64,000 nt of DNA from Nitratidesulfovibrio sp. SRB-5 (lineage in GTDB: Bacteria; Desulfobacterota; Desulfovibrionia; Desulfovibrionales; Desulfovibrionaceae): positions 1,398,650-1,462,649 of the forward strand of contig NZ_JAIOTY010000001.1 in NCBI RefSeq assembly GCF_019931275.1, in the 5' to 3' direction. Position numbers and translations under genes: made by a program. Positions 1 to 64,000 of the stretch are shown here, one piece after another. The notes under the pieces are model-generated. The model was given only the letters and a program-made list of their open reading frames with translations. It ran no database searches and was not told where the DNA came from. The stretch's first letter is position 1. Each line of letters begins with the position of its first letter.

Positions 1-973
1 CCAGCAGCGCCGTTTCCAGCGTGGCCGTGCCCGATGCGGCCAGCAGCAGCTGGCAGGTGCGCAGGGTGGCGTAGCGGTCGTCGGGCGATTCGATGGTCAG
101 GGGCACGTCGGCGGGCCACAGGGCGCGCAGGGCGTCCTCGGTCACGTTGGGGGCGCGCACGCAGTGGAAGGACAGGCCGGGGCGGTCCGCCAGCAGCAGC
201 CGGGCAGCCTTGCCGTATTCCGGCATCAGCGCCTCTATCTCCTTGCGGCGGCTGCCGGGCATCAGACCGATGCGCCCCGGCACGGGGGCGATGGCGTCCA
301 GCCGCTGCCAGTCCATCATGTCCAGCAGCGGGTTGCCCACGTAGTCCACGTCCATGCCGTGGCGGCGGTAGAACTCCACCTCGAAGGGCAGGATGCAGAT
401 CATCCGGCGGATGTGGCGGCGGATGAAGTTGACCCGCCCGGTGCGCCACGCCCATATCTTGGGGCTGATGTAGTAATGCACCGGAATGCCCAGCGCGTGG
501 GCGGCACTGGCGATGCGGAAGTTGAATTCCGGCGCGTCGATGAGCACCACCGCGTCGGGCCTGCGCGCGGCCAGTTCGGCCTTGATGCGGCGCAGCATGC
601 CGAGGATGCGCGGCAGGTAGCCCAGCACCTCGGTGATGCCCATGACGGACAGGTCTTCCACCCGCAGGATGGCGTCCTGCCCGGCACCGCGCAGGTGCGG
701 TCCGCCCATGCCGATGCAGCGCAACGACGGGTCGCGGCGGCGCAGGGCCTCCAGCAGGTGTCCGCCGTGCATGTCGCCGGATAGTTCACCGGCGTTGATC
801 CACACGGTGCGCGGCGGGGGGGTGGGGGCTGCGCCAGTCGTTGGGCCAGTCGTTGCGCCCGACGTTGCGCCAGACGTTGCGCCCGACGTTGCGCCCGACG
901 TGGGGGCGGACGCTGCGGCAACGAGGGCGGCCGCTTCGGCAGGCTCCGCGCCCGGCTGGGGGGTGTTCGTCAT
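1..973 (-). CDS. lpxB: Lipid-A-disaccharide synthase (3' end cut by window edge)
   Basis: Glycosyltransferase of lipid A synthesis; it joins UDP-2,3-diacylglucosamine and lipid X at the inner membrane. The frame opens at ATG 971-973, ten bases after the stop of the upstream gene, and leaves the window after 324 codons, so the C-terminus is not seen. Family signatures are NAGELSGDMHGG (about residues 60-71), APEFNF, YYISPKIWAWR and LMPGSRRKE. The core starts near residue 56. The first ~55 residues are an unusual low-complexity extension with repeated TSGA, encoded by 12-bp tandem units. A start closer to the core is possible but no better codon with a ribosome site was seen. It is the last visible gene of a minus-strand envelope run. 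Confidence 0.93.
   Translation of the reverse strand, partial: MTNTPQPGAEPAEAAALVAAASAPTSGATSGATSGATSGATTGPTTGAAPTPPPRTVWINAGELSGDMHGGHLLEALRRRDPSLRCIGMGGPHLRGAGQDAILRVEDLSVMGITEVLGYLPRILGMLRRIKAELAARRPDAVVLIDAPEFNFRIASAAHALGIPVHYYISPKIWAWRTGRVNFIRRHIRRMICILPFEVEFYRRHGMDVDYVGNPLLDMMDWQRLDAIAPVPGRIGLMPGSRRKEIEALMPEYGKAARLLLADRPGLSFHCVRAPNVTEDALRALWPADVPLTIESPDDRYATLRTCQLLLAASGTATLETALL
839..898. repeat. 12-bp tandem repeat inside the lpxB 5' end
   Basis: Five 12-bp units of the form CGTTGCGCCCGA (one is CGTTGGGCCAGT, one has an internal change). Because the unit is a multiple of three it stays in frame and encodes the Thr-Ser-Gly-Ala repeats at the N-terminus of LpxB. Confidence 0.85.
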
Positions 974-983
974 GCCCTGCCGC

Positions 984-1967
984 CTACGCGCCCATGCTTG
1001 CCGTGGTGGCCGGAGACGGCGTGGGCCGCAGCCGGTCGTACAGCCGGATCAGCAGCATCACCACCACCATGGAGAAGATCAGCCGCGCCCACAGGGTGCC
1101 GCCAAGGTGCGCGCCGATGAGGGCCATCAGCAGGGTGTCCTCGATGAGCGCGTGCGACAGGCCCATGAGCGACAGCGAACTGAACACGTCGCGCGGGGGC
1201 ACCTTGCCGCCCTGCACCTCGTGCACGATGAGTCCGCCGCCGTAGGCGATGCCAAGGCTGAGGCCCACGATGGTGATGGTGGCGGCGTTGTCGCCGATGC
1301 CCATCAACCGCAGCACCGGGCGCAGGCAGGCGTTGAGCAGCCGGGTGATGCCCGCGGCGTCCAGCACGCGCATCAGGCCCATCAGCACCAGCACGATGCC
1401 GAAGACCGAGATCAGGTTGCGCGCCTCGTTCCAGGCCCAGGCGGCCAGGGTGGCCGGGGCCTCGCGCGGGGCCCACAGCATGGTGGCGGGTTCGGAAAGG
1501 TAGCCGGTGGCGTCGAAGAAGGCGCGCATCAGCATGCCGCACAGCAGCGCCCCGCCAAAGCGCAGCACGATCTGGGTGGTCATGTTCAGGCCGCACTGCT
1601 GGGCAATGCGCCCTTCCACCAGCACGTTGTGGGCGATGAGGGTCATGGTGGCGAAGGTGGTCACCTGGGCCACGCTCAGCTGTTCCATGCCCGGCAGCAG
1701 CCCGGCGTACACGAACAGGCCGCTGTAGATGTTCACCAGCATGCTGGTGGCCCACGACAGGCCAAGGTCGGCGGGCAGGCCCACCAGCCCCATGACGGGT
1801 GACAGAGGCAGGGCCAGGTAGCGCACCAGGTCCAGTTCGGTCAGCACCTTGACCACGATGATGATGGGCACCATCACCTTGACCAGCGTCAGCCAGACGT
1901 GGAAGGCGTCCCTTGTGGTGCCGTGCGCGGCGCGTGCGAGCGTGCGGAGGGTTTCGGCGGGCGGCAT
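984..1967 (-). CDS. Nucleoside-recognition (Gate) domain membrane protein
   Basis: Polytopic inner-membrane protein of 327 residues. It resembles the nucleoside-recognition/Gate family found in spore maturation proteins SpmA/SpmB, nucleoside transporters and FeoB. Several hydrophobic segments are visible (about residues 30-50, 75-95, 130-150, 185-210, 235-260, 285-310), with paired polar-glycine stretches such as GIGDNAATITIVGLSLG that are typical of the Gate repeat. ATG at 1965-1967 follows an AAGGGAAACC ribosome site. It lies 66 bases after rfbD and ten bases before lpxB, so it is probably co-transcribed with them. The transported substrate cannot be told from the sequence. Confidence 0.8.
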   Translation of the reverse strand: MPPAETLRTLARAAHGTTRDAFHVWLTLVKVMVPIIIVVKVLTELDLVRYLALPLSPVMGLVGLPADLGLSWATSMLVNIYSGLFVYAGLLPGMEQLSVAQVTTFATMTLIAHNVLVEGRIAQQCGLNMTTQIVLRFGGALLCGMLMRAFFDATGYLSEPATMLWAPREAPATLAAWAWNEARNLISVFGIVLVLMGLMRVLDAAGITRLLNACLRPVLRLMGIGDNAATITIVGLSLGIAYGGGLIVHEVQGGKVPPRDVFSSLSLMGLSHALIEDTLLMALIGAHLGGTLWARLIFSMVVVMLLIRLYDRLRPTPSPATTASMGA

Positions 1968-2033
1968 GTGGTTTCCCTTTGGTATCCTGATCGTTGGTGG
2001 CCGCTGGCCGAAGTGCGGTCTGCCCGCGCGACG

Positions 2034-2915
2034 TCAGGCGTCGTGCGTGCCGGGCAGGCATTCCTTGTAGATGTAGTCGCGCAGGGCCTGCGGCCACGGG
2101 CGCGGGGTGATGCCGGTCATCTGGGTGAAGCGCGCGGTGTCCAGCACCGAAAAGGGCGGGCGCTGGGCCTTTTGCGGGTAATCGCGCGAGGGTATCGCGT
2201 GCACCTTGCAGGGCAGCCCGGCCAGGTTCACCGCCTCGGACGCCAGTTCGCACCAGCTGGCCTGCCCGGCATTGGCCACGTGGAAGATGCCGGTGGCCCG
2301 CAGTTCGGCCAGCTTCACGCTGCCCGCCGCCAGATCCAGGGTGTAGGTGGGCGAGCCGATCTGGTCGTGCACCACGCGGGCCTCGCCCTTGTCGTGGCAG
2401 ATGTCCAGGATGACCTTGACGAAATTGCGGCGCCCCGGGCCGAACAGCCAGGATGTGCGCACCACGCAGGCGTTGTCCGGGCACTGTTGCAGCACGGCCT
2501 GTTCACCGGCCAGCTTGGTGGCGCCGTAAACGGACGCGGGGTCGGGCGTGTCGTCCGGCGTGTAGGGCGTGCCCTTCCTGCCGCTGAACACGAAATCGGT
2601 GCTGAAGTGCACAAGGTGCATGGGCGTGCCGCGCACCATGCGCGCAAGGCAGGTGGGCAGTTGCCGGTTGAGGCGGGTGGCGTCTTCCTCGCGCTCTTCG
2701 GCCAGGTCCACCTGGGTCCAGGCCACGGTGTTGAAGATCACGGCGGGTTCGGCGCGCTCGATGAACGAGGCCAGCGCCCCGGAATCGAGCACGTTCACGT
2801 CGTCCCGCCCGGTGGGCAGGGCGTCCCAGCCCGATTCGCGCAGCACGCGCACCAGGGCCTGGCCGAGCAGCCCGGTCCTGCCGCCGAGCACCAGCGCCTT
2901 GGGGCGCGGGCTCAC
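2034..2915 (-). CDS. rfbD: dTDP-4-dehydrorhamnose reductase
   Basis: Reduces dTDP-4-keto-L-rhamnose to dTDP-L-rhamnose with NAD(P)H, the last step of activated rhamnose synthesis for surface polysaccharide. The 293-residue protein is an extended SDR: nucleotide-binding GGRTGLLGQ at residues 11-19, the STDFVFSG segment around 105, and YGATKLAGE with the catalytic Tyr-x3-Lys around 130. The start is GTG at 2913-2915, and its first bases overlap the TGA of rfbB (GTGA overlap), which indicates translational coupling. The dTDP-glucose thymidylyltransferase (RmlA) and epimerase (RmlC) genes are not in this window. Confidence 0.93.
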   Translation of the reverse strand: MSPRPKALVLGGRTGLLGQALVRVLRESGWDALPTGRDDVNVLDSGALASFIERAEPAVIFNTVAWTQVDLAEEREEDATRLNRQLPTCLARMVRGTPMHLVHFSTDFVFSGRKGTPYTPDDTPDPASVYGATKLAGEQAVLQQCPDNACVVRTSWLFGPGRRNFVKVILDICHDKGEARVVHDQIGSPTYTLDLAAGSVKLAELRATGIFHVANAGQASWCELASEAVNLAGLPCKVHAIPSRDYPQKAQRPPFSVLDTARFTQMTGITPRPWPQALRDYIYKECLPGTHDA

Positions 2916-3934
2916 AGTCGTTCTCCGTACCAGCGTTGCATGAATTCCCTGTACGCCCCCGAGGCCACGCTTTCAAGCCATGCCGCGTTGTTCCGGTACC
3001 AGGCCACGGTTTCGGCCAGACCCCGCTCGAAGTCGTATTCCGGCGCGTAGCCAAGTTCCCGCGCCGCCAGCGAAAAGTCCATGGCGTAGCGGCGGTCGTG
3101 GCCGGGGCGGTCGGTAACGTGGCGGATCAGGCTTTCCGGCTTGCCCACCAGGCGCAGGATGGCGCGCACCACCTCTATGTTGGGACGTTCCGCCGCGCCG
3201 CCGAAGTTGTAGACAGCGCCGGGGCGGCCCTTTTCCAGCGCCAGCAGTACGCCACGGCAGTGGTCGTCCACGTGGATCCAGTCGCGCACGTTCATGCCGT
3301 CGCCGTAGACGGGCAGGGTTTCATCGCGTCCGGCCCGGCCGATCATCAGCGGAATGAGCTTTTCGGGAAACTGGTAGGGGCCGTAGTTGTTGGAGCAGCG
3401 GGTGATGACCACCGGGTAGCCGTACGTCTCGAACCAGGCGCGGGCCATCAGGTCGCCCGCGGCCTTGGAGGCGGAGTAGGGGCTGTTGGGGGCCAGCGGG
3501 GTGGATTCGGTGAAGCGGCCCTCCGGCCCCAGGGTGCCGTACACCTCGTCGGTGGAAACGTGGACGAAGCGGGTAACCCCGGCTTCGCGCGCGGCGGTGA
3601 GCAGGGTCTGCGTGCCCAGCACGTTGGTGACCACGAAGGGCGCGGGGTCGTCGATGGAGCGGTCCACGTGGGTTTCCGCCGCGAAGTTGACCACCGCGTC
3701 GATGCGGTGCTGCGCAAGGATGCGGCGCACCGCGTCCGCATCGGCGATGTCGGCGTGCTCGAAGAAATAGCGGGTGCCGCCGTGGGTCTTCTCCACGTCG
3801 GCGAGGTTCAGCGGGTTGCCCGCGTAGGTCAGCTTGTCGAGGTTGACCACCGTGACGTCGGGGCGGCGGTCGATGACGAGACGGACGAAGTTGGTGCCGA
3901 TGAAGCCGCAACCGCCCGTGACGAGTAGGCGCAT
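2912..3934 (-). CDS. rfbB: dTDP-glucose 4,6-dehydratase
   Basis: Converts dTDP-glucose to dTDP-4-keto-6-deoxyglucose, the second step of dTDP-rhamnose synthesis. The 340-residue extended SDR shows the NAD-binding GGCGFIGTNF near the N-terminus, STDEVYG, and YSASKAAGD with the catalytic Tyr-x3-Lys; TRCSNNYGPYQFPEKLIP and the RDWIHVDDH segment are hallmarks of RmlB. Two ATGs stand together (3937 and 3934); the second is better spaced from GGAG, so 3934 is used. The same frame stays open upstream but that part has no family similarity. It heads the rfbB-rfbD-Gate-lpxB run. Confidence 0.95.
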   Translation of the reverse strand: MRLLVTGGCGFIGTNFVRLVIDRRPDVTVVNLDKLTYAGNPLNLADVEKTHGGTRYFFEHADIADADAVRRILAQHRIDAVVNFAAETHVDRSIDDPAPFVVTNVLGTQTLLTAAREAGVTRFVHVSTDEVYGTLGPEGRFTESTPLAPNSPYSASKAAGDLMARAWFETYGYPVVITRCSNNYGPYQFPEKLIPLMIGRAGRDETLPVYGDGMNVRDWIHVDDHCRGVLLALEKGRPGAVYNFGGAAERPNIEVVRAILRLVGKPESLIRHVTDRPGHDRRYAMDFSLAARELGYAPEYDFERGLAETVAWYRNNAAWLESVASGAYREFMQRWYGERL

Positions 3935-4443
3935 CATGTCTCCGTGATGGTGACGGGTGTGCAGGGGGGGGCCAGGCGGTGAAGCCCGGCAAGGCCTGGC
4001 GCACAGGTTCGGGCCGGGCCCTGTAAAGCCCTGATGGTACAGGCAGCGGCGGTGCAAGGTCAATATGGCGCGGTGGGCGGCGCTGGAACGGCGTGCGCCA
4101 TGCATCGTGCAGAAATAACTTGCAATGTTGCGCTGTTGTAGGTAGCGTGCACCGTGGCGCTTCACGTCGTTGCGCCGCCCGGCATGGCGGTTCGGAGGCA
4201 GCCCCTGCGCTCCGCGCGCGGCGAATCCGCGTCCAGTCCGCGTCCAGTCCGCGTCCAGTCCGCGTCCAGTCCGCGTCCCGTTCGCGTCCCGTTCGCGTCC
4301 CGTTCGCGTCCCGTTCGCGTCCCGTTCGCGTCCCGTTCGCGTCCCGTTCGCGTCCCGTTCGCGTCCCGTTCGCGTCCCGTTCGCGTCCCGTTCGCGTCCG
4401 CCTGCCGCACGCCTGTTTCGTATACGGTTTCCACGGCACCCAC
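3935..4443. other. Intergenic region between rfbB and cbiK, with a minisatellite
   Basis: About 510 bases between divergent genes. It must hold the promoters of the rfb run (minus) and of cbiK (plus), but no consensus promoter stands out. Its right half is the 11-bp array listed separately. Open frames run through the array on both strands because an 11-bp unit cycles through all three frames; they are not genes. Confidence 0.6.
4229..4393. repeat. Perfect 11-bp minisatellite, 15 units
   Basis: Four copies of GCGTCCAGTCC are followed without a break by eleven copies of GCGTCCCGTTC, then a partial unit GCGTCC. The two blocks differ at two positions of the unit and are internally identical, which suggests recent expansion by slippage from two founder units. 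The array ends about 50 bases before the cbiK start, so copy number changes the distance between upstream signals and the gene in steps of roughly one helical turn. Confidence 0.95.
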
Positions 4444-5328
4444 ATGAAGAAAGGCATCCTTCTCGCCGCGTTCGGCTCCGGCACCCCGCAGGGGCAGTCC
4501 ACCCTTCGTCTGTTCGACGAACGGGTGCGCGCGCTATTTCCCGGCGTGCCGGTGCGCTGGGCGTTCACCTCCGTCGTCATGCGCAACCGGCTGGCGGCGG
4601 CCCGCAAGAAGACCGATTCCGTCCAGAAGGCCCTGCGAAAGATGTGGTTCGAAAAGTATACGCATGTCGCGGTCCAGTCGCTGCATTCCATTCCCGGCGC
4701 GGAATATGCCGACCTGCTGGCCGACGTGGAGGACATGCGCGGTGGGGGCGGCATCCGGTCGGTCGGGGGCGAGGGCATCCGGCCAGACGGAGAGGGCGGC
4801 ATCAGCCCGGACGGCTTCGTGCGGGCCACCGTGGGCGCGCCCCTGCTGGATTCCGACGACGACATCCGCCGCGCCACCGCCGCCCTGCTGAACCACCTGC
4901 CGCCGGAGCGCACCCCCGGCGAGGCCTGCGTGTTCATGGGGCACGGCACCTGGCACGAGGGCGAATCGCGCTACGGGGTGCTGTCCGCCCAGGTGCGCGA
5001 GCGCGACCCGCTGGTGCACATCGGCACCATGGACGGAGACTGCACCATCGGCGACATCCTGCCCCGCCTGGCGGAGGCCGGGGTGCGCCGGGTGTGGCTG
5101 CTGCCGCTGCTCTCGGTGGTGGGGCGGCACGCCATGCTGGACATGGCCGGTGATGCGCCGGATTCGTGGCGGTCGCGCATCGTGGCGGCGGGCATGGAAT
5201 GCGTGCCCGTGCTGCGCGGCACGGCGGAATACGGCGGCTTCGTGGACATCTGGCTGGACCATCTGGGCGTGGCCCTGCGCGCGCTCGACGCGGACGGGGA
5301 CACGGACGGGGACGGGGTAGCCCGATAG
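4444..5328 (+). CDS. cbiK: Sirohydrochlorin cobaltochelatase, cytoplasmic type
   Basis: Class II chelatase that inserts cobalt (or iron in vitro) into sirohydrochlorin for cobalamin or siroheme synthesis. The 294-residue protein has the metal-binding histidines of the family: MGHGTWHEGE (His167) and VVGRHAMLDMAGD (His229), plus TMDGDCTIGDILP. No signal peptide is present, so it matches the cytoplasmic rather than the periplasmic CbiK known in Desulfovibrio. ATG 4444 is chosen because MKKGILLAAFGSG begins the chelatase fold; the frame continues upstream only through the minisatellite. Residues 99-124 (GGGGIRSVGGEGIRPDGEGG and following) are a Gly-rich insert that looks slippage-derived. The ribosome site is weak. 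Confidence 0.92.
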   Translation: MKKGILLAAFGSGTPQGQSTLRLFDERVRALFPGVPVRWAFTSVVMRNRLAAARKKTDSVQKALRKMWFEKYTHVAVQSLHSIPGAEYADLLADVEDMRGGGGIRSVGGEGIRPDGEGGISPDGFVRATVGAPLLDSDDDIRRATAALLNHLPPERTPGEACVFMGHGTWHEGESRYGVLSAQVRERDPLVHIGTMDGDCTIGDILPRLAEAGVRRVWLLPLLSVVGRHAMLDMAGDAPDSWRSRIVAAGMECVPVLRGTAEYGGFVDIWLDHLGVALRALDADGDTDGDGVAR

Positions 5329-5639
5329 CCGCGAACCCCACGGCAGGCATCGCAGATTTGTCTGACGCGCTGACGCCCCTGACGTGCTGACACCCCCGAC
5401 GTCGCAGGTTCACCGGACGCTCCTGATTCTCCCGACGCGCCTGACATGCCGGACTCGCAGCTGGCCGGAACAGGGCCCCGCCGCCGGATTTCCTTCCCTT
5501 GCGTTTTCGCGGGTTGCTTCCCTTTCCGCCGTTCCCGCCTCCGTTCCCCGACCGGTTCCCCCGCCCCCGCTGGCGTTCGGGGGCAAAATCGGCTACAACG
5601 CCACGGAACGACACCATTTTGCAGAACACCGGAGTATTC
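5329..5639. other. Intergenic region with degenerate ~10-bp repeats
   Basis: Just over 300 bases after cbiK. From about 5357 to 5455 there are decayed repeats built on CTGACG and CCTGAC. No terminator with a T-run and no small gene with a ribosome site was seen. Confidence 0.5.
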
Positions 5640-6641
5640 ATGATGTTCCGTTGTCCCGGCCGCCCCGCGCGCGGCCACGGGGTGGCTCCGTCCCCCCGCC
5701 ATATGGCTTTCCGCAGGATGCCCCTCAACGCCGCCCCGGGCGCGCTTGCATCGCCGTGGCGGCTCCTGTGCGGCCTTGCCGTCGTGGTGGCCGTGCTGTG
5801 CCAGGCCGTGCCGGGCCATGCCCGCCGCGTAGAGGCCGTGTGGGGCGAAGGGCAGGCTTCCAAAACCCGTGCGCAGGCACAGGGCGAGGCCTTTACCAGC
5901 GCCGTCACCGACGAGGCCCTGGACATCCTGCGCGCGCCCCTTTCCGAGGCGCGCCGCGCCGCGTTGCGCGAGTACCTGTCCTCCGTCACCGGCGAGGTGG
6001 TGCGCGGCTACAGCGAACTGGGCATGACCCCGGTGCAGGGCGGCACCCGCCTTGCCGTGGACGTGGACGTGAACCGCGACATGCTCAAGGAGCGCCTGCG
6101 TCAGGTGGGCGCCTACTACACAGCCGAAGAACCCGTGGCCATGGTCTTGCAGCTTTCCGGCGCCTCGCCGGAGGTGGCGGAGCGGGTGAGCAGGCTGCAA
6201 CTGCTGTACGGGGTGGAGCAGCGCGCCGGAGCTTCGGTGCGCGTGGCCCTGCGCCCCCAGAATCCCCAGAGCAAGGGCTGGTACGGCACGCTGGACGCGC
6301 CGGAAGGGTCCACTTCCGCGGATGGGGCCAGCGTGGACGACGCGTGGCGCGGACTGTGGGCGTGGTATTTCTCGCACCGTCAGGTGGCCGGGGCGGCGGC
6401 GGGCCAGCAGGCCGTGCTGCGGGTTTCCGGCTGGCTCACCGCCGACAGCGTCGAATCCTTCGACCGGGCGCTGCACGACTGGGACCGTGCCCTGCAAAGC
6501 GCGCAGTTGCAGGACGTGACCATGCGGCCCGGCGGTCTGGTGGCCACGTGGAAGCTGGTGCTGGTGAACCGGGCGGAACTGGACCGCCGCCTGGACGAGT
6601 ACCTTGCGCCGCGCAAGCTGACGCGAGAGGTTCTGCCGTAA
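5640..6641 (+). CDS. Exported protein of unknown function
   Basis: A 333-residue protein with a Sec-type leader: basic N-terminus, hydrophobic WRLLCGLAVVVAVLC at about residues 37-52, and a plausible cleavage after GHA near 60. The mature part is soluble and alpha/beta in character; residues 70-140 (QAQGEAFTSAVTDEALDI, YLSSVTGEVV, LAVDVDVNRDML) recall proteins assembled from repeated periplasmic alpha/beta units, but no family could be named with confidence. ATG 5640 is preceded by GGAG at a spacing of five; a second ATG follows at 5643 and another candidate is 5703. The gene stands alone and converges on tatA. Confidence 0.75.
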   Translation: MMFRCPGRPARGHGVAPSPRHMAFRRMPLNAAPGALASPWRLLCGLAVVVAVLCQAVPGHARRVEAVWGEGQASKTRAQAQGEAFTSAVTDEALDILRAPLSEARRAALREYLSSVTGEVVRGYSELGMTPVQGGTRLAVDVDVNRDMLKERLRQVGAYYTAEEPVAMVLQLSGASPEVAERVSRLQLLYGVEQRAGASVRVALRPQNPQSKGWYGTLDAPEGSTSADGASVDDAWRGLWAWYFSHRQVAGAAAGQQAVLRVSGWLTADSVESFDRALHDWDRALQSAQLQDVTMRPGGLVATWKLVLVNRAELDRRLDEYLAPRKLTREVLP

Positions 6642-6653
6642 CGCGAAAACGAA

Positions 6654-6684
6654 GAAACCCGGCGGGCATGCCGCGCCGGGTTTC
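6654..6684. terminator. Bidirectional terminator between the exported protein and tatA
   Basis: A 12-base stem with one mismatch (GAAACCCGGC arm against GCCGGGTTTC, around GGGCATGCCGC) lies between the convergent stops at 6641 and 6714. A-rich sequence precedes it and the top of each arm gives short T-runs on both strands. Confidence 0.75.
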
Positions 6685-6713
6685 GAAAGATGTCGGTCGG
6701 GCACATGGCCCGG

Positions 6714-6917
6714 TTATGCCTGCTTGTCGTCCTTGTCGGTCTTGCCGTTCTTCTTGCCCGGAGTGATGTCGATTTCATCGGGCTCGCTGGTGGCCCGCTT
6801 GAAGTTCCGGATGGCACGCCCGAGCCCGCCGCCGATTTCGGGCAGCTTGTTGGCCCCGAATACCAGCAGGACCAGAACGAGAACGACCAACAATTCCTGA
6901 ATGCCGATACCGAACAT
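6714..6917 (-). CDS. tatA: Twin-arginine translocase subunit TatA/TatE
   Basis: Pore-forming subunit of the Tat pathway, which exports folded cofactor-containing proteins such as periplasmic hydrogenases and formate dehydrogenases. The 67-residue product has the family layout: [20 protein letters not shown] as the transmembrane helix, the hinge and amphipathic helix ([20 protein letters not shown]), then a charged tail ending in [12 protein letters not shown] at 6915-6917 is used because GGAGG sits seven bases upstream; an ATG two codons earlier is too close to it. No tatB or tatC gene is adjacent. Confidence 0.93.
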
Positions 6918-7042
6918 ATGCATGCCTCCGTTAGTGGTGTCATGCATATACACATCGGGTACACCCCGGTCAAGGCGCGCAACGCCGGGGGATGGCCTGT
7001 GTTCCAAGGTGGTTGCGCACACTTCAATGAATGGAGCGATAC

Positions 7043-8929
7043 ATGCGACGCATCGTTGTCATAGGTTCCGGTGTGGGGGCGGGCAAGCTTGCCGCGCGCG
7101 TCAAGCGGCTGTTGCCGGGGTGCGAGGTGAACATGATCATGCCCGAGGCAGAGGGTGACGGCACCGGGCACGGCGGGCCGTTTTCCGCGCACATTGCGGG
7201 GCGGCGCGCCTCGCGCGTGCTGCTGGCCGCCCGCGAGGTGGGTGTGCTGGATGCCGCCGAACTTTCCGTCGATCTTGACGCCAACACCGTGATCACCGGA
7301 TCCAGCCGGGGGCGGCTGGCCGTGCGCTACGACCAGCTGGCCCTGGAAATCGACGCCACCCCGCGCATTCCCCGCGCCCTGCGCGGCGCGCCCAACGTGT
7401 TCGCCTGGCCCTGCGCCGACGCCACGGGCCTTGACGGCCTGCTGGCCGAACGAGTGGCCGCCGGGGCCTGCCGCGCCGTGGTGGTGGGGCAGGGGGCCGA
7501 GGCGCTGGAAGCCCTGCGCCTTGCCCGCGCTGCCGGGGCCACCCCGGTGTGGGTGCGCACCCGCGCCGCCGCTGGTGATGCCGCCAACGCCGTGGACGCG
7601 GACATGTGGCGCCACGCGGCGCGCATGGCCCGCCGCAACGGTGTGGAAACGGTGAACTGGACCGGCGTGGCCATGGAACGCATGGGCGCGCTGCCCGCCG
7701 AAGGCGGCGGTTTTGCCGCGCTGGTGGCCGTCGGCCCCGACCGTGCAGAAGGGGGAGGCGGTTCCGACCTGCGCGTGGAAGGCGACCTGTTCATCTGGAC
7801 CAGCCCCATGGTGGTGCAGAATCCGGCCCTGACCCTGGACGGCATCAGCCTTGACGACACCGGCCGCATCGACGTGGACGGCTGCCTGCGCACCGGCGCG
7901 CCCGGCGTGTACGTGTTCGGTACCGGTGCCGGCGTCGAGCGCATGGCCCCGGACGGCAACGTGGAGCGGGCCGCTGCCGTTCCCGCGGAAGTGCCGGGCC
8001 TTATCCGCGCCCTGGCCGACCATCTTGCCTCCATCGACGGCAGCGGCGCCAGCGTGGCCCCCGCGCGCGGCGTGGCTGCCTGCCCGGCTGGTGACCTGGC
8101 GGCGGAACTGGCCCGGCCCGATGCTTCGGCCATCGAAGGTGTGTCCGCTGAACAGGCTGCCGATCTGGCCGCCGGTCTGGCCGCCGCGCTGGGCGACTGC
8201 CCCTGCCGCCTGCCCGCCCTGGGCACCGTGCACGGCGAAGGCCCCGGCGTCACCGTGTCCGCCGTGGGGCTGGGCTCCGCCGCTTGCGTCAGGGCCGAAG
8301 TGGAAACGGAGTTTTCCGTCTACGCAACCCCTGCCGTCGAAGGCGGTTCCGCACGTGACGACGACGATGCCGCCGCCTGGGGCGGTCTGCCCGCCGGGCA
8401 TGCCGTGAAGCTGCTGGCCGCCAAGTCCGGCGGTGCGCTGCTGGGCGCGCAGGTGGTTGGGCGCGACGCGGAACTGTGCGCCGCCGTGGTGTCCGCCGCG
8501 TCGCTTGCGCTGCGCGCGGGCATGCGCGTGGCCGACCTGGCCCAGGCGGAACTGCCCGGCGGGGCCGGTGAACTGCTGCGCCGCGCGGCGGCCGTGCTGT
8601 CCAACAAGCTGGCGGGCCGGTACTTCGGCATCACCTCCGACGAATTCATCGCCTCGCGTGAGGCCGGAGCGGAGTTCTTCACCCTGGACCTGCGCAGCGC
8701 GCCCGACTGGCGCGCTGGTCACGTGCCCGATGCGTACAACATCCCGCACACCCAGTTGCGCAAGCGGTTGCAGGACGAAGTGCCGCGCTTCACCCCCATC
8801 GTGCTGGTGGCCGCCACATCGGACGCGGCGTGGAGCGTTGCCTGCATGCTGGGCGGCCTGGGGGCCACCGACCTCTACGTGCTGGACGGCGGCATGGCCT
8901 TCTGGCCCCACGCGCTGGAGAAGGCATGA
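7043..8929 (+). CDS. CoA-disulfide-reductase/rhodanese-like flavoprotein lacking its usual catalytic cysteines
   Basis: A 628-residue protein with the architecture of CoADR-rhodanese fusions: N-terminal FAD Rossmann motif [10 protein letters not shown] (residues 5-14), a second dinucleotide fold around [17 protein letters not shown], a FAD-contact segment [13 protein letters not shown], a reductase dimerisation region and a C-terminal rhodanese domain from about 530. The catalytic Cys expected after the first FAD strand is replaced by glycine (THGGPF near 41-47). The rhodanese active loop, normally containing Cys, reads [10 protein letters not shown]. Both reactions as known would be lost, so a sensory or structural role, or a different electron transfer, is more likely. 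ATG 7043 is preceded by GGAG at spacing seven. The stop overlaps the next start (ATGA). Confidence 0.75.
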
Positions 8930-9435
8930 CCTTCGAGAAACAGGGCGAGAATCCCGGCAAGGGGGAAAAGGTTCCCCGGCGCACCGGCGCTGCCGCCGGG
9001 CCGGACGACTCCGGCGGCTCGCCTGCGGCGAGCGGCCGGGGCCGCCTCATGCGTTTGCCCGGCATCAACTGCCGCTTTCACGAGGGCGGTCACTGCGCCG
9101 TGGACGAGACCATGAACCCCGGCCTGAACGAGGACTGGCGCTGCGGCGAGGAGCAGCGCATCGTCCGGGCCTACGACCATTTCCTCGAACAGGCGGAAAC
9201 GTTCGACCTGTCGTCGGAGCAGGCCACGGCGCTGTGGGAGCGCCGCCTGGCCACCATACCCCCGCCCGGCGGGCTGTGCGCCGACTATACCCCGCCCGCG
9301 CGTTGCCCGTCCTGTACGGGCGGCGGGTGCGGCGACGATGCGGACTGGTTGGACTGCACCCACTTCCGCGAGGGGGTGTGCGTGCTGCTGCTGCCCCGTT
9401 GCGACGGCATCTGCGAGCGGTTCCAGGGGGCGTGA
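8926..9435 (+). CDS. Cysteine-rich protein of unknown function
   Basis: A 169-residue protein translationally coupled to the flavoprotein upstream by an ATGA overlap. The first ~40 residues are polar and low in complexity. The rest carries about ten cysteines in two clusters: INCRFHEGGHC with a later WRC, and LCADYTPPARCPSCTGGGCG followed by DCTHFREGVCVLLLPRCDGI. The spacing suggests metal or Fe-S binding. No family name could be assigned. Coupling to a cysteine-less rhodanese-type protein suggests a shared redox or sulfur-related task (inference). Confidence 0.7.
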   Translation: MTFEKQGENPGKGEKVPRRTGAAAGPDDSGGSPAASGRGRLMRLPGINCRFHEGGHCAVDETMNPGLNEDWRCGEEQRIVRAYDHFLEQAETFDLSSEQATALWERRLATIPPPGGLCADYTPPARCPSCTGGGCGDDADWLDCTHFREGVCVLLLPRCDGICERFQGA

Positions 9436-9493
9436 ACGGCCATGGCGCCCGGCGCCCCGTTCTCGCTGTTCCAGATACTTCAAGCCCTTACCG

Positions 9494-10459
9494 ATGGTGA
9501 CCATGCACAACGCTTCCGAACATCCCGTGCTCTACATTCCCCTGCTGCATCGTGAGCTGGCCCCCGCCTGTCTGCCCGAGGGCGTGGCGTTCCTGTCCGC
9601 CGGGTTGCCCGGCGCCCCCTCGGTGGGCGGTGGCGCGCCGCAGGACGCCGCCGCCGCTTCCGCCGCCGCCCCGTGGCGCTCGCCCCTGCTGCCCCTGTCC
9701 GAGGCTGAGGCGCGCGCCTGTCTGGCCGAACTGCTGGACTTCGGCATGAACGTGGGGTCCGGCCCGCATGGCGACCTGGCCGCCATGGTGGCCGCACTGG
9801 AAAGCGCGCAGGACGAGGCCCCGTTCTCCCTGGGTCGCTCCGAACTGGCCGCGCTGGAGAATTTCTCCTCCGGTGGGACTGGCGGGACTGGCGGGACTGA
9901 CGGGACTGGCGACGGGGCCGCTTCCGAGGATGCGGCCCAGGCGGACCGCAACCGGCGCATGGCCGCGCAGAAGACCCTGATCCTGGCCTGGCATCTGGAA
10001 GAGCGCGTGCGCGAACTGGACGCCCTGAAGGAAAAGTTTTCGCGCAGCCGCGAAAGCCTGGCCGACATCCTGGGTGTGGAAACGGACGAGGAGCTGCGCG
10101 AGATGCCCGCCCTCGACCCGTATTCGGCCATGCTGCCCGGAAGTGGCGCCGACATCATCGGCCCCTCGTGGCGGGTCATCGTGGAGAACATGGGGCCCTT
10201 CCTGCCCGACGGCGCGGTGCTGTTCACCTGCGATGCCGAGATTTCCGCCACCCTGCGCGACGGCGGCGCCGCCTTTGCCCCCGTCACCGCCGAGCAGGCC
10301 GCCAGCCTGTGCCCCGCCTGGGGCGACAAGGTGGCCAAACTGGTGGTGCACGCCCGCCTGCCCCTGTGGCAGGTGGCGGGACGCCCCGGACCCGACGCCG
10401 CGCGCCCCTGGCTGGACCGCGTGTTCGACGTGGTCTGTTGCGGCAAGTGTGCAAGATGA
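9494..10459 (+). CDS. Conserved-looking hypothetical protein
   Basis: A 321-residue soluble protein without recognisable domains. The N-terminal third is Ala/Pro-rich (HRELAPACLP, LSEAEARACLAELLDFG). A central GGTGGTGGTDGTG stretch comes from 9-bp repeats. A predicted coiled coil follows at about residues 165-200 (LILAWHLEERVRELDALKEK), then a compact C-terminal part (SWRVIVENMGPFLPDGAVLF) ending in VVCCGKCAR. Start choice is uncertain: ATG 9494 or 9503, neither with a strong ribosome site. It begins 58 bases after the Cys-rich gene and may belong to the same operon. Confidence 0.65.
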   Translation: MVTMHNASEHPVLYIPLLHRELAPACLPEGVAFLSAGLPGAPSVGGGAPQDAAAASAAAPWRSPLLPLSEAEARACLAELLDFGMNVGSGPHGDLAAMVAALESAQDEAPFSLGRSELAALENFSSGGTGGTGGTDGTGDGAASEDAAQADRNRRMAAQKTLILAWHLEERVRELDALKEKFSRSRESLADILGVETDEELREMPALDPYSAMLPGSGADIIGPSWRVIVENMGPFLPDGAVLFTCDAEISATLRDGGAAFAPVTAEQAASLCPAWGDKVAKLVVHARLPLWQVAGRPGPDAARPWLDRVFDVVCCGKCAR

Positions 10460-10485
10460 TTTTTGAGAAAATGTGAAGAGTAATC

Positions 10486-10575
10486 GGGGGAAGGGACCTT
10501 TTGCCCCAGCCGTTAGGTGAGCTTGCGAACCTTACGGATGGGGACCGCAACGCGTAAAAAGGTCTCCTTCCCCCG
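10486..10575 (-). repeat. Dispersed hairpin repeat, copy C
   Basis: An outer inverted repeat pairs GGGGGAAGG-GACCTTTT (10486-10503) with its complement at 10556-10575, with one bulge. Inside it, 10504-10553 read on the minus strand gives a ~50-base core (CCATCCGTAAGG, GCAAGCTCACC, AACGGCTGGGG) that is shared with copies near 17.76 kb and 31.3 kb. The core can itself fold, CCCCATCCGT pairing with ACGGCTGGGG. The element fills most of the gap between the 9494-10459 gene and the HAD gene. Confidence 0.75.
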
Positions 10576-10732
10576 TACCCCCATCCCCCAAAACTTTCAT
10601 TTGGGAATACATCGTAGCGGCACCTTGGGAGACTGACCAAGGGTCTGTGCTTGTCGCCGTTTCACCATAGTACCTCAGGGCGGCGGCATCGGGGCATGAT
10701 GTCGTGACGCCAGCCTTACCTTCGGAGTCATC

Positions 10733-11512
10733 GTGTATCCAACGGTTCATCGTCTTCAGCAGCTGTTCCCCAAGGGTCTCAAGGGCATCATCTTCGATTG
10801 CGACGGCGTGCTGTTCGACTCGCGCGCGTCCAACATCCAGTACTACAACCTCATCCTTGATGCGCTGGGCCAGCCGCCCATGTCGCGACAGGACGAGGAC
10901 TACACCCACATGGCCTCGGTGGGGCAGTCGCTGGCGCGCATCGTGCCGCCCGCGCTCATGCCCGGGCTGCCGGAGGCGCGCAAGCGCATCGTCTACCGGC
11001 GCGACATCCTGCCCCTGCTGGAGCCGGAGCCGGGCCTGCTGGAACTGTTGCGCTGGCTGCGCGATGCGGGCTTTCGCCGGGGCATCTGCACTAACCGCAC
11101 CACCACCATGGAATACGTGCTCGACCACTTCGGCATGACCGAGCTGTTCTTTCCGGTCATGACGGCGTCGCGCGTGCGGGCCAAACCCCACCCGGAAGGC
11201 ATCTGCGCCACCCTGGACGCCTGGGGCCTTGCCCGCGACGAGGTGGCCTTCATGGGCGACACCATCGCCGACGAGGAAACCGCCCGCATGGCCGGGGTGT
11301 GCTTTTGGGCCTACCGCAGCCCGTCACTTTCCGCGCGGCTGCACCTGGACGACTTCTGGGCGCTGCGCCGGGTACTGGCGGAATACGTCAGGCACGAGCA
11401 GGACGAGCGGCAGTACGGGCGGCAGGACGAACGGCAGTACGGGCGGCAGGACGGGAGGCAGGGCGCGGGCAAGACGCTGCAAGGCGCCGCGTCCGGTTGT
11501 TTCCACCGCTAG
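10733..11512 (+). CDS. HAD-superfamily phosphatase, phosphoglycolate-phosphatase-like
   Basis: A 259-residue HAD hydrolase. Motif I is IFDCDGVLFDS (residues 20-30) with nucleophile Asp22 and Asp24, motif II is ICTNRT, the motif III lysine lies in RAKPHPEGI, and motif IV is FMGDTIADEETA. A small helical cap lies between motifs I and II (subclass I), as in phosphoglycolate phosphatases; the substrate is unknown. The start is GTG 10733, preceded by CGGAGTC. The C-terminus holds DERQYGRQ twice and then DGRQ, from a 24-bp tandem repeat at about 11397-11460; this tail is outside the HAD fold. Confidence 0.85.
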   Translation: MYPTVHRLQQLFPKGLKGIIFDCDGVLFDSRASNIQYYNLILDALGQPPMSRQDEDYTHMASVGQSLARIVPPALMPGLPEARKRIVYRRDILPLLEPEPGLLELLRWLRDAGFRRGICTNRTTTMEYVLDHFGMTELFFPVMTASRVRAKPHPEGICATLDAWGLARDEVAFMGDTIADEETARMAGVCFWAYRSPSLSARLHLDDFWALRRVLAEYVRHEQDERQYGRQDERQYGRQDGRQGAGKTLQGAASGCFHR

Positions 11513-11754
11513 CGACCGGTTGGCGGCTGGCGCGTGCCCGGTACGCCACAGGCGGGCAACTCGGCGTCGTCAGGTGGGCATGGGGCGCGCATCTGGCGGG
11601 CAAACGGCGGGCATCGAGTGGGGGCATCCGGAAGGCAGGGCCGTGCGCCCGGTGCAGGAGTAACCACTTTTTGCTTGATTCTTGTGGCGGGTAAGTGGAA
11701 GTATCGGTGTTACGGTCGCCCCTCAATTCCGGGGTGCGCTTAACCGGAGGGTTC

Positions 11755-12057
11755 ATGTTCGTTTTCTCGAATCTCATTTTCGGCGTGGCGCGCGTGCTGG
11801 ATGCCGTGCTGAACCTGTATTTCTGGATCGTCATCGTTTCGGCGGTTCTCTCGTGGGTCAACCCGGATCCCTACAATCCCATCGTGCGCATTCTGCGCAA
11901 CCTGACGGAACCGGTGTTCTACCGGGTCCGCAAGTGGATTCCGTTCACCTACCTGGGGGGGCTGGACCTGTCCCCGGTGGTGGTGCTGCTGGCCATCCAG
12001 TTCATCAACGCCGTGCTTGTCCAGTCGTTGTACCAGTTCGCCGTCACCATGCGATAG
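11755..12057 (+). CDS. YggT family membrane protein
   Basis: A 100-residue inner-membrane protein with two hydrophobic segments (about 3-30 and 65-95) and the family's WVNPDPYNPIVRILRNLTEP stretch between them. YggT proteins are linked to osmotic stress in E. coli and to cell division or chloroplast nucleoid placement elsewhere. ATG 11755 follows GGAGG at spacing four. It is followed after nine bases by divIVA, an arrangement common in bacteria. Confidence 0.9.
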   Translation: MFVFSNLIFGVARVLDAVLNLYFWIVIVSAVLSWVNPDPYNPIVRILRNLTEPVFYRVRKWIPFTYLGGLDLSPVVVLLAIQFINAVLVQSLYQFAVTMR

Positions 12058-12066
12058 GGGCGTCAC

Positions 12067-12576
12067 ATGTCCGTGAGCCGCATAGATCTGCTGAACCACA
12101 GCTTCTCCAAGTCCCTGCGAGGCTACACCACCGAAGAGGTGGACAGGATGATGCAGGAGGCTGCGGATGCCATCGGTCGGCTGAGCGAGGAAAAGGCCGC
12201 GCTGGCCGGGCAGGTGGCGCGGCTTGAGGAACGCCTGGCAGAATTCAGGGAGCGGGAATCGACGTTGCGAGACACGTTGATGACCACCCAAAGGGTTACC
12301 GCCGACCTCAAGGCAAGTGCCCAGAGGGAGGCGCAGCTGATCATCGACGCTGCCCATTCCAAGGCGGAGAACCTCATCAATCAGGGGCAGCTCCGCCTTG
12401 CGCGCATTCAGGAGGACATCGCCGAGGCCCGCAAGGTCAAGGCGCAGTTCGAAATGAAGGTGCGCGCCGTGGTGCAGCAGCACCTGCGCATGCTGGACAT
12501 GGCCCGCGAGGACGACGAGGAACTGGAGGCCGCCGCGGCGCGCATTGCCGGGCGGCAGAAGGGTGGACCTGCCTGA
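12067..12576 (+). CDS. divIVA: DivIVA-domain protein
   Basis: A 169-residue protein with the N-terminal DivIVA lipid-binding domain (SRIDLLNHSFSKSLRGYTTE EVDRMM segment, residues 3-29) followed by a long coiled coil rich in Glu, Arg and Ala (about 35-150). DivIVA proteins sense negatively curved membrane and recruit division or polar growth partners. Here it sits between yggT and a DUF167 gene, the usual neighbourhood, and overlaps the start of the latter. Confidence 0.9.
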   Translation: MSVSRIDLLNHSFSKSLRGYTTEEVDRMMQEAADAIGRLSEEKAALAGQVARLEERLAEFRERESTLRDTLMTTQRVTADLKASAQREAQLIIDAAHSKAENLINQGQLRLARIQEDIAEARKVKAQFEMKVRAVVQQHLRMLDMAREDDEELEAAAARIAGRQKGGPA

Positions 12577-12883
12577 TTCCGCCCGCCCCGAATGGGCGGC
12601 CCCTGCCGGGGAAGGGCAATGGGCGGTGCTGGTGCGGGCGGTGCCCGGCGCGCGCAAGAGCGCCTGCGAGGGCACGGCTGACGGAAGGCTGAAGGTGCGC
12701 CTGGCCGCACCGGCGGTGGACAACAAGGCCAACAAGGCGCTGGAGGAATTCGTGGCCTCCGCGCTGGGAATGCGCCGCAACCGCGTGCGCCTGGTATCCG
12801 GCCACACGAGCCGGTTGAAGAAATTGATCGTCGAATCGGATGTGGAGCCCAGCTGGGGCCTGCTTGGCACATGTGGGAAATAG
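12563..12883 (+). CDS. DUF167 (YggU) family protein
   Basis: A 106-residue protein of the DUF167/YggU family, small alpha/beta proteins of unknown biochemistry. The signature VRAVPGARKSACEG, DGRLKVRLAAPAVDNKANKA and SGHTSRLKKLIVE is clear. The frame is open past the end of divIVA; GTG 12563 is used, and TTG 12545 is the alternative. Neither has a well-spaced ribosome site, and translation may be coupled to divIVA. Confidence 0.82.
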   Translation: MDLPDSARPEWAAPAGEGQWAVLVRAVPGARKSACEGTADGRLKVRLAAPAVDNKANKALEEFVASALGMRRNRVRLVSGHTSRLKKLIVESDVEPSWGLLGTCGK

Positions 12884-12912
12884 CAACCCTCAACGCCAGA
12901 GGAGAAAGTTCC

Positions 12913-13143
12913 ATGGAACCGAAAGACAACGCGCTCATCGAAAAGTACGCCGCCACGGACCCCGAACTGAAGGCGCTATGGGACGAGCATATTCTGTTCG
13001 AGAAACAGTTGGAGAAGATCGAAGCCAAGTCGTTCCTGACCCCCGCTGAAGAAAAGCAGGCCAAGGAACTGAAGAAACAGAAACTCGACGGAAAGACCCG
13101 GCTCCACGCCATACTGGACCGGTACCGCGCCTTGGAGGGCTAG
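12913..13143 (+). CDS. DUF465 (YdcH-like) small protein
   Basis: A 76-residue, charged, mostly helical protein matching the DUF465/YdcH pattern: LWDEHILFEKQLEKIEAK, then TPAEEKQAKELKKQKLDGKT and ILDRYR. The molecular function of the family is unknown. ATG 12913 is preceded by GAGGAGAAAG. The stop codon TAG ends two bases before the ilvB ATG, so the two are very likely co-transcribed. Confidence 0.87.
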   Translation: MEPKDNALIEKYAATDPELKALWDEHILFEKQLEKIEAKSFLTPAEEKQAKELKKQKLDGKTRLHAILDRYRALEG

Positions 13144-14832
13144 ATGGAACTGAACGGGGCCCGGATTCTGCTGGAATGCCTCAAACGGGAAGGCGTGGAC
13201 GTACTGTTCGGCTATCCCGGCGGGGCCGTCATAGACATTTATGACGAACTGCCCAGACACGATATCCGGCACATATTGGTCCGGCACGAACAGGCGGCGG
13301 TGCACGCCGCCGACGGCTTTGCCCGCGCGTCGGGCAAGGTGGGCGTCTGTCTGGTCACTTCCGGACCGGGCGCCACCAACACCGTGACCGGCATCGCCAC
13401 GGCCTATGCCGACTCCATTCCCATGGTCGTGCTGACGGGGCAGGTACCCACCCCCCTCATCGGCAACGACGCCTTCCAGGAAGTGGACATCGTCGGCATC
13501 ACCCGACCGTGCACCAAGCACAACTATCTGGTGAAGGACGTGCGCGACCTTGCCCGCGTGCTGCGGCAGGCCTTTTATCTGGCCCGCTCCGGCAGGCCGG
13601 GTCCCGTTCTTGTCGACTTGCCCAAGGACGTCATGCAGGCGAAGACGGAATTCGTCTGGCCCGAGGACGTCAAGCTGCGCAGCTACAATCCCACCTACCG
13701 GCCCAACCTGAACCAGCTGCGCCGCGCGGTGGAGGCGCTCATCGAGGCCAAGCGCCCGCTGTTCTTCGCGGGGGGCGGCGTGGTCATGTCCGACGCCAGC
13801 GAAGAGCTTGGCTGGCTGGCCCGCACCCTGAGCATTCCGGTTACCTCCACCCTGATGGGCCTTGGCGCCTTTCCGGGCGACGACCCGCTGTGGCTGGGCA
13901 TGATCGGCATGCACGGCACCTACGCGGGCAACAAGGCCGTGAACAACGCCGACTGCATCGTGGCCGTGGGCGCGCGCTTCGACGACCGGGTGACCGGGCG
14001 CCTTTCCGCGTTTGCCTCGGGTGCGCGCATCATCCATATCGACATCGACCCCACGTCCATCCGCAAGAACGTGCAGGTGGACATTCCCGTGGTGGGCGAC
14101 TGCCGCAAGGCCCTGGCGGGCATCCGCGAGATAGCCACCACCCGCCTTGCCGAAAAGGACTGGGCAACGGCGCACGAGCCGTGGCTGACCCAGGTTTCCG
14201 CCTGGCGCACAGAACAGCCCCTGACCTACGTGAAGAACGGTTCCATCAAGCCGCAGCAGGTGGTGGAAACCATCTTCTCCATCACCCGTGGGGACGCCAT
14301 CGTCACCACCGAGGTGGGCCAGAACCAGATGTGGACGGCCCAGTTCTTCACCTTCCGCAAGCCGCGCACGCTGCTTACATCCGGCGGGCTCGGCACCATG
14401 GGCTACGGCTTTCCGGCCGCCATCGGCGCGCAGTTCGCCTTTCCGGACAAGCTGGTCATCGACATGGCGGGCGACGGTTCCATCCAGATGAACATCCAGG
14501 AACTGGCCACCGCAGTCTGCAACAAGCTGCCCATCAAGATCGTCATCCTGAACAACGGCTACCTCGGCATGGTACGCCAGTGGCAGGAACTGTTCTACCA
14601 GCGCAACTACTGCTCCACCTGCATGGAGGCGCAGCCCGACTTCGTGAAGCTGGCCGAGGCCTACGGGGCCGAGGGCTACCGCATCACCGAGGCGGGCGAG
14701 CTGGAATCCACGCTGCGCGCGGCCTTCGCCTCGCCCCATACCGCCGTCATCGACGTGCGGGTGGAACGCGAGGAGAACGTGTACCCCATGGTGCCCGCAG
14801 GCGCGGCCCTGGACGAAATGCTGCTGGTCTAG
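13144..14832 (+). CDS. ilvB: Acetolactate synthase, large (catalytic) subunit
   Basis: ThDP-dependent enzyme condensing two pyruvates, or pyruvate and 2-ketobutyrate, in the first common step of valine, leucine and isoleucine synthesis. The 562-residue protein has the N-terminal ThDP pyrimidine domain with [15 protein letters not shown] and the catalytic Glu in [16 protein letters not shown], a central FAD domain ([12 protein letters not shown]), and the C-terminal ThDP diphosphate motif [16 protein letters not shown] ending in [14 protein letters not shown]. Length is normal. It follows DUF465 directly and precedes ilvN by 12 bases. Confidence 0.97.
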
Positions 14833-14844
14833 GGAGGGCAGCCC

Positions 14845-15336
14845 ATGCGACATGTGCTTTCCGTTCTCGTGGAGAACGAACCGGGCGTGCTGTCCCGGGT
14901 GGCGGGGCTGTTCAGCGGACGCGGCTTCAACATCGAATCGCTGAACGTGGCCCCCACGCTGGAAGAGGGCGTTTCGCTCATGACCATTACCACCAGCGGC
15001 GAGGAACAGATCATCGAGCAGATCGTCAAGCAGTTGCGCAAGCTGGTGACGGTAATCAAGGTGGTGGATTTCATCGACGTTTCCGCCGTGGAGCGCGAGA
15101 TGGTGATGGTCAAGGTGCAGGCCGACGACGCCCGGCGGGCCGAGGTGCTGCGCATTGCCGACATCTTTCGCTGCAAGGTGGTGGACGTGAGCCTGAACGA
15201 CCTGACCCTGGAAGCCACCGGCGACCACGGCAAGATCCAGGCCATCCTGAGCCTGCTGGCGCGTTTCGGCATCAAGGAAATCGCCCGCACCGGCACCGTG
15301 GCCATGCGGCGGTCCATGCAGCCCGAAAACGCGTAG
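14845..15336 (+). CDS. ilvN: Acetolactate synthase, small (regulatory) subunit
   Basis: Regulatory subunit that binds the catalytic subunit and mediates valine feedback inhibition. The 163-residue protein has an N-terminal ACT domain (VLVENEPGVLSRVAGLFSGR, residues 6-25, then FNIESLNVAPT) and the usual C-terminal half (REMVMVKVQADDARRAEVLR, ATGDHGKIQAILSLL). ATG 14845 follows AGGGAGGGC. It is separated from ilvC by a 335-base gap, so ilvC may have its own promoter or leader. Confidence 0.96.
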   Translation: MRHVLSVLVENEPGVLSRVAGLFSGRGFNIESLNVAPTLEEGVSLMTITTSGEEQIIEQIVKQLRKLVTVIKVVDFIDVSAVEREMVMVKVQADDARRAEVLRIADIFRCKVVDVSLNDLTLEATGDHGKIQAILSLLARFGIKEIARTGTVAMRRSMQPENA

Positions 15337-16664
<1,328 letters not shown>

Positions 16665-16695
16665 CCGCCAGTCTCATTGCCTTGCCTGTCAGACA

Positions 16696-16725
16696 GGGGC
16701 CGTTCCGAAAGGGGCGGCCCCTTTT
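16696..16725 (+). terminator. Terminator of ilvC
   Basis: Perfect seven-base stem GGGGCCG / CGGCCCC around a 12-base loop, followed by TTTT, 31 bases after the ilvC stop. Confidence 0.85.
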
Positions 16726-17075
16726 GCGTGCGCAACGGTGCGTGGGGCAGGGAGATGAGCAGGGAGCAGGATGGGCGGGCGCGGAGGTACGTGGGCGAGG
16801 ATGCGGGGAAGGAAGCGTGCCGCCGGGCAGTGGGAGGATGGAAGCCAACCCGTGTGCCCGGGGCGTTGCGCGGGGGTGGGCTGCGCACGGGGCAGAAGCG
16901 CGCGGAATGCGCGGCACCCCGCATGCGTCACCGTGCGTGCGAAGACGCGAAAAAATGCGAGCAGGCGTTGCCCCGGCGGCAATCCGGTAGTATGCTACCA
17001 GTAACGTCGTTTCTCCTCCCGGCGGGCGCACCCGCCGGGAACACGGCGATACCTGAAACCACAGGAGAGACACTC
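16726..17075. other. Upstream region of the FMN reductase
   Basis: No gene is supported here; one frame stays open into the FMN reductase but has no similarity and no ribosome site. It contains the near-palindrome listed separately and a GC hairpin at about 17016-17038 (CCCGGCGGG / CCCGCCGGG). Confidence 0.5.
16986..16999. promoter_or_regulatory. Near-palindrome, possible operator
   Basis: GGTAGTATGCTACC has five-base arms (GGTAG / CTACC) about 80 bases upstream of the FMN reductase start, in the expected promoter zone. Quinone and FMN reductases are often controlled by small redox regulators binding such sites; no regulator gene is adjacent. Confidence 0.3.
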
Positions 17076-17642
17076 ATGAGTACCATATTCACCGTCGCCG
17101 TCATCGTGGGCAGCCTGCGCAAGGAATCGCTGAACCGCAAGATGGCCAGGGCCCTGGTGGAACTGGGCCCGGCCGCGTTGCGTTTCGAATTCGTGGAAGT
17201 GGGCGGTCTGCCGTTGTACAATCAGGACCTGGACGACGAAGGCACCCCGCCCGCCGCGTGGACCGATTTCCGCAAGTCCATCAAGGGCGTGGACGCAGTG
17301 CTGTTCCTGACCCCGGAATACAACCGCTCCATGCCCGCCACCATCAAGAACGCGCTGGACGTGGGATCGCGCCCGTACGGCAGCAGCGTGTGGAACGGCA
17401 AGCCCGCGGCCATCGTCAGCGTGTCGCCGGGCAACATCGGCGGCTTCGGGGCCAACCATCACCTGCGCCAGTCGCTGGTGTTCCTGAACATGCCCCCGTT
17501 GCAGCAGCCGGAAGCGTACATCGGCGTTGCGGACAAGCTGTTCGGGCCCGATGGCGCCCTGACCGACGCCTCCATGCGCGAGTTCGGCGCCAAGTTCATG
17601 AACGCCTTTGCGGGGTGGATTGCCACCAACGTGAAGCGCTAG
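17076..17642 (+). CDS. NAD(P)H-dependent FMN reductase
   Basis: A 188-residue flavodoxin-like reductase of the chromate/quinone/azo reductase type (YieF/ChrR group). The FMN phosphate loop VGSLRKESLNRKMA is at residues 9-22, the LTPEYNRSMPATIKNALD signature follows at about 75-92, and SPGNIGGFGA near 120 completes the flavin site. ATG 17076 follows CAGGAGAGACACTC. It is monocistronic, with a hairpin after the stop. Confidence 0.92.
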   Translation: MSTIFTVAVIVGSLRKESLNRKMARALVELGPAALRFEFVEVGGLPLYNQDLDDEGTPPAAWTDFRKSIKGVDAVLFLTPEYNRSMPATIKNALDVGSRPYGSSVWNGKPAAIVSVSPGNIGGFGANHHLRQSLVFLNMPPLQQPEAYIGVADKLFGPDGALTDASMREFGAKFMNAFAGWIATNVKR

Positions 17643-17677
17643 CGGGTCGAATAGTCCGTTCACCCGAAGGCATCAGA

Positions 17678-17706
17678 CCCGAAGGGCGCGCAGCGTGCCC
17701 TTCGGG
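17678..17706. terminator. Hairpin after the FMN reductase, first part of repeat copy A
   Basis: Perfect ten-base stem CCCGAAGGGC / GCCCTTCGGG around GCGCAGCGT, 36 bases after the stop. No T-run follows. A decayed version of the same hairpin opens copy B near 31.16 kb, so it is part of the repeat as well as a possible terminator. Confidence 0.6.
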
Positions 17707-17870
17707 CGAGCTACGCGGTCAAACTTCGCCAGCCACATCGGTCGAATACGGGAAGAGTGCGCTGCGGTCCTCATCCGCAAGGCTCGAAACTCGCCCAACG
17801 GCGGAGGCATGCTCCCTCGTGGCTGGCTTGTTTTCCTCGCCAACGAGCGCAAATCCTGCTTCGGCTCTCA
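17678..17870 (+). repeat. Dispersed hairpin repeat, copy A
   Basis: Shares four blocks in the same order with copy B: the CCCGAAGGGC hairpin, GCGGTCAAACTTCG, GTCGAATACG with a following AAGAGT, and the core at 17759-17809 (CATCCGCAAGG, CTCGAAACTCGCCCAACGG, GAGGCAT). A tail GGCTTGTTTTCCTCGCCAA is also shared. The core folds, with CCTCATCCG pairing to CGGCGGAGG. Confidence 0.78.
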
Positions 17871-18099
17871 TGGTGTGATCCATTCGGGGTAAGCGAATGA
17901 TCTGCATGAATCCCTGCGCGACAGCGTGACCCGAGGCAACGACGGCCCGTGTCCCTCCTGAAGGGGCGCGGGCCGTCTGAATTCGCGGGGGTGGCAATCG
18001 GCAGGGGGAAAGCCGGATCTGGTCGCCGGGGCAACGGGGATGGCGGCAGGCGTCAGGGGAAGGCGGGTGGGGCACGGACGCGCCCGCGCCACGTTTCGC

Positions 18100-18315
18100 T
18101 CAGGCCCCTTCGGCCACCAGCCGGGCGTACAGGTCTTCGTGCTCCGGGTACTTCAGCCCCGCACCGGTCACGATGACGCTGGGGCGCAACTGGTCGGAGC
18201 GGGCATCGGTGATGGGCACGATCTCCCAGCGTCCGTCCTCGCGGCCGACGACCAGTTCCTGCTGCTGCCGGTGGGCAAGCTTGATGGCGAGGATGACGGT
18301 TTCCTTGAAGGTCAT
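18100..18315 (-). CDS. Small hypothetical protein
   Basis: A 71-residue soluble protein (KETVILAIKLAHRQQQELVV, then IVPITDARSDQLRPSVIV and KYPEHEDLYARLVAEGA). ATG at 18313-18315 has GGAG at a spacing of five, which supports a real gene. No family was recognised. It lies downstream of the selenoprotein on the same strand but a strong terminator separates the two. Confidence 0.65.
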   Translation of the reverse strand: MTFKETVILAIKLAHRQQQELVVGREDGRWEIVPITDARSDQLRPSVIVTGAGLKYPEHEDLYARLVAEGA

Positions 18316-18482
18316 GATGGCTCCGTGGGCGTTCCTGCGTGCGTGATGCGCGAAGATGCCCGCGCACCCGGCACCGCGTCAAGTGCGGCGGGTGCCGAAA
18401 GCACGGGAGTGTGGTGTGCCCGCCGCGCTGCGCCGTACTGCCGTCGTGTTGTGCGCGCGGCGGTTGTTCCCGTCGGCAAATG

Positions 18483-18507
18483 AAAAACGGCCCTCCGAAG
18501 AGGGCCG
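18483..18507 (-). terminator. Terminator of the selenoprotein gene
   Basis: On the minus strand, CGGCCCTC / GAGGGCCG around the stable tetraloop TTCG is followed by TTTTTC, about 31 bases after the selenoprotein stop. Confidence 0.88.
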
Positions 18508-18538
18508 CTGCGTGTGCGTATGATGCGGATTGCGGGGA

Positions 18539-18859
18539 TTACGAGCCGCAGCTGCCAGCGCTGCCGCAACCGCCGCAGCTGCTGCCGCCGCCAAGCGGCT
18601 TGCCGGATTCCACCGAGAATCCCATGTAGCTGATGTCGATGCGGATGGATTCCGCCATGGTCAGAAGTTCGGCGTTCACGCAGAAGGTGTAGCCGCCTTC
18701 CTCGAAGACTTTGTCGGTATCGTTAGGCTCATCCAGAGCCAGGGCCAGCCGGGGACCGCTTCAGCCGCCGGGGGCAAGGTAGACCCGGATGGGGTTCTTC
18801 TGCTTGTCCGCAAAGTAGGCATCAAGCTCTTTGCGGGCGTTTTCGGTGATTTCGAACAT
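18539..18859 (-). CDS. HesB/IscA-like selenoprotein (Sec at residue 33, in-frame UGA)
   Basis: A 106-residue A-type carrier-like protein if the in-frame TGA at 18761-18763 is read as selenocysteine. The product begins MFEITENARKELDAYF, reaches PGGUSGP at residues 30-36, continues with EEGGYTFCVN (Cys60) and GFSVESGKPL, and ends in a Cys-Gly tail with Cys95, Cys98 and Cys104. Sec stands where IscA/HesB proteins have their first conserved Cys, and HesB-like selenoproteins are a known family in sulfate reducers. ATG 18857-18859 is preceded by GGAGG. Twenty nucleotides after the UGA a stem GGCUC / GAGCC with loop UGGAU could serve as the bacterial SECIS. Similarity continues without a frame change on both sides of the UGA, so a nonsense mutation is unlikely. 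Confidence 0.9.
18726..18740 (-). promoter_or_regulatory. Candidate SECIS stem-loop
   Basis: Perfect five-base stem GGCUC / GAGCC with a UGGAU loop on the mRNA, beginning 20 nucleotides after the UGA Sec codon. That is inside the distance used by bacterial SECIS elements, and the loop contains the GG expected for SelB contact. The stem is short, so the call is moderate. Confidence 0.5.
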
Positions 18860-19108
18860 GTGTCCTCCACTGTTGGATGTGCGGAGAGCAACAAGTACGT
18901 ATCCGAGGGGTGTTTGTCAATGAGTCGCGCCGATGCCTATAGCAAGCATCTATGGATTGGGGGCCGGGCGGGCAGGCCGAAGCTGCGGCTGCACCAGAAA
19001 AAAAGGCTGCACGAATGCAACCCATTGGATTCATGAATGGCGGGGGCATGGGGGCGGCGCGTGCCGGACGGGCCCGGCAAAGGGCGTGATGCCAATGGCG
19101 GGGCGGCC

Positions 19109-19402
19109 TCAGGATGCGTCGGACGTGCGCGCGCTGAGGGGCCGTTCGGAAACCACTTCGAATCCGGCGTTGCGCGCCCGGATGCGCACGGCACCCACCT
19201 GCTGGGCCAGCCGCTGGCTGATGCAGAAGGTGTAGCCGTCCACCTGCATCACATGGTCGCGTTCGGTGGGTTCGTCGGGACCCAGCACGAGGTGCGGCCC
19301 CTTGCTGCCGCGAGGCGAAACGTAGATGCGGATGGGGCTTTGGGGGTTTTCCGAAAAGTATTCTTCCAGAATGCCCCGTGCGTCGTGTTCGAGGGTGATC
19401 AT
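19109..19402 (-). CDS. HesB-like paralogue with Ser in place of Sec/Cys
   Basis: A 97-residue protein that aligns without gaps to the neighbouring selenoprotein over residues 1-89: IRIYVSPRGSKGPHL against IRVYLAPGGUSGPRL, and DGYTFCIS against GGYTFCVN. Residue 33 is Ser where the neighbour has Sec, and the C-terminal Cys-Gly tail is missing; only Cys60 is shared. It therefore cannot hold an Fe-S cluster in the usual A-type way. ATG 19400-19402 follows AAGGAAACGG. The 249-base gap to the selenoprotein leaves open whether both are in one transcript. A tandem duplication with divergence is the simplest origin. Confidence 0.82.
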   Translation of the reverse strand: MITLEHDARGILEEYFSENPQSPIRIYVSPRGSKGPHLVLGPDEPTERDHVMQVDGYTFCISQRLAQQVGAVRIRARNAGFEVVSERPLSARTSDAS

Positions 19403-19633
19403 GTCCGTTTCCTTGCGGCCTGTGGCGACGTTGGGCCATACCCTACCGCAGAACTGGTGAAAAGGCCAACCGAATGAGCGCGCGATGACCGCGCAATGGC
19501 CCTGCGGTGCCGACGGGGAGCGTAACAGTGCGCCAGCGCGCCCCCAAAGTCTGGCCGTGGACGGTTTGCCAAGCCGCCGGAAACCGGTTAGCAATGAAGA
19601 TAGCTACCAATTCCCACCGGACGGGTGAACCCG

Positions 19634-20167
19634 ATGGAACAGACCATTCTGCTGACGGAAGAGGAAATGCGCCGGGCACTGGAGCGCTTGGCCTATCAGG
19701 TGCTGGAACGCCACGGCGAGTGTGCGGGCCTTGTGCTTGTGGGCATCCAGCGGCGGGGGGCCGACATCGCGGCCCGTCTTGGCCGCGTCATCGCCGAGCG
19801 CCTTGGCTGCGTGTTGCCATCGGGCGCGCTGGACATCAACCTGTACCGCGACGACTGGACCACCCTGTCCGCCAAGCCCGCCATCGGGCCGTCGGACATT
19901 CCCGTGGATCTGGACGGGCGGGACGTGCTGCTGGTGGACGACGTGCTGTTCACCGGGCGCACCATCCGCGCCGCGCTGGAGGCACTGCTGGACTACGGCA
20001 GGCCCCGCCGCGTTGAACTGTTGGTGCTGGTGGACCGGGGGCATCGCGAATTGCCCATCCACGCCGACTACGTGGGCCGCACCGTGAACACGGGCCGCAA
20101 CGAGCAGGTGGACGTGCTGCTGCGCGAGCGCGACGGGCGGGACGAGGTGTTGTTGTCCTCTCATTAG
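19634..20167 (+). CDS. pyrR: PyrR bifunctional regulator/uracil phosphoribosyltransferase
   Basis: A 177-residue PRTase-fold protein of the PyrR family. It binds UMP and attenuates pyr mRNA in many bacteria and has weak uracil phosphoribosyltransferase activity. The PRPP-binding motif is VLLVDDVLFTGRTIRAALEA at about residues 95-114. The N-terminal LVGIQRRGADIAARL and the family's GALDINLYRDDW are clear, and the C-terminal VDRGHRELPI is typical. ATG 19634 is used; GTG 19625 is the alternative. No pyr biosynthesis gene is next to it, so any target would be elsewhere. Confidence 0.92.
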   Translation: MEQTILLTEEEMRRALERLAYQVLERHGECAGLVLVGIQRRGADIAARLGRVIAERLGCVLPSGALDINLYRDDWTTLSAKPAIGPSDIPVDLDGRDVLLVDDVLFTGRTIRAALEALLDYGRPRRVELLVLVDRGHRELPIHADYVGRTVNTGRNEQVDVLLRERDGRDEVLLSSH

Positions 20168-20216
20168 GGCGGCGGGTTTCTGCATATCCGCGCCGCCCGC
20201 GTGTGGCGCATGAAAA

Positions 20217-20249
20217 ACGGGGCGATGCCGTGTTGCGGCGCCGCCCCGT
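20217..20249. terminator. Hairpin between convergent pyrR and the MprF-like gene
   Basis: Eight-base stem ACGGGGCG / CGCCCCGT 50 bases after the pyrR stop, with an A-run before and TTGT after it, so it could act on both strands. Confidence 0.6.
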
Positions 20250-20256
20250 TGTCATT

Positions 20257-20304
20257 CCGTTGCTGTGTCTGTTGTCGTGTCCGTTGCTGTGTCTGTTGTC
20301 GCGC
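20257..20304. repeat. 24-bp direct repeat, two copies
   Basis: CCGTTGCTGTGTCTGTTGTC plus four bases, repeated twice in direct contact in the gap between pyrR and the MprF-like gene; the second copy differs only in its last bases. Confidence 0.8.
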
Positions 20305-20330
20305 CGTGCGCGAAAGATGCAAGGGAGCTG

Positions 20331-22094
20331 CTAGTCGTTTCCAGGCTTGCCGGTCTGGCCGTTATGGCCGTTATGATTGGACTGGCCGTTATGGTCGGCA
20401 TGCTCCGGCTTCTTGCGGCGCAGGGCATTTTCGCGGATGCGCTGGGCCGCGCGGTAGATGCGCCGGAACCGTTCGCGCCGCGCCGCGGTGAATTCTCCAA
20501 GGCGTCCGTGCAGCGGAAAGGCCATGCGCCGCAGCATGAACACCGCCAGCACAATGGCTATGCCGCCAAAGGCACGCAGCAGGCGGGCGGCGTCATTTTC
20601 CGCCGCGAAGGTCCACCACAGGTCGGCGGTGTAGGGCACACGACCGTGCACGAACAGCCCCAGCAGCAGGGCACAGCCCACCACCAGCAGCACCGCCACC
20701 ATCCAGCGCACGGTGAATCGTTCGCGCAGCAGCGAGGTGCGGCGGAAGAAGCGCCGTCGGGTCACGCACAACGAGGCCAGCACCAGCGCCAGCAGGATGG
20801 CTTCCTGCCAGTCCAGCCCCTTCAGCACGCAACTGGCGATGCCCAGCACCACCAGCGCAGTCACCAGCCGCCAGGCCGAAGCCAGGCGGCGTTGCAGCCC
20901 GCGTGAAAGCAGCAGCAGCCCCACCCCCGCCACGCCGCCCATGAAGTGGGCGGATTCCATGGCCCACAGCGGCACGCTGGCCGCCAGCACGGCACGGCTG
21001 TCCGCAGCAAGGGGGATGGCGCTGGAGAACAGCAGGATCAGCCCCGCGGCAAAGGCCAGGTAGGCCATCAGGGTATGCGACAGGGCGTCGGTCCAGCGGC
21101 CCGCCTCGTCCAGCATCCGTTCCGCCTCGTGGCGGCGCAGGTGCAGTTCGTGCCCGCCCAGCAGCACGGCGGCGAACAGCAGCGGCAGCAGGTAGTAGAT
21201 GAACCGGAAGCTGATCAGCGCGGCAATGACCGTCTGGGGCGAATGGGTGTGCGACAGGCTGAGGATGACCAGTTCGAACACGCCCGCGCCGCCGGGCACG
21301 TGGCTGAGCACCACGGCCACGACGGCCATCAGGTACACGGAAAGAAACTGGATGAAGTCCAGCCCGAGATCGGCGGGCATCAGCACGAACAGGCAGCCCG
21401 CCGCCACCACCAGGTCCAGCCCGGCCACCAGGGTCTGCATGATGGCCAGCCGGAAGGGCGGCAGCGCGAATTCCTTGCCCATGACCTTGATGGGGTGCTT
21501 CGCCACCAGCGTCAGGATGTGGTAGCCGATGGTCAGCGCCAGCAGCACCACGCCCAGCAGGCGCACGTCGCGCACGGGAATGTCGAGCGATTCGGGCACC
21601 GGCAGCGGCTGGATGATGAACACGGCACCGGCCACGCCCAGCGCGCCCACCCAGAAGGTGATGGCCAGCATGACCACCAGGCGCACCACGTCCACCACCG
21701 AAAAGCCCCAGGCCGAATAGAACCGGTAGCGCACCGAGCTGCCGCCCAGCAGCGCCCCGAAGTTGTAGCTGGTCACGCAGCCCACGAACGAGACAAGGGC
21801 GGTGCGGGTGAGGGAAAGCGGCTTGTTGATGGCGCGCAGCGCCAGCGCGTCGTACCCCACCAGCACCAGGTAGTTGAACACCATCAGCACAATGGAGGCC
21901 ACGATGCTGGTCATGGGCATCTGGCGCATGCTCTCGCGGATTTCGTCGATATGGTATTTGCTGACTTCGTTGTACAGCAGCCACACCGCTCCGCAGAATA
22001 CTGCGAACACCGCAACCTTGCCCAGCGAACGCAGGTGTTTCTTCCACGGTGGGGAATGCTTGGGAGCGGCGGAATCGACGTCTGTGTGCTTCAT
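20331..22094 (-). CDS. MprF-type flippase-domain membrane protein without synthase domain
   Basis: A 587-residue polytopic membrane protein related to the N-terminal flippase region of lysyl-phosphatidylglycerol synthetase MprF (UPF0104). About 13-14 hydrophobic segments are visible. Characteristic stretches are NFGALLGGSSVRYRFYSAWG, LSHVPGGAGVFELVILSLSH and RFIYYLLPLLFAAVLLGGHE. The soluble C-terminal aminoacyl-phosphatidylglycerol synthase domain of MprF is absent; instead the protein ends in a basic segment and a His/Asn/Gly tail (NGQSNHNGHNGQTGKPGND) encoded by 9-bp repeats. It may move a lipid or isoprenoid-linked substrate. ATG 22092-22094; the upstream 790 bases carry no gene. Confidence 0.82.
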   Translation of the reverse strand: MKHTDVDSAAPKHSPPWKKHLRSLGKVAVFAVFCGAVWLLYNEVSKYHIDEIRESMRQMPMTSIVASIVLMVFNYLVLVGYDALALRAINKPLSLTRTALVSFVGCVTSYNFGALLGGSSVRYRFYSAWGFSVVDVVRLVVMLAITFWVGALGVAGAVFIIQPLPVPESLDIPVRDVRLLGVVLLALTIGYHILTLVAKHPIKVMGKEFALPPFRLAIMQTLVAGLDLVVAAGCLFVLMPADLGLDFIQFLSVYLMAVVAVVLSHVPGGAGVFELVILSLSHTHSPQTVIAALISFRFIYYLLPLLFAAVLLGGHELHLRRHEAERMLDEAGRWTDALSHTLMAYLAFAAGLILLFSSAIPLAADSRAVLAASVPLWAMESAHFMGGVAGVGLLLLSRGLQRRLASAWRLVTALVVLGIASCVLKGLDWQEAILLALVLASLCVTRRRFFRRTSLLRERFTVRWMVAVLLVVGCALLLGLFVHGRVPYTADLWWTFAAENDAARLLRAFGGIAIVLAVFMLRRMAFPLHGRLGEFTAARRERFRRIYRAAQRIRENALRRKKPEHADHNGQSNHNGHNGQTGKPGND

Positions 22095-22884
22095 GCGGAG
22101 ATTATGCCGTCTGGGGATGAGGGTGTTTACGTGTGCCGCGTTGCCACACCTGTCGGCGCGGAGGAACGCAGCCTACACTGGAGACCCGGTTACGGCAAGG
22201 CTGCGGGGCATGAATTCCCGCGAGGGGCATGTCGTTTCCACCGGGGGCGCGCGACGGGAATGCGGTTTTGTGCGCGGTACGTATGGTCGGCCATGCGGGG
22301 CTGGCGGCGAGGGCGGGTTTTGCACGCGGATCGGGCGTTGCCGCAAGGGGGGCAGCGGGGATGGCCCGCGCGGTTTTCGCCATGCCGCATGGCGCGCGGT
22401 TCGGCTGGCGATGCGCCGGGGCGTTGCGGCTGGCCCCTGGATTGCCTGTTTCAGTTTTGGGGCATGTCTCGTGTGTTTCACGGCTTCGGGAAACATGGCG
22501 GGTTCGGCCTATCCATGGACAGTGCATGAATATTTTTTCCTGTCGCATGGCAGTGTTGTGCCAAGAAGTCGGTTTCGTAGCATTTCTGTCGCTTGAACAC
22601 GTTTCAATGGTGCAGTAGAAGAGCGTTCCGCAGAGGGACTGTGCCCCGGCTGCATGGCGCCGCGCATGTGCGAGGCGCCCGTTTGGCGTGTCCGCAGCCG
22701 CAGTGCGGGCAGGCGCGCGCCGCATTCGGCAAGGGGTTGCCCGTGGGCGTCGCGTTGGTACCTTTTCATGCCGCATCACGCTGCCGCAGTGTGCCGGGGC
22801 GCGATACAGGGCGGGGGGGCCTTTGACGGCGCGGGATGGTGGTATGCATCACCGCCCGCTGACCGCGCGGGCCGAAGGAAGGAT
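22095..22884. other. Long gene-free stretch
   Basis: About 790 bases between divergent genes. Frames are open on both strands but show no ribosome sites, domains or sensible composition. A slightly AT-richer part at 22525-22625 (TGAATATTTTTTCC) could hold promoters for either flank. Nothing else could be supported. Confidence 0.5.
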
Positions 22885-24201
22885 ATGGACGCAGTGAGTC
22901 CTGGGCAGGAGATGTACCGCTGGATGGCGGACCTCTTTCCCATTTGCAGGAGCCTTACCGGTGACGGGGTGCGCGAGACGCTGCGCTACCTTGGCGATTT
23001 GCTGCCGGGCCTGCACCTGCACGAGGTGCCCAGCGGCACGCAGTGTTTCGACTGGACCGTGCCGGACGAGTGGAACATCCGCGATGCCTGGGTGGCCGAC
23101 ATGCGGGGCAACCGGCTGATCGACTTCAAGGCCAGCAACCTGCACGTGGTGGGCTATTCCGAGCCGGTGGACACCGTGGTGACCCGCGAGGAACTGGACG
23201 CCCGGCTCTACTCGCTGCCCGACCAGCCGGACGCCATTCCCTACGTGACCTCGTACTACAAGCGCACCTGGGGCTTCTGCATCGCGCACGACAAGCGCGA
23301 GGCGCTGGGCCCCGGCCCGTTCCGGGTGGTGATTGATTCCACCCTGGCCCCCGGCCACATGACCTGCGCCGACCTGTTCCTGCCCGGCCGTTCGGAAAAG
23401 ACGGTGGTGCTGTCCACCTACGTCTGCCATCCCTCCATGGCCAACAACGAGCTTTCCGGCCCGGTGCTGCAAACGGCCATGGCCCGCCACCTGATGCAGC
23501 GCGACCGCGAGTTGTCGTACCTGCTGGTGTTCGTGCCGGAAACCATCGGCACCATCTGGTACCTCAGCCGGCATCTGGCCGAGATGCAGCGCAATGTGGT
23601 GGCCGGCTTCGTGCTGAGCTGCACGGGCGACGACCGCGCGTGGTCGTACCTGCCCTCGCGCCACGGGAACACCCTGTCCGACCGCACCCTGCTGCACGTG
23701 CTGGGCGCCTACCATCCGGACTTCAAGCGATACACCTTTCTGGACCGGGCCAGCGACGAGCGCCAGTACAACAGCCCCGGCGTGGACCTGCCCATCATTC
23801 CCTTTGCGCGCAGCCTGTACCGGCACTATCCGGAATATCATACTTCGCTGGACGACCTTTCCGTGGTGTCTGCGGCGGGGCTGGACAATTCGTTCACCAC
23901 GCTGGCGCGATGCCTGGACATCATAGAGAACAACCGCACCTGGCGCACCACCTGCCTGTGCGAGCCGCAACTGGGCAAGCGCGGCCTGTACCCCACCACT
24001 TCCATGAAGAACGGGTACTGCAACAAGGTGAACATCATCATCGACTATCTGGCCTACGCTGACGGCACGCTGGACCTGGTGCAGATTGCCGACCGCATCG
24101 GCGTGCCCGCAGACGAGTGCATCCCCGTGGTGCGCGAACTGGTGGCGGCGGGCGTGCTGGCCCCGGTGGGGCAAGTGGAGCAAGTGGAGCAGGTTGAGTA
24201 G
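22885..24201 (+). CDS. DUF4910 aminopeptidase-like protein with C-terminal winged helix
   Basis: A 438-residue protein of the DUF4910/DUF2172 group, which has an M28-type zinc aminopeptidase fold with an inserted domain and is often found with polysaccharide genes. Likely metal-site segments are VCHPSMANNELSGP (180-193), VPETIG (217-222) and EYHTSLDDLS (318-327). The usual Asp of the ANDNLSG motif is Asn here (ANNELSG), so catalysis is uncertain. The last ~80 residues (LAYADGTLDLVQIADRIGVP) look like a winged helix. ATG 22885 follows GAAGGAAGG. The C-terminal QVEQVEQVE comes from 9-bp repeats that continue past the stop. Confidence 0.85.
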   Translation: MDAVSPGQEMYRWMADLFPICRSLTGDGVRETLRYLGDLLPGLHLHEVPSGTQCFDWTVPDEWNIRDAWVADMRGNRLIDFKASNLHVVGYSEPVDTVVTREELDARLYSLPDQPDAIPYVTSYYKRTWGFCIAHDKREALGPGPFRVVIDSTLAPGHMTCADLFLPGRSEKTVVLSTYVCHPSMANNELSGPVLQTAMARHLMQRDRELSYLLVFVPETIGTIWYLSRHLAEMQRNVVAGFVLSCTGDDRAWSYLPSRHGNTLSDRTLLHVLGAYHPDFKRYTFLDRASDERQYNSPGVDLPIIPFARSLYRHYPEYHTSLDDLSVVSAAGLDNSFTTLARCLDIIENNRTWRTTCLCEPQLGKRGLYPTTSMKNGYCNKVNIIIDYLAYADGTLDLVQIADRIGVPADECIPVVRELVAAGVLAPVGQVEQVEQVE

Positions 24202-24210
24202 GTTGAGTAG
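24172..24210. repeat. 9-bp repeats spanning the stop codon
   Basis: CAAGTGGAG, CAAGTGGAG, CAGGTTGAG, TAGGTTGAG, then TAGAGG. A C-to-T change turned a CAG codon into the TAG stop, so the present C-terminus was set by a point mutation within the repeat. Confidence 0.85.
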
Positions 24211-24355
24211 AGGGAGTGATGTTGCGAAGGGAAAAGCAAGGCGGTGCGCGGCGGAGCAGGGCGCCCGAAGGGCCTGGCTGCCGGATGCTTGCAAGCGGCG
24301 GGCGGATGTGCCGTCCTCACCCACCGGAACAACCCTGATGCGCGATAGATTGCAA

Positions 24356-24393
24356 TGAAAACAAGGCCCCCGGTGTCATGCCGGGGGCCTTGT
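24356..24393. terminator. Strong GC hairpin terminator
   Basis: Perfect 13-base stem ACAAGGCCCCCGG / CCGGGGGCCTTGT around TGTCATG. A-rich sequence stands on its left, so it would end the minus-strand gene at 24422 and also the plus-strand DUF4910 gene. Confidence 0.85.
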
Positions 24394-24421
24394 GCGTGCT
24401 GCGGGTGGGAATGTCTTCGGA

Positions 24422-24910
24422 TCAGTCCAGTTCCTCGTCTTCCATGTCTTCGCCAAAGCCGTGGTAGTCGGCCAGACGGCGCGCCTTTTTCAGGGCTTCC
24501 GCGCATTCCTTGGCGATGGCCTGAATGCCCTTGGCGGAGACGGCATCGGTTGTGTGGGCTTCGGGCTGTTGTGTGCCGTCATCCTGACCTGCGCTGCCCC
24601 CCTGACCCGCGCCAGCACTGCCCATGGCGTTGGCGCGCATGGCGTCGGTGAAAATCCAGACGCGGTTGGTGAGGTAGCGGCTGTCACCCGCCGTCCACGC
24701 GGCGCTGCCGCTCTTGCATGCGGCGGGGATGATGCCGCGCGTGCCCGGCCTGTCCGTGAAGCACTGGACGTACAGGCTATAGTCCGCCTCCCGCCGCACC
24801 TCCACGAAGGCGCACAGGGCGTGCTCGTCCTCTTTGTCCATGCCCTTGGAGGTGGTAGGGATGGCCCCTTCTTCGAGAAGGTCGTGCGGTGCAAGGTGGA
24901 AGACGTTCAT
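24422..24910 (-). CDS. Hypothetical protein
   Basis: A 162-residue soluble acidic protein of normal GC content. It has a globular N-terminal part (HALCAFVEVRREADYSLYVQ, then AACKSGSAAW and SRYLTNRVWIFTDAMR), a low-complexity linker (GSAGAGQGGSAGQDDG) and a helical acidic C-terminus (ECAEALKKARRLADY, GEDMEDEELD). ATG 24908-24910 has only a weak upstream GAG. No family was recognised. Confidence 0.65.
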   Translation of the reverse strand: MNVFHLAPHDLLEEGAIPTTSKGMDKEDEHALCAFVEVRREADYSLYVQCFTDRPGTRGIIPAACKSGSAAWTAGDSRYLTNRVWIFTDAMRANAMGSAGAGQGGSAGQDDGTQQPEAHTTDAVSAKGIQAIAKECAEALKKARRLADYHGFGEDMEDEELD

Positions 24911-24952
24911 TTAAAGGCTCGTGTGTTGAAATAAAGGGTGATTGATGTGAAA

Positions 24953-25951
24953 TCATGAATCCTGTTGTATGCGTAGTGTCGCCAGTTTCATGGATTCGAG
25001 AACGGATTCCTGCCATCCCGTAGGTAGGTCAACAGTAAGCGTAAGGATGTGCTCGCCGGGTGTTGAAGCGTTGCTTATTATTTCATTAATAGCTTTGGGT
25101 AGTTCGGAAATCTTCGTTATTGTTGAGCCTGCTATTCCCTGTAGATGACGATGAACATCTTTGAATGGATCGTCTACTAGTGTGAAATGAACGGACTCTT
25201 CCCATTCCAAGAGGCGTTGACATGCTTCAGCGCAAAGGCGGCAAGCGTATAGTATGTCAGCTTCGTTGCCTGGGGTTCCGGGAGCACCGCATGCTCGGTT
25301 TAGTTCAAAATTCGTGATCGCGCCTATTGATTCGATAATGTTTAAAATTTCATCAAGCTTATATTGAAACCAAGTGAAGAAGTGTTTTGTGGAGACTTTT
25401 TTAATTTTCTTTGTGTATAGCCTTTGGTTTAAGGCGTTCCAGCGTCTTAGTATTGGCGCAGCTTCATATCGTAATGCCTCAGCCATGAGAAGATATTCCC
25501 ATAAATCATCTTTATTTACAATGAGGCGTTCAGCCCTGTAGCTCATTCGTCCGAGTTCTTCAAGATGTCGTAATTCGTACTGATGGCGTATCGCAGCAGC
25601 ATTCTTGCCGACGAGTTTTGCTATTTTTTCTTCATGGTCGCGTATCCATGCGTATAAAATATCTGAAGGATATTTTAATGGATCGTCGTCGATGATTTTG
25701 TGACAGTTGCTGCAAAGCCATATTGCATTCGATATATGGCTCCGCTCAGCCTCTGTCATGCTTGGATCATAACGTGCGGATCCAGGATTCGCGCCAGAAA
25801 TGTGCGCAGCCTCTCCAACATTAATAGATTGTGTGGGGTTGCTTGAAGGTCCACTTGTGAGTGCATTGCATTCTGGGTTAGAGCAGCGAGAAGCTGCCCG
25901 TTTGGCTAAGGCTGCAATGACTGCTGGTTTAAATCTGCTCTCAGTTGCCAT
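24953..25951 (-). CDS. HNH-domain protein, AT-rich, next to tRNA-Ser
   Basis: A 332-residue protein with an N-terminal HNH-type zinc/nuclease motif: SRCSNPEC (Cys23, Cys28), GEAAHISGANPGSARYDP (His50), SNAIWLCSNCHKIIDD (Asn76, Cys80, Cys83, His84). Residues from ~100 onward form a helical region and a C-terminal alpha/beta part without a known name. Base composition is much more AT-rich than the flanking genes, which indicates transfer. ATG 25949-25951 is chosen because MATESRFKPAVIAALAKRA leads straight into the HNH; the frame extends upstream into the tRNA terminator. It lies immediately 3' of tRNA-Ser, a common insertion place. HNH proteins of this kind occur in phage, restriction and other defence contexts, but no partner gene is seen. 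Confidence 0.8.
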   Translation of the reverse strand: MATESRFKPAVIAALAKRAASRCSNPECNALTSGPSSNPTQSINVGEAAHISGANPGSARYDPSMTEAERSHISNAIWLCSNCHKIIDDDPLKYPSDILYAWIRDHEEKIAKLVGKNAAAIRHQYELRHLEELGRMSYRAERLIVNKDDLWEYLLMAEALRYEAAPILRRWNALNQRLYTKKIKKVSTKHFFTWFQYKLDEILNIIESIGAITNFELNRACGAPGTPGNEADILYACRLCAEACQRLLEWEESVHFTLVDDPFKDVHRHLQGIAGSTITKISELPKAINEIISNASTPGEHILTLTVDLPTGWQESVLESMKLATLRIQQDS

Positions 25952-25981
25952 CTTCCGGCTCCTTGATGGCAGAGATGTAAA

Positions 25982-26014
25982 TAAAAAAGCCCGTGCTCGC
26001 ACGGGCTTTTTTAT
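25982..26014. terminator. Terminator of tRNA-Ser
   Basis: Stem AAAAAAGCCCGTG / CACGGGCTTTTTT around a short loop. On the minus strand it directly follows tRNA-Ser and ends in a T-run; the symmetric sequence also works on the plus strand. Confidence 0.85.
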
Positions 26015-26019
26015 TTACA

Positions 26020-26113
26020 TGGCGGAGAGGGTGGGATTCGAACCCACGTACCGGCTACTAACCGATAACTCGATTTCGAGTCGAGCGCGTTACGGCCACT
26101 TCGCTACCTCTCC
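26020..26113 (-). tRNA. tRNA-Ser (anticodon CGA)
   Basis: 94 bases on the minus strand including an encoded CCA. The acceptor arms GGAGAGG / CCTCTCC pair fully with discriminator G. The anticodon stem CTCGA / TCGAG encloses the loop CTCGAAA (anticodon CGA, reads UCG). A long variable arm typical of tRNA-Ser and the T arm GTGGG-TTCGAAT-CCCAC are present. Confidence 0.95.
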
Positions 26114-26253
26114 GCGTTGCCAACCGGGGCTTGCCCGTGGCGGAGTGACCTTTTAGGAAATTTCCGGATGGAATGCAAGCCCCAAGACGAACGCGGCGCG
26201 CGCAGGCGGTGGCTGGCTGTTCTGTCAGGACCACTTAGAACGGGGATTTTTTG

Positions 26254-26282
26254 TGGCGGAGAGGGTGGAATTCGAACCCACG
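26254..26282 (-). other. Duplicated 3' end of tRNA-Ser (att-like remnant)
   Basis: 29 bases identical to the 3' end of the tRNA-Ser gene (T arm, acceptor strand and CCA), except for one change in the T stem that leaves a G-U pair. No 5' acceptor strand or anticodon arm is found next to it, so it is not a working tRNA. Such fragments are left by integration or decay at tRNA 3' ends. Confidence 0.75.
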
Positions 26283-26358
26283 GCGGGTGTGGAATGTTTC
26301 GTTTTTCCCCCACGTCCTCAGTCATGGTGAAGGTGGGACAGCCAAGTGTCCCGCTCAC

Positions 26359-26886
26359 CTACCTTCGCTCCCGGAAAAACTCCTGCAACAGCACGCCGCA
26401 CTCCGCCGCACGCACGTGGCCCATGTGCCATACCCGGTGGTTGTGAAAGGGCTGGTCCAGCGCGTCCAGACAGGAAGTGACGGCCCCGGCCTTCAGGTCA
26501 GGCGCACCGTACACCACGCCCGCCACGCGGGCATGCACCATGGCCCCGGCGCACATCAGGCAGGGTTCCAGCGTCACCACCAGCACCGTGCCGTCCAGCC
26601 GGTAGTTGCCGGTACTGCGGCAGGCCTCGCGCAGGGCCACCATTTCCGCGTGGGCGGACGGGTCGTGCGTGGCCACGGGGGTGTTGTGTCCCGTGCCGAT
26701 GATGCGCCCCTGCCGGTCTACCACCACCGCGCCCACGGGCACCTCGCCAAGGATCGCAGCCTTGCGGGCCTGTGCGATGGCGGCATCCATCAGCGCATCC
26801 CACGTCCAGCCGGGCGGGGCAGGGGGCACGGGGCCAGCCGGTCCGCGCAGGGCGTAGGGCGGCAGGATGAAGGCGTCGTCGGTCAC
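26359..26886 (-). CDS. tadA: tRNA-specific adenosine deaminase
   Basis: Deaminates A34 to inosine in tRNA-Arg(ACG); two tRNA-Arg genes with that anticodon lie at 41.5-41.7 kb. The 175-residue zinc deaminase has SAHAEMVALREA (His79 ligand, catalytic Glu81) and TLEPCLMCAGA (Cys109, Cys112), with VPVGAVVV before them. The start is taken as GTG 26884-26886, which has GGAG at spacing eight; the frame stays open upstream without similarity. About 30 residues before the deaminase fold are proline-rich and not typical. Confidence 0.92.
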   Translation of the reverse strand: MTDDAFILPPYALRGPAGPVPPAPPGWTWDALMDAAIAQARKAAILGEVPVGAVVVDRQGRIIGTGHNTPVATHDPSAHAEMVALREACRSTGNYRLDGTVLVVTLEPCLMCAGAMVHARVAGVVYGAPDLKAGAVTSCLDALDQPFHNHRVWHMGHVRAAECGVLLQEFFRERR

Positions 26887-26897
26887 TATGCTGCTCC

Positions 26898-26938
26898 GAA
26901 AAATATCCGGCCCGGTTGCCGTCTGGTGGCCGGGCCGG
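26898..26938 (-). terminator. Terminator of the LOG-family gene
   Basis: On the minus strand, CCGGCCCGG / CCGGGCCGG is followed by ATATTTTT. It sits between the LOG gene and tadA, so the two are probably separate transcripts. Confidence 0.78.
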
Positions 26939-27053
26939 TTTCTGTTACGTCCTTGGCGCGGCGAAGGCCCGCAAGCCCCGTCCACCGCGCCAGTGGCGTG
27001 TCGTCACAAGCAAACCTCTTGTTCTCTGCCAAGCACGCTCGTGACGGCACGGC

Positions 27054-27710
27054 CTAGATGATCACGTGCTTCCTGATGTACGCCACCACCTGTTCGGGGG
27101 TATCCAGCACGGTGACGAGGTCCATTTCCTCTTCGCGGATGAAGTCGTACGACACCATCTTGTCGCGGATCCAGTCCAGCAGGCCGTTCCAGTAGTCGCT
27201 CTTGTAGAGGATGATGGGGAACGGCTTGATGCGGTGGGTCTGCGTCAACACGAAGGCTTCGGTCAGTTCGTCCAGCGTGCCCACGCCGCCGGGCATGACC
27301 ACGTAGGCCATGGCGTACTTGATGAACATCAGCTTGCGCACGAAAAAGTAGCGGAAGTCGCAACGGGTCTTCACGAACTGGTTGGCGCCCTGTTCCATGG
27401 GCAGGTGGATGTGCAGGCCAACGGACGTGCCGCCCGCGTCGAAGGCGCCCTTGTTGCCCGCTTCCATCAGGCCGGGCCCGCCGCCGGTGATGACGCCGTA
27501 TCCGGCCTCCACCAGCTTGCGGGCGATGGCTTCGGTTTCCGCGTACAGGGGGCTGTCCTGCTTCACCCGCGCGGACCCGAAGATGGACACGCAGCGGTCC
27601 AGGTCGCTCAGGGTTTCGAAGCCGTCCACCAGTTCGGCCATTATCTTGAAGAGCCGCCACGACTCCTTTATGGACAGGCTGTCAATCACGTACTGCTTGG
27701 AAGAACCCAT
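27054..27710 (-). CDS. LOG-family protein (TIGR00730, Rossmann fold)
   Basis: A 218-residue lysine-decarboxylase-like fold protein of the LOG family. Characterised members are nucleotide 5'-monophosphate phosphoribohydrolases, including cytokinin-activating enzymes in plants. The signatures are ITGGGPGLMEAGNKGA near residues 74-89 and VMPGGVGTLDELTEAF near 137-152, the latter holding the catalytic Glu. ATG at 27708-27710. The physiological substrate in this organism is unknown. Confidence 0.9.
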   Translation of the reverse strand: MGSSKQYVIDSLSIKESWRLFKIMAELVDGFETLSDLDRCVSIFGSARVKQDSPLYAETEAIARKLVEAGYGVITGGGPGLMEAGNKGAFDAGGTSVGLHIHLPMEQGANQFVKTRCDFRYFFVRKLMFIKYAMAYVVMPGGVGTLDELTEAFVLTQTHRIKPFPIILYKSDYWNGLLDWIRDKMVSYDFIREEEMDLVTVLDTPEQVVAYIRKHVII

Positions 27711-28084
27711 TGCACACTCCTTGAGTTTTGCGCACTATACGGATTCCGCGCAGCCCGCGCAACGCCCGGAAATCGTTCGCGGGGTTGGTGCGCGGGGTGG
27801 TTGGCTCCGGGCGGGGGGGGGGGAGGCGTGCGGGTTGGCCTGCCTTGTGGGGCCGACACGCCTTGCCTGTGCGGCGCAACGGCCATGTGGCGATGTGCCC
27901 GACGCGTCCGGCGTGCCCGATACCCCCGGCGCACTCCCGCGCATCCGCATCCACCCCAACGTGCCCCGACATGTCCCGACGCCCCGACGCATCCCGACGC
28001 GTCTCAACGCAACCGGCGCTTCCGGCATCTCCACAGCGTACGCCATCCGCGCCTTTCACCATTCACCGGAACCAGAGGAACGGC
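27711..28084. other. Intergenic region with G11 tract and decayed repeats
   Basis: About 370 bases between divergent genes. It holds a run of eleven G at 27813-27823 and, from about 27900 to 28020, repeats built on CCCGACGC. No gene is supported. Confidence 0.55.
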
Positions 28085-29695
28085 ATGAACATACAGTTTC
28101 TGGGAGCCGCGCAGACCGTCACCGGCTCGTGCTACATGCTGGAAGCCAACGGCACCCGCTTCGCCATCGATTGCGGCATGCACCAGGGCAACTCCGAAAT
28201 CGAAAAGCGCAACGTCGATACGGACATCTACCGCCCCGGCGACATCGCCTTCTTTCTCGTCACCCACGCGCACATCGACCACACCGGCCTTCTGCCGCGC
28301 ATGACGCGCGAAGGCTTCAAGGGCGACATCTACTGCACCCCGCCCACGCGCGACCTGATGGACATCATGTTGCAGGATTCCGCGCACATCCAGGAAATGG
28401 AAGCAGAGTGGGAAACCCGCAAGCAAAGCCGCTTCGGCAGGCGCAAGCCGGTGGAGCCCCTGTACACCATGGCCGACGCCCAGAACGCCGTGCGCAGGCT
28501 GCGCCCCGTGGAATACAACGCCCCGTTCGAACCCGCTCCGGGCATCCGCGTCACCTACAAGGACGCGGGGCACATTCTGGGGTCCGCGTTCCTCGAAATA
28601 GAGGTGACGGAAAACGGCACCCCCACGCGGCTGGTGTTTTCCGGCGACCTTGGGCGGCCCAACCAGCTCATCGTCAACGACCCCGACCATCCCGCCCGGC
28701 CCGACTACCTGTTCATGGAGTCCACCTACGGCGACCGCGACCACAAGAATTCCGAAAACAGCCGCGCCGAACTGGCGGAAGCCATCGCCTACAGCCACGG
28801 CCACGGCGAAAAGGTGATCATTCCCGCCTTTGCGGTGGAACGCACCCAGCAGGTGCTGTACACCCTGCACATGCTGTGGCAGGAGGGCAAGCTGCCCGCC
28901 GACATGCCGGTGTACATCGACAGCCCGCTGGCCATCCGCGCCACGGAAATCTTCCGCAAGCACCCGCGCTTCTACGATGACGACCTGAAGGCCGCCTACG
29001 CGCGCGGCGAAGATCCGCTGTCCCTGCCCAACCTGCGCTACACCCTGAGCAGCCAGGAATCGCAGGCGCTCAACGGCATGAAGGGTTCGGCGGTGATCAT
29101 TTCCGCCAGCGGCATGTGCAACGCCGGACGCATCAAGCACCACCTGCGCCACAACCTGTGGCGGCAGGGGGCGTCCATCGTGTTCGTGGGCTATCAGGGC
29201 GTGGGCACGCCGGGCCGCAAGATCGTGGACGGGGCCCAGACCCTTCGCCTGTTCAACGAAGACGTGGCGGTGAACGCCAAGGTGTTCACCATCGGCGGCT
29301 TTTCGGCCCATGCCGGGCAAAGCCACCTGCTCGACTGGGTGGGGGCCTTCCAGCACAAGGACATGGAAGTGTTTCTGGTGCACGGCGAAGAAAAGGCCCA
29401 GGTCACCCTTTCGGAAAAGCTGCACGAGCGCTACGGTCTTACCGTGCACGTGCCCACCTACATGGAAGAGGTGACGCTGAAGCCGGGCCGCACCATGCTG
29501 ACCGCGCCCGACGAAAGCCGCGCCCACCCGCGGGTGGACTGGGAATTCCTGCTGGGCGACACCGAGGCCAAGGTGGCCATGCTGCGCCAGCGTCTGGCCG
29601 GGGTGGAAACCCGCCCCTGGGTGGAACAGGTGGACATCCGCGACCGGGTGGCCGACCTGAACCGGGAGATACTGAGCCTGTTGTCGCAGGTGTAG
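28085..29695 (+). CDS. Metallo-beta-lactamase/beta-CASP family hydrolase (RNA-processing type)
   Basis: A 536-residue MBL-fold protein with the beta-CASP insert, related to the CPSF73/YSH1 group of RNA nucleases. Motif HAHIDH (61-66) provides the dinuclear zinc ligands. Further motifs are DAGHILGSA, FSGDLG and, in the beta-CASP part, FMESTYGDR, then IISASGMCNAGRI and GGFSAHAGQ near 400. A C-terminal ~50-residue helical extension follows. ATG 28085 has AGAGGAACGG upstream. Bacterial members are presumed ribonucleases; the target is unknown. Confidence 0.9.
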   Translation: MNIQFLGAAQTVTGSCYMLEANGTRFAIDCGMHQGNSEIEKRNVDTDIYRPGDIAFFLVTHAHIDHTGLLPRMTREGFKGDIYCTPPTRDLMDIMLQDSAHIQEMEAEWETRKQSRFGRRKPVEPLYTMADAQNAVRRLRPVEYNAPFEPAPGIRVTYKDAGHILGSAFLEIEVTENGTPTRLVFSGDLGRPNQLIVNDPDHPARPDYLFMESTYGDRDHKNSENSRAELAEAIAYSHGHGEKVIIPAFAVERTQQVLYTLHMLWQEGKLPADMPVYIDSPLAIRATEIFRKHPRFYDDDLKAAYARGEDPLSLPNLRYTLSSQESQALNGMKGSAVIISASGMCNAGRIKHHLRHNLWRQGASIVFVGYQGVGTPGRKIVDGAQTLRLFNEDVAVNAKVFTIGGFSAHAGQSHLLDWVGAFQHKDMEVFLVHGEEKAQVTLSEKLHERYGLTVHVPTYMEEVTLKPGRTMLTAPDESRAHPRVDWEFLLGDTEAKVAMLRQRLAGVETRPWVEQVDIRDRVADLNREILSLLSQV

Positions 29696-29808
29696 ACTCG
29701 AAATTGTCTTTTTGCCCGTTGGCGGGCAGGCTGGCGGGGGCTGGGCACGCACGCTCGACCCCCGCAGCCCGCACGGGCGGATGAACGTCTAGCGGATTCA
29801 GGAGTTTC

Positions 29809-30381
29809 ATGCGCATCATCGCAGGTGAATACGGCGGCCGCGTGCTGAAGACGGCCGAAGGGCCGGGCTACCGGCCCGCCATGAGCAGGGTGCGCGAGGC
29901 GCTCTTCTCCATGCTGGAATCGCGCGGGGTGGTCTGGCCCGGCCTGCGCGTGCTGGACCTGTTCGCGGGCAGCGGCAGCCTGGCCTTCGAGGCGCTGAGC
30001 CGGGGCGCGGCAGAGGCGTGGTTTGTGGAAACCGCCCCCAAGGCGGCGGAGCTCATCCGCAAGAACGCCCAGACGCTGGGCATCGCCCAGGAACGCTGGC
30101 AGGTGGTACAGGAAGACTGCAACAAGCTGCTGGCGCGCCGGTCGCGCACCACCTTCGACGTGGTGTTCATAGACCCGCCCTACGGCGCGGGCCAGCTGTC
30201 GCCCACGCTGCGCAACGCGGTGCGCAACGGCTGGCTGGCGGACGGGGGCATCGTGGCCGTGGAGGTGGAGGCGCGCCTGCCGCTGGACCCGGAACGGGAA
30301 AACGCGGCGCTCGTGCCCATCGTGGACCGGACCTACGGACAGACAAGGATCGTGCTATGGACCACGCGCGAGAACGGGTAG
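29809..30381 (+). CDS. rsmD: 16S rRNA (guanine-966-N2)-methyltransferase
   Basis: SAM-dependent methyltransferase acting on the 30S head. The 190-residue protein shows RIIAGEYGGR at the start, the SAM loop VLDLFAGSGSLAFEALSRGA (about 44-63) and the catalytic VFIDPPYGAG (about 119-128). ATG 29809 follows CAGGAG. It overlaps coaD by 25 bases, the widespread rsmD-coaD pair. Confidence 0.95.
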   Translation: MRIIAGEYGGRVLKTAEGPGYRPAMSRVREALFSMLESRGVVWPGLRVLDLFAGSGSLAFEALSRGAAEAWFVETAPKAAELIRKNAQTLGIAQERWQVVQEDCNKLLARRSRTTFDVVFIDPPYGAGQLSPTLRNAVRNGWLADGGIVAVEVEARLPLDPERENAALVPIVDRTYGQTRIVLWTTRENG

Positions 30382-31118
30382 GGCGCCTTGCCATCTACCC
30401 CGGCACCTTCGATCCGCTGACCAACGGGCACGTCAGCCTCATCCGCCGGGGCTGCCAGATTTTCGACAACGTGGTGGTGGCCGTGGCCGCCGACACGCCG
30501 AAGACGCCGCTGTTCTCGCTGGACGAGCGGGTGCGCATGGCGGAGGAAGTGTTTGCCGGGCATCCCTCCATCACCGTGGAGCCGTTCACCGGCCTGCTGG
30601 TGGACTACGTGGAGCGGCGCGGGGCCAACGTGATCCTGCGCGGGCTGCGCGCGGTGTCCGACTTCGAGTACGAATTCCAGCTGGCCCTGATGAATCGCAA
30701 GCTCAAGCGGCACATCCAGACCGTGTTCCTGATGACGGACTACCAGTGGCTGTACATCAGCTCCACCATCATCAAGGCGGCGGCCAGCCTGGGCGGCGAC
30801 ATCAAGGGGCTGGTGCCGGAAAACATCTACCGCAAGCTGCGCGAGAAGTACGGCTATCCCTACCCGCTGGGCGACGACATCGACCTCGGGTTGGGCGGGC
30901 CGGGGGGCCTTGGCGGCAAGGGCGGCGCGGGCGGATTGGCCGGGGCCGGCTCCGCCGGGTCGGCCTTTGGCGCGGGCCTCGGCAACGGGGGCTTTCTGCC
31001 GCGCTCCATGGGCGCGGGCCTGAGTGCCGAAGGCGACGACGCGCTGCGCAACGGCGGCCTCGACCCCGACGACGAGGGCTATGGCGGGGGTACGCCGCCC
31101 ATGGCGCCTACGTTTTAA
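30357..31118 (+). CDS. coaD: Phosphopantetheine adenylyltransferase with Gly-rich tail
   Basis: Fourth step of coenzyme A synthesis: 4'-phosphopantetheine and ATP give dephospho-CoA. The core (residues 9-170) has AIYPGTFDPLTNGHVSLIRR with the nucleotidyltransferase TNGH motif, RGLRAVSDFEYEFQ and the ISSTIIK segment. The protein is 253 residues, while family members are about 160-170; the last ~80 residues are a Gly/Ala/Ser-rich tail (GGPGGLGGKGGAGGLAGAGS) without similarity. ATG 30357 lies inside rsmD and has AAGGAT upstream. Confidence 0.95.
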   Translation: MDHARERVGRLAIYPGTFDPLTNGHVSLIRRGCQIFDNVVVAVAADTPKTPLFSLDERVRMAEEVFAGHPSITVEPFTGLLVDYVERRGANVILRGLRAVSDFEYEFQLALMNRKLKRHIQTVFLMTDYQWLYISSTIIKAAASLGGDIKGLVPENIYRKLREKYGYPYPLGDDIDLGLGGPGGLGGKGGAGGLAGAGSAGSAFGAGLGNGGFLPRSMGAGLSAEGDDALRNGGLDPDDEGYGGGTPPMAPTF

Positions 31119-31447
31119 CGGCTTCAAGCAAACGGCCCTTTTGTCCGCTGGCGACCCACCCGAAGGGCGCGAAGCGTGGCCGTCGGGCGAGCTCGCGCGC
31201 CCTGCGGGCATCGAGCGCAGAGCGGTCAAACTTCGGCTGCCATGGCGTTGCTGTCCACATCCGTAAGGCTCGAAGACTCGCCAACGGCTGTGGTTCGGTA
31301 GAATACGATAAGAGTACGCGCTGCGACCCTCACCTGTAAGGCTCGCAAGCTCGCCCAACAGTTGAGGCATTCCCTCATGGCAGCCTTGTTTTCCTTGCCA
31401 GCGAACAAGACACCTCGTTTGCTAGTAAAACGAGGGGCGGGATCGTG
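31119..31447. other. coaD-miaA gap, almost entirely repeat copy B
   Basis: About 330 bases. No gene is seen. Most of it is dispersed repeat copy B, listed next; the last ~40 bases before miaA include a short inverted repeat, CCTCGTTT / AAACGAGG (31413-31436). Confidence 0.65.
31150..31410 (+). repeat. Dispersed hairpin repeat, copy B (core duplicated)
   Basis: Collinear with copy A but contains the ~50-base core twice: 31245-31292 (ATCCGTAAGGCTCGAAGACT, then CGCCAACGGCTGTGG) and 31318-31368 (CCTGTAAGGCTCGCAAGCTC, then GCCCAACAGTTGAGG). The blocks AGCGGTCAAACTTCGG, GTAGAATACGATAAGAGT and GCCTTGTTTTCCTTGCCA match copy A. Confidence 0.78.
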
Positions 31448-32476
31448 ATGTCCCTCTCCGATACTCTCTCAGATTCGTTGATCAGTACCCCCCCCATCCG
31501 CGTGATCTGTCTGGTTGGCCCCACGGGGGCGGGCAAGACGGCGGCGGCGCTGCATCTGGCGCGCACCTTCGGGGGCGGGGTGGTCAATGCCGATTCGCGG
31601 CAGGTCTACCGCGATTTCCCCATCATCACCGCCCAGCCCTCGCCGGAGGAGCGCGCGGTGTGCCCGCACCTGCTGTATGGCTTTCTGCCCAGCACGGAAA
31701 AGATCAGCGCGGGCGTGTGGACAGACAAGGCCACGGCGGCCATCGAGGAACTTTGCCGGGAAGAGCCGGGCCACAACACGTCGCGCCAGGCCACGTCGCA
31801 TCAGGCCACGTCGCGTCCAGACGGGCTGCTGCCCTTGCTGGTGGGCGGTACCGGCCTGTACCTGAAGACCCTGCTGGACGGCATTGCCGACATCCCCCGC
31901 GTGGATCCGGCCATCGGCGCGCGGCTGGAACGCGAATGCGATGCGCTGGGCGCGCCTGCGCTGCATGCCCGGCTGGCCTCCATCGATCCGGACTACGCCG
32001 CCCGCATCCACCCCAACGACCGGCAGCGCGCCGTGCGCGCGCTGGAGGTGCACGAGGGCACCGGGCACACCCTGTCGTGGTGGCATGCCCGGCCCGTGCC
32101 GCCACCGCGCTACGCGGCGTTGCGCATCGGCATGGACATGAGCCTCGACGAACTGACGCCCCGGCTCGACCGCCGCATCGACCTGATGCTGGAGGCGGGC
32201 GCGCTGGACGAGGCCCGCGCGGCGCGCACCGTGTGCGACGACCCCGCCGCGCCCGGCTGGTCGGGCATCGGCTGCGCCGAGCTGTATCGCCACCTCACCG
32301 GCGAACTGCCCTGGGCCGAGGCCCGGCTGCTGTGGCTGCGCAACACCCGCGCCTACGCCAAGCGGCAGCTGACGTGGTTCCGAGCCGACAAGCGCATCCA
32401 CTGGGTCAGGCCGGACGCCCTCGACGCCATGGCTGCGCTGGCGTGCGCTTTCCTGCGCGGCGAGACAGCGGCGTAG
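31448..32476 (+). CDS. miaA: tRNA dimethylallyltransferase
   Basis: Adds the isopentenyl group to A37 of tRNAs reading UNN codons. The 342-residue protein has the P-loop GPTGAGKT (24-31), NADSRQVYRDFPI, VGGTGLYLKTLLDG and the C-terminal RNTRAYAKRQLTWFR. ATG 31448 is preferred to GTG 31445. Residues ~108-122 (NTSRQATSHQATSRPDG) are an insert made by 15-bp repeats, between the first two conserved blocks. Confidence 0.95.
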   Translation: MSLSDTLSDSLISTPPIRVICLVGPTGAGKTAAALHLARTFGGGVVNADSRQVYRDFPIITAQPSPEERAVCPHLLYGFLPSTEKISAGVWTDKATAAIEELCREEPGHNTSRQATSHQATSRPDGLLPLLVGGTGLYLKTLLDGIADIPRVDPAIGARLERECDALGAPALHARLASIDPDYAARIHPNDRQRAVRALEVHEGTGHTLSWWHARPVPPPRYAALRIGMDMSLDELTPRLDRRIDLMLEAGALDEARAARTVCDDPAAPGWSGIGCAELYRHLTGELPWAEARLLWLRNTRAYAKRQLTWFRADKRIHWVRPDALDAMAALACAFLRGETAA

Positions 32477-32585
32477 GGCGCTCCCCTCCGGCTGCATCGC
32501 AGTCTCCCCATTCATCCTCCCTGCTTCTTCCCCATGCGGACGCCAGCCGTCCGGCTGCCACGCGCACTGAAAACAGTCGGGTCAG

Positions 32586-32614
32586 TTGTCACATACTCAC
32601 CCGTGGTGTACCAT
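32586..32614 (+). promoter_or_regulatory. Sigma-70-like promoter for the YeeE/YedE pair
   Basis: TTGTCA and TACCAT with a 17-base spacer, ending 24 bases before the ATG of the first YeeE/YedE gene. Confidence 0.55.
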
Positions 32615-32637
32615 GCGCCAAACCTCAGGGAGGCGTC

Positions 32638-33168
32638 ATGAACGCACAGGATATGGAAAATCCGGGCCGCAAGCCGTGGAGCCCCTATGTGGGCGGCGCG
32701 CTGAGCGGCCTTCTGGTGGTGGCCTCGGTGTGGGTGACTGGCAAGTACTTTGGCGCGTCCACCACCTTCGTCCGTTCGGCGGGCTTCGTGGAGCGGGTGC
32801 TTGCGCCGGAGCACATGGCCGCGCTGGACTACTTCGTCAAGGAAGCGCCCAAGGTGGACTGGCAGTGGATGTTCGTGGCCGGGATATTCGTGGGGGCGCT
32901 GCTGGCGTCGCTGGCCTCGGGCACCTTTCGCTGGCAGGCGGTGCCGCCCGGCTGGGCGGAACGGTTCGGCCCGTCGCGGCTGCGGCGTGGCGTGGCTGCC
33001 TTCTGCGGCGGCGTGCTGGCCATGTTCGGCGCGCGCCTTGCCGACGGTTGCCCCAGCGGACATGGCCTGAGCGGCTCGTTGCAGCTTGCGGCAAGCGGGT
33101 TCGTGGCGCTGGCCTGCTTTTTCGCGGGCGGGCTGGTGACGGCGTACATCCTGTACCGGGGGAGGTAG
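32638..33168 (+). CDS. YeeE/YedE-type sulfur transporter, first half-size protein
   Basis: A 176-residue membrane protein with four hydrophobic segments (about 20-38, 80-97, 115-132, 148-168) and the family motif GARLADGCPSGHGLSG around residues 134-149, whose Cys is used for thiosulfate relay in YeeE/TsuA proteins. ATG 32638 follows GGGAGGCGTC. The next gene encodes a second half with its own Cys motif, two bases on; together they match full-length YeeE, which is an internal repeat. Confidence 0.88.
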   Translation: MNAQDMENPGRKPWSPYVGGALSGLLVVASVWVTGKYFGASTTFVRSAGFVERVLAPEHMAALDYFVKEAPKVDWQWMFVAGIFVGALLASLASGTFRWQAVPPGWAERFGPSRLRRGVAAFCGGVLAMFGARLADGCPSGHGLSGSLQLAASGFVALACFFAGGLVTAYILYRGR

Positions 33169-33170
33169 TC

Positions 33171-33695
33171 ATGGACCTTACGTTCGGGCTGGTCACGGGC
33201 ATTCTGTTCGGCATCTTCCTGCAACGCTCCGAAGTGCTGCGCCACGACAGGCAGTTGGGCGCGCTGCGCCTGCGCGACATGACCATCGTGAAGTTCATGC
33301 TCTCCACCGTGGTGGTGGCCATGGTGGGCGTGTACCTGCTGGTGGATCTGGAACTGGCGAAACTTTCGGTGAAGCCGCTGGTGCTGGGCGGCAACGTCGT
33401 GGGCGGGCTGGCCTTCGGCCTTGGCTGGGGGCTGCTGGGCTACTGTCCCGGCACCTCGCTGGGCGCGCTGGGCGAAGGTCGCTGGGACGCCCTGTGGGGC
33501 ATCCTGGGCAGCCTGTGCGGCGCGGCCCTGTATGCAGAGGCCTACCCGGCCATGAAGGCCACCCTGCTGACCTGGGGCGACTTCGGCAAGGTCACCCTGC
33601 CTCAGTTGCTGGGCGTGAACCACTGGGTGGTCATCGTGCCGATGGTGGCGGGCGCGCTGCTGCTGTTCCGGTGGTTCGAGCGCAAGGGGCTGTAG
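33171..33695 (+). CDS. YeeE/YedE-type sulfur transporter, second half-size protein
   Basis: A 174-residue membrane protein (hydrophobic segments about 3-18, 40-58, 75-95, 112-130, 150-168) with LLGYCPGTSLGALGEGRWDA around residues 96-115, the second Cys motif of the YeeE/YedE family. ATG 33171 has GGGGGAGG upstream and follows its partner's stop by two bases, so expression is coupled. Import of a small sulfur species is the likely role; direction and substrate are inferred. Confidence 0.88.
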   Translation: MDLTFGLVTGILFGIFLQRSEVLRHDRQLGALRLRDMTIVKFMLSTVVVAMVGVYLLVDLELAKLSVKPLVLGGNVVGGLAFGLGWGLLGYCPGTSLGALGEGRWDALWGILGSLCGAALYAEAYPAMKATLLTWGDFGKVTLPQLLGVNHWVVIVPMVAGALLLFRWFERKGL

Positions 33696-33717
33696 TTCTG
33701 CGCAAATGATGGTCGAT

Positions 33718-33750
33718 GGGCCGTCGCTTCCGCAACGGGAGCGGCGGCCC
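33718..33750 (+). terminator. Hairpin after the YeeE/YedE pair
   Basis: Stem GGGCCGTCGCT / AGCGGCGGCCC with one mismatch around TCCGCAACGGG, 23 bases after the stop, followed by TTGG only. Confidence 0.65.
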
Positions 33751-34190
33751 TTGGCGTTGTGCGGGCAGGGGGGCGCATTCTGATTGATGGCGTCAACAGG
33801 GTACCCATGTCCGCAGTGCCACGGATTTACCGGCAAAAGGGCCGTGAGGCTTGCCCGCCGGGCCGTCACCCCCTATGCTGGGGGACAACGCGGCGTCGGG
33901 TTTCCGACTGCGGTACCCGCTTCGGCCTGTTTCCGGTTTGACACGGTTCCGACATCGGGATGGGGCGCCGCCGGGCTGGCGCGCATGACATGCCCCTTGG
34001 CGCGGAATTTGCTTTTTGCCGGGGCATGGTCCAGCCACGGAACTTCGAACGCAGGGTGCCCCGTACGAACACGGGTGCGAACACGGGTGCGAACACGGGA
34101 ACGGATGCGGGCGTGCCCGACATGTCTGGCGCGCCCGAAGCGCCCGGCACGTCGCATGGACCGAACGCCGCCGACGATGGAGGATGGTGG
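33751..34190. other. Upstream region of the lytic transglycosylase, with 12-bp repeats
   Basis: About 440 bases. At 34066-34103 a 12-bp unit GGGTGCGAACAC is repeated about three times. If translation of the next gene started further upstream (33960) this would encode TNTGANTGANTG, much like the LpxB extension; the better ribosome site favours 34191. Confidence 0.55.
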
Positions 34191-35480
34191 GTGAAGCGCA
34201 AACGCACGGCATACGGCGGCCTTATGGCCGCGGCTGCACTGGCGGTGGGCGTGCTCGGCCTGGTGGCCGGGTTCGTGCCCGACGCGGGCAGTCCGTTCGT
34301 GCGTGCGCCGCTGAGCGACAGGGTGCTCCGCGCCAGGCCTGCCGTGGAACGTCCGGTGGCGGAAGGCGAACAGTGGCGCATGCGCGCCGCCGTGTCCCGG
34401 CCCGACGATGCGTTTCCCGTGGTCGATGACGGGGTGTTTGCCGTGGCCGGCAGCGGGGTATCTTCCGGTATCACGGCGGGCGTGGCGCAGGCGGTGGTGC
34501 CGTCAGCCTCGGTGCACGCGGCGGTGGCGGCCTCGCTGGGCGTGCCCGGTGTGTCTGGCGTGTCTGGCCGCACGGCGGAAGAATTCTCCCCCTCCCGTTC
34601 CGTTCCCTCGGTCAGCTTTGCCGGTGGCGGCGTGGCCGTGCCCACCGTGGACGGGCATCGTCCCGTGGACGCCATGGCCGACGCCTCGCCCATGATCCTG
34701 CTGGGGCTGGACCCCTTGCGCGTGGACGGGGGCCGTGCGGGCGACCCCACCCTTGTGGCCGAACCCGCCTTCTACGGCGAGGCCCTGGACCAAGCCGGGC
34801 GGCCGCTGCGCTGGACGCGCGGCGAAACGTCGCGCCTGCTGGCCAGGGAGTGTGCGGCCACCCGCCGTTCTGTGGTGGCCGGGGTGCGCAGGCCGGTGTA
34901 CGGCGGCGCCTCGCGCGAGGTGCTGGTGGCCGCCACGCCCGAACAGATGCTGCTGCGCGCTCGCCAGTACCGCGATACGGTGGACCGCTACGCCCGGCGC
35001 TACAACCTTTCCCCCCGTCTGGTGCTGGCCATCATGCATGCCGAAAGCGGCTTCAACCCCAACGCGGTCAGCCCGGCGCAGGCCCTGGGGCTGATGCAGA
35101 TCGTGCCGGAAACCGCCGGGGGCGAAGTGCACGCCTACCTGCACGGCACGCCCGGCCAGCCGCCGCGCGACGCCCTGTTCGATCCCGGCACCAACATCCG
35201 CTACGGCACGGTGTACCTGCACCTGCTGGCCAACCGGCATTTTTCCGACATCACCAATCCGGCCACCCGCGAGCTGTGCGTCATCGCCGCCTACAACGGC
35301 GGCCCCAACGCCCTGTTGCGCGTGTTCGATGCCGACCGGGACAAGGCCGTGGCCGCCATCAATGCCATGACCACCCAACAGGTGTACGACAAGCTGGTGC
35401 GCCACATGCCCGCCGACGAATCTCGCAAGTATGTTGACAAGGTGCTTGCCTCGCTGGAGAATTTTTCATCCGTGCATTGA
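34191..35480 (+). CDS. Membrane-anchored lytic murein transglycosylase (SLT domain)
   Basis: A 429-residue protein that would cleave peptidoglycan glycan strands with 1,6-anhydro ring formation. The N-terminus KRKRTAYGGLMAAAALAVGV is a signal anchor. Residues 25-250 are a low-complexity, Ala/Val/Pro-rich region. The SLT domain occupies about 260-429: YNLSPRLVLAIMHAESGFNP with the catalytic Glu, AQALGLMQIVPETAG, FDPGTNIRYGTVYL and VIAAYNGGPNALLR. The closing YDKLVRHMPADESRKYVDKV resembles MltC-type enzymes. GTG 34191 has GGAGG at spacing seven; longer starts are possible. Confidence 0.87.
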   Translation: MKRKRTAYGGLMAAAALAVGVLGLVAGFVPDAGSPFVRAPLSDRVLRARPAVERPVAEGEQWRMRAAVSRPDDAFPVVDDGVFAVAGSGVSSGITAGVAQAVVPSASVHAAVAASLGVPGVSGVSGRTAEEFSPSRSVPSVSFAGGGVAVPTVDGHRPVDAMADASPMILLGLDPLRVDGGRAGDPTLVAEPAFYGEALDQAGRPLRWTRGETSRLLARECAATRRSVVAGVRRPVYGGASREVLVAATPEQMLLRARQYRDTVDRYARRYNLSPRLVLAIMHAESGFNPNAVSPAQALGLMQIVPETAGGEVHAYLHGTPGQPPRDALFDPGTNIRYGTVYLHLLANRHFSDITNPATRELCVIAAYNGGPNALLRVFDADRDKAVAAINAMTTQQVYDKLVRHMPADESRKYVDKVLASLENFSSVH

Positions 35481-35646
35481 CGTGCCTTTCCGCCCCGTCC
35501 CCTCTCGCGCCGTTGTGTTGCGAACCGAAAGGGCGTAAGGGAGTTTGGCTGCGCCATCTGGCGCACCGCCATGCCCGGCGGGCACGGTATTCCAGTCCGT
35601 GGTCGCCCCCGCGCGGGGCCAACCGTTCCGAACACAGGAGTCGTTC

Positions 35647-36156
35647 ATGAAGAGATATGCCCTCGTACTGCTGGCCCTTGCCGCCATGGTGGCGCTTGCC
35701 GGGTGCAACCAGCCCAAGTCCGGCGGCATCGCCGTGGTGAACACCGCCCGCGTCTACCAGGAAAGCGAGGCGGGCAAGGCCGGGGTGAAGCACCTCGAAA
35801 CGCTGCACGAGGAAATGCAGAACCAGCTCAACCAGATGCAGGAATCGCTGCAGAAGGACCAGAGCGACGACAACAAGCGCAAGTTCCAGGAAGCCTTCGC
35901 CGACTACCAGAAGCGCATGGGCGCCGAACAGCAGCAGGTCATCTCCGTCCTGAACGAGAACCTGCAGAAGGTGCTGGATTCCTATCGCGAAAAGAACGGC
36001 CTCGACGTCATCGTGGGCAACGACAACGTGCTTTCCGCCGGTCCCAGCGCCGACGTCACCGGCAATATCGTGGCCGAACTGAACAAGCTGAACATCAACT
36101 TCAAGCGCATGGAAGCGGAAGCCCCGGCCAAGCCGGCGGAAGCCCCCAAGCAGTAG
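35647..36156 (+). CDS. Skp/OmpH-like periplasmic chaperone, lipoprotein
   Basis: A 169-residue protein with a lipobox leader (ALVLLALAAMVALAGC, lipidated Cys20) and the Skp/OmpH pattern: GGIAVVNTARVYQESEAG, a long helical coiled coil with Gln-rich heptads (about 45-110), and LDVIVGNDNVLSAGPSADVT. Skp proteins hold unfolded outer-membrane proteins; a lipid-anchored form is a variation. It has a 5' ribosome site AGGAGTCGTTC and its own terminator. Confidence 0.88.
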   Translation: MKRYALVLLALAAMVALAGCNQPKSGGIAVVNTARVYQESEAGKAGVKHLETLHEEMQNQLNQMQESLQKDQSDDNKRKFQEAFADYQKRMGAEQQQVISVLNENLQKVLDSYREKNGLDVIVGNDNVLSAGPSADVTGNIVAELNKLNINFKRMEAEAPAKPAEAPKQ

Positions 36157-36227
36157 CGCTTGCGGGCATGGGGCCCACGCCGCCATGCCCACATCTGGCC
36201 GACGCACGGCCGATCCATGGTAACGAC

Positions 36228-36262
36228 AGGGACGCTCCGGCAGGCCGGGGCGTCCCTTTTTT
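36228..36262 (+). terminator. Terminator of the Skp-like gene
   Basis: Stem AGGGACGC / GCGTCCCT around TCCGGCAGGCCGGG, followed by a run of six T, 72 bases after the stop. Confidence 0.88.
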
Positions 36263-36368
36263 GCGTCTTCTCTGGTTCTGTTTGGCCCCCTCTTGCCCCA
36301 TCCGGCCCCATCCGGCCCCGTCCGGCTCCCTCTGCTCCCTCTGCTCCGTCCGGTTTGGCCCGGTCTTG

Positions 36369-36401
36369 CCAGTCCAGTGCCAGTCCAGTGCTAGTCCAGT
36401 G
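36369..36401. repeat. 11-bp tandem repeat, three units
   Basis: CCAGTCCAGTG twice, then CTAGTCCAGTG, within a wider degenerate area (36285-36440) of CCGGCCCCAT and GGCATGGTCC repeats. It lies between convergent genes. Confidence 0.75.
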
Positions 36402-36498
36402 CCGTCCTGTTCGGTTCGGCATGGTCCGGCATGGTCCGGCACGAGCCGGGGCATCCGTCATGGCTGAACGGCCACCGGAAAGGCGGTGGGGTGCCGCG

Positions 36499-37350
36499 TC
36501 ATTCGTGGCGCAGCGACCGCACCAGTTCGCGGTAGCGCGGTGTTTCCGCCAGTTCGCGCAGGGCCGTGTCAATGCGTGCGGCCGTGGCAGCGTCCACCCC
36601 TTTCGCCAGCATCAGGTAGCGCGATTCGCCGGTGGGGTTGCCCGGCACCGGGCGCAAGGTCAGGTTTGTCCCAAGGTCCGGGTGGGTGCGCAGCAGGTGG
36701 GCCGCCTCTTCATGGCTCATGAAGGAGATGTCGTGGGTGCCGTCCACGATGGACCGCAGCATCAGGGTGTTTTCATCGCGAGTGCGGGTGGGCGAGGTGC
36801 CGGTGCGCTCCAGTGCCTGCGCCAGCCAGGTGCCGTACCAGTACCCGTCGCCCAGCACCACGCGCAGCCCTCCCGCCAGCAACGAATCGAGGGACCGGGC
36901 GGAAGCGGCAAGCCCCGCATCGGTGCGACGCACGACAATGACCGGTGGCAGTGGACCATACAGGGGGCCGACGAAGCGGGCGAATGTTTCGCGTTCCGGC
37001 GTGCGGTAGACGCCGGGCGTGCAGGCGAAGGGGGCGCCTGCACGGAACGTGGCAAGGATTTCGGTGAAGGTGCTGGTGACAAGGCGAGGCTTCAGGCCTG
37101 CGCGCTCCAGCGCGATCTGGCTCATTTCCACCAGCGCCCCGCCCTGGCTCTCCGGGGTTGCCGTGAAGAACGGGGGGCGGTGGTAGACGTACACGGTGAT
37201 TTCGCGCGGCTCCGGGGCGGATGTGGTGGCAAGGACCGGGCGCAACGGTGCGGCGCTGGCGCCCAGCACGAGCAGCAGGATGCCCAGCGGGCGCAGGCAG
37301 GCACAGAAGGAACGGGGCCGGGCATGGGGCCGGACGCGGTGCGGGGCCAT
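36499..37350 (-). CDS. Periplasmic solute-binding protein (family 3 type), paralogue 1
   Basis: A 283-residue exported protein with a Sec leader (RPLGILLLVLGASAAPLRP, cleavage near residue 40) and the fold of amino-acid-type solute-binding proteins or their non-transport relatives. Segments: ITVYVYHRPPFFTATPESQG, ALVEMSQIALERAGL, FACTPGVYRTPERETF and ISFMSHEEAAHLL. It is clearly related to the next gene (37622-38482): FACTPGVYRTPERETFARF against AHACAPGWYRTREREQFARF. No permease or ATPase gene is near, so sensing rather than uptake is possible. ATG 37348-37350 follows AGAGGTAGCC. Confidence 0.8.
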   Translation of the reverse strand: MAPHRVRPHARPRSFCACLRPLGILLLVLGASAAPLRPVLATTSAPEPREITVYVYHRPPFFTATPESQGGALVEMSQIALERAGLKPRLVTSTFTEILATFRAGAPFACTPGVYRTPERETFARFVGPLYGPLPPVIVVRRTDAGLAASARSLDSLLAGGLRVVLGDGYWYGTWLAQALERTGTSPTRTRDENTLMLRSIVDGTHDISFMSHEEAAHLLRTHPDLGTNLTLRPVPGNPTGESRYLMLAKGVDAATAARIDTALRELAETPRYRELVRSLRHE

Positions 37351-37455
37351 GGCTACCTCTGGCTGTGGTTGGGCGTGGAGTTTGACCGCAGGGTGCCGCG
37401 AACGTGGCTGGTGCAGAATGATTATTAGGCATGACGCATGCGGCACGGGATGTCC

Positions 37456-37470
37456 GGGGGGGGGGGGGGG
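37456..37470. repeat. G15 homopolymer
   Basis: Fifteen consecutive G, about 105 bases upstream of the 36499-37350 gene and between it and its paralogue. Tracts of this length slip readily. Confidence 0.9.
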
Positions 37471-37621
37471 CGGGCGTCAACGAGCCGCGTGGAGTTTCAG
37501 GAACCATGTGGAGCGGCAGGGGGCTGGGGATGTCCCACAGGGCACATCGGTTTGGGGGCGCCGGACACGGCTGGTGGGGAACGGGCGTGTGGGGCAGCCT
37601 GCGCGAGCCGCCCCGCGCGGC

Positions 37622-38482
37622 TCAGGGGGCGGCGGGGTCTGCTCCCGGCAGACCACCCGCGAGGTCACCCGGCATGTCGCCCAGCACGGCGGCGATGGCG
37701 TCGTCGATGCGGCGCATGGTGGTCTCGTCCACGCCGCGCCCGCACATCAGGTGGCGGGTCTGGGGCTGGCCCGGCAGGGCATCCTGTCCGGTCAGCGGCA
37801 CCAGTTGCAATGCCTGGAGCAGTCGGGGCGAGCGGCGCAGCAACTCGGTGGCTTCTTCCTGTTCCATCAGGGTCATGTCGTAGCGGCCCGATGCCAGCAT
37901 TTCGAGCAGGGCGGCGTTGTCTGCCGTGCTGCGGTAGACCGGCGCGCGGGAGCGGGCCAGAGCCTCGTCCAGGGCCGGGCCGTACGAAAAACCGCCGCGC
38001 AGCACGAGCCGCAGCCCGGTAGCCAGCAGCCCGGTAAGCCCCCTGGCCCGGCCGGACTGGAGTGCCGCGTCGGCCCGCAGCACCGCGACCGGGGGCAGGT
38101 TGCGGTAGATGGGCGCGCTGAACCGGGCGAACTGTTCGCGTTCGCGGGTACGGTACCAGCCGGGCGCGCAGGCATGGGCCGTGGGGTCCTGTTCGAACAG
38201 CGCCACGATGCGTTTGGGCGGCATCTCCGTGACGTGGTACGGAATGTGCGCGGCATCCAGCACGCGGCGCACGGCATCCACCAGAATGCCCCCGGCCACG
38301 CCGTGGTCGAAGGTGTAGTAGGGCGGGCGATGAAAGGCGAGGATGGCCAGTTCGCGCGGGGCGGCGCTGGCCTGGGTGGCGATGTCCGCATCCGCCAGGG
38401 CAGGATCGGGCAGGAGCAACGGCAGAAGCAGCAGGCACACGAGCGTGGCCGCGAAGGCAAGATGGGAACGGCTGGCGTGCAT
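37622..38482 (-). CDS. Periplasmic solute-binding protein (family 3 type), paralogue 2
   Basis: A 286-residue exported protein with leader LAFAATLVCLLLLPLLLP and cleavage near ALA (residue 33). The mature part is homologous to the adjacent 36499-37350 product (LAILAFHRPPYYTFDHGVAG, ILVDAVRRVLDAAHI, GRYDMTLMEQEEATELL). Both keep a Cys in the C[TA]PG[VW]YRT segment, which could be structural. ATG 38480-38482 follows AAAGGCAGCC. The C-terminal ten residues are Gly/Pro/Ala-rich. Confidence 0.8.
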   Translation of the reverse strand: MHASRSHLAFAATLVCLLLLPLLLPDPALADADIATQASAAPRELAILAFHRPPYYTFDHGVAGGILVDAVRRVLDAAHIPYHVTEMPPKRIVALFEQDPTAHACAPGWYRTREREQFARFSAPIYRNLPPVAVLRADAALQSGRARGLTGLLATGLRLVLRGGFSYGPALDEALARSRAPVYRSTADNAALLEMLASGRYDMTLMEQEEATELLRRSPRLLQALQLVPLTGQDALPGQPQTRHLMCGRGVDETTMRRIDDAIAAVLGDMPGDLAGGLPGADPAAP

Positions 38483-38987
38483 GGCTGCCTTTCGGGTGTG
38501 GCACGCGGCTGTGTGTCGGGATACGCGGCAGGTCCGTCTGGATACGTGCCGCAGGATCACCGCATGTCCGTAATTCCTTATGGTAGGCGGCATGGGGAGG
38601 GTGGTCAAGCGACAAGGAAATTGCGGCGACGGCATTGCACCATGCCGCTTGGACGGCAACGCCCCGGCGGCATGCCGGGGGTGTGTCGTGACGTGGTAGG
38701 CCCTCTGGGTGGGGCAACGTTCCCCCAATCCTCTATCCACCCGGAAAGACCGCAGTCATGCAGTCAACTAGATTTTTTGCTGTCGCAAAGAGGGATCAGT
38801 CTCCGTTTTTTGGAGGAGGGGCTCTGCCGCTTGCCCGGCTTTGCGCGCACAGGTGCGGGCGGGCCTGGCAGTCCTCAGAGCATGTCAGCCAAGAAATGGT
38901 TGAAGGTTGACAATCTTGTGTTGAAGATCCTGTTTGACTTCCATTGAGTGCGAGCATGCTCGGTAACGTGAACAGGCATGTGGCATT
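38483..38987. other. Border between GC-rich backbone and AT-rich cassette
   Basis: About 505 bases. Composition falls from GC-rich to AT-rich around 38750-38960. No gene, integrase fragment or copy of the tRNA-Arg 3' end was found here. Confidence 0.5.
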
Positions 38988-40100
38988 TTACGGTGCTGCG
39001 GGGATTTTAAATCTTGCAAGAAGGGTGTGTGCAAGATCCAAAAAGCAGTTTGTTACGTTTTTGAGATGTTCGGTCGCGTCATTTGGGAAACTGCGGAAAC
39101 GATGAACTATAAAATTTCGCACTGGGTATAGTGTAGTTTCTAGTGATGTTCCTGTTTCAATGTCCAGCTCGTTAAGGAGATTGTTACAAAGAGAAATCAT
39201 GCTGTGGAGTGTGTCTTCACATTTGCAGTATGATTGTGCAAGCATGCAGAGACGCCTTTTCTCAGACGTGTTGATTCCTGAATTTTGTATTAAGTCCTTT
39301 GTTTTGTGTACGTCGCCCTGTGCGTTTATTAGCTGTGTGATAAATTTTCCTTGCTCGTTTTTGAAAATAATCTCCATCAGCATCTCGATTGTTTGATATA
39401 GATAGAAAAATTGAAAAGCGATATTCTTTTCGTATGGGAGAGCATTTGTGTATATTGAGGAGATTTGTGATATTTCATCTATCGCGTTGGATATGGGTGA
39501 TATGCTGATGTGCGTTTGGGTGATAGTGTCACAAGTTATGCTGACGAGCTTTGGTGAGAATTGTGTAAGTTTGAAAAAACCATATTTGGCGAGGCCAGGA
39601 AGCCATCTCCCTATGTCAAATGGAGTCTCTCTAAGGGTTTCATTGCTGACTACAAAGAGCGCAACGGATTCGTCGAAAAATTCTGAAAGATATAGAGGGG
39701 TTTCGTCGGTGACCTGTGGGTGTTTTGTGTGTATATCTTCATTTGGTGCATTCAATAAGTGTTTGATGCCCGCATGTGCGTATTTTAAAAAGTGAGTATT
39801 GGCCGCAAAGTCATGCTCTGTTGAGCATAAGGCATTTATGGGTATGCACCATCCTATCCGTGTGTCTCGGCTTTTGTCGTACACCTGAAAAATTTCATTC
39901 TCTGCAAGTCCGCGTTTGACTATTGGAAATACGCTAAACTCTTTGTTGTTAAACGAAGTGTCTAGGTTGAGAGGCGTGTTTATGTTTAGGCGGACCCCCA
40001 TGGCGTTGTTGGTGTCAGAGCTGAATACGCCAGTCTCTGCGGAATAAGAAAAATTAGTAAAGGTGACAGGGGTGTTGTCGACTTTTGCAGTGAATTTCAT
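38988..40100 (-). CDS. Unknown protein with C-terminal HEPN-like region (Rx4H)
   Basis: A 370-residue AT-rich gene product. Residues 1-200 (FSVFPIVKRGLAENEIFQVY, GWCIPINALCSTEHDFAANT) match nothing known to me. Residues ~220-362 are all helical and contain PVRNFIVHRF, an R328-N-x3-H333 motif in the position and style of HEPN ribonuclease domains. The start is ATG 40098-40100, six bases after the stop of the upstream DGQHR-like gene, so the two form an operon. Codon use is far from that of the flanking genes, a sign of transfer. A toxin or effector role is an inference from the HEPN-like motif. Confidence 0.72.
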   Translation of the reverse strand: MKFTAKVDNTPVTFTNFSYSAETGVFSSDTNNAMGVRLNINTPLNLDTSFNNKEFSVFPIVKRGLAENEIFQVYDKSRDTRIGWCIPINALCSTEHDFAANTHFLKYAHAGIKHLLNAPNEDIHTKHPQVTDETPLYLSEFFDESVALFVVSNETLRETPFDIGRWLPGLAKYGFFKLTQFSPKLVSITCDTITQTHISISPISNAIDEISQISSIYTNALPYEKNIAFQFFYLYQTIEMLMEIIFKNEQGKFITQLINAQGDVHKTKDLIQNSGINTSEKRRLCMLAQSYCKCEDTLHSMISLCNNLLNELDIETGTSLETTLYPVRNFIVHRFRSFPNDATEHLKNVTNCFLDLAHTLLARFKIPAAP

Positions 40101-40106
40101 GTGTGC

Positions 40107-41276
40107 TTAGAAATTTTGGCTTTGGTATTTGCGAAGAGCGCTTGATGCCGCCGTGAGTGGGTTTTGAAAGCTATCTGAGTCTTTGTTGAAAAGATCTCTG
40201 AAAAAATAATGGAAATAAGAGCGTTGTGCATTCCCGATTTTCTTTGTGTGTACTTTGATCCATTCAAGCGAGTCGTTAGCAGCTTCAAGAAAGTCTGTGG
40301 GCGATGTAATTCGTGTGTCTTTGATTATGGCGTTAATATCATCAAACCCTTTGATAACACCATGATCTACCATTTTTCCTATAGCTGCACCAAATCCTGA
40401 CATCGCCTGAGGTTTTTTGAATAATTGTAGGGCGTTTTTCCCAAAAGGGGTATTGTTCTTTTCTAAGTATTCCTTGTCAAGTTTTGTGTCGCCGCAAAGG
40501 TCATGCATTTTGAGCATGAAAGTCATCCATGTCCTGACGTAGGCATTGAATAAGTCAGTTGATTGATTCTCTTTTGAAAGCATTTCTAGGCTTTTTATGT
40601 TCTCAAGTATGTCGGATTTTTCTATGGGGAGTTCGTCTCTGTCGAGATAGGAGTTGAATCCCTCTACAACGTCTTTGAAGTGTAATTGATTTATTTGAGT
40701 AGTTGGAAGGTTGTCGGATTCTCGTATTATTTGTATGCCATCGATCTCTGCATCGAGATAGTCAGTATAAAGCATTTCGATCTGGTGTCGCAATGACATG
40801 GGTGTTTGGCCAGTATTAAGAGTTAGCATGCGATATAATATGCCTATGCGATTTAGCCCAACATAAAATTCGACACGAATTTTTTGCTCTTGCACTCGCG
40901 ATAATGTTTCGATATCGTTATGTTTCTCAAGATCTGACAGGAGATCAATGATTGTGTGGCTTCTTTGTAATCCGTCCAGGATGACCAAGTGTTGTTTGTT
41001 GCTTTGCAGGAATTCTGGGAAGCTATCGAGGTTGTCAGCATCAAACTCTGATGACGACGAAGTCAACGCTAGAACGACAGGCGGAATTACACATTCTTTG
41101 AGAATGTCGTTTTTTAGAAGGCTATAGATAGTTTTTGAAGACCCGACTCTGCGTCGTTGGAAAACGTTCTTTGAAAGTATATCCTTAGCGATGGCGGCGT
41201 ATTCGCCAACATGCATTTCCGATAAGATATTAATAGCATTGATTCGGGAGTCGTGAAGGAGGGAGAGGGGCTTCAT
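40107..41276 (-). CDS. DGQHR/ParB-like domain protein (DndB-related fold)
   Basis: A 389-residue AT-rich gene product. The segment LVILDGLQRSHTIIDLL (98-114) followed by YRMLTLNTGQTPMSLRHQIE (148-167) matches the layout of DGQHR-domain proteins: a D-G-x-Q-R turn, then an N-x-G-Q-x-P/L-S helix start, as in DndB, DUF262 and ParB-like folds. Residues 1-60 (NILSEMHVGEYAAIAKDILS, FQRRRVGSSKTIYSLL) also fit that group, and the C-terminal 200 residues are helical. ATG 41274-41276 has AGGATAATT upstream. It heads the two-gene cassette 3' of the tRNA-Arg pair. Known members act in DNA modification and phage defence; no dnd gene is nearby. Confidence 0.72.
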   Translation of the reverse strand: MKPLSLLHDSRINAINILSEMHVGEYAAIAKDILSKNVFQRRRVGSSKTIYSLLKNDILKECVIPPVVLALTSSSSEFDADNLDSFPEFLQSNKQHLVILDGLQRSHTIIDLLSDLEKHNDIETLSRVQEQKIRVEFYVGLNRIGILYRMLTLNTGQTPMSLRHQIEMLYTDYLDAEIDGIQIIRESDNLPTTQINQLHFKDVVEGFNSYLDRDELPIEKSDILENIKSLEMLSKENQSTDLFNAYVRTWMTFMLKMHDLCGDTKLDKEYLEKNNTPFGKNALQLFKKPQAMSGFGAAIGKMVDHGVIKGFDDINAIIKDTRITSPTDFLEAANDSLEWIKVHTKKIGNAQRSYFHYFFRDLFNKDSDSFQNPLTAASSALRKYQSQNF

Positions 41277-41430
41277 AATTATCCTGCATTGTTAATTTTC
41301 TGGATGCTCGCAACCTGCCCTGGGTGGAAGGGGGCACACTTTCTGTCTCGGTGTCTCCGAGCATATTTTTTGAGAAATGTCTATGTTGAAGGTCGTTTTG
41401 TTCTTTTTTTGTGAAATGAGTATCGTTGCA

Positions 41431-41468
41431 AAAATAAAAACAGGCCCCCGCGATGCGGAGAGCCTGTT
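41431..41468 (-). terminator. Terminator of the tRNA-Arg genes
   Basis: On the minus strand, AACAGGC / GCCTGTT with a GC-rich loop is followed by TTTTATTTTT. It lies between the first tRNA-Arg and the DGQHR-like gene. Confidence 0.78.
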
Positions 41469-41513
41469 TTCGCTAATTGAGCATGACATCGTCGCTGCTC
41501 AACCTGGTATGCA

Positions 41514-41590
41514 TGGCGCGCCAGGAAGGATTCGAACCTCCGACCTACAGGTTCGTAGCCTGTTGCTCTATCCAGCTGGGCTACTGGCGC
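41514..41590 (-). tRNA. tRNA-Arg (anticodon ACG), copy 1
   Basis: 77 bases with encoded CCA. The acceptor GCGCCAG / CTGGCGC has discriminator G. The anticodon stem ACAGG / CCTGT encloses the loop CTACGAA, anticodon ACG, which needs A34-to-inosine editing by TadA. Confidence 0.95.
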
Positions 41591-41650
41591 GTGTCTCCGG
41601 AACACTGCCGGAAAGGCTGGTAAATATCCTGCCAAATCCGGATTTTTTGC

Positions 41651-41727
41651 TGGCGCGCCAGGAAGGATTCGAACCTCCGACCTACAGGTTCGTAGCCTGT
41701 TGCTCTATCCAGCTGGGCTACTGGCGC
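41651..41727 (-). tRNA. tRNA-Arg (anticodon ACG), copy 2
   Basis: Identical in sequence to copy 1 and separated from it by 60 bases. On the minus strand it is the promoter-proximal copy. Confidence 0.95.
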
Positions 41728-42101
41728 AGCGAGAGAAGGCATATATGCCCGATGGGGCCGGATCGTCAAGCGATTTCGTGCGGGCAAATGCACTTCTTTT
41801 CCGGCTCGGCGGCAGGTTGCCCGCCATGCCGCGCCGCATGCGGCCAGATTAGGCAGATTAGGCAGATTAGGCAGATGAGGCAGATGAGGCAGATGCATGC
41901 GCATGCGGCCAGATGGGCAAGGTGCGAGCGGACGAGATGGCGGGCAAGGAAGGGGGCATGCTGTTTTCCTTCCACGGGCTGCGATCCTGTAGCCCCCTTG
42001 TAGGCAGACTGGCCGTTTCCCTTCCGCCTGCGGGCCACGGTTGCCCCGGCCCTGCGAAAGGGATAGACCGTCCGTCTCCGGCCCTGCCGGATGGAGGACC
42101 C
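41728..42101. other. Gene-free stretch upstream of the APS-reductase-like gene
   Basis: About 370 bases between the divergent tRNA-Arg genes and the APS-reductase-type gene. It contains the 9-bp array listed separately. The tRNA promoter should lie at about 41735-41770 (minus), but no clear boxes were seen. Confidence 0.5.
41845..41894. repeat. 9-bp tandem repeat
   Basis: CAGATTAGG three times, CAGATGAGG twice, then a partial unit, in the gap between tRNA-Arg and the APS-reductase-like gene. Confidence 0.9.
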
Positions 42102-42812
42102 ATGAGCCTTGATGCCAAGATCGACGCCGCACGCCAACTGCTGCGCGAGGTGCTGGCCCAGCACGGGCCGGACCGCGTGGCCGTGGCCTGGACCGGCGGC
42201 AAGGATTCCACCCTGGCGCTCGCCCTGTGGCGCGGCGTGCTGCATGATGCCGTGCCCGGCGTACCCGGCGTATCTGGCGCGCGCCCGCTGGCCCTGAACC
42301 TGGACACGGGCTGCAAGTTTCCGGAAGTCATGGCCCTGCGCGACAGGTTGGCGGTGGAGTGGGGCGTGACCCTGCACATTGCCCGACCGGACGTGCCCCC
42401 CGGCTATCCCGTGGCGGCGGATCGGGCCGCCTGCTGCCGCGACCTGAAGGTGGCGCCGCTGCTGCGTGCCCTGCGCCAACTGGACGTGGCCGTGCTGCTT
42501 ACCGGCATCCGCCGCGACGAGCATCCCGACAGGGCCGCCCGGCCCGTGCGCGAACCGGTGGCGGAACCGCCCCACCTGCGCGTGCACCCGGTGCTGGACT
42601 TCAGCGAGATGGACGTGTGGGCGGCCACCATGCAGCTTGGCCTGCCCCACTGCGAACTGTACGACCGGGGCTATCGCTCGCTGGGCTGCATGCCGTGCAC
42701 CCTGCCGCCGGAAGGCATGCGGGGTGCGCAGGGTGCAGGGGGCGAGCGCGCCGGTCGCGCCGCCGACAAGGAGGCCATGCTCGCCTCGCTGCACGCTCTG
42801 GGCTATTTCTAG
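42102..42812 (+). CDS. PAPS/APS reductase family protein with Fe-S cysteine pairs
   Basis: A 236-residue adenine-nucleotide alpha-hydrolase protein. The PP-loop is VAWTGGKDSTLALAL (29-43) and LNLDTGCKFPEV follows. It carries the two cysteine pairs of assimilatory APS reductases: ACCRDLKVAPL near 110-120 and GCMPCT near 202-207, which ligate a 4Fe-4S cluster in that group. The catalytic C-terminal ECGLH-type tail is missing; the protein ends in LASLHALGYF after an Ala/Gly-rich stretch. Function as a reductase is therefore uncertain. ATG 42102 has GGAGG at spacing four to five. It ends at a very strong hairpin. Confidence 0.85.
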   Translation: MSLDAKIDAARQLLREVLAQHGPDRVAVAWTGGKDSTLALALWRGVLHDAVPGVPGVSGARPLALNLDTGCKFPEVMALRDRLAVEWGVTLHIARPDVPPGYPVAADRAACCRDLKVAPLLRALRQLDVAVLLTGIRRDEHPDRAARPVREPVAEPPHLRVHPVLDFSEMDVWAATMQLGLPHCELYDRGYRSLGCMPCTLPPEGMRGAQGAGGERAGRAADKEAMLASLHALGYF

Positions 42813-42986
42813 AACCATCCTGACCCGGAAGCAGCATCTGGCGGTAACGCGCGGTGGTGAGTGCAGCGCCGTTCCGCCCCCACCGTCCCCACCGTGCCGG
42901 GGCATCAGGCTTTCGCGCCAGCCCGCCGTCACCGCTTCCCCGTACCCCCATATCACTTGTCTTTCCCGTTCCTGCCCTCAGCCCCC

Positions 42987-43042
42987 GCGCACGCGAAAAG
43001 GGGACGGAAACCCTGTGGTTTCCGTCCCCTTTTCGCGTGCGC
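42987..43042. terminator. Perfect 26-base inverted repeat between convergent genes
   Basis: The arms beginning GCGCACGCGAAAAGGGGACG and ending CGTCCCCTTTTCGCGTGCGC are fully complementary over 26 bases with loop CTGT. The internal A4/T4 blocks allow termination on both strands. Confidence 0.88.
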
Positions 43043-43066
43043 GCCACGCCGGGTGGCGGCCAGCGG

Positions 43067-43285
43067 CTACGTCCGGTCGCAGTACACGTTCTCCATGAAC
43101 GATTCCATGGCCTCGTCCATCTGGGCCACGTATTCGCCCACGTCGTGGGTGGTGCGGCAGGTCGTGCAGCGCAGGAACACCTCGTGGCAGGTGCGTTCCA
43201 CGCGCAACGCGGTGCCGCAGGTGCGGCAGGGAATGGTGGTCTGGGCGGCCCGGGGTTGCCCGAAGCCATAGCTGGTGCTGTACAT
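43067..43285 (-). CDS. Small dual-CxxC zinc-ribbon protein
   Basis: A 72-residue protein with IPCRTCGTALRV (Cys20, Cys23) and RCTTCRTTHDVG (Cys40, Cys43), two CxxC pairs that should bind one zinc, and an acidic helical end (MDEAMESFMENVYCDRT). ATG 43283-43285 has AAGGAG at spacing six. It is divergent from ferritin across about 230 bases. The function is unknown. Confidence 0.75.
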   Translation of the reverse strand: MYSTSYGFGQPRAAQTTIPCRTCGTALRVERTCHEVFLRCTTCRTTHDVGEYVAQMDEAMESFMENVYCDRT

Positions 43286-43413
43286 GCGGTCTCCTTGCGA
43301 TACGGCCTGGGCGTGGCGCCCGGGTGACGGCGGGGCGGTTCCGCGCGCTGGCCGCGCAGGCGGGGCATACCGCATCGCGCCCGTACCGGCAATCCCTTTC
43401 CGCGCGCTTCCCC

Positions 43414-43441
43414 TTGCGCAAACCCGCCCTTCGTGTACTAT
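43414..43441 (+). promoter_or_regulatory. Sigma-70-like promoter of ferritin
   Basis: TTGCGC and TACTAT with a 16-base spacer, about 78 bases before the ferritin ATG. An AT-rich stretch (TATGTAAATA) overlaps the -10 region and could be a regulator site; no clear Fur box was seen. Confidence 0.45.
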
Positions 43442-43518
43442 GTAAATACTGCCGGTTATTGCGTGAACCGGTGCCCACGGCCCGGCACCCGGCCAATTTC
43501 GCACTCAAGGAGACCACG

Positions 43519-44034
43519 ATGCTTTCCGAACGCATGAACCAGGCCCTGAACGATCAGGTCAAATGGGAAATGTATTCCAGCTACCTGTACCTCTCCATGT
43601 CCGCCTACCTCGCGGACATGGGCCTTTCCGGCTTCGCCAACTGGATGCGGGTGCAGGCGCAGGAAGAACTGTTCCACGCCATGAAGTTCTACGACTTCAT
43701 CAATGAGCGCGGCGGCAGGGTGATCCTGCAACCCATCGACGCGCCCCCCTCGTCGTGGGAGGGCGTGCTGGACGCCTTCCAGAAGACGCTGGAGCACGAA
43801 CGCCACGTCACCGCGCGCATCAACGACCTGGTCAACGTGGCCATCGAAGAGCGCGACCACGCCACCAACATCTTCCTGCAATGGTTCGTCACCGAACAGG
43901 TGGAGGAAGAGGACGGCGTGAACGACCTGCTGCACAAGCTGCGGCTCATCAACGGCGAAGGCCAGGGCATGCTGCTGCTGGACAAGGATCTGGCGACGCG
44001 GGTGTTTACCATGCCTGCGGCGGCAACGGCCTAG
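43519..44034 (+). CDS. ftnA: Ferritin
   Basis: Iron-storage protein of 171 residues, a four-helix bundle forming a 24-subunit shell. Ferroxidase ligands are visible: the Glu in QVKWEMYSSYLYLSMSAYL, the Glu-x2-His in AQEELFHAMKF, the Glu in LEHERHVTARI and the Gln in FLQWFVTEQVEEE. ATG 43519 follows AAGGAGACCACG. It is typical in length and is probably monocistronic. Confidence 0.95.
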   Translation: MLSERMNQALNDQVKWEMYSSYLYLSMSAYLADMGLSGFANWMRVQAQEELFHAMKFYDFINERGGRVILQPIDAPPSSWEGVLDAFQKTLEHERHVTARINDLVNVAIEERDHATNIFLQWFVTEQVEEEDGVNDLLHKLRLINGEGQGMLLLDKDLATRVFTMPAAATA

Positions 44035-44166
44035 AGCAAAAACCACACCGGGCGGGCGAACCGGCGGGCATCCCGTAATGGGCATGCCTGGGCCGGACGC
44101 CCGCCCGCGCACGCCCCACGCGGCGAAGCACAACGGCGGGACGGCACACAAGCAAGGAGGTGCGGC

Positions 44167-45858
44167 GTGAGCCACACGGGCAGAAACATCGTCATCGGCG
44201 GCGAGGCCGGTCAGGGGCTGGTCACCATCGGCCAGATGCTGACCAGGGCCCTGATCCGCAGCGGCTATGAGGTCGTGGTGTCGCAGGACTACATGTCCCG
44301 CGTGCGCGGCGGCCACAACACCTACAGCATCCGCGTGCACGACGCGCCCATAGCCGCCCCGGCGGAAGCCATGGACGTGCTGGTGGCCCTGAACCAGGAA
44401 ACCGTCAGCCTGCACAAGCACGAACTGGCCGATGGCGGCATCGTCATCCTGGACGCCGGGCTGGACCCCGAAGGAACCAAGGCCGTGCCCGTGCCCTTCA
44501 AGGATGTGGCCCCGCGCCCCATCTTTGAAAACGTGGCCGCGCTGGGCGTGCTGGGATCGCTGCTGGGGGTGGACCGCCCCACCATGGAAGGGCTGGTGCG
44601 TGAAACCTTCGGCAAGAAGGGCGACGAGGTGGTCGGCCAGAACATGAAGGTGCTGGACGACGCCTGGAAATGGGCGGAAGCCCACCGCGCCAGTTGCGCC
44701 GCGCTGCCCGCGCCCAGGGGGCCCAAGGGCCGCATGATGCTGCACGGCAACGAGGCCATCGCCCTTGGCGCGCTGGCGGCGGGGGTGAAGTTCTGTTCCT
44801 TCTACCCCATGACCCCGGCCACCTCGGTGGCGCAGGAACTCATTACCAAGGGGCGCAAGCTGGGCGTGGTGGTGGAGCAGGCAGAGGACGAGATTGCCGC
44901 CATCAACATGGCGCTGGGGGCCACCTATGCCGGTGCCAAGGCGCTGGTGCCCACCTCCGGCGGGGGCTTTGCCCTGATGACGGAAGGCGTCAGCCTTGCG
45001 GGCGTCATGGAGGCCCCGGTGGTCATCGTGCTGGCCCAGCGGCCCGGCCCGGCCACCGGCCTGCCCACCCGCACCGAACAGGCCGACCTGAACCTGGCCC
45101 TGTACGCGGGCCACGGCGAATTCCCCCGCGCCATCCTGGCCCCGGCCACCATCGAGGACTGCTTTCACCTCACCCACGCGGCCTTCGACCTGACCGAGCG
45201 CTTCCAGACGCCGGTCTTCGTGCTGACCGATCAGTACCTGTCCGATTCGTACCGCGCCGTGGTGCCCTTCGACCTGGATGCGTTGCCCCCCGTGGCCGAG
45301 CCGGACTTCGGCCCCGGCGGCGGCCCGAAGTTCAAGCGTTACAAGAGGTACGAGCTGACAGAAAGCGGCGTGTCGCCCCGCAAGGTGCCGGGCTTTACCG
45401 AAACCCTGGTGCTGGCCGACTGCCACGAGCATACCGAGCAGGGCAACATCACCGAGGACCCGGACCTGCGCAATGCCATGAACGACAAGCGGCTGCGCAA
45501 GGGCGAAGGTCTGCGCGCGCTGTGCATCCCCCCGCGCGTGTCCGGCGATGCCCGGCCAGACCTGCTGCTGGTCTGCTGGGGGTCCAGCGAGGGGCCGGTG
45601 GCCGAGGCGGCGGAACTGCTGCGCGCCAGGGGCCGCAGCGTGGGCGTCATGAGCTTCACCCAGGTCTGGCCGCTGGACCCCGCGCAGTTCCTGCCCGCCC
45701 TTCAGGCGGCGAAGGAAGTGGTGTGCGTGGAAGGCAACGCCACGGGTCAGTTCGCGCGCCTGTTGCGGCAGGAGACCGGGTTCGAGGTGTCGCGCACGCT
45801 GCTGCGCTATGACGGGCGCATCTTTACGCCCAATTGGCTTGCGGAGCGCCTCAGCTAG
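44167..45858 (+). CDS. 2-oxoacid:acceptor oxidoreductase, fused gamma-alpha subunit
   Basis: Oxidises a 2-oxoacid with CoA, passing electrons to ferredoxin or flavodoxin. The 563-residue subunit joins the gamma domain (residues 1-180, IGGEAGQGLVTIGQMLTRAL, RVRGGHNTYSIRV) to the alpha domain (from ~190, CSFYPMTPATSVAQELI, EQAEDEIAAINMALGATYAG, TSGGGFALMTEGV), ending in VEGNATGQFARLLR. This is the KorA layout of 2-oxoglutarate or related enzymes; the substrate cannot be fixed from sequence. The start is GTG 44167 with AAGGAGGTGCGGC upstream. The beta subunit follows 57 bases later. Confidence 0.93.
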   Translation: MSHTGRNIVIGGEAGQGLVTIGQMLTRALIRSGYEVVVSQDYMSRVRGGHNTYSIRVHDAPIAAPAEAMDVLVALNQETVSLHKHELADGGIVILDAGLDPEGTKAVPVPFKDVAPRPIFENVAALGVLGSLLGVDRPTMEGLVRETFGKKGDEVVGQNMKVLDDAWKWAEAHRASCAALPAPRGPKGRMMLHGNEAIALGALAAGVKFCSFYPMTPATSVAQELITKGRKLGVVVEQAEDEIAAINMALGATYAGAKALVPTSGGGFALMTEGVSLAGVMEAPVVIVLAQRPGPATGLPTRTEQADLNLALYAGHGEFPRAILAPATIEDCFHLTHAAFDLTERFQTPVFVLTDQYLSDSYRAVVPFDLDALPPVAEPDFGPGGGPKFKRYKRYELTESGVSPRKVPGFTETLVLADCHEHTEQGNITEDPDLRNAMNDKRLRKGEGLRALCIPPRVSGDARPDLLLVCWGSSEGPVAEAAELLRARGRSVGVMSFTQVWPLDPAQFLPALQAAKEVVCVEGNATGQFARLLRQETGFEVSRTLLRYDGRIFTPNWLAERLS

Positions 45859-45915
45859 GGCAACCCGGCCTTTTTCCCGCTGGTGGCTCGGACAACCGAA
45901 TTTCCAGGAGCGATC

Positions 45916-46767
45916 ATGGATATCGAAGTCTACGGCGAATACAAGAAGACCGCGTGGTGCCCCGGCTGCGGCAACCACGACGTGATGAAGGCCGTGCGCC
46001 AGGCGCTGGCCGGGCTGGACCTTGCCCCCAACAGGGTGGCGCACGTTTCCGGCATCGGGCAGGCGGCCAAGGCCCCGCACTACATCGACCTCAACGGCTT
46101 CAACGGCCTGCACGGGCGCGGCCTGCCCCCGGCGCAGGCCATCAAGCTGTGCAACCCGGAGCTGACCGTCATTGCCCAGAGCGGCGACGGCTGCAACTAC
46201 GGCGAGGGCGGCAACCACTTTCTGGCGGCCATCCGCCGCAACGTGGACATGACCCTGCTGGTGCACGACAACCAGATCTACGGGCTGACCAAGGGGCAGG
46301 CCAGCCCCACCACCCCGGAAGGGCAGGTCACCAAGAGCCAGCCCGACGGGGTGCGCAATGCGCCGTTCAACCCCATTGCCGTGGCCGTGGCCATGAAGTG
46401 CTCGTTCGTGGCGCGCTCGTTCTCGGGCAACACCCCGCATCTGGTGAAAATGATCCAGCTGGCCATCCAGCACAAGGGCTTCGCGCTGGTGGACCTGTTC
46501 TCGCCGTGCGTGTCGTTCAACAAGGTCAACACCTTCGGCTGGTACAAGCAGCGCTGCCAGGAACTGCCGGAAGACTACGATCCCACCGACTGGGCCGCCG
46601 CCATGCAGGTGGCGCAGGAATTCGGCGAGCGCATTCCCATCGGGGTCATCTACCGCAACGACAGGCCCTCGCTGGATGCCAGCCTGCCCGTGCTGCAAAA
46701 GGGGCCGCTGGGCCGCCAGCCCGTGGACAGGGACGGGTTGCGGGCATTGATGCAATCCTACACCTAG
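45916..46767 (+). CDS. 2-oxoacid:acceptor oxidoreductase, beta subunit
   Basis: The ThDP-binding subunit, 283 residues. AWCPGCGNHDVMKAVRQAL (17-35) is one of the cluster/ThDP segments, QSGDGCNYGEGGNHFLAAIR holds the GDG ThDP-Mg motif, and LLVHDNQIYGLTKGQASPTT completes it. Cys in CPGCG and the later FSPCVSFNK are conserved as Fe-S ligands. No separate ferredoxin-like delta subunit is encoded nearby, so a free ferredoxin is the likely acceptor. ATG 45916 follows AGGAGCGATC. Confidence 0.94.
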   Translation: MDIEVYGEYKKTAWCPGCGNHDVMKAVRQALAGLDLAPNRVAHVSGIGQAAKAPHYIDLNGFNGLHGRGLPPAQAIKLCNPELTVIAQSGDGCNYGEGGNHFLAAIRRNVDMTLLVHDNQIYGLTKGQASPTTPEGQVTKSQPDGVRNAPFNPIAVAVAMKCSFVARSFSGNTPHLVKMIQLAIQHKGFALVDLFSPCVSFNKVNTFGWYKQRCQELPEDYDPTDWAAAMQVAQEFGERIPIGVIYRNDRPSLDASLPVLQKGPLGRQPVDRDGLRALMQSYT

Positions 46768-46851
46768 AAGCCGTTTCCGGATGTCTTTTCGTCCGCCGGG
46801 CTGGTGGCCGATGCGCCACCGGCCCGGCGGAAAACGCAAGGGAGGGAAGCC

Positions 46852-47199
46852 ATGCACAAGGTCGTGCTGTATGCCATTCAGGGCGAGGTGCCCTGTTTCG
46901 TGCATGTGATGCTGAACGCGCTGGACATGCACGCGCGCGGCTGGGACGTGCGCGTGGTGGTGGAGGGGCAGGCCATCAAGGCCGTGCCCGTGGTGGCTGG
47001 CTCCGGGCACACCATGCGTCCGCTGTTCGAAAAGGCGCGCGATGCCGGGCTGTTCGCCGGTGCCTGCAAGGCCTGTGCGTCCATCCAGCGCGTTGCGGAA
47101 GAGGTGGAGGCCACCGGGCTTGAGCTCATCGGTGACATGAGCGGGCACCCGGCCATGGGCGAGTGGATAGAGCGGGGCTACACGGTAATCACCATGTAA
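46852..47199 (+). CDS. DsrE-like protein
   Basis: A 115-residue small alpha/beta protein of the DsrE/DsrF type. MHKVVLYAIQGEVPCFVHVM starts the fold, VVVEGQAIKAVP is the second strand, and AGACKACASIQRVAEE places a Cys pair in the usual catalytic loop. DsrE proteins carry persulfide sulfur. It is the third gene after the 2-oxoacid oxidoreductase subunits, 84 bases on, with ribosome site AGGGAGGG. A joint role is suggested by position only. Confidence 0.82.
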   Translation: MHKVVLYAIQGEVPCFVHVMLNALDMHARGWDVRVVVEGQAIKAVPVVAGSGHTMRPLFEKARDAGLFAGACKACASIQRVAEEVEATGLELIGDMSGHPAMGEWIERGYTVITM

Positions 47200-47373
47200 G
47201 CCGCCATTGCAAGCGGATGTGGTGCGCGCGACTGCCCGACCTTCCTGTGGGGGCAGCCGGGCCGCACACGCGATGCGCCCCGTCGGATGGTGTTCCGGCG
47301 GGGCGCGGTGCGTTGTCGCGAAGGCAGGGGGGCGGGAGGGGAGCGTCGAACGGGAGAGGCGGCGCGGCGTCCG

Positions 47374-47853
47374 CTATTCGCCCATCACGGCCCGCAGCAG
47401 CGAGGCCAGCTGGCGGCGCACCAGTTCGGTTTCCGCCGGGGCCACCTGCGGCATGTCGGCGGGGCGGTTGGCGCCCGCCAGCGCGTCGCCTTCCTCTATG
47501 TCGGCCAGCGCCGCCGCCGAGCGGCCCATGATGCAGAAGAACCGTTCCGGCTTCCAGCCCATGCGGTCCAGTTCCGCCGTCGCGGCGGCGGAGTATTCGA
47601 AGCCTGGCAGGCCGTCCGCGCCCACGGAGGGGTGGGGGGCTTCGCCTGTCCGCTTGGCCCAGTCGCGGAAGCGGGGAAAGTCGTCGATGAAGCGGGCCAG
47701 TTCGGCGTTGTCGAAGGGGGGCTGGTCGTAGAACCCCGCCGCGCGGGCCTGCGGCACGGCCAGCAGAAGCAGCACGAGGCAGATGCAGGCAAGGGGCGCG
47801 GCCAGGCCCAAGGCGCGGCGCAGCGCGGCAAGGCGGGATGCAGGCATGAACAT
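47374..47853 (-). CDS. Exported hypothetical protein
   Basis: A 159-residue protein with a leader (LGLAAPLACICLVLLLLAVP, cleavage near ARA, about residue 38) and a small helical mature part (FDNAELARFIDDFPRFRDWA, ATAELDRMGWKPERFFCIMG, PAETELVRRQLASLLRAVMG). No family is recognised. ATG 47851-47853 has AAAGGATTTCC upstream. It is monocistronic and convergent with the DsrE-like gene. Confidence 0.68.
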   Translation of the reverse strand: MFMPASRLAALRRALGLAAPLACICLVLLLLAVPQARAAGFYDQPPFDNAELARFIDDFPRFRDWAKRTGEAPHPSVGADGLPGFEYSAAATAELDRMGWKPERFFCIMGRSAAALADIEEGDALAGANRPADMPQVAPAETELVRRQLASLLRAVMGE

Positions 47854-48053
47854 GGAAATCCTTTGGTTGCGGTAGGGGCGGGGCGTGATGGTGGATGAAC
47901 CGGACACGTCCCGGATGCACCTGTCTGTCTACAGGCGGGGACGGCGAAAGGGAAGCCCGGCAGAGCCCGTACGATACGGGGAATTCCGACGTGCGCCGCG
48001 CATGCTGGCGGAGCGCGGGGCCGTCCGTTCAAAACGGGGCGCGGGAACGAAAT

Positions 48054-48077
48054 GGCCGGTGCGTTGCCGCACCGGCC
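48054..48077 (-). terminator. Hairpin after glpX
   Basis: Perfect ten-base stem GGCCGGTGCG / CGCACCGGCC with loop TTGC, 66 bases after the glpX stop; on the minus strand it is followed by ATTTCG. Confidence 0.7.
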
Positions 48078-48142
48078 AGTGAATGCAGGAATCCGGGGTT
48101 GCGAAACCGCCGCAAGGCGACGGCATGCGCCATGCGCCGGGT

Positions 48143-49126
48143 CTAGTCGTACTTCACCGAGCTGATCTTCATCAGGCGGTCCCAGTTGTGGTACGATTCG
48201 ATGTAGCGGATGGTGCCGGTCTTGCCGCGAATGACCACCGAATGGGTGATGGCGCCCACGCCCGTGTACTGCACCCCGCGCAGGAAGGTGCCGCCGGAAA
48301 TGCCCGTGGCGGCAAAGAACACCTCGTCGCTGCGCACCAGGGTATCCACGGTGTGGATTTCGCGCAGGTCAAGGCCAGCGTCGTGCAGGGCTTCCTTTTC
48401 GGGGTAGGACTGCGGGTCCAGGCGGGCCAGCATCTGGCCGCCCACGCCCTTGATGGCGCAGGCCGCCAGCACGCCCTCGGGGGTGCCGCCGGTGCCCATC
48501 ATCACGTCCACTTCCGAGCGCGGGTCAACGGCCATCAGCGCACCGGCCACGTCGCCGTCGGTGTGCAGCTGGATGCGCGCGCCCGATTCGCGGATGCGCT
48601 GGATGAGCTTTTCGTGGCGCGGCTTGTCCAGAACGAAGACCACCAGGTCGTCCACGTCCTTGCCCAGCGCTTTCGCGATCTTCTGAAGATTTTCCTTCAC
48701 CGGGGCGTCGATGTCGATGACGTCGCGCGCGGCGGGGCCCACCACCAGCTTCTGCATGTAAAAGCTGGGGCCGGGGTTGTACATGGTGCCCGCAGGGGCC
48801 ACGCCCACCACGGAAATGGCGTTGGGGCGGCCATAGGCCAGCAGCTTGGTGCCTTCCACGGGGTCCACGGCCACGTCGATGGCCGGGCCGCGACCGGTGC
48901 CCACCTTTTCGCCGTTGTGCAGCATGGGGGCGTGGTCCTTCTCGCCTTCGCCGATGATAACGTGGCCGGCCACGTTCAGCGAATTGAAGGACAGGCGCAT
49001 GGCGTCAACGGCAGCGCCGTCGCCCGCGTCGTTGTTGCCCTTGCCCAGCCAGCGGGCGGATGCCAGCGCGGCGGCTTCGGTGACGCGCACGAGATCGAGG
49101 GCGAGATTCTTTTGCGGGGCTTCCAT
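48143..49126 (-). CDS. glpX: Fructose-1,6-bisphosphatase, class II
   Basis: Gluconeogenic phosphatase, Mg/Mn dependent, of the GlpX type. The 327-residue protein has KGNNDAGDGAAVDAMR, the metal-binding IIGEGEKDHAPML, AVDPVEGTKLLAYGRPNA and GTGGTPEGVLAACAIK. ATG 49124-49126 follows GGAGGACCGTTG. It is monocistronic between two hairpins; a lactate- or pyruvate-fed sulfate reducer would need it for sugar-phosphate synthesis. Confidence 0.95.
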   Translation of the reverse strand: MEAPQKNLALDLVRVTEAAALASARWLGKGNNDAGDGAAVDAMRLSFNSLNVAGHVIIGEGEKDHAPMLHNGEKVGTGRGPAIDVAVDPVEGTKLLAYGRPNAISVVGVAPAGTMYNPGPSFYMQKLVVGPAARDVIDIDAPVKENLQKIAKALGKDVDDLVVFVLDKPRHEKLIQRIRESGARIQLHTDGDVAGALMAVDPRSEVDVMMGTGGTPEGVLAACAIKGVGGQMLARLDPQSYPEKEALHDAGLDLREIHTVDTLVRSDEVFFAATGISGGTFLRGVQYTGVGAITHSVVIRGKTGTIRYIESYHNWDRLMKISSVKYD

Positions 49127-49504
49127 CAACGGTCCTCCAGTGGGGTGGTGCTTCTTGCTTCGGAAACGCGACGCGCCGCGTGAACCCGTGCGGCACAAGG
49201 CCGTGCGGGGCGCGGGCGCGGGCTGCCTCCGGCGGTCGGAGGGGCGGCCCGGCAGGGCGACGAAGAGTGCGCGCCGTGCGTCCGGTGGGGACTCTAGCGC
49301 AGGCCCCTTGCGGCTTCAAGACAAAACACGGGGCGTTGCGAGACGGGGTGCGGCGGTGACCGGCGCGGGGCCATGCAGGCAGGGCGCAATCAGCGGGAGC
49401 GAGCAGGAATCGCCAACGGAAACGCGCCCGGAAAGCCGAAGCTTCCGGGCGCGGTGCGTACGGGGGGCAAGAGACCTGCTCCGGGGCTGTTTCTGGAAGC
49501 GGCC
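49127..49504. other. purU-glpX gap
   Basis: About 380 bases between two minus-strand genes; it holds the purU terminator at its right end and should contain the glpX promoter. No gene is seen. Confidence 0.5.
49424..49452 (-). terminator. Terminator of purU
   Basis: Stem GCGCCCGGAA / CTTCCGGGCGC (ten paired bases) around a short loop, 53 bases after the purU stop; on the minus strand CGTTTCC follows. Confidence 0.75.
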
Positions 49505-50359
49505 CTAGCGGAAGACCACGGTCTTGCTGCCATTCAGCAGCACCCGGTGTTCGATGTGAAAGCGCACCGCCCGCGCCAGGGCCAGGCATTCCACGTCGCG
49601 GCCCACGGCCACCAGGTCGTCGGGCATGTGCGAATGGTCCACCCGCGCCACTTCCTGCTCGATGATCGGGCCTTCGTCCAGGTTTTCGGTCACGTAGTGG
49701 GCGGTGGCGCCGATCAGCTTCACCCCGCGCGCAAAGGCCTGGTGATAGGGAGAGGCCCCCTTGAAGCTGGGCAGGAAGGAGTGGTGGATGTTGATCACCC
49801 GCCCCTTGAACCGGGCGCAGAACCCCGGCGAAAGGATTTGCATGTACCGGGCCAGCACCACCAGGTCGATGGACTGCTCCTCGATGATCCTGGCGATGCG
49901 TTCTTCCTGCTCTGCCTTGTTTTCCTTGGAAATGGGCAGGTAGTGGAAGGGAATGTCGTGCATCTCGGCGATGCGCTGGAAATCCTGGTGGTTCGACACG
50001 ATGGCCGGGATGGTGGCGTTCAGCGCGCCCGTCTCGCAGCGGAACATGATGTCGTTCAGGCAATGCCCGAAGCGTGAAACCAGCACCAGGATACGCGCGG
50101 TGCTGCCCGCGTCGATCAACTGCCACTCCATGTCGAAGGTGGCGGCCACGCCAGCGAACAGCCGCTCCAGTTCAGGACGGCCAGGCCCGTCGTCGGGCAT
50201 TTCGAAATGGATGCGCAGGAAGAAGCGCTTGCTTTCGCGGTCGCCGAACTGGGCGCTGTCCAGAATGTTGCAGCGCTGCACGGCAAGAAAGGTGGAAACG
50301 GTGGCCACGATGCCGATGCGGTCGGGGCAGGAGATGGTCAGGATGTACGGAGAGGCCAT
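49505..50359 (-). CDS. purU: Formyltetrahydrofolate deformylase
   Basis: Hydrolyses 10-formyl-THF to formate and THF, supplying formate and balancing one-carbon pools. The 284-residue protein has an N-terminal ACT domain (LTISCPDRIGIVATVSTFLA) and a formyltransferase-type domain from ~85: NHQDFQRIAEMHDIPFHYLP, VLARYMQILSPGF, the catalytic NIHHSFLPSFKGASPYHQAF, GATAHYVTENLDEGPIIEQ and the Asp of VDHSHMPDD. ATG 50357-50359. Confidence 0.95.
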   Translation of the reverse strand: MASPYILTISCPDRIGIVATVSTFLAVQRCNILDSAQFGDRESKRFFLRIHFEMPDDGPGRPELERLFAGVAATFDMEWQLIDAGSTARILVLVSRFGHCLNDIMFRCETGALNATIPAIVSNHQDFQRIAEMHDIPFHYLPISKENKAEQEERIARIIEEQSIDLVVLARYMQILSPGFCARFKGRVINIHHSFLPSFKGASPYHQAFARGVKLIGATAHYVTENLDEGPIIEQEVARVDHSHMPDDLVAVGRDVECLALARAVRFHIEHRVLLNGSKTVVFR

Positions 50360-50571
50360 GCGTGGTCCTTGTGCGGCGTGGCCCGGCAGGCGGGCGCGAT
50401 GCGGTTTGGTCTCCTGCGGCTGTGGTGGCTGGTCATGTGGTGTGATGGGTTGCCTTACGACAGAACGGCGCGCGCTTCAACAGGATTGAAGGGGCGCGCC
50501 CGGCTGCGCTGAAGTGGCGCGGCAGTGGCGGGACAGTGACGGGGCAGGGAAGGGAAGGCGGGGCGACGGGC

Positions 50572-50976
50572 CTACAGGCAGGTGCCGATGCCGTCCATGT
50601 AGAAGCGGGTGACCTGGGGCAGGCTGTCGCGGTCGCCTTCGCGGCGGCGGGCCCAGCAGCGGCGGAACATGCGCGCCGCCTTGCGGAACCGGCCCGATTC
50701 GAAGCCCAGCATGTTCAGCGCCATCAGGGCGTCGTCAATGGTCAGGCGTCCCTTTTCGATGAAGCCGTCCAGCTGGCGGCACACGGCATAGAAGCACTGC
50801 ACGCGCCGCCGGGGCGAGAAGAACCCGATGGAGGGCATGCGCGCGCGCAGGGCGTCCACGGCCTCGCGCAGGGCGTCGAAGTCGTCGATGCAGCGGATGG
50901 CCTCGTGCATGGGCATGCACTTGCGGTTCAGGAATTCCGCGAATTCATTCAGGGTGCTGAAGCGGCGGCGTGACAT
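50572..50976 (-). CDS. Hypothetical protein
   Basis: A 134-residue basic helical protein (TLNEFAEFLNRKCMPMHEAI, CIDDFDALREAVDALRARMP, FYAVCRQLDGFIEKGRLTID, MLGFESGRFRKAARMFRRCW). ATG 50974-50976 has GGGAGGTGCGCC upstream. No family is recognised. Confidence 0.65.
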   Translation of the reverse strand: MSRRRFSTLNEFAEFLNRKCMPMHEAIRCIDDFDALREAVDALRARMPSIGFFSPRRRVQCFYAVCRQLDGFIEKGRLTIDDALMALNMLGFESGRFRKAARMFRRCWARRREGDRDSLPQVTRFYMDGIGTCL

Positions 50977-51071
50977 GGCGCACCTCCCGACCGGCAAGGG
51001 TCTGCGATGGTGGACGTGGATGCGGCATTGTGCGTCATTTGTCGGCAAAGGACAAGCACATGCCGTCCATC

Positions 51072-51112
51072 GGCGCAAACCGTTGGGCGCAAACCGTTGG
51101 GCGCAAACCGCA
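51072..51112. repeat. 14-bp tandem repeat, nearly three units
   Basis: GGCGCAAACCGTTG repeated head to tail in the gap upstream of the 50572-50976 gene. Confidence 0.8.
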
Positions 51113-51138
51113 GCCGGGGGACGGGCGAAGGAAAAGGG

Positions 51139-51167
51139 ACGGGGCCGGGCTGTGCGCCCGGCCCCGT
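51139..51167 (-). terminator. Terminator of the Lys-rich exported protein gene
   Basis: Perfect 12-base stem ACGGGGCCGGGC / GCCCGGCCCCGT with loop TGTGC, directly after the stop at 51174; on the minus strand CCCTTTTCC follows. Confidence 0.78.
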
Positions 51168-51173
51168 GCGGCC

Positions 51174-51410
51174 CTACTGATTCTGGTACTTGTTGGTCTT
51201 CTTGGTCGCCTTGGCGACCTTGGTCTGCTTCTTGGCGGCCTGCTGGGTGTTCTTCTTTTTCACGGCCACCTTCTTGGTGGCCTTCTTCTTCTGCACCTGC
51301 TGAGCTTCGATGGTCTGGGGCTTCTTCGCCGGGGCGGCTTGGCCGACGGCGGGCAGGGCCAGAAACGACACGCACAGGGCGGCGAGAAGGGCTTTGGTCA
51401 GGGTCTTCAT
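51174..51410 (-). CDS. Small Lys/Ala/Gln-rich exported protein
   Basis: A 78-residue protein with a clear signal peptide (MKTLTKALLAALCVSFLALP, cleavage at GQA-A near residue 25). The mature ~53 residues are extremely basic: about 20 Lys, for example QKKKATKKVAVKKKNTQQAA and KKQTKVAKATKKTNKYQNQ. It resembles histone-H1-like tails but is secreted. ATG 51408-51410 follows AGGAGGCTGCATACC. Binding to an anionic envelope polymer is a guess. Confidence 0.72.
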   Translation of the reverse strand: MKTLTKALLAALCVSFLALPAVGQAAPAKKPQTIEAQQVQKKKATKKVAVKKKNTQQAAKKQTKVAKATKKTNKYQNQ

Positions 51411-51924
51411 GGTATGCAGCCTCCTGCAAGGGATTGTTTGCGCCTTCTCTGCGCTCATGGCTGTAAAAGTCAACTAGAAAATCTCAAGACCTTGCGCCAT
51501 GGCGGCTGTACACGGATGAAAACGGGAATGATCCCGCAAGAAAGATCAAGATGAAGGACGGGTTGATTGCGGTGCGGGTGGCTGTACGGTTCAAATTTCT
51601 TGCTTGATTTTCAACCTGTATGTGTAAGAAGTTGCACTTGTCTTGTGCTGCATGGCGTGGTGTATGCAGCACGACGCATGTTGCGCAGGGGTAGATGCGG
51701 GAACTGCTGTTGCGCTGCGGCGTGGAGCCACGCCGTGCATGCCGCCATGCGGAAAGGGCCTTCGGATATTCCCGACCGTGCGACGCAGCACGCCATGCGG
51801 CTTGTTGTGGCGTGTACGTTGCCATCACGGGCGCTTTTCCATAGCCTGACTGCGGACGGGTGCCCGCGCGCGGCGTGTTCGCCCGCGCGTTGTGCCTTGC
51901 AGACACCAGAAACCCCACGGAATC
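51411..51924. other. Gene-free stretch upstream of hrpB
   Basis: About 510 bases between divergent genes, AT-richer at 51590-51650. It should hold promoters for the Lys-rich protein gene and hrpB. No gene or repeat is supported. Confidence 0.5.
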
Positions 51925-54771
51925 ATGACCGCATCCCTTTCGCCCCGCGCCCGGGTACATTCCCCCGCTGATCCCGCCATGCATTCGCTCATCCACCTGC
52001 TGGCAACCGGTACGGCACTGCCGGGCACGCCCGACATGCCCCGGCTTCCGGTGGACGCCACCTTGCCGCGCCTGCTCGGAGTGCTGGCCGATGGCGCGCG
52101 CGCGGTGTTGCAGGCCCCGCCCGGCGCAGGCAAGACCACCCGCGTGCCGTTGGCCCTGCTGGCGGCCCCATGGTTGGCTGGGCGCAAGGTGGTGCTGCTG
52201 GAGCCGCGGCGCCTTGCCGCGCGGGCGGCGGCCCGGCGCATGGCCGCCACCCTGGGCGAGGCGGTGGGCGACACCGTGGGCTACCGCATGCGGCTGGATA
52301 CCCGCGTGGGGCCGCGCACCCGCGTGGAGGTGGTGACCGAAGGCGTGCTGACGCGCATGCTCCAGGCCGATCCGGAACTGGCCGACGTGGGATGCGTGAT
52401 CTTTGACGAATTTCACGAACGCAGCCTGCATGCCGACCTTGGCCTGGCCTTGTGCCTGGATTGCCAGGAGGGGCTGCGGCCAGACCTGCGGCTGGTGGTC
52501 ATGTCGGCCACGCTGGACTGCGGCCCGGTGGTTGCGCTGCTGGGCGGCTGTCCGGTGATCGAAAGCGCGGGGCGCGCCTTTCCGGTGGATACCCGTCACC
52601 TGCCGCCCGTGCGCAACTGGCTGCCCTACGAGACCACCCCGCCCGGCGTGCTGGAGGACGCGGTGGCCGATGCCGTGCGCCGCGCCCTGCACGAGACGCC
52701 GGGCAGCCTGCTGGTGTTCCTGCCGGGGGCGGGGGAAATCCGCCGCACGGTGGAAAGGCTGGCGGGGCTGTCCGCAACCCCGCACGGCCCGGTGGCGGTG
52801 CATGCCCTGTATGGCGACATGGCCCCGGAGCTTCAGGACGCGGCCATCGCACCCGCGCCGCCCGGCACGCGCAAGGTGGTGCTGGCCACGGCCATTGCAG
52901 AGACCAGCCTGACCATCGACGGCGTGCGTGTGGTCATCGACGCCGGGCTGGCGCGGGTGCCGCGCTTCGACCCGCGTTCCGGCATGTCGCGATTGGTGAC
53001 GGAACGGGTCTCGCTGGCCGGGGCGGACCAGCGCCGGGGCCGTGCCGGGCGCACGGAGCCGGGCACCTGCTGGCGGCTGTGGCGCGAAGGGGAGGAGGCC
53101 GCGTTGCGCCCCTTTGCCCGCCCGGAAATTCTGGATGCCGACCTTGCCCCGCTGCTGCTGGAACTGGCCCTGTGGGGCGTGCCGGATGCCTCGGCCCTGC
53201 GCTGGCTGGATGAACCGCCGCAGGCCAACCTGGCCCAGGCGCGCGAACTGCTGATCCTGCTGGGCGCGCTGGACGGGGCAGGGCGCATCACGCCGCACGG
53301 CAGGCGGGTGGCCGTGTTGCCGCTGCATCCGCGCCTGGCGCACATGGTGGTGCGGGCCGAAGAACTGGGGCTTGGCGCCACGGCCTGCTGCGTGGCGGCA
53401 CTGCTGGAGGAACGCGACCCGTTGCGCGACGCGGGTGCGGACCTGCGGCTGCGGGTGGCCCTGCTGGCCGGTGATGGCCGCAGGACGGGCAACGCGGGCG
53501 GTGGCCCCATGGTTGTCCGCTTGCGCGAGGCGGCCCGGCAGGTGGCTCGGCTGGCGGGGGTGGATATTGATGCCGCCGCAGGCAAGGGCAAGGGAGCGCG
53601 TCCGTGCACGCGGCCCGACCCGGAAGCTGCGGGCGAGGTGCTGGCCCTGGCCTATCCGGACCGGGTGGCCGAGGGGCGGGGGCAGGGGCAGTTCCGCCTG
53701 GCCTGCGGGCGCGGGGCCTATCTGCCGCCGGAAGACCCGCTGTCGCGCGAAGCTTTTCTGGCCGTGGGCGACATGGACGGCGATGCGGCGCGCGGGCGCA
53801 TCCGCCGTTGCGCGCCGTTGGCGCGGGAGCACATCGAGGAGGCTTTTGGCGCTTCCATTGCCGAGGGGGCCTTCGTGGTCTGGGACGCCCGGACCGAGGC
53901 CGTGGCCGCGCGGCGGCAGCGGCGGCTGGGCGCGCTGGTGCTGGACGACACCCCCCACGACGCGGCGGACCCGGAGGAGGTCACGGCGGCGGTGGTGGCG
54001 GGCATCCGGTCCATCGGGCTGCATTGCCTGCCGTGGACGCCGGAACTGGAACAATGGCGCGCGCGGGTGGCCTTGCTGCGCGGGCTGGACGCGGGCGGGA
54101 CGGGCCGGATTGCGGAAGATGCACAGCGCATGCCCCCCCGTCCGGACGGGTCTGCCCGCCCGGACAAGTCTGCCTGCCCGGACGAATTTACCTGTCCGGA
54201 CGATTCCATCTGGCCGGATGTGTCCGAAGGGGCCCTGCTGGCCGGGCTGGAGCACTGGCTGGCCCCGTACCTGTCCGGCATCACCCGGCGCGCGCAGTTC
54301 GCGCGCATCGACCTTGCGGGCGCGCTGGCGGCCCTGCTGCCGTGGGAACTGACGCGGCGGCTGGACGCCGAGGCCCCGGAGCGCATCGAGGTGCCGTCCG
54401 GCTCGCAGGTGCTGGTGGACTACGCGGCGGAAGGCGGTCCGGTGCTGGCGGTGAAGTTGCAGGAAATGTTCGGCGCGGGCGAAACACCCCGCGTCGCCGG
54501 GGGGCGCGTGCCGCTGGTGGTGCACCTGCTGTCGCCCGCCGGGCGGCCCTTGCAGGTCACGCGCGACCTGGCCGGGTTCTGGCGCACCGGATACCCTGCG
54601 GTACGGGCCGAGATGCGGGGCCGCTACCCCAAGCACCCCTGGCCGGAAGACCCCCTGGCGGCACCGCCCACCCGGCTGACCACGCGGCGCATGCAGCAGG
54701 CGGCCACTGCGGGAGCAACGCCGCAGGGCAGCGGAAATGACGGTGGCAGGGGCGGGGGGCGCACCCGCTGA
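51925..54771 (+). CDS. hrpB: ATP-dependent helicase HrpB
   Basis: A DEAH/RHA-family RNA helicase of 948 residues. Walker A is APPGAGKTT (64-72), motif II is DEFH (161-164) and motif III is MSATLD. Helicase C-terminal motifs are VVLATAIAETSLTIDGVRVV and ADQRRGRAGRTEPGTCWRLW, and the HrpB C-terminal domain ends with HPWPEDPLAAPPT. Residues ~734-768 are an insert with repeated PD-S units (RPDGSARPDKSACPD). ATG 51925 is used; GTG 51892 and ATG 51979 are alternatives, none with a good ribosome site. HrpB is linked to sporadic functions in cell envelope and virulence; its RNA target is unknown. Confidence 0.93.
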   Translation: MTASLSPRARVHSPADPAMHSLIHLLATGTALPGTPDMPRLPVDATLPRLLGVLADGARAVLQAPPGAGKTTRVPLALLAAPWLAGRKVVLLEPRRLAARAAARRMAATLGEAVGDTVGYRMRLDTRVGPRTRVEVVTEGVLTRMLQADPELADVGCVIFDEFHERSLHADLGLALCLDCQEGLRPDLRLVVMSATLDCGPVVALLGGCPVIESAGRAFPVDTRHLPPVRNWLPYETTPPGVLEDAVADAVRRALHETPGSLLVFLPGAGEIRRTVERLAGLSATPHGPVAVHALYGDMAPELQDAAIAPAPPGTRKVVLATAIAETSLTIDGVRVVIDAGLARVPRFDPRSGMSRLVTERVSLAGADQRRGRAGRTEPGTCWRLWREGEEAALRPFARPEILDADLAPLLLELALWGVPDASALRWLDEPPQANLAQARELLILLGALDGAGRITPHGRRVAVLPLHPRLAHMVVRAEELGLGATACCVAALLEERDPLRDAGADLRLRVALLAGDGRRTGNAGGGPMVVRLREAARQVARLAGVDIDAAAGKGKGARPCTRPDPEAAGEVLALAYPDRVAEGRGQGQFRLACGRGAYLPPEDPLSREAFLAVGDMDGDAARGRIRRCAPLAREHIEEAFGASIAEGAFVVWDARTEAVAARRQRRLGALVLDDTPHDAADPEEVTAAVVAGIRSIGLHCLPWTPELEQWRARVALLRGLDAGGTGRIAEDAQRMPPRPDGSARPDKSACPDEFTCPDDSIWPDVSEGALLAGLEHWLAPYLSGITRRAQFARIDLAGALAALLPWELTRRLDAEAPERIEVPSGSQVLVDYAAEGGPVLAVKLQEMFGAGETPRVAGGRVPLVVHLLSPAGRPLQVTRDLAGFWRTGYPAVRAEMRGRYPKHPWPEDPLAAPPTRLTTRRMQQAATAGATPQGSGNDGGRGGGRTR

Positions 54772-55067
54772 GGGCGGCCCGCCGTCCGGCCGCAACCGGT
54801 CGGCTGGCGACGTCTTGCCACAGCTGGTCGGCTGGCGTCGTCTTGCCACAGCTGGTCGGCTGGCGCCGTCCTTGTGTCCGCAGGCGCCTTGCGGTTGCGC
54901 CCCTGTTGCCTTGCGGTTGCGCCCCGGTTGCCTTCGGTTGCCTTCGGATATGCCCGATGCCGCCGGTTGTCCCGTATCGTGCGCAGTTGCCCAGGGTTGG
55001 TCAACGTTGCCATGGTTGCCCAGACCGGCGCGGGTCTGCTATCGCCCGAAGAAAGGAGACACACGAG
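54772..55067. repeat. 28-bp repeats and TTGCGGTTGCGCCC repeats
   Basis: At 54798-54875 a 28-bp unit (GGTCGGCTGGCGACGTCTTG plus CCACAGCT) occurs 2.8 times. At about 54887-54960 shorter units built on CCTTGCGGTTGCGCCCC follow. The rest up to the next gene holds nothing further. Confidence 0.8.
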
Positions 55068-55757
55068 ATGACGCATCAACGCCGCGCGCGGTCTGCTTCA
55101 GAAGCAGGGCCAGCCCGCAGGTCCGCATTTTTTCCGACGCCGCTGCCGATTTCGCTGCCGGTCCTGTTGCTGGCGAGCCTGCTGGCGGCACTGCTGACGA
55201 CCGGTTGCGGCCCCAAGCGGTCCATCACCGGCTTTCCCGGTGGCTCCACGCAAGAGGCGCGACCCGCGCCCCAACAGGCCGAGCCGCAGCGCCCCCGCAC
55301 CGTCACCCTGAGCACGCCCTATGATTCCAAGGAGGCGCGCCGCAAGCTGGCCCCCGGCAAGAACACCATTCGGGGCACCGCCTCGGCCAGAACGCCCGGC
55401 GGCGAGGTGGCCACCTGCGCGGGCAAGCCGGTGACGCTGGTGCCGGTGACGGCGTATTCCGATGAACGCATGTTCGCCATCTACGGCAGCGACGACAAGG
55501 GCGTCCTGCGCCTGGGGCAGGGCGCGGCGCCGCCGCCGGTCATCACCAACGACGACCCGCGCTACCTTGCCGACCATCCCCAGACGGTGTGCACCGATAG
55601 CGGCACCTTCGTCTTCAAGGACATTGCCGACGGGCAGTTCTTCATCGTCACCGGGTTCACCTGGCTGACCGAGGACAAGAAGCCGCAGGGCGTCGGGTTG
55701 ATGCAGCGGGTTTCCGTGTCCGGCGGGCAGACCAGGAAGCTCGACATGAAGCCGTAG
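55068..55757 (+). CDS. Lipoprotein with carboxypeptidase-regulatory-like domain
   Basis: A 229-residue protein with a long basic N-terminus, hydrophobic SLPVLLLASLLAALLTTGC and a lipobox Cys near residue 45. The mature part has a Pro-rich linker and a beta-sandwich-like region: KNTIRGTASARTPGGEVATC, KPVTLVPVTAYSDERMFAIY, CTDSGTFVFKDIADGQFFIV and RVSVSGGQTRKLDM, in the pattern of CarboxypepD_reg-like/SpaA folds. ATG 55068 follows AAAGGAG at a spacing of nine. Confidence 0.75.
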   Translation: MTHQRRARSASEAGPARRSAFFPTPLPISLPVLLLASLLAALLTTGCGPKRSITGFPGGSTQEARPAPQQAEPQRPRTVTLSTPYDSKEARRKLAPGKNTIRGTASARTPGGEVATCAGKPVTLVPVTAYSDERMFAIYGSDDKGVLRLGQGAAPPPVITNDDPRYLADHPQTVCTDSGTFVFKDIADGQFFIVTGFTWLTEDKKPQGVGLMQRVSVSGGQTRKLDMKP

Positions 55758-56335
55758 CGGCTGGCACCGGGTGAAAGGCGCGGGACCGGATACGGTCCGG
55801 CCAGAACCTGCTCCGGGCCGGGCCGAACGGGGCAGGTTCTGGCCGGGCCACGGAGGGCCGGAGAGGGGATACCCCCTGCCCGGCCAGGCGCCACAGCCGC
55901 GTACACCGGCGTGGGGCCATGTAACCCCCGGCCTTTGCATTGCGCTGTTTGCAACTTCTGCCGAAAGGTGGGAAGTTGCCGCTTCGGCAACACCCGCTGG
56001 CACTGTTACCGGCCAGGGAGGCGTCATGCGCGTCCCTTGGCCGTTTTTGCGTTTCGTGCTGGGTGATGTGCGTTGCGTTTCTTGCGCCAGGCGGGCCCGT
56101 CGCGCGGACCAGTCCGCCGTGCCAGCCGTGCCTGGTGCGTTAATCAGGCCGGTCGGGCCGGTGCGCTTCTCATGCCGGTCGCGCCGCTCATGCCGATCAG
56201 GTGGACCAGCCAACCGTGCCTGCCGCGTCTGCCTCCCTCCTTGTGGGGGAGGCGCGTTCCGCCACATCCCGGCGCAAAGGTATGGACAGGCGCCACGTCC
56301 GCCGATTCGGCTCACCTGAACTGATGGAAGTTTTC
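55758..56335. other. Gene-free stretch with a large hairpin
   Basis: About 580 bases. 55799-55844 is a 16-base inverted repeat, GGCCAGAACCTGCTCC / GGGGCAGGTTCTGGCC, with one mismatch and no T-run, probably the end of the lipoprotein transcript. The remainder has short CATGCCGGTCGCGCCG-like repeats (56110-56200) and no supported gene. Confidence 0.6.
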
Positions 56336-56980
56336 ATGGATAAAACAAAGACCCTGAAAAGATATCTGTTCTTCGGAGGTTCGCTGTTCCTGTGCGCCTT
56401 CGGCATTGCCCTGGTCACCAATGCCCGGCTGGGCACCACGCCCATCACCAGCGTACCGTACGTGCTTTCGCTGCTGTCTGGGCTTTCGCTGGGCATGCTC
56501 ACCCTGCTGGTGAACGTGGTGTTCGTCGCCCTGCAAATGCTGGTGATGCGTGAAGGTCTGTCGCGCAAGTATCTGGTTCAGATGCCCGTGGTGATGGTAT
56601 TCAGCGTGTTCATCGACATCGCCATGGCCCTGACCCGGCCCTTGCCTCTGGAAGGCTACCCGTTGCAGATGGCGGCGGTGGTGGTGGGCAGCGCCATCCT
56701 GGGGCTGGGCATCGCCTTCGAGATAGTCTGCCAGGTGGGCATACTGCCCGGCGAAGGACTGATGGTGGCCATCGCCTACCGCACCCGGTTGGCCGTGGGC
56801 AACGTGAAGACCCTGTTCGACTGCGGGCATGTGGTGGTGGCGGTGGTCGTCAGCCTGATATTCGCGGGCACGGTGCTGGGATTGCGCGAGGGCACCGTGA
56901 TTTCGGCGTTGCTGGTGGGCAACTTCGTGCGGCTGAGCGGGCCGCTGGCGCAAAAGTCCACGCGGTTGTGGGCTGAATAA
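56336..56980 (+). CDS. YczE/YitT-like integral membrane protein
   Basis: A 214-residue protein with five to six hydrophobic segments and the pattern of the YczE/DUF6198 family: KRYLFFGGSLFLCAFGIALV, NARLGTTPITSVPYVLSLL, GLGIAFEIVCQVGILPGEGL and GNVKTLFDCGHVVVAVVVSL. The role is unknown, likely transport. ATG 56336 follows GGAAGTTTTC; ATG 56324 and an upstream frame are alternatives. Confidence 0.8.
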   Translation: MDKTKTLKRYLFFGGSLFLCAFGIALVTNARLGTTPITSVPYVLSLLSGLSLGMLTLLVNVVFVALQMLVMREGLSRKYLVQMPVVMVFSVFIDIAMALTRPLPLEGYPLQMAAVVVGSAILGLGIAFEIVCQVGILPGEGLMVAIAYRTRLAVGNVKTLFDCGHVVVAVVVSLIFAGTVLGLREGTVISALLVGNFVRLSGPLAQKSTRLWAE

Positions 56981-57343
56981 GGAATATTGTTTTGCGGCGC
57001 CGGGCCTTGGCCGCGTGGGCACAAACAGCAGTGTCGCCACCAGTCCGCCTGTGTGTGCAGCGCCTCCAACGCCAGCTTGGCTGGGGGCATGCGTGGGGGC
57101 GCGGTGGGTTTGCCGTTTTTTGCCCGTCAGCCCGACGCGCGCGTGGCGGACCTTCCCATGGGGGCCTTTTGGGGCTTTTCATCTCGTTGTCCACGTTCGC
57201 GTCGTCCTGCCCTGTCAATCGTTGCCCCTGCGCAAACTTCGTCGTAGCGCCCCCTGCCCGCCGTCTGCCATTTTTCCTTGCACCGCGACACTCTTTCGAC
57301 TATCTGACCACCGTACGCCATGACGCCACCGTCGTGGCATCAC
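56981..57343. other. Gap upstream of tRNA-Pro
   Basis: About 360 bases with no supported gene. It should hold the tRNA-Pro promoter, but no clear boxes were found. Confidence 0.45.
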
Positions 57344-57420
57344 CGGAACGTAGCGCAGCCTGGTAGCGCACCTGCCTTGGGAGCAGGGGGTCGCTGGTTC
57401 GAATCCAGTCGTTCCGACCA
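57344..57420 (+). tRNA. tRNA-Pro (anticodon TGG)
   Basis: 77 bases with encoded CCA. The acceptor CGGAACG / CGTTCCG has discriminator A. The anticodon stem CCTGC / GCAGG encloses the loop CTTGGGA (anticodon TGG, reads CCA). The T arm has GGTTCGAATCC. Confidence 0.95.
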
Positions 57421-57428
57421 GTAAACAT

Positions 57429-57462
57429 GGGGTTACGGGAAATTTCCGTAACCCCTTTTTTT
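57429..57462 (+). terminator. Terminator of tRNA-Pro
   Basis: Perfect ten-base stem GGGGTTACGG / CCGTAACCCC with loop GAAATTT followed by seven T. Confidence 0.92.
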
Positions 57463-57804
57463 GCATGCCCACAGACCAGATAGCCGGGGCTATGCCGCGC
57501 GTTGCGGTCCGTTCGTCTGCGCACATTTTGTAGGGATATTTCGCGCCCTGTTCCATTGCGCGGGTGTCGTTGTAATATGTCGTAATATAATGCTTTTATG
57601 GGTAGTGTGCTGGCGTTTCGCGACAACTTTTCTGGGGCGGCGCGTTATTTTGCGTGCGGCACGCTTGACGACAGGGGGCAAGGTGCGTATTTACGCATCT
57701 CCTTACCAATTGGCAGCGTTCTTGTTTCCCTCGTTCGATCTTCGCATGTGCAAAGCTCCGGACAGATGAAAAGAAGAGCCTGAGAAAATTCCGGAGTATT
57801 TCAC
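57463..57804. promoter_or_regulatory. RRM-gene upstream region with TATAAT and long 5' leader
   Basis: A consensus TATAAT stands at 57586-57591 in an AT-rich patch, without a clear -35 box. Transcription from it would give a leader of about 205 bases before the RRM start at 57805. The leader is AT-richer than its surroundings and holds the inverted repeat TGCGTATTTACGCA (57683-57696). Confidence 0.5.
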
Positions 57805-58071
57805 ATGTCCAAGAAGCTCTACGTCGGCAACCTTCCCTTCTCCAGCAGCGAAAGCGACCTGCGCGCCCTGTTCTCCAACCACGGCGAAGTGCAGTCCGTT
57901 GCCCTGATCATGGACCGCGAAACCGGTCGTCCCCGTGGCTTCGGCTTCGTGGAAATGGACGACGACGGCGCCCGCGCCGCCATGGAAGCCCTTGATGGCC
58001 GCGACTTCCAGGGCCGCAGCCTGAAGGTGAACGAAGCGCAGGAACGCGCTCCCCGCCAGCCCCGCTGGTAG
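57805..58071 (+). CDS. RNA-binding protein, single RRM domain
   Basis: An 88-residue RNA-recognition-motif protein. RNP-2 is KLYVGNLPF (4-12) and RNP-1 is RGFGFVEM (44-51), each with its aromatic residues; the domain is complete (ALIMDRETGRPRGFGFVE, AMEALDGRDFQGRSLKVNEA) with a short Arg/Pro tail. Such Rbp proteins are often cold-induced. ATG 57805 follows CCGGAG. It is followed by a terminator and then infA. Confidence 0.94.
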   Translation: MSKKLYVGNLPFSSSESDLRALFSNHGEVQSVALIMDRETGRPRGFGFVEMDDDGARAAMEALDGRDFQGRSLKVNEAQERAPRQPRW

Positions 58072-58097
58072 GCCTTCGCTCCCCTATCGTCTGGACC

Positions 58098-58132
58098 GGG
58101 TCCCGCCCATTTCGGGCGGGACCCTTTCTTTT
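58098..58132 (+). terminator. Terminator of the RRM gene
   Basis: Perfect 11-base stem GGGTCCCGCCC / GGGCGGGACCC with loop ATTTC, followed by TTTCTTTT. Confidence 0.92.
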
Positions 58133-58168
58133 CGGCGCGGTTCCGCGTCATAAGCCGAAGGAGATCCT

Positions 58169-58387
58169 ATGGCCAAAGACGATTACTTCGAAGTTGCGGG
58201 CGTGGTGCAGGAAGCCCTGCCCAGCACGCTGTTCCGTGTGGAACTGGAAACGGGCCACACCGTGCTCAGCCACCTGTGCGGCAAGATGCGCAAGTTCCGC
58301 ATCCGCATCCTGCCCGGTGACAAGGTGCGCGTCGCCATGTCCCCCTACGACCTGACCAAGGGCCGCATCGTTTTCCGCGAACGCTAG
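58169..58387 (+). CDS. infA: Translation initiation factor IF-1
   Basis: A 72-residue OB-fold protein: [40 protein letters not shown], then [20 protein letters not shown] and [10 protein letters not shown]. This is the full IF-1 pattern. ATG 58169 follows GAAGGAGATCCT. It stands outside a ribosomal-protein operon and directly after the RRM gene, as in other genomes with a cold-response variant. Whether a second infA exists elsewhere cannot be seen. Confidence 0.95.
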
Positions 58388-58720
58388 GCGGCCCGCCACG
58401 GCCCCGCGCCGTGTCCCGAAGCCTGAAGGCCCCTGCCGGCATCGTGCCCGTGGGGGCTTTTCGTTTGCGCAGGGCGTGCGCAGGGGCGGGCCACGCCGGG
58501 TGGGCAGGTGCTGCGCCATCCGCGTTGGTCACGCCCGCCGTGCCGGACATGCGCAGCGGTACCAGTCTTGTCAGTATCGCCACGTTCCCGGTTGCTCGTT
58601 TTCCCGTTACCCGCGCAGCCCCTGCCTTTGACACCCCCGTCGGCATGGGGCATTGCGGTGTGGCGGGGGGCGCCGGTCCATCGCGCCTTCCCGTTTTTCC
58701 GCACCCACTTCGGAGCCGCC
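58388..58720. other. Gap between infA and the Fe-S protein gene
   Basis: About 330 bases. A weak hairpin (GCCCCTGCCGGC / GTGGGGGC, then TTTT, about 58432-58464) may end infA. No gene is supported; an upstream extension of the next frame has no ribosome site. Confidence 0.5.
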
Positions 58721-60214
58721 ATGGGACACATCGCCGCCAGGGACATCTACCGCCGCCTCGGCCACGCCATCGACAACACGCCCGTGCGCACGCCGTGGAA
58801 CGATGCCTTCCACGCCATGCTGCGCGAACTGTACACCCCGGAAGAAGCGGAACTGGTGGTGCGCATGCCGTACCGTCCGTCGTCCCTGGAACGGCTGGAG
58901 CGGGTCACCGGCATGAACCGCGCCCGGTTGCAGGTGCTGCTGGACCGGCTGTGCGACAAGGGGCTGGTGCTGGACATCCGAGAGGAAGGCGATCGTGTGA
59001 CCAACGCAGCCGGGACCGCCGAACGCCGGACCGCTGCTGCACATGGGCATGCTGAGCAGCACGGGCAGCACGAGCATTACGGGCATGATGCCCACGCAGA
59101 CCGCGCACATCCGCATGCGCATCCGCACGACCATTCTCCCTCCCCGCACGACCATTCCCACTCCGCCCCCGGCACCCCGGCTTCCCCGGCCCACGATCAT
59201 CCCGACGACGGCTGTCTGTACATGATCAGCCCCATCGTCATCGGCATCTTCGAATTCACCATGATGCGCACCGGCGGGGCGCTGCCCAGCAAGCGCTGGG
59301 CGGAACTGTTCCACGACTATATGTTCGGCGACCGGGCCTTTCTGGACGCCAATTTCGGCGACGGGCAGCGGGTTTCGGTCATGCGCGCCCTGCCGTATCA
59401 GGAAACCCTGGGCGACCATGTGGAAATCCTGGACTACGAGCGCGCCGCCGCGTTGGTGGAGCAGAACCGCACCTTTGCCGTGGGCCTGTGTTCGTGCCGC
59501 CATGAAAAGCACCACCTCGGCACCCGCCAGTGCGACGTGGACATGGAAACCTGCACCTCCATGGGCACCGGCGCGGAATACCTGATCCGGCACGGCTTTG
59601 CCCGGCGCATCGACAAGGCGGCCATGCACGACATCCTGGCCCGTTCGCGCGACCTCGGCTTAACCCTGTCCGCCGACAACGTGCAGCAGGGCGTGGGGTT
59701 CATCTGTCATTGCTGCGGCTGCTGCTGCAACCTCATGCAGGGCATCCGCCAATGGGGGCACGCCGGGGTGCTGGTCACCTCGTCGTTCATCGCCCGATGC
59801 GACGCCAGCCTGTGCAACGGCTGCGGCCTGTGCGAGCGGGCCTGCCCCATCGATGCGGTGTCGCTGCCGGTGCCGCCTGGCGGACGCAAACGCGAACGCC
59901 GATGCGCGGTGGACGAGGACTACTGCCTGGGGTGTGGGGCCTGCGCCCTGAAGTGCCCCACCGGGGCGCTGCGGCTGCACCCGCGCGAGCGCAAGGTGCT
60001 GCACCCGGCGAACAGCTTCGAGCGGGTCATATTGCAAAGTCTGGAGCGCGGCACCCTGCAAAACCTTGTTTTCGATAATCCCAACAGCCGTACCCAGGAA
60101 TTCATGCGCGGACTGGTGGGCGGCTTTCTGCGTCTTGGCCCGGTGAAACGGGCGCTGATGGGCGAGGCGCTGCGTTCGCGCTTTCTCGATGCCGTGCGCC
60201 GCATGAGCGGGTAG
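58721..60214 (+). CDS. Multi-cluster Fe-S protein with His-rich linker
   Basis: A 497-residue cytoplasmic protein. Residues 1-100 form a winged-helix-like domain (LERLERVTGMNRARLQVLLD, RLCDKGLVLDIREEGDRVTN). Residues 108-160 carry 17 His, for example HADRAHPHAHPHDH. The middle part has FAVGLCSCRHEKHHLGTRQC with CTSMGTGAEYLI, then ICHCCGCCCNLMQ (329-341). Two ferredoxin 4Fe-4S motifs follow: CNGCGLCERACP (365-376) and CLGCGACALKCP (402-413). Such proteins resemble 4Fe-4S proteins of unknown function in sulfate reducers; the His stretch looks like a metal buffer or insert. ATG 58721 follows CGGAGCCGCC. Confidence 0.85.
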   Translation: MGHIAARDIYRRLGHAIDNTPVRTPWNDAFHAMLRELYTPEEAELVVRMPYRPSSLERLERVTGMNRARLQVLLDRLCDKGLVLDIREEGDRVTNAAGTAERRTAAAHGHAEQHGQHEHYGHDAHADRAHPHAHPHDHSPSPHDHSHSAPGTPASPAHDHPDDGCLYMISPIVIGIFEFTMMRTGGALPSKRWAELFHDYMFGDRAFLDANFGDGQRVSVMRALPYQETLGDHVEILDYERAAALVEQNRTFAVGLCSCRHEKHHLGTRQCDVDMETCTSMGTGAEYLIRHGFARRIDKAAMHDILARSRDLGLTLSADNVQQGVGFICHCCGCCCNLMQGIRQWGHAGVLVTSSFIARCDASLCNGCGLCERACPIDAVSLPVPPGGRKRERRCAVDEDYCLGCGACALKCPTGALRLHPRERKVLHPANSFERVILQSLERGTLQNLVFDNPNSRTQEFMRGLVGGFLRLGPVKRALMGEALRSRFLDAVRRMSG

Positions 60215-60587
60215 GGCAGAAACTGGTCGGCTGCGATGACGGCGCGGCAAGCCTGCGGGCTGGCTTCGGCCTGCCATGCGGGGTCGCTGCGGCCTGACTG
60301 GCGGACAAGCCGGACAGGCCGGGCAAGCCGGGTAAGCCGGATAAGCCGGATAAGCCGGGCAGGGCGAACATGACGGACTGTAGGCAGGACGGGTGGTGCA
60401 TCCCCCTGTTCACCGGCACCCTCCGCGTTTCCTTTCCCTTGCACATGAAGAAGCCCCCGCTGGCGATGCTGGCGGGGGCTTGTTGTCTACAGGCACTCAA
60501 GCGGCAACGGGACGTATGCCCGGTGGCGTCCGTCGCTACCCGGTCATGTCAGGCAACGCCGTGCGCCTTCCGGCTGGCCGCGTCGCG
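60215..60587. other. Gap with 9-bp repeats and a terminator
   Basis: At about 60303-60361 a 9-bp unit of the form AAGCCGGAT or AAGCCGGGC is repeated six times. 60451-60481 is a strong hairpin, listed separately. No gene is supported. Confidence 0.65.
60451..60484. terminator. Hairpin between convergent genes
   Basis: Perfect ten-base stem AAGCCCCCGC / GCGGGGGCTT around TGGCGATGCTG, followed by TTGT on the plus strand and preceded by A-rich sequence. Confidence 0.78.
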
Positions 60588-60911
60588 TCAGTTGCAGGGG
60601 GTGGGGTGCGACTTCAGAAGGTCATCGGCAATGGAGGCTCTTTCCTCCGCATCGGCGGGGTGCACGCACAGGCAGTCCGCGCCCTGGCCCAGTGCGGCGG
60701 CGCGCTTGTCATGCCTGCCAAGGTGGCTGCCCAACTCTGCGGAGTGCCCGATGAACATGGGGCTGTACCCCGCGTTCAGTACCGCCTGCGGCTTGCGGGC
60801 GAACATGAATACTCCGCTGAAGTCCGCCAGGGTGGCGCCCAGAGGGTACACCGCAAAGGTGTAGGCCTTGCCCGAAGCTCCGGTGAACGAGGTCATGGCG
60901 AGGGGTTCCAT
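60588..60911 (-). CDS. Small protein resembling a degenerate GIY-YIG domain
   Basis: A 107-residue protein. The order of elements recalls a GIY-YIG nuclease domain: SGVFMFARK, a loop, YSPMFIGHSAELGSHLGRHD (where GIY-YIG has YIG-x-T-x-x-L-x-x-R), and EERASIADDLLKSHPTPCN (where it has E and a final PxxN). The first Tyr of GIY is Phe and the second motif reads MFIG, so catalytic function is doubtful. ATG 60909-60911 has AAGGAGGCACT. The assignment is by eye and tentative. Confidence 0.6.
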   Translation of the reverse strand: MEPLAMTSFTGASGKAYTFAVYPLGATLADFSGVFMFARKPQAVLNAGYSPMFIGHSAELGSHLGRHDKRAAALGQGADCLCVHPADAEERASIADDLLKSHPTPCN

Positions 60912-61025
60912 AGTGCCTCCTTCGTGTTGCGGGAATATGATACCCTTTGGAATCATATAGACACATAACGCCGCCGCCGCAATGATTTGCCGTGGCGGCG
61001 GCGTGCCGTTCCGGAACACGCCCCC

Positions 61026-61529
61026 CTAGAACTCGATGCCCCTGGTGGCTTGCACCCCCTTTTGCCACGGGTGCTTCACCTCGTTCATCTCGGTGACCAG
61101 GTCGGCGCGCTCGGCCAGCCAGTCGGGCAGGCCGCGCCCGGACAGCACCAGATGCCTGCCGTGCGGTTCCGCCAGTTCCAGCAGGTGTTCCACTTCATCG
61201 CGGGTCACGATGTCGTAGCCGAGGGCGTACAGGGTTTCGTCCAGCACCAGCATGTCCACATCGGGCAGGGTGTCTTCTGCCCATTGCAGCAGTTCCTGCG
61301 CGGCCTTGCGGTGGGCGGGGCGGTCTTCCTCGCGGCGCAGAAAGCCCTTGCCCCCGGCGCGAAAGCGTTCGCCCAGCAGGTGCTCCAGCATTTTCTGTTC
61401 GCCCGCCTGGCCGGGGCGTTTCATGAACTGCCCGAAGGCCACGGTCAGCCCCTGACCCAGGGCGCGGATGGCCTGCCCCACGCAGGCGGATGTCTTTCCC
61501 TTGCCGTTGCCGGTGTATATCAGCAGCAT
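61026..61529 (-). CDS. cobO: Cob(I)yrinic acid a,c-diamide adenosyltransferase (CobA/BtuR type)
   Basis: Adds the adenosyl group to cobalt in corrinoids. The 167-residue protein has the family P-loop LIYTGNGKGKTSACVGQAIR (3-22), VAFGQFMKRP, LLVLDETLYALGYDIV-like VDMLVLDETLYALGY, LVLSGRGLPDWLAERADLVT and a final WQKGVQATRGIEF. The start is ATG 61527-61529, overlapping the stop of the upstream gene (TGATG), so it is coupled to it. With cbiK at 4.4 kb it shows a cobalamin-making organism. Confidence 0.94.
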   Translation of the reverse strand: MLLIYTGNGKGKTSACVGQAIRALGQGLTVAFGQFMKRPGQAGEQKMLEHLLGERFRAGGKGFLRREEDRPAHRKAAQELLQWAEDTLPDVDMLVLDETLYALGYDIVTRDEVEHLLELAEPHGRHLVLSGRGLPDWLAERADLVTEMNEVKHPWQKGVQATRGIEF

Positions 61530-62689
61530 CAGTTCTCCGGGGTATCCCAGCCCACCCCCGGCACGGCGGCCCCGCAGCGGGCGCACCGCGACGAAGCGGG
61601 CAGGTGGGTGTGAAAGCCCTCGCGCAGGGCGAACAGGGCGCCGCAGGCGGGACAGTGGGTGGATTCGGCGGGGTGGCCCGGCATGTTGCCCAGGTAGACG
61701 AAGCGCAGCCCTTCCTCGCGCCCGATTTCCCAGGCTCGCTCCAGCGTGGCCGGTGGGGTGGGGGGGCGGTCTGTCAGGCGGTAGGCCGGGTGAAAACGCG
61801 AAAGATGCCACGGCACGTCCGGCCCCAGTTCGTCGCGGATGAAGCGGGCCATGTCGCGCAACTCATCCGGATCGTCGTTCAGGCCGGGGATGAGCAGGGT
61901 GGTCACCTCCAGCCACCAGCCCATGCGGGCGATGGTGCGCAGGGTGTGCAGCACCGGCTTCAGCCGTGCGCCGCACTGGGTTGCGTAGAAATGCTCGGTG
62001 AAGGCCTTCAGGTCGATGTTGGCCGCGTCGATGCGGTGCTCCAGTTCCGCCAGGCACTCCGGCGACTGGAACCCGTTGGAGACCATGATGGTGGCAAGCC
62101 CGGCGGCGCGGGCCGCATCCGCCGTGTCGGTCATCAGTTCGAAAAAGATGGTGGGCTCGGAATAGGTGAACGATATCGACGCCGCCCCGCTGGCCCTGGC
62201 TTCGGCCACCAGCTTGGCCGGTGTGACGCGCTGGCCGCGCACCACGCCTTCTTCCGCCGGTGGGCGCGACAGCGACCAGTTCTGGCAAAAGCTGCACGCC
62301 AGGTTGCAGCCCATGGTGCCGAAGGAATAGGTGAGCGTGCCCGGCATGAAGTGGAACAGCGGCTTCTTTTCCACCGGGTCCAGGTTCACGGCGGCCACGT
62401 TGTCGCCCACCAGGGTGAACAGCCTGCCCACCGGGGCGGTCTTGACCGGCGCATTTGGGTCCGGCGCATTTGGCCCTGCCACGCCCGGTTTAGATACTTC
62501 TGGTCCCGGAACGTCGGGCCGATTCACCCGCACCCCGCAACGGCCCGTGCCGCCCCCTGCAATGATGCAGTAATGGCTGCACAGGCGACACTGCACGCGC
62601 GTCGCGTCCGCATCCGGCGATGCGGCGGTGCCTGCGGCATCAGCGCCGCCGGGTGGTGGCAGCGGTTTCCAGAGTCGTGCGTCTAGCAT
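61529..62689 (-). CDS. amrS: Radical SAM protein, AmmeMemoRadiSam (AmrS) type
   Basis: A 386-residue PflA-like radical SAM enzyme. N-terminal VQCRLCSHYCIIAGGGTGRC holds a first Cys cluster and CNLACSFCQN (about 128-137) the radical SAM CxxxCxxC. TYSEPTIFFELMTDT, VSNGFQSPECLAEL and LIPGLNDDPDEL are typical of the AmrS group. A C-terminal zinc-ribbon-like end (HCPACGALF, RCARCGAAVP) follows. Residues ~55-85 (RPDVPGPEVSKPGVAGPNAP) are a low-complexity insert. AMMECR1 and Memo partners are not in this window. ATG 62687-62689 follows AGGAACCTGCC. Confidence 0.85.
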   Translation of the reverse strand: MLDARLWKPLPPPGGADAAGTAASPDADATRVQCRLCSHYCIIAGGGTGRCGVRVNRPDVPGPEVSKPGVAGPNAPDPNAPVKTAPVGRLFTLVGDNVAAVNLDPVEKKPLFHFMPGTLTYSFGTMGCNLACSFCQNWSLSRPPAEEGVVRGQRVTPAKLVAEARASGAASISFTYSEPTIFFELMTDTADAARAAGLATIMVSNGFQSPECLAELEHRIDAANIDLKAFTEHFYATQCGARLKPVLHTLRTIARMGWWLEVTTLLIPGLNDDPDELRDMARFIRDELGPDVPWHLSRFHPAYRLTDRPPTPPATLERAWEIGREEGLRFVYLGNMPGHPAESTHCPACGALFALREGFHTHLPASSRCARCGAAVPGVGWDTPEN

Positions 62690-62714
62690 GGCAGGTTCCT
62701 TGCTGATTGGAGGG

Positions 62715-62798
62715 GCGCCGGACGAAAGGTACCGGACGAAATGCGCCGGACGAAATGCGCCGGACAAAATGCGTCGGGCGAACGGTGCCGGACGAAGG
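62715..62798. repeat. 14-bp tandem repeat, six units
   Basis: Six units of GCGCCGGACGAAAT with small changes, just upstream of the radical SAM gene and so in its promoter or leader region. More decayed GGCCGG repeats continue to about 62930. Confidence 0.9.
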
Positions 62799-62949
62799 GG
62801 GGCGAGGCATCGCGGACGACCAGCCGGTTATGGCCGGCTATGGCCGGGCATGACCGGAACAGGCGAGCCGATTGGCGCGGAACGACTGACGTGGACCGAC
62901 TGGCGCGAACCGGCTGACGCGAGCCGCGACCGGCCCATTTCGCATGCGG

Positions 62950-63426
62950 CTATTGCCGCCTGCCCGTCCCTATGCCGCCGGGGGGCAGGGGAGTGGGCCG
63001 CATCACGCCGCCTTCCTTTCCGCCGCTTCCCCAATTGCCGTTGTTCCCGCCCTGGGGTTGGCCCCAGGTGCCGTTCACGTTGATCTCGGGCGCGATTATC
63101 ATGGGCACCTGCTGTTGCGGCATGTCCTGGTGGCGCGGCGGCCCCTTGGATTCCATGATCCGGTCGCCGGTGTCCGGGTCGCGCCCGATGTACGACTGGT
63201 CGCCGCCGGTACCCATGAAGGTGTCGTTGCGGGGGCGTTCCTGCTGCGGGGGGGGGCCGTCCCACGTGCCGTTGGCGCCGGTTGCGGCTGCGGCGATCAG
63301 GATGCCGGGTTTCGCATGTGCAGGCGTGCCTTCGCGGGCAATGGCAGTGCCCGGCAATACCGCTGTGGACAGCATGCCCGTTGCCAGTATACTATGGAAT
63401 AAGGCCCGTGCCAGAAGGGGTTTCAT
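62950..63426 (-). CDS. Exported Gly/Pro/Asn-rich hypothetical protein
   Basis: A 158-residue protein with a signal peptide (LLARALFHSILATGMLSTAV, cleavage near AIA, about residue 30) and a mature part of low complexity containing two copies of NGTW (ANGTWDGPPPQQ, NVNGTWGQPQGGNNGNW). No domain is recognised. ATG 63424-63426 has AGAGGAACACACC upstream. It is divergent from purM, 88 bases away. Confidence 0.68.
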   Translation of the reverse strand: MKPLLARALFHSILATGMLSTAVLPGTAIAREGTPAHAKPGILIAAAATGANGTWDGPPPQQERPRNDTFMGTGGDQSYIGRDPDTGDRIMESKGPPRHQDMPQQQVPMIIAPEINVNGTWGQPQGGNNGNWGSGGKEGGVMRPTPLPPGGIGTGRRQ

Positions 63427-63514
63427 GGTGTGTTCCTCTTGCGCTTCGGGGGGTAAAAGCCTATGAAGGGCTTCCGGAAAATCCGAAGCCAGACGACCCA
63501 AGGAGCCTACGTTA

Positions 63515-64000
63515 ATGTCTGAGGACCGTTCCAAAGCCTACACCGATGCGGGGGTGGATATCAACGCCGGCAATGCCCTCGTGTCGCGCATCAAGTCCAT
63601 TGTCGCCCGCACGCACACCAATGGTGTGATATCCGACATCGGCGGCTTCGGCGGCCTGTTCAAGCCGGATCTCGCGGGGATGGACGAACCGGTCCTTGTT
63701 TCCTCCACCGATGGCGTGGGCACCAAGCTGAAGTGCGCCTTCCAGTTCGGCAAGCATGACACCGTGGGCATCGACCTGGTGGCCATGAGCGTCAACGACA
63801 TTCTGGTGCAGGGCGCCCGCCCGCTGTTTTTCCTGGACTACTTCGCCACCGGCAAGCTGGACGTGGATGTGGCCGCCAGCGTCATTTCCGGCGTGGCCGA
63901 GGGCTGCCGCCGCGCAAGCTGCGCCCTGCTGGGCGGTGAAACCGCCGAAATGCCCGAAATGTACGCCCCCGGCGAATACGACCTGGCGGGCTTCTGCGTG
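63515..64000 (+). CDS. purM: Phosphoribosylformylglycinamidine cyclo-ligase (3' end cut by window edge)
   Basis: AIR synthetase of purine biosynthesis. The first 162 codons are seen. They match the N-terminal ATP-binding half: [68 protein letters not shown]-like [13 protein letters not shown] and [23 protein letters not shown] 63515 has AAGGAG at a spacing of ten. The remaining ~190 residues lie beyond the window. Confidence 0.95.

Follow-up and report, generated by a model that had tools for sequence, protein, structure and literature searches.

A HesB-like selenoprotein gene and its serine-bearing paralogue in Nitratidesulfovibrio

The locus and its closest described relatives

The A-type protein IscA has Cys35 and a CxC end as its ligands, and ISCA1 and ISCA2 form a hetero-complex of two A-type proteins in which both subunits bear ligand cysteines. 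HesB-like selenoproteins occur in sulfate reducers, as the original prediction for this locus had noted: published tables list one for Desulfovibrio vulgaris (PMC1794560) and name its gene DVU_1382 (PMC1914089), and two reviews, in their passages on these proteins, give TIGR01911 as the model for the group. The sections of PMC11097638 that deal with HesB describe a HesB-like selenoprotein of Methanococcus maripaludis, found via mutagenesis and 75Se labelling, whose function is called not clear; the mutant is viable and, according to an unpublished observation quoted there, unimpaired in nitrogen fixation, so the Sec protein of the locus studied here need not be important. PMC2682760, which deals with A-type carriers, reports that these are absent in many Delta-Proteobacteria, and PMC11406059 places DsrR in four phyla, Desulfobacterota not being among these.

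We analysed a stretch of 64,000 nucleotides from Nitratidesulfovibrio sp. SRB-5 (the window), in which two HesB-type genes follow each other on the minus strand (Table 1). The downstream gene, which we call the Sec gene, was read as a minus-strand frame (18859..18539) with a single TGA at codon 33, within PGG-U-SGP, the tail SSCGGCGSAGSCGS, and a TAA stop, in agreement with the original prediction. It scored 118.1 bits against NF038090 (IscA_HesB_Se; curated cutoff 85), a family in which Sec or Cys takes the ligand position, as the TGA does in this gene, and the Sec protein scored 30.8 bits against PF01521 in hmmscan (cutoff 26.3). Under TIGR01911 (HesB_rel_seleno), a sister model, it reached 29.9 bits, below the curated cutoff of 66.35. 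The Sec gene is a plain NF038090 member and not new; it resembles DVU_1382 and the other NF038090 selenoproteins, with TGA at the ligand position, and differs from the TIGR01911 proteins by scoring under that model's cutoff. It is probably the counterpart of DVU_1382. GGAGG precedes its start codon in all eight genus genomes, as expected for the predicted ribosome site. The further prediction that gene callers would miss this gene held for a mechanical list of ORFs of at least 60 amino acids, which does not include it, but since the gene is already published and an NCBI family model exists, only naive callers should overlook it.

Table 1. Features of the locus; positions are those of the window.
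Feature	Position	Strand	Basis or remark
71-residue ORF downstream of the Sec gene	18100..18315	-	Present in 8 genus genomes
Terminator-like stem with T-run after the Sec gene	18486..18509	-	Consensus match only
HesB/IscA-like selenoprotein gene, 106 aa, Sec33, C-terminal Cys tail	18539..18859	-	Frame reading with NF038090 and PF01521
bSECIS-like hairpin GGCTC-TGGAT-GAGCC, 20 nt after the TGA	18726..18740	-	Comparison of Sec, Cys, and Ser rows
In-frame TGA at codon 33, most likely encoding selenocysteine	18761-18763	-	TGA at the aligned codon in relatives
Terminator-like stem with T-run between the Ser and Sec genes	19004..19023	-	Consensus match
Ser33 paralogue, 97 aa, without Cys tail, sole cysteine Cys60	19109..19402	-	Frame, alignment
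Divergent phosphoribosyltransferase-like gene	19637..20167	+	Also lies near HesB copies outside the genus

Both proteins are predicted to adopt the A-type fold. The model of the upstream protein, the Ser copy (pLDDT 89.9), and that of the Sec protein with Cys replacing Sec (pLDDT 80.7) each had IscA 1x0g as best solved match (E 9.3e-6 and 1.6e-7, respectively). We take Sec33 to occupy the position of the first cluster-ligand cysteine of IscA and the Cys-rich tail to stand for the CxC end. The likeness to IscA, SufA, and ErpA lies in the fold, with 1x0g, 1s98, 1r94, and 2d2a among the best matches, whereas the Ser copy is without all of the ligand positions and the other copies score poorly as canonical carriers. 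Against TIGR00049, the model of canonical A-type carriers, the Sec gene scored 28.3 bits in the genome scan and 36.3 bits in a second comparison, and the distant Cys33 copy of the same genome (G000:C2:63492-63782) scored 30.7 bits, both under the curated cutoff of 58.8. One TIGR00049 scan of the genome matched these two copies only and returned no canonical carrier (IscA, SufA, or ErpA) over the cutoff. A PF01521 search of the genome gave 0 matches, which was a search miss and went unused, as hmmscan of the Sec protein and NF038090 do match; because the same tool missed all family members there, the absence of a canonical carrier in the TIGR00049 scan is to be taken cautiously. A NifU_N protein and a SufBD protein were found in the genome. 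With no canonical carrier found, the A-type job would most naturally fall to the Sec and Cys copies.

Among the structures that match the Ser model in fold, 2k4z of DsrR ranked tenth (E 2.4e-3, 16% identity, TM 0.60/0.49), and nine matches, IscA and SufA among them, outscored it. The Ser copy differs in sequence from DsrR of Allochromatium vinosum and adjoins a selenoprotein of its own superfamily.

For comparison, an NF038090 search covered 149 genomes of the family, of which 139 matched, and HesB stretches were read from 85; these came from the best matches, and weak, ligand-less copies are under-counted in consequence. After four duplicates were dropped from the 164 HesB rows, the codon aligned with codon 33 was TGA in 81 rows (81 genomes, 28 genera), Cys in 65, Ser in 8, Ala in 3, and Glu in 3. 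Stretches read later (20 regions, one of them a useless 100-base filler) and the loci of an order-wide search stand outside these counts. Each of the eight genus genomes has three NF038090 matches. Elsewhere, one 2.5 Mb genome of the family (G001; L154) has 9 matches, compared to 1 to 3 in most others.

A serine-33 copy under purifying selection

As had been predicted, the upstream gene is a gapless paralogue: it aligned with the Sec protein over 94 residues (38% identity), with Ser33 opposite Sec33 and Cys60 in both. Ser33 (codon AGC), Cys60, and the lack of a tail Cys recur in 8 of 8 genus genomes read, the window's included. In each, Sec or Cys is absent from the ligand position, and of the three ligand cysteines (or Sec) of an A-type carrier the Ser copy has none at residue 33 and none in the tail. 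Its scores lie under the curated cutoffs of NF038090 (62.6 bits; cutoff 85) and PF01521 (13.3 bits; cutoff 26.3).

The Ser copy has lost its ligands and is under purifying selection. Over residues 1-88 (28 pairs), mean dN was 0.050 and mean dS was 0.287, giving a ratio of 0.175. Over the full frame, dS was 0.285, similar to that of three neighbours (0.219-0.278), and dN was 0.060, the highest of the five genes compared (0.005-0.029 in the other four). These values point to a kept gene whose protein is changing faster than those of its neighbours. The same high dN would be expected of a functionless duplicate that is fading and not yet lost, but the frame is open and Ser33 is present in all eight genomes, the stretch before the start codon is similar in all eight as well, and dN/dS is low; we consider decay of this kind quite improbable.

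Within our sample the Ser copy is restricted to the genus. Scanning named genomes with the Ser protein gave three relatives (Nitratidesulfovibrio oxamicus, Nitratidesulfovibrio liaohensis, and a Desulfovibrio sp. MAG). A model built from the eight Ser proteins and run over 297 genomes of the order matched the 7 genus genomes included (E <= 1.9e-58), and no match near that score appeared in the other 290, where the best hit (5.8e-24) was a Sec copy. The search returned 30 loci, in each of which residue 33 was read; strongly diverged Ser types may escape it. Searches of an open-access library gave no description of a Ser copy of HesB type, and the HesB parts of PMC13188914, PMC9312934, and PMC11097638 do not mention one.

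Judged by its sequences, the Ser copy is, in all eight genus genomes read, a variant without ligands that selection retains. We think it probable that the Sec gene encodes an A-type selenoprotein carrier and that the Ser copy is a kept, ligand-less protein partner derived from a Cys33 partner. The Sec protein would most likely bind iron or Fe-S clusters and hand these on, and together with the distant Cys33 copy it would cover the A-type job without a canonical IscA, SufA, or ErpA. The Ser copy would stem from the Cys33 partner found next to the Sec gene throughout much of the family; having kept the fold and lost ligand 33 and the tail, it would hold no cluster by itself. It may have been kept as a subunit that pairs with either the Sec or the Cys copy, or as an adaptor or regulator like DsrR. 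A role as partner or regulator, which the original prediction had suggested, would have its precedent in DsrR, and by this analogy the Ser protein perhaps works as DsrR does. Pairing would resemble ISCA1-ISCA2 in that two unequal copies of one fold act together, but here one of them would carry no ligand.

Two facts count against a ligand-less reading: serine can ligate metals, and Cys60 is retained. The Ser copy could then be a variant carrier, which holds a metal or cluster through the Ser33 oxygen together with Cys60 or with residues of a partner subunit. Both Ser33 and Cys60 are invariant in the eight copies, and the loop P-R-G-S-x-G-P retains the length of the ligand loop, both in favour of such a carrier. 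The Cys tail, however, is absent in all eight, and Cys60 occurs in only part of the ligand-bearing relatives and so is unmarked as a family ligand. On balance we regard a variant carrier as unlikely. The original prediction had pointed to Cys60 as a shared residue; this holds for the two window copies and for the eight Ser copies, in which it is fixed, but it does not extend to the family. Of the rows before duplicate removal, 19 of 82 with Sec and 11 of 67 with Cys had Cys60, and on account of this variability the residue was rejected as a conserved ligand.

Origin of the serine copy and other neighbours of Sec genes

A same-strand, non-Sec copy lies within 1.5 kb of the Sec gene at 61 of 81 loci, in 19 of 28 genera, and these figures are a lower bound because flanks vary by locus and some contigs end early. 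These neighbours comprise 39 Cys copies downstream, 14 Cys copies upstream (53 Cys in all), and 8 Ser copies upstream. In a tree of 96 columns, the eight Ser rows form one clade (support 100/100) on a branch of length 1.47. This clade joins three Cys copies of genus g22 with support of 91/77, below the starred level; in a smaller tree without those three rows, placement of the Ser clade was left open. The three g22 copies lie 522-538 nt upstream of their own Sec genes, compared to 543 nt in the window, and adjoin the same transferase-like gene as in the window. Moreover, the codon AGC differs from TGC at one base and from TGA at two. Codon, tree, and position thus make a Cys copy a more likely source of the Ser copy than a Sec copy, and the best reading of these sequences is that the Ser copy descends from an upstream Cys33 partner of the Sec gene. 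The branch length, the moderate tree support, and the number of columns count against this descent. The original prediction had proposed that one copy lost cluster or selenium chemistry. The loss of cluster ligands is borne out by the bare position 33 and tail (8 of 8) under selection, but the parent more likely carried Cys than Sec.

The neighbours read at the locus were ilvC, a reductase-like gene, and the transferase-like gene, whose name as phosphoribosyltransferase-like we take from its motif. The transferase-like gene occurs near HesB copies at 21 of 27 loci tested, and the 71-residue ORF at 3 of 25 loci tested in other genera. Three terminator-like stems were found in the stretch, compared to 1.2 expected from shuffles. 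One is the terminator predicted after the Sec gene, which is present as a stem with T-run. The stem between the Ser and Sec genes argues weakly against one transcript; a T-run of at least five lies between the two genes in three of the eight genus genomes and is not firmly conserved.

The frequent pairing of Sec genes with Cys copies also bears on a further possibility, in which Sec and Cys copies alternate according to selenium supply, the distant Cys copy serves as back-up, and the Ser copy helps to control the switch. At 53 of the 81 loci the Sec copy has a Cys copy as its neighbour, and the HesB sections of PMC11097638 describe Cys isoforms that replace selenoproteins in M. maripaludis under selenium shortage. 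The same sections, however, assign control in that organism to a LysR-type regulator, and the 97 residues of the Ser copy show, in the predicted model, an A-type fold only. We consider such a switch very unlikely.

Copies without Cys33 are found in four other genera as well. In genus g26, a third copy beside the Sec and Cys copies has lost Cys33, with Ala or Glu in six genomes and Asp in two more. These third copies (L038, L040, L041, L043, L046, L050, L164, and L165) follow the Sec and Cys copies and keep the Cys tail. In g39 (L150-L153; G086, G039, G067, and G113), a neighbour of the Sec gene has neither Cys33 nor the GP motif; three of the four copies keep the Cys tail, and the fourth is cut by a contig end. 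One g5 genome (G236) has a Cys33-less copy beside Sec and Cys, and one g27 genome (G059) has such a copy apart from the Sec gene. The Cys33-less copies of g26, g39, g5, and g27 keep at least one tail Cys, and only the Ser type has none. A quick tree needs four changes to account for the loss of Cys33, of which the starred branches force two, and a single clade of Cys33-less copies was not rejected by the AU test (p 0.193). Repeated loss of Cys33 is favoured by these sequences and is not proven. A more speculative proposal, which we hold to be possible but rather doubtful, is that in Desulfovibrio-type bacteria the second A-type copy next to the selenoprotein carrier repeatedly became a subunit without ligands (in this genus with Ser, in g26 with Ala, Glu, or Asp, and by other losses in g39 and in the g5 and g27 genomes). 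Such a pseudo-carrier would chaperone the Sec chain, target it, or restrain it. If this were true, selenium would belong to an unequal pair, with metal chemistry contributed by one chain and shape only by the other.

Reading of the TGA codon and a set of three A-type copies

Several lines of evidence bear on whether TGA codon 33 of the Sec gene is read as selenocysteine. First, a TGA copy at the aligned codon, with protein similarity on both sides, was found in 81 of 85 genomes read, and one of the four genomes without a TGA row (G015) shows a TGA copy in a stretch fetched later. Conservation as protein thus continues past the codon, as the original prediction implied. Within the genus, dN/dS is 0.18 both before and after the TGA (residues 34-88 in the latter case). 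Second, the Sec machinery on which the prediction hinged is complete in the genome (completeness 99.98% by the tool's figure): SelA (615.7 bits), SelB (358.6 bits), SelD (352.5 bits), and tRNA-Sec (83.6 bits) all score over their cutoffs, and a second tRNA-Sec match (49 bits) is just above the cutoff of 47. Third, the predicted stem-loop is present exactly 20 nt after the TGA. Of the 81 Sec rows, 79 have the motif GGCTCTGGAYGAGYC starting at this distance, compared to 1 of the 65 Cys rows and none of the 8 Ser rows. All 77 distinct Sec stretches have the five hairpin pairs in standard form, compared to 1 of 63 Cys and 0 of 8 Ser stretches. The two Sec rows that depart from the motif keep their pairing, in one case by a change on both sides of a pair. 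Finally, every one of the 81 Sec rows encodes Ala41 by GCT, compared to 6 of the 65 Cys rows (Fisher p 2e-34, which overstates the case because the rows are related); of the 562 other Ala codons in the Sec genes, 97 are GCT.

The conservation of the hairpin is, by comparison of these rows, far beyond chance. Folding energy of the single sequence gave no signal (z 0.11), and the comparative test was used instead; Rfam over 17600-20400 gave no SECIS match, its only hit being at chance level (E 4). As neither carries a signal, the case for Sec rests on comparison. That case is strong: the Sec gene is, on these alignments, a selenoprotein gene, into whose product Sec would be inserted in the cell. 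A true stop, which would leave a pseudogene or a peptide of only 32 residues, has nothing in its favour but the codon itself and a hairpin unremarkable to folding energy and Rfam, and it is extremely improbable given the conserved protein after the codon, the hairpin kept at synonymous sites, the equal constraint on both sides of the TGA, and the complete machinery.

Three side observations concern the Sec genes and their machinery. The gene for SelD (G000:C1:1354528-1355460) has an in-frame TGA and is itself likely to encode a selenoprotein. In five of the 81 Sec rows (L100 and L106-L109; genera g40 and g25), Sec falls at position 32, and the loop preceding it is one residue shorter. Synonymous change in the Sec gene is low within the genus (dS 0.107-0.112, compared to 0.219-0.285 in four neighbours), and dS is 0.039 before the TGA (residues 1-32); because it is low there too, constraint extends beyond the SECIS hairpin and perhaps reflects high expression.

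The genus, with N. vulgaris as its model member, has Sec, Cys, and ligand-free copies, and the one scan for a canonical A-type carrier found none over the cutoff. The three copies make up a natural set, which lets one ask what selenium contributes to Fe-S carriage and what role a ligand-less A-type protein may have.
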